Position numbers and translations under genes: made by a program | The notes under the pieces: model-generated | The model's input: only the letters and a program-made list of their open reading frames with translations | What the model was told of the DNA's origin: nothing | Databases searched by the model: none | Part shown: piece by piece, positions 1-15,127 of the stretch | How positions within the stretch are numbered: the first letter of the stretch is position 1 | Layout: the number at the start of each line of letters is the position of its first letter | From: Sphingomonadaceae bacterium | Lineage (GTDB): Bacteria; Pseudomonadota; Alphaproteobacteria; Sphingomonadales; Sphingomonadaceae | Reading direction: 5' to 3' | Assembly: GCA_019454625.1 (NCBI GenBank) | Contig: JACFNY010000012.1 | Coordinates: 1 to 15,127 of the forward strand | Length of the DNA stretch: 15,127 nucleotides

Positions 1-78
1 TACATCAGTACGTGAGCACCGGAAGCGCAGAAGACTGCGCGTTGCAGCCCGGCATCACCGGAATGACGGCCGGTCCGG

Positions 79-1878
79 TCACCAGCCGCAGGTCTTGCCC
101 TTGTTCTGCTTTTCGAGCCACGTCATCAGCGGCTGGAAGTAGGCGATCATCGCCTTGCCGTCCATTTGCCGCGAGCCCGTGAACGCCTGCAATGCGTCCG
201 GCCACGGCTTCGAGGCGCCCATCGCCAGCATCGCGTTCAGCTTTTCACCGACCGCCTTGTCGCCGTAGATCGAGCAGCGGTGCAGCGGCCCCTTCCAGCC
301 CGCCTGCCTGCACGCCGCCTGATGGAACTGGAACTGGAGCAGCCGCGCGAGGAAATAGCGCGTGTAGGGCGTGTTGCCGGGGATGTGGTACTTTGCGCCC
401 GGATCGAAATCCGCCTCGCTGCGCGGCACCGGCGGCACGATGCCCTGATACTGGAGGCGGAGGTCGTTCCACGCCTTGTTGTAGGTGTTGGGCGTGATCT
501 GCCCCGAGAACACGCCCCAGCGCCACTTGTCGATGAGGAGGCCGAAGGGCAGGAACGCCACCTTGTCCATCGCCTGCTTGAGCAGGAGCCCGATGTCCTT
601 GTCCGCGCTCGGCACCGCCTTCGGGTCGAGCAGCCCGATCTTCACGAGGTAATCCGGCGTCACCGACAGCGCGATGAAATCGCCCACGGCTTCGTGGAAG
701 CCGTCGTTGGCGCTGTTCATGTAGAGAAACGGCTGCCGGTTGTAGGCGCGCTGGTAGTAGTTGTGCCCGAGTTCGTGGTGAACGGTGACGAAATCGTCGC
801 CGTTCACCTTGGTGCACATCTTGATGCGGATGTCGTCCTTGTTGTCGATGTCCCACGCGCTGGCGTGGCACACCACCTCGCGGTCGCGCGGCGCGGTGAT
901 CATCGAGCGGTCCCAGAACGTCTGCGGCAGCGGCGCGAAGCCGAGCGAGGAGAAGAAGCCCTCGCCGGTCTTCACGATCGTTTCAGGCGTATAGTTCTTC
1001 GCCGCCAGCAGCGCGGTGAGATCGTAGCCGACATCCCCCGCGCCCTCCGGCGCGACAATATCGTATACATTGCCCCATTCCTGCGCCCACATGTTGCCGA
1101 GCAGGTCGGCGCGGATCGGCCCCGTCTTCGGCTGCACGGCGTCGCCGTACTTCTCGCTCAGCTTCGTGCGCGTGTAGCAGTGGAGCTGATCGTAGAGCGG
1201 CTTCACCTGCTTCCACGTGTCGTCGGTGAGCTTCGCGAACGCGTCCGGGTCCATGTCGTAGCCCGCGCGCCACTGCGCGCCGGTGTCGGCATAGCCGAGC
1301 TCCTTCGAACCGGCATTCGAGATGCGGACGAACTTCGTGTAGTCGGCCCGCATCGGCGCGCCGACCTTGTGCCACGAGGCCCACATCTCCTTCAGCACCT
1401 CGGGATCGCGCTCGGTGCCCATCAGCGCCTCGAGGTCATTGCCGCTCTTCACCTCGCCCTTGTACGTGCCCTTGCCCTTGCCGTAGGCCGATTGCAGCCC
1501 GGTGAGCAACGTCGACAGCTCGTCCGCCGCGCCCGGCGTGTTCGGCGCGGGCGCGACGAGGCCCTGCCGCAGCATATCGAGCTTGCGCTTCGTGTCGGCG
1601 GAAAGGCCTGGCAGCGCCGCATATTTCGCCGCTTCGGACGCATAGCGCACGCCGGCCTCGGTGAAGGCCGCGCCGGTGCGTGCGGCGAGGATGTCGGTGT
1701 CGTCGGTGATGTAGGTCGCGTTCACCCACGCCGCTCGCGCCGCGAAGATGCCGAGTTCCTCCAGATCCTTCTCGGCCCTCGCGACGAAGGCCTCGGCATC
1801 GGATGCCGTGGGGGCGGGCGACGCGCCGGTCGCGAGCAGCATGGCGGCGAGCGCGAGCGCGGAAGTCAGGTTTTTCAT
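79..1878 (-). CDS. Secreted M2-family (ACE-like) peptidyl-dipeptidase
   Basis: A zinc dipeptidyl carboxypeptidase of the angiotensin-converting-enzyme family (peptidase M2), expected to remove C-terminal dipeptides from peptides in the periplasm. The 599 aa length fits a single-domain bacterial ACE. The N-terminus (about 1–22) is a signal peptide with a hydrophobic core; no lipobox Cys is seen. Zinc ligands are HELGH at 368–372 and Glu396 in GFHEAVGD. Other ACE active-site elements are present: HAS at 338–340, K496/H498 in KYHIP, and Y505/R507/Y508 in PYTRYF. These match human ACE residues His353/Ala354, Lys511/His513 and Tyr520/Arg522/Tyr523 from memory. All catalytic residues look intact. 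The ATG at 1878 is preceded by AGGAG about 11–12 bases upstream. It lies 57 bases behind the alpha/beta hydrolase on the same strand and could be the last gene of that run or have its own promoter. The family call is firm; the natural substrate is unknown. Confidence 0.95.
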   Translation of the reverse strand: MKNLTSALALAAMLLATGASPAPTASDAEAFVARAEKDLEELGIFAARAAWVNATYITDDTDILAARTGAAFTEAGVRYASEAAKYAALPGLSADTKRKLDMLRQGLVAPAPNTPGAADELSTLLTGLQSAYGKGKGTYKGEVKSGNDLEALMGTERDPEVLKEMWASWHKVGAPMRADYTKFVRISNAGSKELGYADTGAQWRAGYDMDPDAFAKLTDDTWKQVKPLYDQLHCYTRTKLSEKYGDAVQPKTGPIRADLLGNMWAQEWGNVYDIVAPEGAGDVGYDLTALLAAKNYTPETIVKTGEGFFSSLGFAPLPQTFWDRSMITAPRDREVVCHASAWDIDNKDDIRIKMCTKVNGDDFVTVHHELGHNYYQRAYNRQPFLYMNSANDGFHEAVGDFIALSVTPDYLVKIGLLDPKAVPSADKDIGLLLKQAMDKVAFLPFGLLIDKWRWGVFSGQITPNTYNKAWNDLRLQYQGIVPPVPRSEADFDPGAKYHIPGNTPYTRYFLARLLQFQFHQAACRQAGWKGPLHRCSIYGDKAVGEKLNAMLAMGASKPWPDALQAFTGSRQMDGKAMIAYFQPLMTWLEKQNKGKTCGW

Positions 1879-1935
1879 GGTCGGAAATCTCTCCTGAACC
1901 GTTATGGCATCAGGGTAGAACGGCGCATCCGGGGG

Positions 1936-2700
1936 TCAAGCGGCGAAGAACTCCGCCAGCGACGAGCCGAGTTCGGGCCGCGTGACGCTCGACATGTGGG
2001 TGCCGGGAATTTCCAGCCACGTCGCGTTCGGCAGCGTTTCCGAAAGCCGGAACGCCTCGGCGTTGTAGTGGTCCTCCGCACCGCAGAGCACCAGCGCAGG
2101 CTGAGCCATCCCCTCGACGTCGGCGAGCGCCGAGTCGACCTGCGCATTCAACAGATGGATGGCAGCCGCCGGATCGACCTTGTTGGTCTTCATGAACTGG
2201 ATCGCGAAATATTCCTCGCTGCCGCGCACATGAGCATCGGCGTTCCGGACCGTTTCGATGAACCAGTCCGTGCCGGGCGCGACGTCGACGATCGGCTTCA
2301 GCCCCATGCCGACGATCGCAATCCGGCGCGGGCGTGCGCCACGAACGATCGCACGCACCGTCTGCCGCCCACCGAGCGAATAGCCGCCGAGATCGTAGTC
2401 GGTGAGGCCGAGATGGTCGATCAGCGCGAGCACGTCGTCCGCCAGCACGTCAGGCGGATACGAGGCCGCATCGGTCGGCGCGGCGCTTTTCCCGTGCGCG
2501 CGGAAATCCGGCATGATGAGGCGAAGGCCCGCCTCGGCGATGCGCGCCGCCGTGCCGAACTTCACCCAGTTGACGTGCGCGTTCGAAAACAGGCCGTGCA
2601 GCAGCACGAGCGGATGTCCGTCCTCCGCCCCGGCCTCCGTCCACGCGATGCGGACACCGTCGAACGATTCGAAATCCCGGTCACGCGTCTGGAGAGACAC
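1936..2700 (-). CDS. Alpha/beta-fold hydrolase
   Basis: A 254 aa alpha/beta hydrolase, probably a cytoplasmic esterase or C–C/epoxide-type hydrolase; no signal peptide is seen. The HG of LLHGLFSN (35–36) is the oxyanion-hole region. GYSLGG (106–111) is the nucleophile elbow with Ser108. Asp210 in CGAEDHY and His235 in GTHMSS complete the triad. The start is a GTG at 2700, supported by a Shine-Dalgarno immediately upstream and by family length. It overlaps the end of the GFA gene by 20 bases, so the two are very likely translated from one mRNA. Position after an isomerase-like and a GFA-like gene suggests a role in degrading or detoxifying a small organic compound, but the substrate cannot be read from the sequence. 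Confidence 0.9.
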   Translation of the reverse strand: MSLQTRDRDFESFDGVRIAWTEAGAEDGHPLVLLHGLFSNAHVNWVKFGTAARIAEAGLRLIMPDFRAHGKSAAPTDAASYPPDVLADDVLALIDHLGLTDYDLGGYSLGGRQTVRAIVRGARPRRIAIVGMGLKPIVDVAPGTDWFIETVRNADAHVRGSEEYFAIQFMKTNKVDPAAAIHLLNAQVDSALADVEGMAQPALVLCGAEDHYNAEAFRLSETLPNATWLEIPGTHMSSVTRPELGSSLAEFFAA

Positions 2701-3121
2701 CCGCTTCCTTCCACCGTTTGTTCAGCGCCTCGTACTCATCGCAGCGCTGGCCGGGAAGAGCGGACGTGTCGCTCCATGCGTCGTGGCGGCTTTCGATGCC
2801 GAAATTATGCTTCGGGAAGAACCGCGAGGGATCGTCGAAAGACCCCACGGTCAGGTCCATGTTCGCGCTGTCCGGGAAGGCGAAGCCGAGCGGCGTGCCG
2901 CAGTTCGAACAGAACGGCCGCCTCGCGATCGGCGAGGAGGCGTACCAGTCCGGCTCCCGGCTCCAGCGCACCGCCGCCTTCGGCAGGTTCTTGAAGGCGA
3001 TCGAAACGCCGCCCGTGGCACGCTGGCAATAGCGGCAATGGCAGAGATAGGCCTCATAGGTCTCGATCTCCGCTTCGTAACGGATGCGGCCGCACTGGCA
3101 GCCGCCGGTCATCAGCGTCAT
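2681..3121 (-). CDS. GFA / CENP-V domain zinc protein
   Basis: A 146 aa protein of the GFA (glutathione-dependent formaldehyde-activating enzyme, Pfam PF04828) family. The Cys pattern is complete: CxC at C8/C10, CxCxxC at C27/C29/C32, and CxxC at C71/C74. In the family these bind one structural and one catalytic zinc. The stretch FCSNCGTPLGF is typical. Members may bind glutathione adducts, but for most the reaction is unproven, so formaldehyde activation should not be assumed. The ATG at 3121 overlaps the stop of the upstream isomerase-like gene by ATGA (4 bases); a second in-frame ATG at 3112 is possible. The tail overlaps the hydrolase start by 20 bases. Confidence 0.9.
   Translation of the reverse strand: MTLMTGGCQCGRIRYEAEIETYEAYLCHCRYCQRATGGVSIAFKNLPKAAVRWSREPDWYASSPIARRPFCSNCGTPLGFAFPDSANMDLTVGSFDDPSRFFPKHNFGIESRHDAWSDTSALPGQRCDEYEALNKRWKEAGVSPDA
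2704..2712 (-). promoter_or_regulatory. Shine-Dalgarno deciding the GTG start of the hydrolase
   Basis: Read on the minus strand, GGAAGGAAG lies just before the GTG at 2700, with AAGGA ending 5 bases from it. This favours the GTG over any downstream ATG. It sits inside the 3' end of the GFA gene. Confidence 0.6.
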
Positions 3122-3768
3122 CGCGCCTCCAATCCCGCCTGCTTCATGCGCCAGACGGCAAGGTCGATGCGATCCTGCCCGAAAAACGGCTCGCCGTCGA
3201 ACACCAGTGTCGGCACGCCCCAGTGCCCCGCCTTTTCCAACGCCTGCTGGTTGGCGGCGATCTCGGCGTCCAGCCCGTCCGCATCAGATGCGGCCTCGGC
3301 CTCGATCTCCGCGAAATCGAGCCCGGCGCGCGTTGCCGCTCCGGCGAGGTGTTCGCCCTCGTGCCAGTTCTCCGTGCCGCCCCAGATCAGCCGGGAGGCT
3401 TCGTCGGCAAACGCAAGACCCGCCCCGCGCCGCGCCGCCGCCTGCCCGAGTCGCGTCAGGCGGAAGATATAGGGCTGCTCGGCCGCGATCTCGCGCGTGA
3501 ACACGTTCTGCACGATGGGGTCCGGCCGCGGCGGCGCCACCGAAATCCCGAGATACTGCGCCACCCGCACGAAATCGCGCATCGTGTAGCCGAGCCAGTT
3601 CGGGTGGTTGGTCTCGAAGAAATCGGGCCGGCGGATCGCCAGAGGATAGACGGGCCTGAGGTCGATCCGGAGATCGTATTCCTGCGTCAGCGCGCGGTAG
3701 CGCCGCGCCGCAAGATAGGAATAGGGCGAGCGGAACGACCAGAAAACGTCAGCGGAAAACGTCGGCAT
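3118..3768 (-). CDS. 2-hydroxychromene-2-carboxylate isomerase family (DsbA/GST-kappa fold)
   Basis: A 216 aa DsbA-fold protein of the HCCA isomerase / GST-kappa group. The N-terminal strand and RSPYSYLA (13–20) carry Ser14 where thiol oxidoreductases have CxxC. GVPT (184–187) is the cis-proline loop, followed by the family-typical FFGQDRI (195–201). Known members use glutathione to isomerise 2-hydroxychromene-2-carboxylate in naphthalene breakdown. No other naphthalene-pathway gene is visible here, so a general glutathione-dependent isomerase or transferase is as likely. It is first in a minus-strand run with the GFA gene (4-base overlap) and the hydrolase, and is divergent from marR across a palindromic control region. 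Its ATG at 3768 is about 55 bases from the proposed start of transcription. Confidence 0.88.
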   Translation of the reverse strand: MPTFSADVFWSFRSPYSYLAARRYRALTQEYDLRIDLRPVYPLAIRRPDFFETNHPNWLGYTMRDFVRVAQYLGISVAPPRPDPIVQNVFTREIAAEQPYIFRLTRLGQAAARRGAGLAFADEASRLIWGGTENWHEGEHLAGAATRAGLDFAEIEAEAASDADGLDAEIAANQQALEKAGHWGVPTLVFDGEPFFGQDRIDLAVWRMKQAGLEAR

Positions 3769-3813
3769 GGTTTGAAGCTACACACTGCGGCGGCTCGCCG
3801 CACCTCCCATTGT

Positions 3814-3837
3814 ATATAATAAGCATAGTTATTATAT
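3814..3837. promoter_or_regulatory. Palindromic operator with opposed -10 boxes (MarR site)
   Basis: A 24-bp inverted repeat with perfect 9-bp arms, ATATAATAA (3814–3822) and TTATTATAT (3829–3837), around a 6-base spacer. It is strikingly AT-rich in a GC-rich window. Each arm holds an exact TATAAT: 3815–3820 on the plus strand (toward marR) and 3836–3831 on the minus strand (toward the isomerase operon). A bound MarR dimer would cover both -10 boxes. No good -35 hexamer was found in either direction. MarR proteins commonly bind palindromes of this size next to their own gene; that this MarR binds here is inference. Confidence 0.75.
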
Positions 3838-3845
3838 GTGCGCTT

Positions 3846-4289
3846 ATGAGCGAATCGCTGGGCTTCCTGATGGCAGACAATGCACGCCTGCTGCGACGCG
3901 CGTTCGATACGCGCGTGCGGACGATCGGGATCACGCGCCCCCAATGGCGCGTGCTCGTCGTGCTGAAGCGCGAGGAGGGCATCAATCAGGGCGAACTCGC
4001 GGAAAGGCTGGAGGTCGAGGCGATCACCATCGGCCGTATGGTCGACCGCCTGCAGGACGCGGGACTCATCGAGCGCCGCGCCGATCCGAACGACCGTCGC
4101 GCCTGGCGGCTGTTCCTGACCCCGCGCTCCCGCACGCTCATCGAGGAATTGAGGCCGGTCTCCGACCGTATGATCGAAGACACGCTCGAGGGCTTCACCC
4201 CCGCCGAACGAGAGACTTTCGTGACCTATCTCGAACGCGTCCGCGCCAACCTGCTGCGTCAGACCGAACAGGAGGCCGTCAATGGCTGA
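3846..4289 (+). CDS. MarR-family transcriptional regulator
   Basis: A 147 aa winged helix-turn-helix regulator. The recognition part is NQGELAERLEVEAITIGRMVDRL (47–69, seen as helix-turn-helix with the usual Leu/Ile spacing), and the wing is DPNDRRAWRLFLT (80–92), the classic MarR signature. Long helices at both ends should form the dimer interface and ligand pocket. I chose the ATG at 3846; an in-frame TTG at 3810 would place the -10 box and operator inside the gene, and its extra residues do not look like a MarR N-terminus. There is no clear Shine-Dalgarno, and with the proposed -10 the 5' leader would be only about 20 bases. It overlaps emrA by 8 bases, so it probably represses its own efflux operon until a ligand binds. 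Confidence 0.92.
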   Translation: MSESLGFLMADNARLLRRAFDTRVRTIGITRPQWRVLVVLKREEGINQGELAERLEVEAITIGRMVDRLQDAGLIERRADPNDRRAWRLFLTPRSRTLIEELRPVSDRMIEDTLEGFTPAERETFVTYLERVRANLLRQTEQEAVNG

Positions 4290-5361
4290 CCTCGGCTTCG
4301 AGGTGAACGACGACACGGCGCTGTCGCGCCGCCGTTTCCCGGCGTGGCTGCGCCCGCTTCTGATGCTGTCGGTGCCGCTGCTGCTGATCGTGGTCGGCAC
4401 ATGGTTCTACATCGCCGGGCTGGCCTATGAGGCCACCGACAACGCCTATGTCCGGCAGGACAAGGTTTCGATCGCGCCCGAGGTCAGCGGCCGCGTCGTC
4501 GAGGTTGCGGTGCGCGAGAACATGCGCGTCGGCGAAGGCCAGCTCCTGTTCCGCATCGACCCCGAGCCCTATCGCATCGCGCTCCGGCAGGCGGAAGCGG
4601 CGCTCGCCAAGGCCCGCGTCGAGGTGGACGAACTCGGCGCCGAGGTGACGGTGGCGGACGTCGACATCGCCGCCGCGCGCGACGAGATCGCCTTCGCCAA
4701 GGCCGAGTTCGAACGGCAGGCGGAATTGCTGGATCGCGGCTTCACCACCCGCGCACGCTATCAGGCGGCGCAGCTCGCGCTCGCCAAGGCGCGCGAGCAG
4801 ATGAACACGGCGACGTCGCAGGCGCGTAAGGCGCGCGTCGCGCTCGGCAGCGGCGGCGCGGCCTCCAACCGGCCCGCGGCGGTCGAAGCCGCGCTCGCCG
4901 CGCGCGAGGAAGCGATGCTGAACCTGTCGCGCACGGAAATCCGCGCGCCCGCAAGCGGCATCATCAGCCAGACCGAGCGGCTTCAAATCGGAGCGATGCT
5001 TCCCGCCGGGCTGCCGACGCTCAGCCTCGTAGCCGACGGCCATTCGTGGATCGAGGCGAACTTCAAGGAAACCGAGCTGCGCAAGATGCGTCCGGGTCAG
5101 AAGGCGTCGATCCGGATCGACGCCTACGGCGAGGCGCTGAGCGGCCATGTCGAAAGCATCGGCGCGGGCACGGGCAGCGAATTCGCACTGCTGCCGGCGC
5201 AGAACGCCAACGGCAACTGGGTGAAGGTGACGCAGCGCGTGCCCGTGCGCATCGCCATCGATTCGAAGAGCAACCGTCCGCTGATCGCCGGCCTCAGCGC
5301 CGAGGTGAAGGTCGACGTCCGCCCGGACGAAAACGCGCACGCAAACCCCGACGCAAACTGA
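4282..5361 (+). CDS. emrA: EmrA-type HlyD-family membrane-fusion protein
   Basis: The periplasmic adaptor of an EmrAB-like multidrug efflux pump, 359 aa. A short cytoplasmic N-terminus (1–22) is followed by one membrane helix (about 24–46). TDNAYVRQD (52–60) and PEVSGRVVEV (66–75) form the first half of the lipoyl/barrel domain. A long Ala/Glu/Arg-rich helical hairpin spans about 98–215. RAPASGII (221–228) closes the lipoyl domain, and NGNWVKVTQRVPVRI (310–324) is typical of EmrA. The ATG at 4282 has GGAGG 6 bases upstream, inside the end of marR, which it overlaps by 8 bases. It is followed by emrB with a one-base overlap (TGATG). A TolC-like outer-membrane partner is not in the window. Confidence 0.93.
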   Translation: MADLGFEVNDDTALSRRRFPAWLRPLLMLSVPLLLIVVGTWFYIAGLAYEATDNAYVRQDKVSIAPEVSGRVVEVAVRENMRVGEGQLLFRIDPEPYRIALRQAEAALAKARVEVDELGAEVTVADVDIAAARDEIAFAKAEFERQAELLDRGFTTRARYQAAQLALAKAREQMNTATSQARKARVALGSGGAASNRPAAVEAALAAREEAMLNLSRTEIRAPASGIISQTERLQIGAMLPAGLPTLSLVADGHSWIEANFKETELRKMRPGQKASIRIDAYGEALSGHVESIGAGTGSEFALLPAQNANGNWVKVTQRVPVRIAIDSKSNRPLIAGLSAEVKVDVRPDENAHANPDAN

Positions 5362-6899
5362 TGTCCGCCAGCGCCGCAGCAGCGCACGGCCAGCCGGTCG
5401 TCGAGGTCAACAACAAGCCGCTGCTCATCGTCGGCATCATGCTGGCGATGATCATGCAGGTGCTCGATTCCACGATCGCCAACGTCGCGCTGCCGCACAT
5501 GCAGGCCTCGCTCGGCGCGACCTTCGACAGCGTTTCGTGGGTGCTGACGAGCTACATCCTCGCCACCGCCATCGCCATGCCGCTCACCGGCTGGCTGTCC
5601 GACCGGTTCGGGTCGCGCAGGCTGTTCATCTTTTCGGTGGCGGGCTTCATCGTCACCTCGATGCTGTGCGGCATCGCCGTCAACCTTCCCGAAATGGTGC
5701 TGTTCCGTGTTCTTCAGGGCGCGTCCGCGGCGTTCGTGGGGCCGCTGTCGCAGTCCGTCATGCTCGACATCACGCCGCGCGAACAGCACGCAAAGGCGAT
5801 GGCGGTGTGGGGCATGGGTATCATGGTCGGGCCGATCATGGGGCCGATCATCGGCGGCTGGCTCACCGACAACTACAACTGGCGCTGGATCTTCTACATC
5901 AACGTACCGATCGGCATCGCGACGCTGGCGATCCTGATCGCGCTGCTCCCGTCGCGCCCCGTCGTGCGGCGCAGCTTCGACCTGTTCGGCTTCTCCATGC
6001 TCGCCATCGGTCTCGCCGCGCTGCAACTGATGCTCGATCGCGGGCATCAGGAGGACTGGCTGCAATCCTGGGAAATCCGCATCGAGCTCGGCCTCGCCAT
6101 CATCGGCATCTGGCTTTTCCTCGTCCACATGGCGACAGGCCGGCGGCCGATGTTCGACCGCGACATGCTGAAGAACCGCAACCTGCTGCTCGGCCTGTTC
6201 TTCATGACCAATATCGGCGCGCTGCTGATGGCGACGATGGCGCTGCTGCCGCCCATGCTGCAGACCGTCTACGGCTATCCGGTCATCGAGACCGGACTCG
6301 TGCTCGCGCCGCGCGGCATCGGCGTTCTCTTCAGCCTCGCGCTGGCGGGGATCCTCGCCGGCCGCGTCGACCCGCGCGCACTCATCGGCACCGGCATGGC
6401 GATCACCGCCGCCTCGCTCTGGTGGATGGCCCACTGGTCGCTCGACATGAGCTTCCATCCGGTGATCTGGAGCGGCCTGCTGCAAGGCGCGGGCATCGGC
6501 CTCATCTTCTCGTCGATGAACCTCGTCGCCTTCGCCACGCTCCCGCCCCGCCATCGCACCGACGCGGCGAGCCTGCTCTACCTCGTGCGGAACCTCGGCG
6601 CGTCGGTCGGCATTTCCATCTGCACGGCGCAGCTTGCCCGCACCACGCAGGCGAGCCACGAGATTCTTACCGGAAACATCACCGAAACCTCGCTCGCGCC
6701 GCTCAACCCGCATCTGCTGGAGGGTGCGGGCAGCGTAGGCGCAAGCCTCTTCTCGATGATCGACGCGGAGATCACCCGGCAGGCGATGATGATCGGCTAC
6801 ATCAACGATTTCTATCTGTTGATGGCTGTCGCGCTGGTTTCGATCCCGCTGGTGCTGCTGCTGAAACGGCCGCCGCCCGTGCCCACCACCGGGCGCTGA
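5361..6899 (+). CDS. emrB: EmrB-type MFS multidrug efflux transporter (DHA2, 14 TMS)
   Basis: The inner-membrane proton-driven pump partner of EmrA, 512 aa, of the DHA2 drug:H+ antiporter family. LDSTIANVALP (35–45) in helix 1 is the 14-TMS family signature. GWLSDRFGSRRLF (77–89) is motif A in the loop between helices 2 and 3. GPIMGPIIGGWL (156–167) matches motif C of drug exporters and is followed by NWRWIFYINVP (172–182). Hydrophobic segments continue to the C-terminus. I start it at the ATG at 5361, which shares its A with the emrA stop codon; upstream in-frame sequence runs through emrA and lacks membrane character. It ends 4 bases from the asd stop on the other strand. Substrates are probably hydrophobic drugs, acids or uncouplers, but this is not determined by the sequence. 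Confidence 0.94.
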   Translation: MSASAAAAHGQPVVEVNNKPLLIVGIMLAMIMQVLDSTIANVALPHMQASLGATFDSVSWVLTSYILATAIAMPLTGWLSDRFGSRRLFIFSVAGFIVTSMLCGIAVNLPEMVLFRVLQGASAAFVGPLSQSVMLDITPREQHAKAMAVWGMGIMVGPIMGPIIGGWLTDNYNWRWIFYINVPIGIATLAILIALLPSRPVVRRSFDLFGFSMLAIGLAALQLMLDRGHQEDWLQSWEIRIELGLAIIGIWLFLVHMATGRRPMFDRDMLKNRNLLLGLFFMTNIGALLMATMALLPPMLQTVYGYPVIETGLVLAPRGIGVLFSLALAGILAGRVDPRALIGTGMAITAASLWWMAHWSLDMSFHPVIWSGLLQGAGIGLIFSSMNLVAFATLPPRHRTDAASLLYLVRNLGASVGISICTAQLARTTQASHEILTGNITETSLAPLNPHLLEGAGSVGASLFSMIDAEITRQAMMIGYINDFYLLMAVALVSIPLVLLLKRPPPVPTTGR

Positions 6900-6903
6900 C
6901 GCC

Positions 6904-7932
6904 TCACGCCTTCCTGAGGTGCCGCCGGCCGAGCAGCTCGGCGATCTGCACGGCGTTGAGCGCCGCGCCCTTGCGGAGGTTGTCGCTGACGCACCAGAGG
7001 CTGAGGCCGTGCGCGACAGTGGGATCCTTGCGGACGCGGCTCACGTAGGTCGCATACTCGCCGACGCATTCGATCGGCGTGACGTAGCCGCCGTCCTCGC
7101 GCTTGTCGACGAGCATGATGCCCGGCGCGGCGCGCAGCACCTCCTGCGCTTCCTCCACCGAGATCGGCTTCTCGAACTCGATGGTGATCGCCTCCGAGTG
7201 GCCGACGAACACCGGCACGCGCACGCAGGTCGCGGTCACGCCGATGGCGGGATCGAGAATCTTGTGCGTCTCGGCGACCATCTTCCACTCTTCCTTGGTG
7301 GAGCCGTCCTCGAGGAACACGTCGATGTGCGGGATGACGTTGAAGGCGATCTGCTTGGTGAACTTGCGGTTCTCCTTGGGGTCGCCCACGAAGATCGCGC
7401 GGGTCTGCTCGAACAGCTCGTCCATGCCTTCCTTGCCCGCGCCCGACACGGACTGGTAGGTCGAGACGACGACGCGCCTGATCGTCGCGAGGTCGTGCAG
7501 CGGTTTCAGTGCCACCACCATCTGCGCGGTCGAGCAGTTCGGGTTCGCGATGATATTGCGCTTCGCGTAGCCGTCGATCGCGTCCGGGTTCACCTCCGGC
7601 ACGATCAGCGGCACGTCCTGCTCCATGCGGTAGAGCGAGCTGTTGTCGATGACGACGCAGCCCGCCGCCGCGGCTTTCGGCGCGTAGATCTTCGTGGGGC
7701 CGGAACCGGCAGCGAAGAGCGCGATGTCCCAGCCGGTGAAGTCGAAATGCTCGAGGTTGCGGACCTTGAGCTCCCGGTCGGTCTCGCCGAAGGGGATCAT
7801 GTCGCCCGTGGAGCGCGGGCTCGCGACCGCTGCGATCTCGTCGATCGGGAATTCGCGCTCGGCGAGGATGTTCAGCATCTCGCGGCCGACATTCCCGGTC
7901 GCGCCCACAACGGCAACCCTGTAACCCATCAT
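6904..7932 (-). CDS. asd: Aspartate-semialdehyde dehydrogenase
   Basis: Makes L-aspartate 4-semialdehyde from aspartyl phosphate with NADPH, the branch point to lysine/diaminopimelate, threonine and methionine; normally essential for the cell wall. 342 aa, the usual length. GATGNVG (10–16) is the nucleotide-binding loop. Cys133 in NPNCST is the catalytic thiol. Arg238 and His245 in RVPVFVGHSE are the substrate-binding Arg and catalytic His. Two ATGs are adjacent at 7932 and 7929; an AGGA lies 5 and 8 bases before them, so either can serve. It sits 60 bases downstream of the DUF502 gene on the same strand, which suggests read-through from the leu genes or a short private promoter. No clear promoter was recognised in the gap. 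Confidence 0.97.
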   Translation of the reverse strand: MMGYRVAVVGATGNVGREMLNILAEREFPIDEIAAVASPRSTGDMIPFGETDRELKVRNLEHFDFTGWDIALFAAGSGPTKIYAPKAAAAGCVVIDNSSLYRMEQDVPLIVPEVNPDAIDGYAKRNIIANPNCSTAQMVVALKPLHDLATIRRVVVSTYQSVSGAGKEGMDELFEQTRAIFVGDPKENRKFTKQIAFNVIPHIDVFLEDGSTKEEWKMVAETHKILDPAIGVTATCVRVPVFVGHSEAITIEFEKPISVEEAQEVLRAAPGIMLVDKREDGGYVTPIECVGEYATYVSRVRKDPTVAHGLSLWCVSDNLRKGAALNAVQIAELLGRRHLRKA

Positions 7933-7956
7933 GCGTATCCTGCCTGAAATCCGACG

Positions 7957-7975
7957 CGCGGCGTTCTGCGCCGCG
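7957..7975 (-). other. GC-rich hairpin between DUF502 gene and asd
   Basis: Perfect 7-bp inverted repeat CGCGGCG / CGCCGCG around a 5-base loop in the 60-base gap. On the minus strand it is not followed by a T-run, so it is at best a weak terminator or pause; it could also stabilise an mRNA end after processing. Confidence 0.35.
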
Positions 7976-7992
7976 GCGCCCGCGCTTGCAAG

Positions 7993-8697
7993 TCAGTTTT
8001 GCGGCGCAGCCGGCTTCCCGCGCAGCCCCTCGGGCGGCAACATGCCGAGCGAGATGTAATATTTGAACAGCTCGTCGACGCTGACGCCCGACACCTCGAT
8101 CACCGACGCGGGCGGCACGAGGATGAGACCGCCGGTCATCGGCAGCGGCGCGGTGGGGATGTAGATCATCATGCGCGGCTCGCCGCCCACCATCAGCGGC
8201 TCGGGCGAGGCGAGCAGCGCCAGCACGTCCGTGCCGTTCTCACCGAAGCGGCAGGCGACGACGCGCATCGCGGCAAGGTCGCTCTCGTTCTTCGTGCCGA
8301 TCATGCGGATCAGCTTGGAGATCGGGCGGTAGACGTCGCGCAGCACGGGAATGCGCCCGATGACCGCATCCAGCCGCCGCTCGACGCTGCGCCGCGCACG
8401 TTCCTGAAAGGCGAAGCCGATCGCCCAGATGCCGATGACGACGAAGATCAGCAGCAGCCAGAAACCGACCGTGCCGTCCCCGAAGATGAAGGCGCCGCCG
8501 CTCGTCAGCGCCGAGCCGAGTAGCGTGTCGGCGCCGAACAGCCCCGCGACCTGCCGCACCAGCCAGTCGAGGATCATCAGCGTCAGGATGAACGGCAGCA
8601 GGAACAGGAGACCGGTGAGGAACTGCGCGACGATCCTGTCGAACGCGACGCGCCACGGCGGACGGGGCGGTTCGGGAAGATCGTCGGCGGGTGTCAT
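7993..8697 (-). CDS. DUF502 family membrane protein
   Basis: A 234 aa inner-membrane protein of the DUF502 family; its molecular function is unknown. Two strong hydrophobic segments are visible, about 25–47 and 77–97, with a short loop between. A cytoplasmic-type domain follows, containing RIPVLRDVYRPISKLI (115–130) and the family hallmark IPTAPLPMTGGLILVP (180–195). The N-terminus is proline-rich and acidic (DDLPEPPRPP). The ATG at 8697 is 7 bases after the leuB stop, so it is almost certainly on the same mRNA as the leucine genes, though no biochemical link to leucine synthesis is known to me. Confidence 0.88.
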   Translation of the reverse strand: MTPADDLPEPPRPPWRVAFDRIVAQFLTGLLFLLPFILTLMILDWLVRQVAGLFGADTLLGSALTSGGAFIFGDGTVGFWLLLIFVVIGIWAIGFAFQERARRSVERRLDAVIGRIPVLRDVYRPISKLIRMIGTKNESDLAAMRVVACRFGENGTDVLALLASPEPLMVGGEPRMMIYIPTAPLPMTGGLILVPPASVIEVSGVSVDELFKYYISLGMLPPEGLRGKPAAPQN

Positions 8698-8704
8698 GTG
8701 CCTC

Positions 8705-9760
8705 TTATAGCGCCGCGATGATCGCCGCGCCCATCTCCTGCGTGGAAAGCGTGCCGCCGAGGTCGCGCGTGCGTGCGCCGCCGGTCAGCGCCTTGTCCAC
8801 GGCCGCTTCGACACGGTCGGCGGCGGCGGCGTCGCCGAGGCTGAAGCGCAGCGCCATCGCGAAGCTGAGGATCGCCGCGCACGGGTTCGCGAGGCCCTGC
8901 CCGGCGATGTCGGGCGCGGAACCGTGAATCGGCTCGTAGAGGCCGGGCCTGCCCGCCTCGCCGATCGCGGCGGAGGGGAGCATCCCGAGCGAACCGGTGA
9001 GCATCGCCGCCTCGTCCGAAAGGATATCGCCGAACAGGTTGTCGGTGACGATCACGTCGAACTGCTTCGGGTTCTTCACGAGCTGCATCGCCATGTTGTC
9101 GGCGAGCATGTGCGAAAGCTCCACATCGGCATATTCCGCCTTGTGCAGCGCCGTCACCTCCTCCTTCCAGAGCAGGCCCGCCTCCATGACGTTCGACTTT
9201 TCGGCCGAGCAGACGCGGTTCGAGCGCTTCCGCGCCAGCTCGAACGCCGTGCGCGCCACGCGGCGGATTTCGGACGAGGTATAGACCTGCGTGTTGACGC
9301 CGCGCCGCTCGCCGCCGCCAAGGTCCTCGATGCCGCGCGGCGTGCCGAAATAGACGCCGCCGACAAGCTCGCGCACGAACAGGATGTCGAGACCCTCGAC
9401 ATACTCGCGCTTGAGGCTGGAGGCATCGGCAAGCGCCGCGAAGCAGCGCGCCGGGCGCAGGTTCGCATAGACGCCCATTTCGGAGCGCAGGCGCAGCAAC
9501 CCCGCCTCCGGGCGCTTGTCATAGGCCTGCCCGGCCCACTTCGGCCCACCGACCGCGCCCATCAGCGCAGCATCGGAAGCAAGCGCACGCGCCACCGTCT
9601 CATCGGTGATCGGAAAGCCCGTGGCGTCGATGGCCGCACCGCCGAACAGCGCCTCTTCCACCGCGATGTCGAGCGCCAGCGCTGCAAGCAGCCGCTTCAC
9701 CTCCCCGATCACCTCCGAGCCGATACCGTCGCCAGGAAGCAGGAGCAGGGATTTCGTCAT
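8705..9760 (-). CDS. leuB: 3-isopropylmalate dehydrogenase
   Basis: Oxidises and decarboxylates 3-isopropylmalate with NAD+, the third step of leucine synthesis. 351 aa, normal for Leu[12 protein letters not shown] (7–17) is the N-terminal family motif. Substrate-binding Arg residues lie in [16 protein letters not shown] (88–103). Tyr137 lies in [10 protein letters not shown] and Lys188 in [25 protein letters not shown] (241–259) is the isocitrate/isopropylmalate dehydrogenase signature with the metal-binding Asp residues. I start at the ATG at 9760: sequence upstream in frame does not resemble LeuB, and an AAGG lies about 9 bases before the ATG. The ATG overlaps the phosphoesterase stop by ATGA, so translation is coupled to that gene rather than to leuD. 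Confidence 0.97.
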
Positions 9761-10596
9761 CGGGCTTCGCCTTTCGGATGCAATGTGATGAGCCAAATGT
9801 CGGGGACCGCACCAAGGCGCAAGGGTAGAATACTCGTGCCGAGCCCAGCGCTCACAAAAATGTCGCGCGCACCCTCGCGGATATGGCCGCAGGCGTAGCG
9901 CGCACCGGTGTTCGTGGCATAAGTAATCGCGCCAATGATCGGCCACACGAGCTGGCCGCAATGCGTGTGGCCGGTGAGTACGAGCCGCGCAGTTTCAGGC
10001 AGCGAAGGGATCACGTCAGGGCTATGGCTGAACACGAGCGTTGCAGCACCGGGCGGCACGGCGCGAAACGCTTCGGCGACATCGGCATGGCGCGTATGCG
10101 GATCGTCGATACCGACGACGGTGAGCGGCCCCGCGTTGGCTGAGCGGTTGGTGAGCACAGCGACGCCCGCCGCTCGGAGCGCGGCTTCGAAGCCCGGATC
10201 CTCGCGCCAGTAGTCATGGTTGCCCATCACCCCGAACACACCGAGCGGCGCGCGAAGGCCTTCAAGCGGCGCAGTCGCGGCGCGCGCGGAATAGCGCGCC
10301 GTCGCGACCGTCTTATCGCTAACGAAATCCCCCGCCAGCACCACCAGATCGGGACGCTCAGCATTCATCAGCCCGACGAGGCGTTCGAGCCGCGAGGGCG
10401 GCATGTCCGGCCCCGCGACATGGATATCGGAAGCAAGCAGCACGCGGACCGGCGCAGCGCCCTCGGCGAGGGGGAACACGACTTCCGCTCGACGTATCAC
10501 CGGATCGGCGAGCGCGATGCGGTACATCCAGAACAACGCCACCGCACCGATGAGGAATAGGGCGGCCGCGGCGATGAACGGCCTTCGCACGATCAC
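9757..10596 (-). CDS. Membrane-anchored calcineurin-like metallophosphoesterase
   Basis: A 279 aa protein with one N-terminal membrane helix (about 7–25) and a complete calcineurin-like phosphoesterase domain. Dimetal-site motifs in order: D57-x-H59 in ASDIHV, GD at 89–90, GNHD at 125–128, H191 in FSHSPD, and GHTHCGQ at 209–215. This resembles the YkuE/YaeI-type group, some of whose members act on lipid or lipid A-precursor phosphates; the substrate here is unknown. The start is inferred as GTG at 10596, overlapping the leuD stop as GTGA, with GAAGG 4 bases before it; GTG at 10590 is an alternative with better spacing. It lies between leuD and leuB with 4-base overlaps on both sides, so it must be made together with them. 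Nothing visible ties it to leucine synthesis. Confidence 0.9.
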
Positions 10597-11192
10597 GCCG
10601 CCTTCGCAGCGCCTGCGATCCACGGCTGTTCGGCGGCGAGCTTCGCCTCGAACGCGGCGATGTCCTTGTCCATCGCCTGCGTCAGCCCGATCTCGTCGAG
10701 GCCGTTCATCAGGCAGTGCTTGCGGAACGGGTCGATCTCGAAGGTGAAGCGGTCCTGATACGGCGTCGTCACCACCTGGTTCTCGAGGTCGACGGTGATC
10801 TCGTCGGTTTCCGCGACCTCCATCAGCCGGTCGATCTGCGCCTGCGGCAAGGCCACCAGCAACATGCCGTTCTTGAAGGCGTTGCCCGAGAAGATGTCCG
10901 CGAACGAGGGTGCGATCACGACGCGGAAGCCCATGTCGGTGAGCGCCCACGGCGCATGTTCGCGGCTGGAGCCGCAGCCGAAGTTGTCGCCTGCGATGAG
11001 AATCGGCGCACCCTTGTGGCGCGGCTGGTCGAAGATGTTGTCCGGGTTCTCGCGGATCACCGCGAAGGCACCCTTGCCGAGACCCGCCCGCTGGATGGTC
11101 TTCAGGAAACGCGCCGGAATGATGACGTCGGTGTCGACGTTCTTCGCGCCGAACGGCACGGCGATGCCGGTGAGGGTCTTGAAAGCGTCCAT
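10593..11192 (-). CDS. leuD: 3-isopropylmalate dehydratase small subunit
   Basis: Small (swivel-domain) subunit of isopropylmalate isomerase, pairing with LeuC to convert 2- into 3-isopropylmalate. 199 aa, the usual size. [13 protein letters not shown] (18–30) is the N-terminal family motif. [17 protein letters not shown] (68–84) is the substrate-loop signature, with the conserved SSREH. The ATG at 11192 shares one base with the leuC stop (TGATG), a common leuC–leuD arrangement; in-frame sequence upstream is Arg-rich and lies within leuC. The stop overlaps the GTG of the phosphoesterase gene by 4 bases. Confidence 0.97.
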
Positions 11193-12613
11193 CAGGCGGC
11201 TCCCATCAGCTGGCGTACGTCGGTGAGGCGGCCGGTGACGGCGGCGGCGGCGGCCATCGCGGGCGACATCAGGTGCGTGCGCGCACCCGGCCCCTGCCGC
11301 CCGACGAAGTTGCGGTTGGAGGTGGAGGCGCAGCGCTCGCCCGCAGGCACCTTGTCCGGGTTCATGCCGAGGCACATCGAGCAGCCCGGCTCGCGCCAGT
11401 CGAAGCCCGCCTCGATGAAGATGCGGTCGAGCCCCTCGTCCTCGGCCTGCCGCTTCACGAGGCCGGAGCCCGGCACCACGAGCGCCTGCTTCACATGGGC
11501 AGCGACATGACGGCCCTTCGCCACGGCGGCGGCGGCGCGCAGGTCCTCGATGCGGCTGTTCGTGCAGCTGCCGATGAAGATGTTCTGCACCTCGACGTCC
11601 TCGAGGCGCGTGCCCGGCACGAGCCCCATGTAGTCGAGGCTCTTCTGCGCAGCGGCCTGCTTGGTGGGATCGGCGAAGCTCGCAGGCTCAGGCACGATGC
11701 CGGTGATCGGCACCACGTCCTCCGGGCTCGTGCCCCATGTGACGAGCGGCGCGATCTTCGCGCCGTCGATGACGACGCTCTTGTCGAAGCGCGCGCCGGG
11801 ATCGGTGGCGAGCGTGCGCCAGTAGGCGACCGCCCTCTCCCAGTCCGCGCCCTTCGGACTCCTTGGGCGATCCCTGAAATAGGCGAAGGTCTTCTCGTCG
11901 GGCGCGATGAGCCCGGCGCGGGCGCCGCCCTCGATCGCCATGTTGCACACGGTCATGCGGCCTTCGATCGACATCGCCTCGATCACGGGGCCGCGGTATT
12001 CGATGACATGGCCGGTGCCGCCGCCCGTGCCCGTCTCGCCGATCACCGCAAGCGTCACGTCCTTCGGCGTCACGCCGTGGCCGAGGCTGCCCTCGACGCG
12101 GACCTCCATCGTCTTCGCGCGCCTGAGTAGCAGCGTCTGCGTCGCGAACACGTGCTCGATCTCGGACGTGCCGATACCGAAGGCGAGTGCGCCGAACGCG
12201 CCGTGCGTCGCGGTGTGGCTGTCGCCGCAGACGACCGTGGTACCGGGCAGCGTGAAGCCCTGCTCCGGCCCGATCACGTGCACGATGCCCTGCCGCGCGT
12301 CGTTCATCTCGATGAGCTCGACGCCGAAGTCCGTCGTGTTGCGGATCAGCGCATCGAGCTGCGCGGCGCTCTCGGGATCGGCGATCGGCTCGAAGCGATG
12401 GTTCGTCGGCACGTTGTGGTCCGGCACGGCGAGCGTCAGGTCCGGGCGGCGAAGCCGGCGGCCCGCGCTGCGAAGCCCCTCGAACGCCTGCGGCGTCGTC
12501 ACTTCATGGATGAGGTGCCGGTCGATGAAGATGAGCGACGTGCCGTCCGGCCTTTCGGCGACGACATGGGCGTCCCAGATCTTCTCGTAGAGCGTGCGCG
12601 GGGTCTGTGTCAT
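11192..12613 (-). CDS. leuC: 3-isopropylmalate dehydratase large subunit
   Basis: Catalytic, [4Fe-4S]-containing large subunit of isopropylmalate isomerase. 473 aa, matching the bacterial family. The cluster Cys residues are C350 in GSCTNS and C411/C414 in [30 protein letters not shown] (128–146) is another aconitase-family motif. I start at the ATG at 12613 because [12 protein letters not shown] at residues 7–18 is the normal LeuC N-terminus; an in-frame ATG at 12655 would add an unconserved Arg/Ser-rich stretch. No Shine-Dalgarno is visible before 12613, which is unusual for such a gene. It is the first gene of the leu run, 100 bases behind rplS and beyond that operon's terminator. Confidence 0.97.
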
Positions 12614-12626
12614 GCGCGCGGAAGTA

Positions 12627-12639
12627 GGCGATGATCGCC
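12627..12639. promoter_or_regulatory. Short palindrome upstream of leuC
   Basis: GGCGAT-g-ATCGCC, a perfect 6-bp inverted repeat around one base, 14 bases before the leuC ATG. It may be a regulator site or a small mRNA hairpin near the start codon; it is short enough to be chance in GC-rich DNA. No convincing -35/-10 pair was found in this 100-base gap. Confidence 0.25.
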
Positions 12640-12656
12640 GAAAGCGCAACGGCATC

Positions 12657-12695
12657 GAAACGCAAACGGCCGCCCCGGTCTCCCGGCGCGGCCGT
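12657..12695 (-). terminator. Intrinsic terminator after rplS
   Basis: On the minus strand an 8-bp stem ACGGCCGC / GCGGCCGT (12695–12688 with 12673–12666) continues, after one C/C or G/G mismatch, into a 4-bp CCGG stem closed by a GAGA loop (a GNRA tetraloop). The hairpin runs directly into TTTGCGTTT. It lies 19 bases after the rplS stop, the right place to end the rpsP–rplS transcript. The T-run is interrupted, so termination may be partial. Confidence 0.65.
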
Positions 12696-12713
12696 CCATG
12701 AATCCGGCGGCGC

Positions 12714-13088
12714 TTACGCGGTTTCGCGCGTGTCGCGGCGCTCGGCGATGCGGGCCGACTTGCCGCTGCGGCCGCGCAGATAATAGAGCTTGGCGCGGCG
12801 GACGGCGCCGCGGCGCACGACCTCGATCGAATCGACGTTCGGCGAATAGAGCGGGAAGACGCGCTCGACGCCCTCGCCGAAGCTCACCTTGCGAACGGTG
12901 AAGTTGGAGCTGACGCCCTTGTTTGCGCGGGCGATGCAGACGCCCTCGAAGTTCTGGACGCGAGTGCGCTCGCCTTCGACGACGCGCACGCCGACACGGA
13001 GCGTGTCGCCCGGGCGGAATTCCGGAATGGTCTTGCCCGCGGCAAGCTTCTCGATCTGCTCGGCTTCGAGCTGCTGGATGAGGTTCAT
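12714..13088 (-). CDS. rplS: 50S ribosomal protein bL19
   Basis: Ribosomal protein bL19, at the 30S–50S interface. 124 aa, in the family range. Conserved stretches are [12 protein letters not shown] (43–54), [21 protein letters not shown] (about 63–83) and [19 protein letters not shown] (91–109). The ATG at 13088 is one base after the trmD stop, and an AAGGA lies 8 bases before it inside the trmD tail. It is last in the rpsP–rimM–vapBC–trmD–rplS run and is followed by a hairpin terminator. Confidence 0.97.
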
Positions 13089-13089
13089 C

Positions 13090-13830
13090 TCATTCGTCCT
13101 TGTTCTCACGCCGCGCGCCAGAGGGCTCGCCGACCCGAGCGCCACCACGGCGCTCCCACAGGTCCGGCCGCCTTAGCCGTGTATCGGTCTCTGCCTGGCG
13201 CTGGCGCCAGGCCCCGATCCGCGCATGATCCCCCGATCGCAGCACTTCGGGGATCGTGCGCCCTTCCCATTCATTGGGCCGGGTATACTGCGGATATTCG
13301 AGGAGGCCGCTTTCGAAGCTTTCCTCGGTTCCGCTCGAAGCGGCGCCCATTACGCCGGGAACGAGCCGAATGCAAGCGTCAAGCAGCGTCAGCGCCGCCA
13401 TTTCCCCGCCCGACAGCACATAGTCGCCGATCGACACCTGTTCGATGGGCCGTGCCTCGAACAGCCGCTCGTCGATGCCCTCGAACCGCCCGCAGAGGAT
13501 CGAGACGCCCGGCCCCGCCGCCAGCGCCCACACCCGCGCCTGCGAGAGCGGCGCGCCGCGCGGCGTCATGGCGAGGAGCGGCACGTCCGGGCGGCGCGCC
13601 AGAACGTCGTCGACGGCGCGCGACAGCACGTCCGCCCGCATCACCATGCCCGCGCCGCCGCCCGCGGGCGTATCATCGACGGAACGATGACGGTCCTTGG
13701 CGAAATCGCGGATCTGCACGGTTTCCAGCGACCACAGCCCCTCGGCGAGCGCACGCCCGGCAAGGCTGTGGCCGAGCGGACCCGGAAACATCTCAGGGTA
13801 AAGCGTGAGGACGGTGGCGGCGAAGGTCAC
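13090..13830 (-). CDS. trmD: tRNA (guanine-N1)-methyltransferase
   Basis: Methylates G37 next to the anticodon of certain tRNAs, preventing +1 frameshifting; normally essential. 246 aa. The SPOUT trefoil-knot SAM site is seen as LCGRFEGID (112–120) and [11 protein letters not shown] (133–143). The conserved YPQYTRP is at 179–185. The N-terminus [13 protein letters not shown] (8–20) fits the family, which supports the GTG at 13830 as start. That GTG overlaps the vapC stop as GTGA, and the bases before it contain no Shine-Dalgarno, so initiation probably depends on ribosomes finishing vapC. In most bacteria trmD follows rimM directly; here a toxin–antitoxin pair separates them. Confidence 0.96.
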
Positions 13831-14210
13831 AGCGGCAGCGTCCAGTTCTCGACCCTGAGGCCGGGAATGTCGGCGAAATCGGCTTCGTTGTTGGTGATGA
13901 CGATCGCATCGAGGCTGAGCGCATGTGCAGCCAGCAGCCGGTCAAATCGCCCTCGCCGGAACGGCAGCGTCGCATAAGCGCGCGCCGCGGCTTCATCGAA
14001 GGGAAGCAGCGGAATGACGTCGATGAAGGCGTTCAGAACCTCCATCGGCGGCAGCTTGCCGTTCGCAGAGCCAAGCAGGATTTCAGCGAAGTTTACCGCC
14101 GAGATCACAACCGAACCGGGTTCACGCGCCTCAAGACGGACGCGCAGCGGAAGATGCTGCCCGGTCATTGCGTAGACCGCGCAGTCCGCATCAATCAGCG
14201 CGAGCTTCAT
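13827..14210 (-). CDS. vapC: VapC-like PIN-domain toxin (ribonuclease)
   Basis: A 127 aa PIN-domain protein of the VapC toxin group, expected to be a Mg2+-dependent RNase inhibited by the antitoxin next to it. Acidic residues of the family are in place: Asp7 in LIDAD, Glu43 in NFAEILLG, Asp90 in [11 protein letters not shown], and Asp111 in the TNNEADF motif (106–112) before IPGLRVENW (115–123). All four look intact, so it should be active. The usual DTN at the first site reads DAD here. The ATG at 14210 overlaps the vapB stop by ATGA and the stop overlaps trmD by GTGA. Some VapC toxins cut tRNA anticodon loops or rRNA; its target is not predictable from sequence. Composition is less GC-rich than its neighbours in sampled stretches. 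Confidence 0.88.
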
Positions 14211-14476
14211 TCAGAATCCGACCGGTCTTTTCGTTCCCAGACGCGCGGCGGATCGTCGAAATCCTCGCGGGGCGGCACGGTCAGCCACGGCGCCTTGCCC
14301 CAAAAGCCGCTGACGTCGATCTTCCCCGGCTTCGCCGGTGCAGGCTCGAACGCGAAATGCCCTTGCTCCTCGCGCAGCACCATCACGTCGCCGTCCTTGA
14401 GGCCGAGTTCCTTCGGCAGGCGCAGCGCCACCGAATTGCCCGACTTGAAGACCTTGGCCCTATATTCCTTGCCCAT
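14207..14476 (-). CDS. vapB: VapB-like antitoxin, SpoVT/AbrB domain
   Basis: An 89 aa antitoxin with an N-terminal AbrB/MazE-type swapped-hairpin DNA-binding domain, AKVFKSGNSVALRLPKELGL (7–26), and a longer C-terminal tail rich in Pro, Trp and charged residues (about 50–89) that should wrap around the toxin. Two ATGs are adjacent at 14479 and 14476. GGAG lies 4 and 7 bases before them respectively, so I favour 14476; the difference is one Met. It begins about 30 bases after the rimM stop and directly precedes vapC with a 4-base overlap, antitoxin first as usual. It probably represses transcription by binding the GTATATAC repeats just upstream. Confidence 0.88.
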   Translation of the reverse strand: MGKEYRAKVFKSGNSVALRLPKELGLKDGDVMVLREEQGHFAFEPAPAKPGKIDVSGFWGKAPWLTVPPREDFDDPPRVWERKDRSDSE

Positions 14477-14487
14477 CATGCAGCTCC

Positions 14488-14530
14488 GTATATACGGGCA
14501 GTATATACTAGGGGAGGAAAGCCGGATCAA
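14488..14530 (-). promoter_or_regulatory. Probable vapBC promoter with twin GTATATAC operator
   Basis: Two copies of the self-complementary octamer GTATATAC lie at 14488–14495 and 14501–14508, 13 bases apart start to start. On the minus strand TTGATC (14530–14525), a 17-base spacer and TATATA (14507–14502) form a plausible sigma-70-type promoter (4 of 6 matches in each hexamer, exact 17 spacing). One octamer covers the -10, the other the expected start site. The upstream half lies inside rimM, whose TAG stop overlaps one octamer. Autorepression by VapB or VapBC at such repeats is the usual pattern for the family; binding here is inferred. Confidence 0.65.
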
Positions 14531-14993
14531 GGACGATGCAGGTGTCCGCCTCGGGCACAGCATCGGCGTTGAACGGCACCATGAAGCGCTTGCCGTCCGG
14601 CTGTTCGATTTCGAGGATGTCGCCGGCGCCATAGTTTTCCACGGCGAAGACCGTGCCCACGGCCGCGCCGTCCGTGGTGACGACGGCAAGCCCGATCAGG
14701 TCGGCGATGTAGACTTCGCCCTCGCCCGGCGGCGGCAGCGCGTCCCGGTCCACGGTGAGTTCGCTGCCGCGCAGCGCCTCCGCGGCGTTGCGGTCGGGCA
14801 CTTCGGCGAAGCGGGCGATGACGCCTTTCGGCGTATCCTTCGCGGCCTTCAGCGTGAGCGTGCGGCCGCTTGCTTCGAAGGTCTTGAAGGCGCGGAAGCT
14901 ATCGAAGCTGTCGGTGAACAGCTTCAGCCGCACCTCGCCGGTCACGCCGTGCGCGCCGATCACGGCAGCAAGCGTGACCCGGCGGGTGGACAT
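14508..14993 (-). CDS. rimM: 16S rRNA-processing / ribosome maturation factor RimM
   Basis: Assists maturation of the 30S head by binding ribosomal protein uS19. 161 aa, slightly short but normal for alphaproteobacteria. The N-terminal RimM domain (about 5–85) begins with AAVIGAHGVTGEVR (9–22). The C-terminal PRC-barrel domain (about 93–160) contains VYIADLIG (94–101) and the conserved end motif MVPFNADAVPEAD (138–150). The ATG at 14993 is 3 bases after the rpsP stop (TAA–AGC–ATG). The stop is TAG, and the final codons overlap a proposed promoter for the downstream vapBC genes. Confidence 0.96.
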   Translation of the reverse strand: MSTRRVTLAAVIGAHGVTGEVRLKLFTDSFDSFRAFKTFEASGRTLTLKAAKDTPKGVIARFAEVPDRNAAEALRGSELTVDRDALPPPGEGEVYIADLIGLAVVTTDGAAVGTVFAVENYGAGDILEIEQPDGKRFMVPFNADAVPEADTCIVLDPAFLP

Positions 14994-14996
14994 GCT

Positions 14997-15127
14997 TTAC
15001 TCAGCCTTTTCGGCTTCGTCGGCCGCAGGCGCGGCTTCGGCGGCGGCCTCCGCCGGAGCTTCCGGAGCCACGGCTTCGGCAGCGGCTTCCTCGTCGGCGG
15101 CCTCGGCCGGCACTTCCTCGGCAACCA
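14997..15127 (-). CDS. rpsP: 30S ribosomal protein bS16, C-terminal part (runs off the window)
   Basis: Only the last 42 codons and a TAA stop are present; the gene continues past the right edge. What is visible is a low-complexity tail almost entirely of Ala, Glu, Pro and Val, ending in DEAEKAE. The folded bS16 domain itself is outside the window, so the name rests on this tail, which resembles the extension on bS16 of sphingomonads and relatives, and on the following rimM–trmD–rplS genes, the standard order. It ends 3 bases before rimM. Confidence 0.82.
   Translation of the reverse strand, partial: VAEEVPAEAADEEAAAEAVAPEAPAEAAAEAAPAADEAEKAE

Follow-up and report, generated by a model that had tools for sequence, protein, structure and literature searches.

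Our analysis identifies a clade of VapBC toxin-antitoxin pairs that is docked at trmD, whose specificity cores are exchangeable and whose operator is near-unique; it is both real and broader than an earlier note on the same DNA had stated. One member lies in a 15,127-nt stretch of Sphingomonadaceae DNA (the window). As judged from sequence, the clade is marked by a fixed position, a conserved operator and promoter, allele turnover, core exchange and purifying selection within allele classes. We hold with moderate confidence that a polymorphic VapBC is kept at a fixed docking site upstream of trmD in Sphingomonadaceae and that its autoregulated promoter also feeds trmD-rplS. Chromosomal toxin-antitoxin pairs are usually viewed as drifting accessory genes; a fast-turnover VapBC clade found almost only before one essential gene amounts to a natural experiment on their persistence, in which allele classes in near-identical backgrounds are open to direct comparison, and it suggests that a toxin-antitoxin promoter may take over, or share, the expression of essential translation genes. 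A topic search of the open-access literature, judged largely by title, found no description of a trmD-docked VapBC clade.

In the window, rimM, vapB, vapC, trmD and rplS all have open frames and all lie on the minus strand (Table 1). The open reading frames and the window sequence bear out the earlier description: the AbrB-type vapB, which is intact, and the PIN-type vapC lie between rimM and trmD, in the same direction and with two 4-base overlaps, of which ATGA (14207-14210) joins vapB to vapC and GTGA (13827-13830) joins vapC to trmD. What that description omitted is the 21-base operator and the promoter overlapping it; the last base of the rimM TAG stop (14508-14510) is the first base of this operator.

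Table 1. Features of the trmD locus in the window, listed in the direction of transcription after rimM
Feature	Position	Strand	Basis
rimM	14508-14993	-	NCBIfam TIGR02273, E 8.1e-36
-35-like hexamer TTGATC, 17 nt before the -10, within the rimM 3' end	14525-14530	-	sequence
operator GTATATAC-TGCCC-GTATATAC, 21 bases	14488-14508	-	exact-site search of 296 genomes
-10-like TATATA, inside the first operator box	14502-14507	-	sequence
Shine-Dalgarno-like GGAG of vapB	14484-14487	-	sequence
vapB, AbrB/MazE-type antitoxin, 90 aa	14207-14479	-	sub-cut-off profiles, position, conserved partner
vapC, PIN-domain toxin, 127 aa; D7, E43, D90, D111	13827-14210	-	Pfam PF01850, E 1.6e-9; alignment
trmD, tRNA (guanine37-N1)-methyltransferase, 246 aa, GTG start	13090-13830	-	NCBIfam NF000648, E 1.5e-87
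rplS (ribosomal protein L19), downstream of trmD	12714-13088	-	Pfam PF01245, E 2e-48

The toxin assignment is supported by a match of VapC to the Pfam PIN family above its cut-off (38.8 versus 23.6 bits) and by its acids, which the earlier note had described as all present: in an alignment with 36 relatives D7, E43 and D90 are invariant and D111 is nearly so (at least 90%). VapB scores under the cut-off with the AbrB-type MazE_antitoxin family (21.1 versus 24.7 bits) and equally so with a rival, UreE_N (22.9 versus 26.9 bits), so its assignment as antitoxin follows from its position and its partner vapC. Neither protein matches a PADLOC anti-phage model at E 0.01. From sequence we infer a VapBC-type (type II) toxin-antitoxin module, with toxicity and neutralisation both putative. 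In NCBIfam the two proteins come closest to the VapB and VapC models of the tRNA(fMet)-endonuclease type, and profile searches with VapC find 14 distinct PDB sequences among solved relatives (best E 2e-27). With tRNA(fMet)-specific VapBC (NF047863, NF010285; PDB 9h6a, 3tnd, 6sd6, 5ecd, 5ecw, the last being S. flexneri VapC according to an excerpt of PMC7180214) the pair shares the common PIN acids, overlapping genes and a putative AbrB-type antitoxin; it differs in scoring below the curated cut-offs (70 versus 140 bits for the VapC equivalog and 46.7 versus 143 bits), in being locked to trmD and in having an exchangeable core. Another system that combines an AbrB-type VapB with a PIN toxin is Rickettsia felis VapBC2, solved on DNA (PDB 3zvk), to which VapC is matched by profile with E 1.3e-22 and VapB only with E 0.1. 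We know of no trmD linkage for Rickettsia felis VapBC2.

Matches to VapC (E<=1e-10) occur in 39 of 296 Sphingomonadales genomes, the source genome included, with one match per genome, and in 37 of these 39 the pair sits at trmD. Thirty-eight of the positive genomes belong to the family, where G289 is the exception to the position upstream of trmD; the 39th, G007, is from another family and has its vapC away from trmD. Since only 37 of the 213 Sphingomonadaceae genomes in the sample (counted from listings) carry the pair at trmD, it is dispensable in the family. In a collection of named genomes we found 335 VapC relatives, and among the best 80 of them trmD lies beside vapC in 79 (the exception, L172, is described below), a fraction biased by the use of trmD-linked proteins as query, by the restriction to the best 80 of 335 and by partial overlap with the 296-genome sample (107 distinct entries once identical pairs are removed). 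These 80 include Sphingomonas, Sphingopyxis, Novosphingobium, Blastomonas, Sphingobium, Croceibacterium, Pelagerythrobacter, Sphingorhabdus and other genera. The spacing of vapC to trmD is -4 in 23 of the 37 trmD-linked copies, and in G233 as well by a second reading; the other 13 copies have 2 to 1819 nt between the two genes. Seven of these 13 spacers measure 274-349 nt, each with a reading frame of ~90-115 codons, and the spacer frames before trmD in L008, L010, L020, L026, L036, L098 and L104 look unrelated, some being membrane-like. In one locus (L039, genome G214) trmD is immediately preceded by a vapC belonging to the clade, with no recognisable vapB; this vapC is possibly an orphan, or its antitoxin very divergent.

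The operator is as closely tied to the locus as the genes are. It consists of GTATATAC-N5-GTATATAC directly 5' of vapB and overlaps the -10 of the candidate promoter; each GTATATAC box is itself palindromic, so that two dimers could bind side by side. The exact site is present in 30 of the 296 genomes of the order, once in each and always 5' of a trmD-linked vapB (sites being reported on both strands because they are palindromic), and in none of the 257 order genomes lacking a VapC match, while a control with the reversed pattern was found in a single one of the 296 genomes searched. The exact site is absent from seven of the 37 trmD-linked carriers. Among the 81 loci of the named set plus L192, 62 have it exactly, 10 with one mismatch and 1 with three; 5 are without a site at <=4 mismatches in the searched span and 3 lie near a contig end. 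Of 98 distinct loci, 76 have a -35-like hexamer (at least 4/6 match to TTGACA) with 15-17 nt separating it from the downstream TATATA of the first box, versus 7 and 11 of 98 at control distances. An overlap with the rimM stop requires TA immediately ahead of the operator, and 37 of the 98 loci have it. A generic promoter scan of 13000-15127 found no promoter, and RNA structure at the operator showed no excess stability (z 0.18). In VapBC systems in general, VapB represses its own promoter, as an excerpt of PMC4803016 states. By analogy with such systems, the conserved double palindrome over the -10 is a putative autoregulatory operator, and VapB would repress the promoter that it overlaps.

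In Sphingomonadaceae the pair sits in a variable region. That rimM and trmD are normally adjacent, as the earlier note had it, holds for seven other families: in all 20 genomes tested from them the two genes lie near each other, with 8-192 nt separating the hits, and vapBC was found beside trmD in none. It does not hold for Sphingomonadaceae, where only 6 of 42 non-carrier loci with a measurable interval have <=5 nt and the rest up to 3.3 kb. The non-carriers derive from 51 family loci without vapBC at trmD, fetched down the TrmD similarity list and hence non-random. Intervals in carriers reach 5.2 kb, with the larger cargo mostly between rimM and vapB. In ten representatives this cargo consists of unrelated genes, e.g. 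for an oxidoreductase, a serine hydrolase, a LysR protein, a phosphoesterase, a nitrilase and a GGDEF protein. Its commonest member is a reverse-strand pyridine-nucleotide oxidoreductase (~301-317 aa; a cluster of 19), exemplified by L102:3732-4640 (minus strand) with 18 relatives in other loci. Among 27 carriers for which we read both genes plus a longer stretch of DNA, 15 have one or more reverse-strand frames between rimM and vapB, as called by our own codon model and with a forward frame between the reverse frame and vapB in four of the 15; these make read-through from rimM unlikely as the only source of trmD mRNA.

Losses of the pair leave little behind. G273, which shares 98.6% DNA identity over trmD-rplS with the carrier G171, is without an intact vapBC and holds the only convincing relic (by blastn and by eye), a frameshifted vapC 3' remnant. 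A two-gene module of ~53-56% GC (L085, 1344-2379, minus strand) lies between this remnant and trmD and has no Pfam and no PADLOC match. In 51 loci (from 50 of the 257 VapC-negative genomes plus G289) a search for vapBC relics gave four weak matches (E 0.003-0.009), none of them convincing, and the same 51 non-carrier intervals yielded no operator-like site at <=4 mismatches. For losses without relics, recombination of the whole interval fits as well as deletion.

The history of the toxin departs from that of its neighbours. A tree of TrmD+RplS from 88 genomes, of which 37 have vapC at trmD and 51 do not, was built by a quick method and tracks genus with 27 changes, the minimum possible, and vapC presence on this tree requires at least 22 changes. 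The VapC tree (39 rows) has 22 genus changes, with a minimum of 15 and a shuffled mean of 26.1; as 0 of 200 shuffles were as low, some genus signal is left, mostly in group g2, with g6, g16, g21 and g10 scattered. AU tests on 36 rows (G289, G007 and G214 excluded), for groups picked after the tree was seen, reject the clades expected under vertical descent for g10 (p 0.0018), G249+G283+G132 (4e-5) and g21 (1.3e-6), with far lower values for g16 and g6. This discordance with genus supports the earlier suggestion of a horizontal history of the pair, which is neither universal at this spot nor congruent in its tree, as an ancestral resident would be. Recent direct transfers appear to be few in the sample, as among 5253 pairs just 4 have a vapC identity of at least 0.78 (codons 1-80) together with a trmD identity <0.82. 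Cross-group cases include L139/L179 (vapC 0.82, trmD 0.71) and G209/L164 (0.90 and 0.80).

How alleles are exchanged can be seen in close relatives. Maps of congeners with flanks 87-93% identical reveal an unalignable core of 256 bp (G249/G283), 378 bp (G203/G065) or 501 bp (G097/G035), and in G080/G236 a core of 470 bp lies between flanks that are 75 and 89% identical. Third-position identity was compared in close pairs whose alleles are swapped (trmD 0.87-0.97; 55 pairs, non-independent): in vapC codons 1-80 it is 31-44%, as in distant pairs (36-44%), whereas in codons 109-123 it is 70-79%, like trmD codons 1-60, versus 55-58% in distant pairs. Of the clusters of close relatives, 8 of 14 contain a swap at trmD identity 0.87 and 3 of 8 at 0.90. 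Over 105 loci, distances in VapC 1-80 correlate with VapB 39-90 (r=0.82) and scarcely with VapB 1-38 (0.15) or TrmD (0.17). This pattern, together with the core maps, indicates that the exchanged unit looks like the toxin plus the toxin-facing half of VapB, while the DNA-binding half and the junction with trmD are kept; in sequence terms, a core of ~250-500 bp that appears to comprise the C-terminal part of VapB and most of VapC. At the protein level and over all pairs, VapC 109-123 tracks VapC 1-80 (r=0.33) over TrmD (0.17), so the 3' anchor is visible only in close pairs and at the DNA level. Of six pairs compared, four give a vapC dN/dS of 0.05-0.09 and the two more divergent ones give 0.13 and 0.37, which marks vapC as a maintained gene.

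These data bear differently on the ways in which such a locus may have arisen. The earlier note saw a foreign VapBC that had entered the operon of the source lineage once and was hard to lose since its removal endangers trmD. G262, from the genus of the source, has a serine hydrolase gene in the interval and no vapBC there, as this scenario would have it, and vapC is indeed A+T-richer than trmD; the counts per 60 bases quoted in the note (25, 24, 20, 16) are exact. Against it, vapC GC is below trmD GC in 103 of 103 loci (means 0.609 versus 0.662), so composition cannot date the arrival of vapC and loses its value as a sign of foreign origin. The same arrangement and operator recur across many genera, which leaves a one-off insertion in the source lineage without support, and frequent gain and loss, including absence from the near relatives G262 and G273, tells against the notion that the pair is hard to lose. 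To our minds, this scenario is highly improbable. We regard as very improbable that the pair descended vertically and that the C-terminal part of VapB and VapC diversified very fast with no exchange between species: VapC does change faster than TrmD, and similar vapC alleles in diverged backgrounds are as rare as noted above, but genus clades are rejected by the AU tests, identity breaks abruptly at core edges flanked by 87-93% identity, dN/dS within allele classes is as low as 0.05-0.09, and the cross-group pairs exist. To an assembly artefact we give next to no credence: the source genome is a fragmented metagenome-assembled one (677 contigs, 78% complete), but the arrangement recurs in the single-contig genomes G005, G198, G200, G203 and G233 and in named isolates.

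A more serious contender, albeit one we doubt, is that the rimM-trmD space is simply a tolerated variable site and vapBC one selfish passenger in it, with a promoter of no meaningful role for trmD and a position that is fixed only because recombination needs conserved flanks. The many unrelated genes in the interval, the at least 22 changes in presence and the many relatives that live without the pair all speak for it. It leaves unexplained, however, why the carrier genomes hardly ever have a VapC of this clade at another place (one match per genome) when other passengers share the interval, and why vapC so often overlaps trmD by four bases (23 of 37) with larger cargo usually upstream of vapB.

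The docked, polymorphic VapBC that we favour would work as follows. VapB or VapBC would bind the two GTATATAC boxes, the first of which contains the -10, and repress its own promoter. Transcription would run on over the vapC/trmD overlap, and the VapBC promoter would thus add to the expression of trmD-rplS; this is most plausible at loci where genes on the reverse strand part rimM from vapB. Alleles may be replaced by homologous recombination, anchored on one side in the operator and vapB 5' end (or in DNA further upstream) and on the other in the vapC 3' end and trmD; anchoring in conserved flanks would explain why a mobile pair re-arrives at the same place. Diversity at the toxin-antitoxin contact might be kept by selection, e.g. 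against cross-neutralisation by mobile elements or phages. VapC itself would cleave a tRNA anticodon stem-loop, as the solved proteins nearest to it do. There is a parallel in type I restriction specificity genes, which have a fixed site, conserved ends and an exchangeable specificity core. The pair shares all three traits with them; it differs in being a two-gene toxin-antitoxin module in which exchange cuts inside both genes, so that the antitoxin keeps its DNA-binding half.

Tentatively, and with more doubt than conviction, we may go further and envisage an addiction module turned replaceable control cassette, in which one VapB and one exact operator per genome would govern toxin, antitoxin, TrmD and L19 from a single autoregulated promoter, the specificity core being hot-swapped between species with the regulatory end and the trmD junction fixed. 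TrmD methylates G37 in the anticodon loop. If the cassette reading were true, the freeing of VapC would be coupled to the derepression of trmD on one and the same substrate, a tie between VapC target and TrmD chemistry that we offer as a suggestion only. It starts from the cutting of anticodon stem-loops by tRNA-type VapCs, as described in an excerpt of PMC7180214.

As for vehicles of the pair, phage carriage was rejected: viral contigs yielded only three distant VapCs, 111 viral stretches contain the exact operator sequence, of which the 80 examined with family profiles gave no vapB and no vapC, and phage records gave just five weak matches. Carriage by plasmids was dismissed too, with 1381 records all under 60% identity and the best being the same trmD locus. 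This best record, an 880-kb replicon labelled plasmid (L192; NZ_CP155749, 761452-767814), has ffh-rpsP-rimM-vapBC-rplS together with a trmD reading frame that is missing from the plasmid gene table. On a 6-kb contig from a bin labelled Burkholderiales (L172, 1-4477), vapBC occurs with the exact operator and no trmD and adjoins a gene for a large polyvalent protein (LPD39). The VapC encoded there is 89% identical to that of the trmD-linked locus L142, and this contig may belong to a carrier element or be chimeric.
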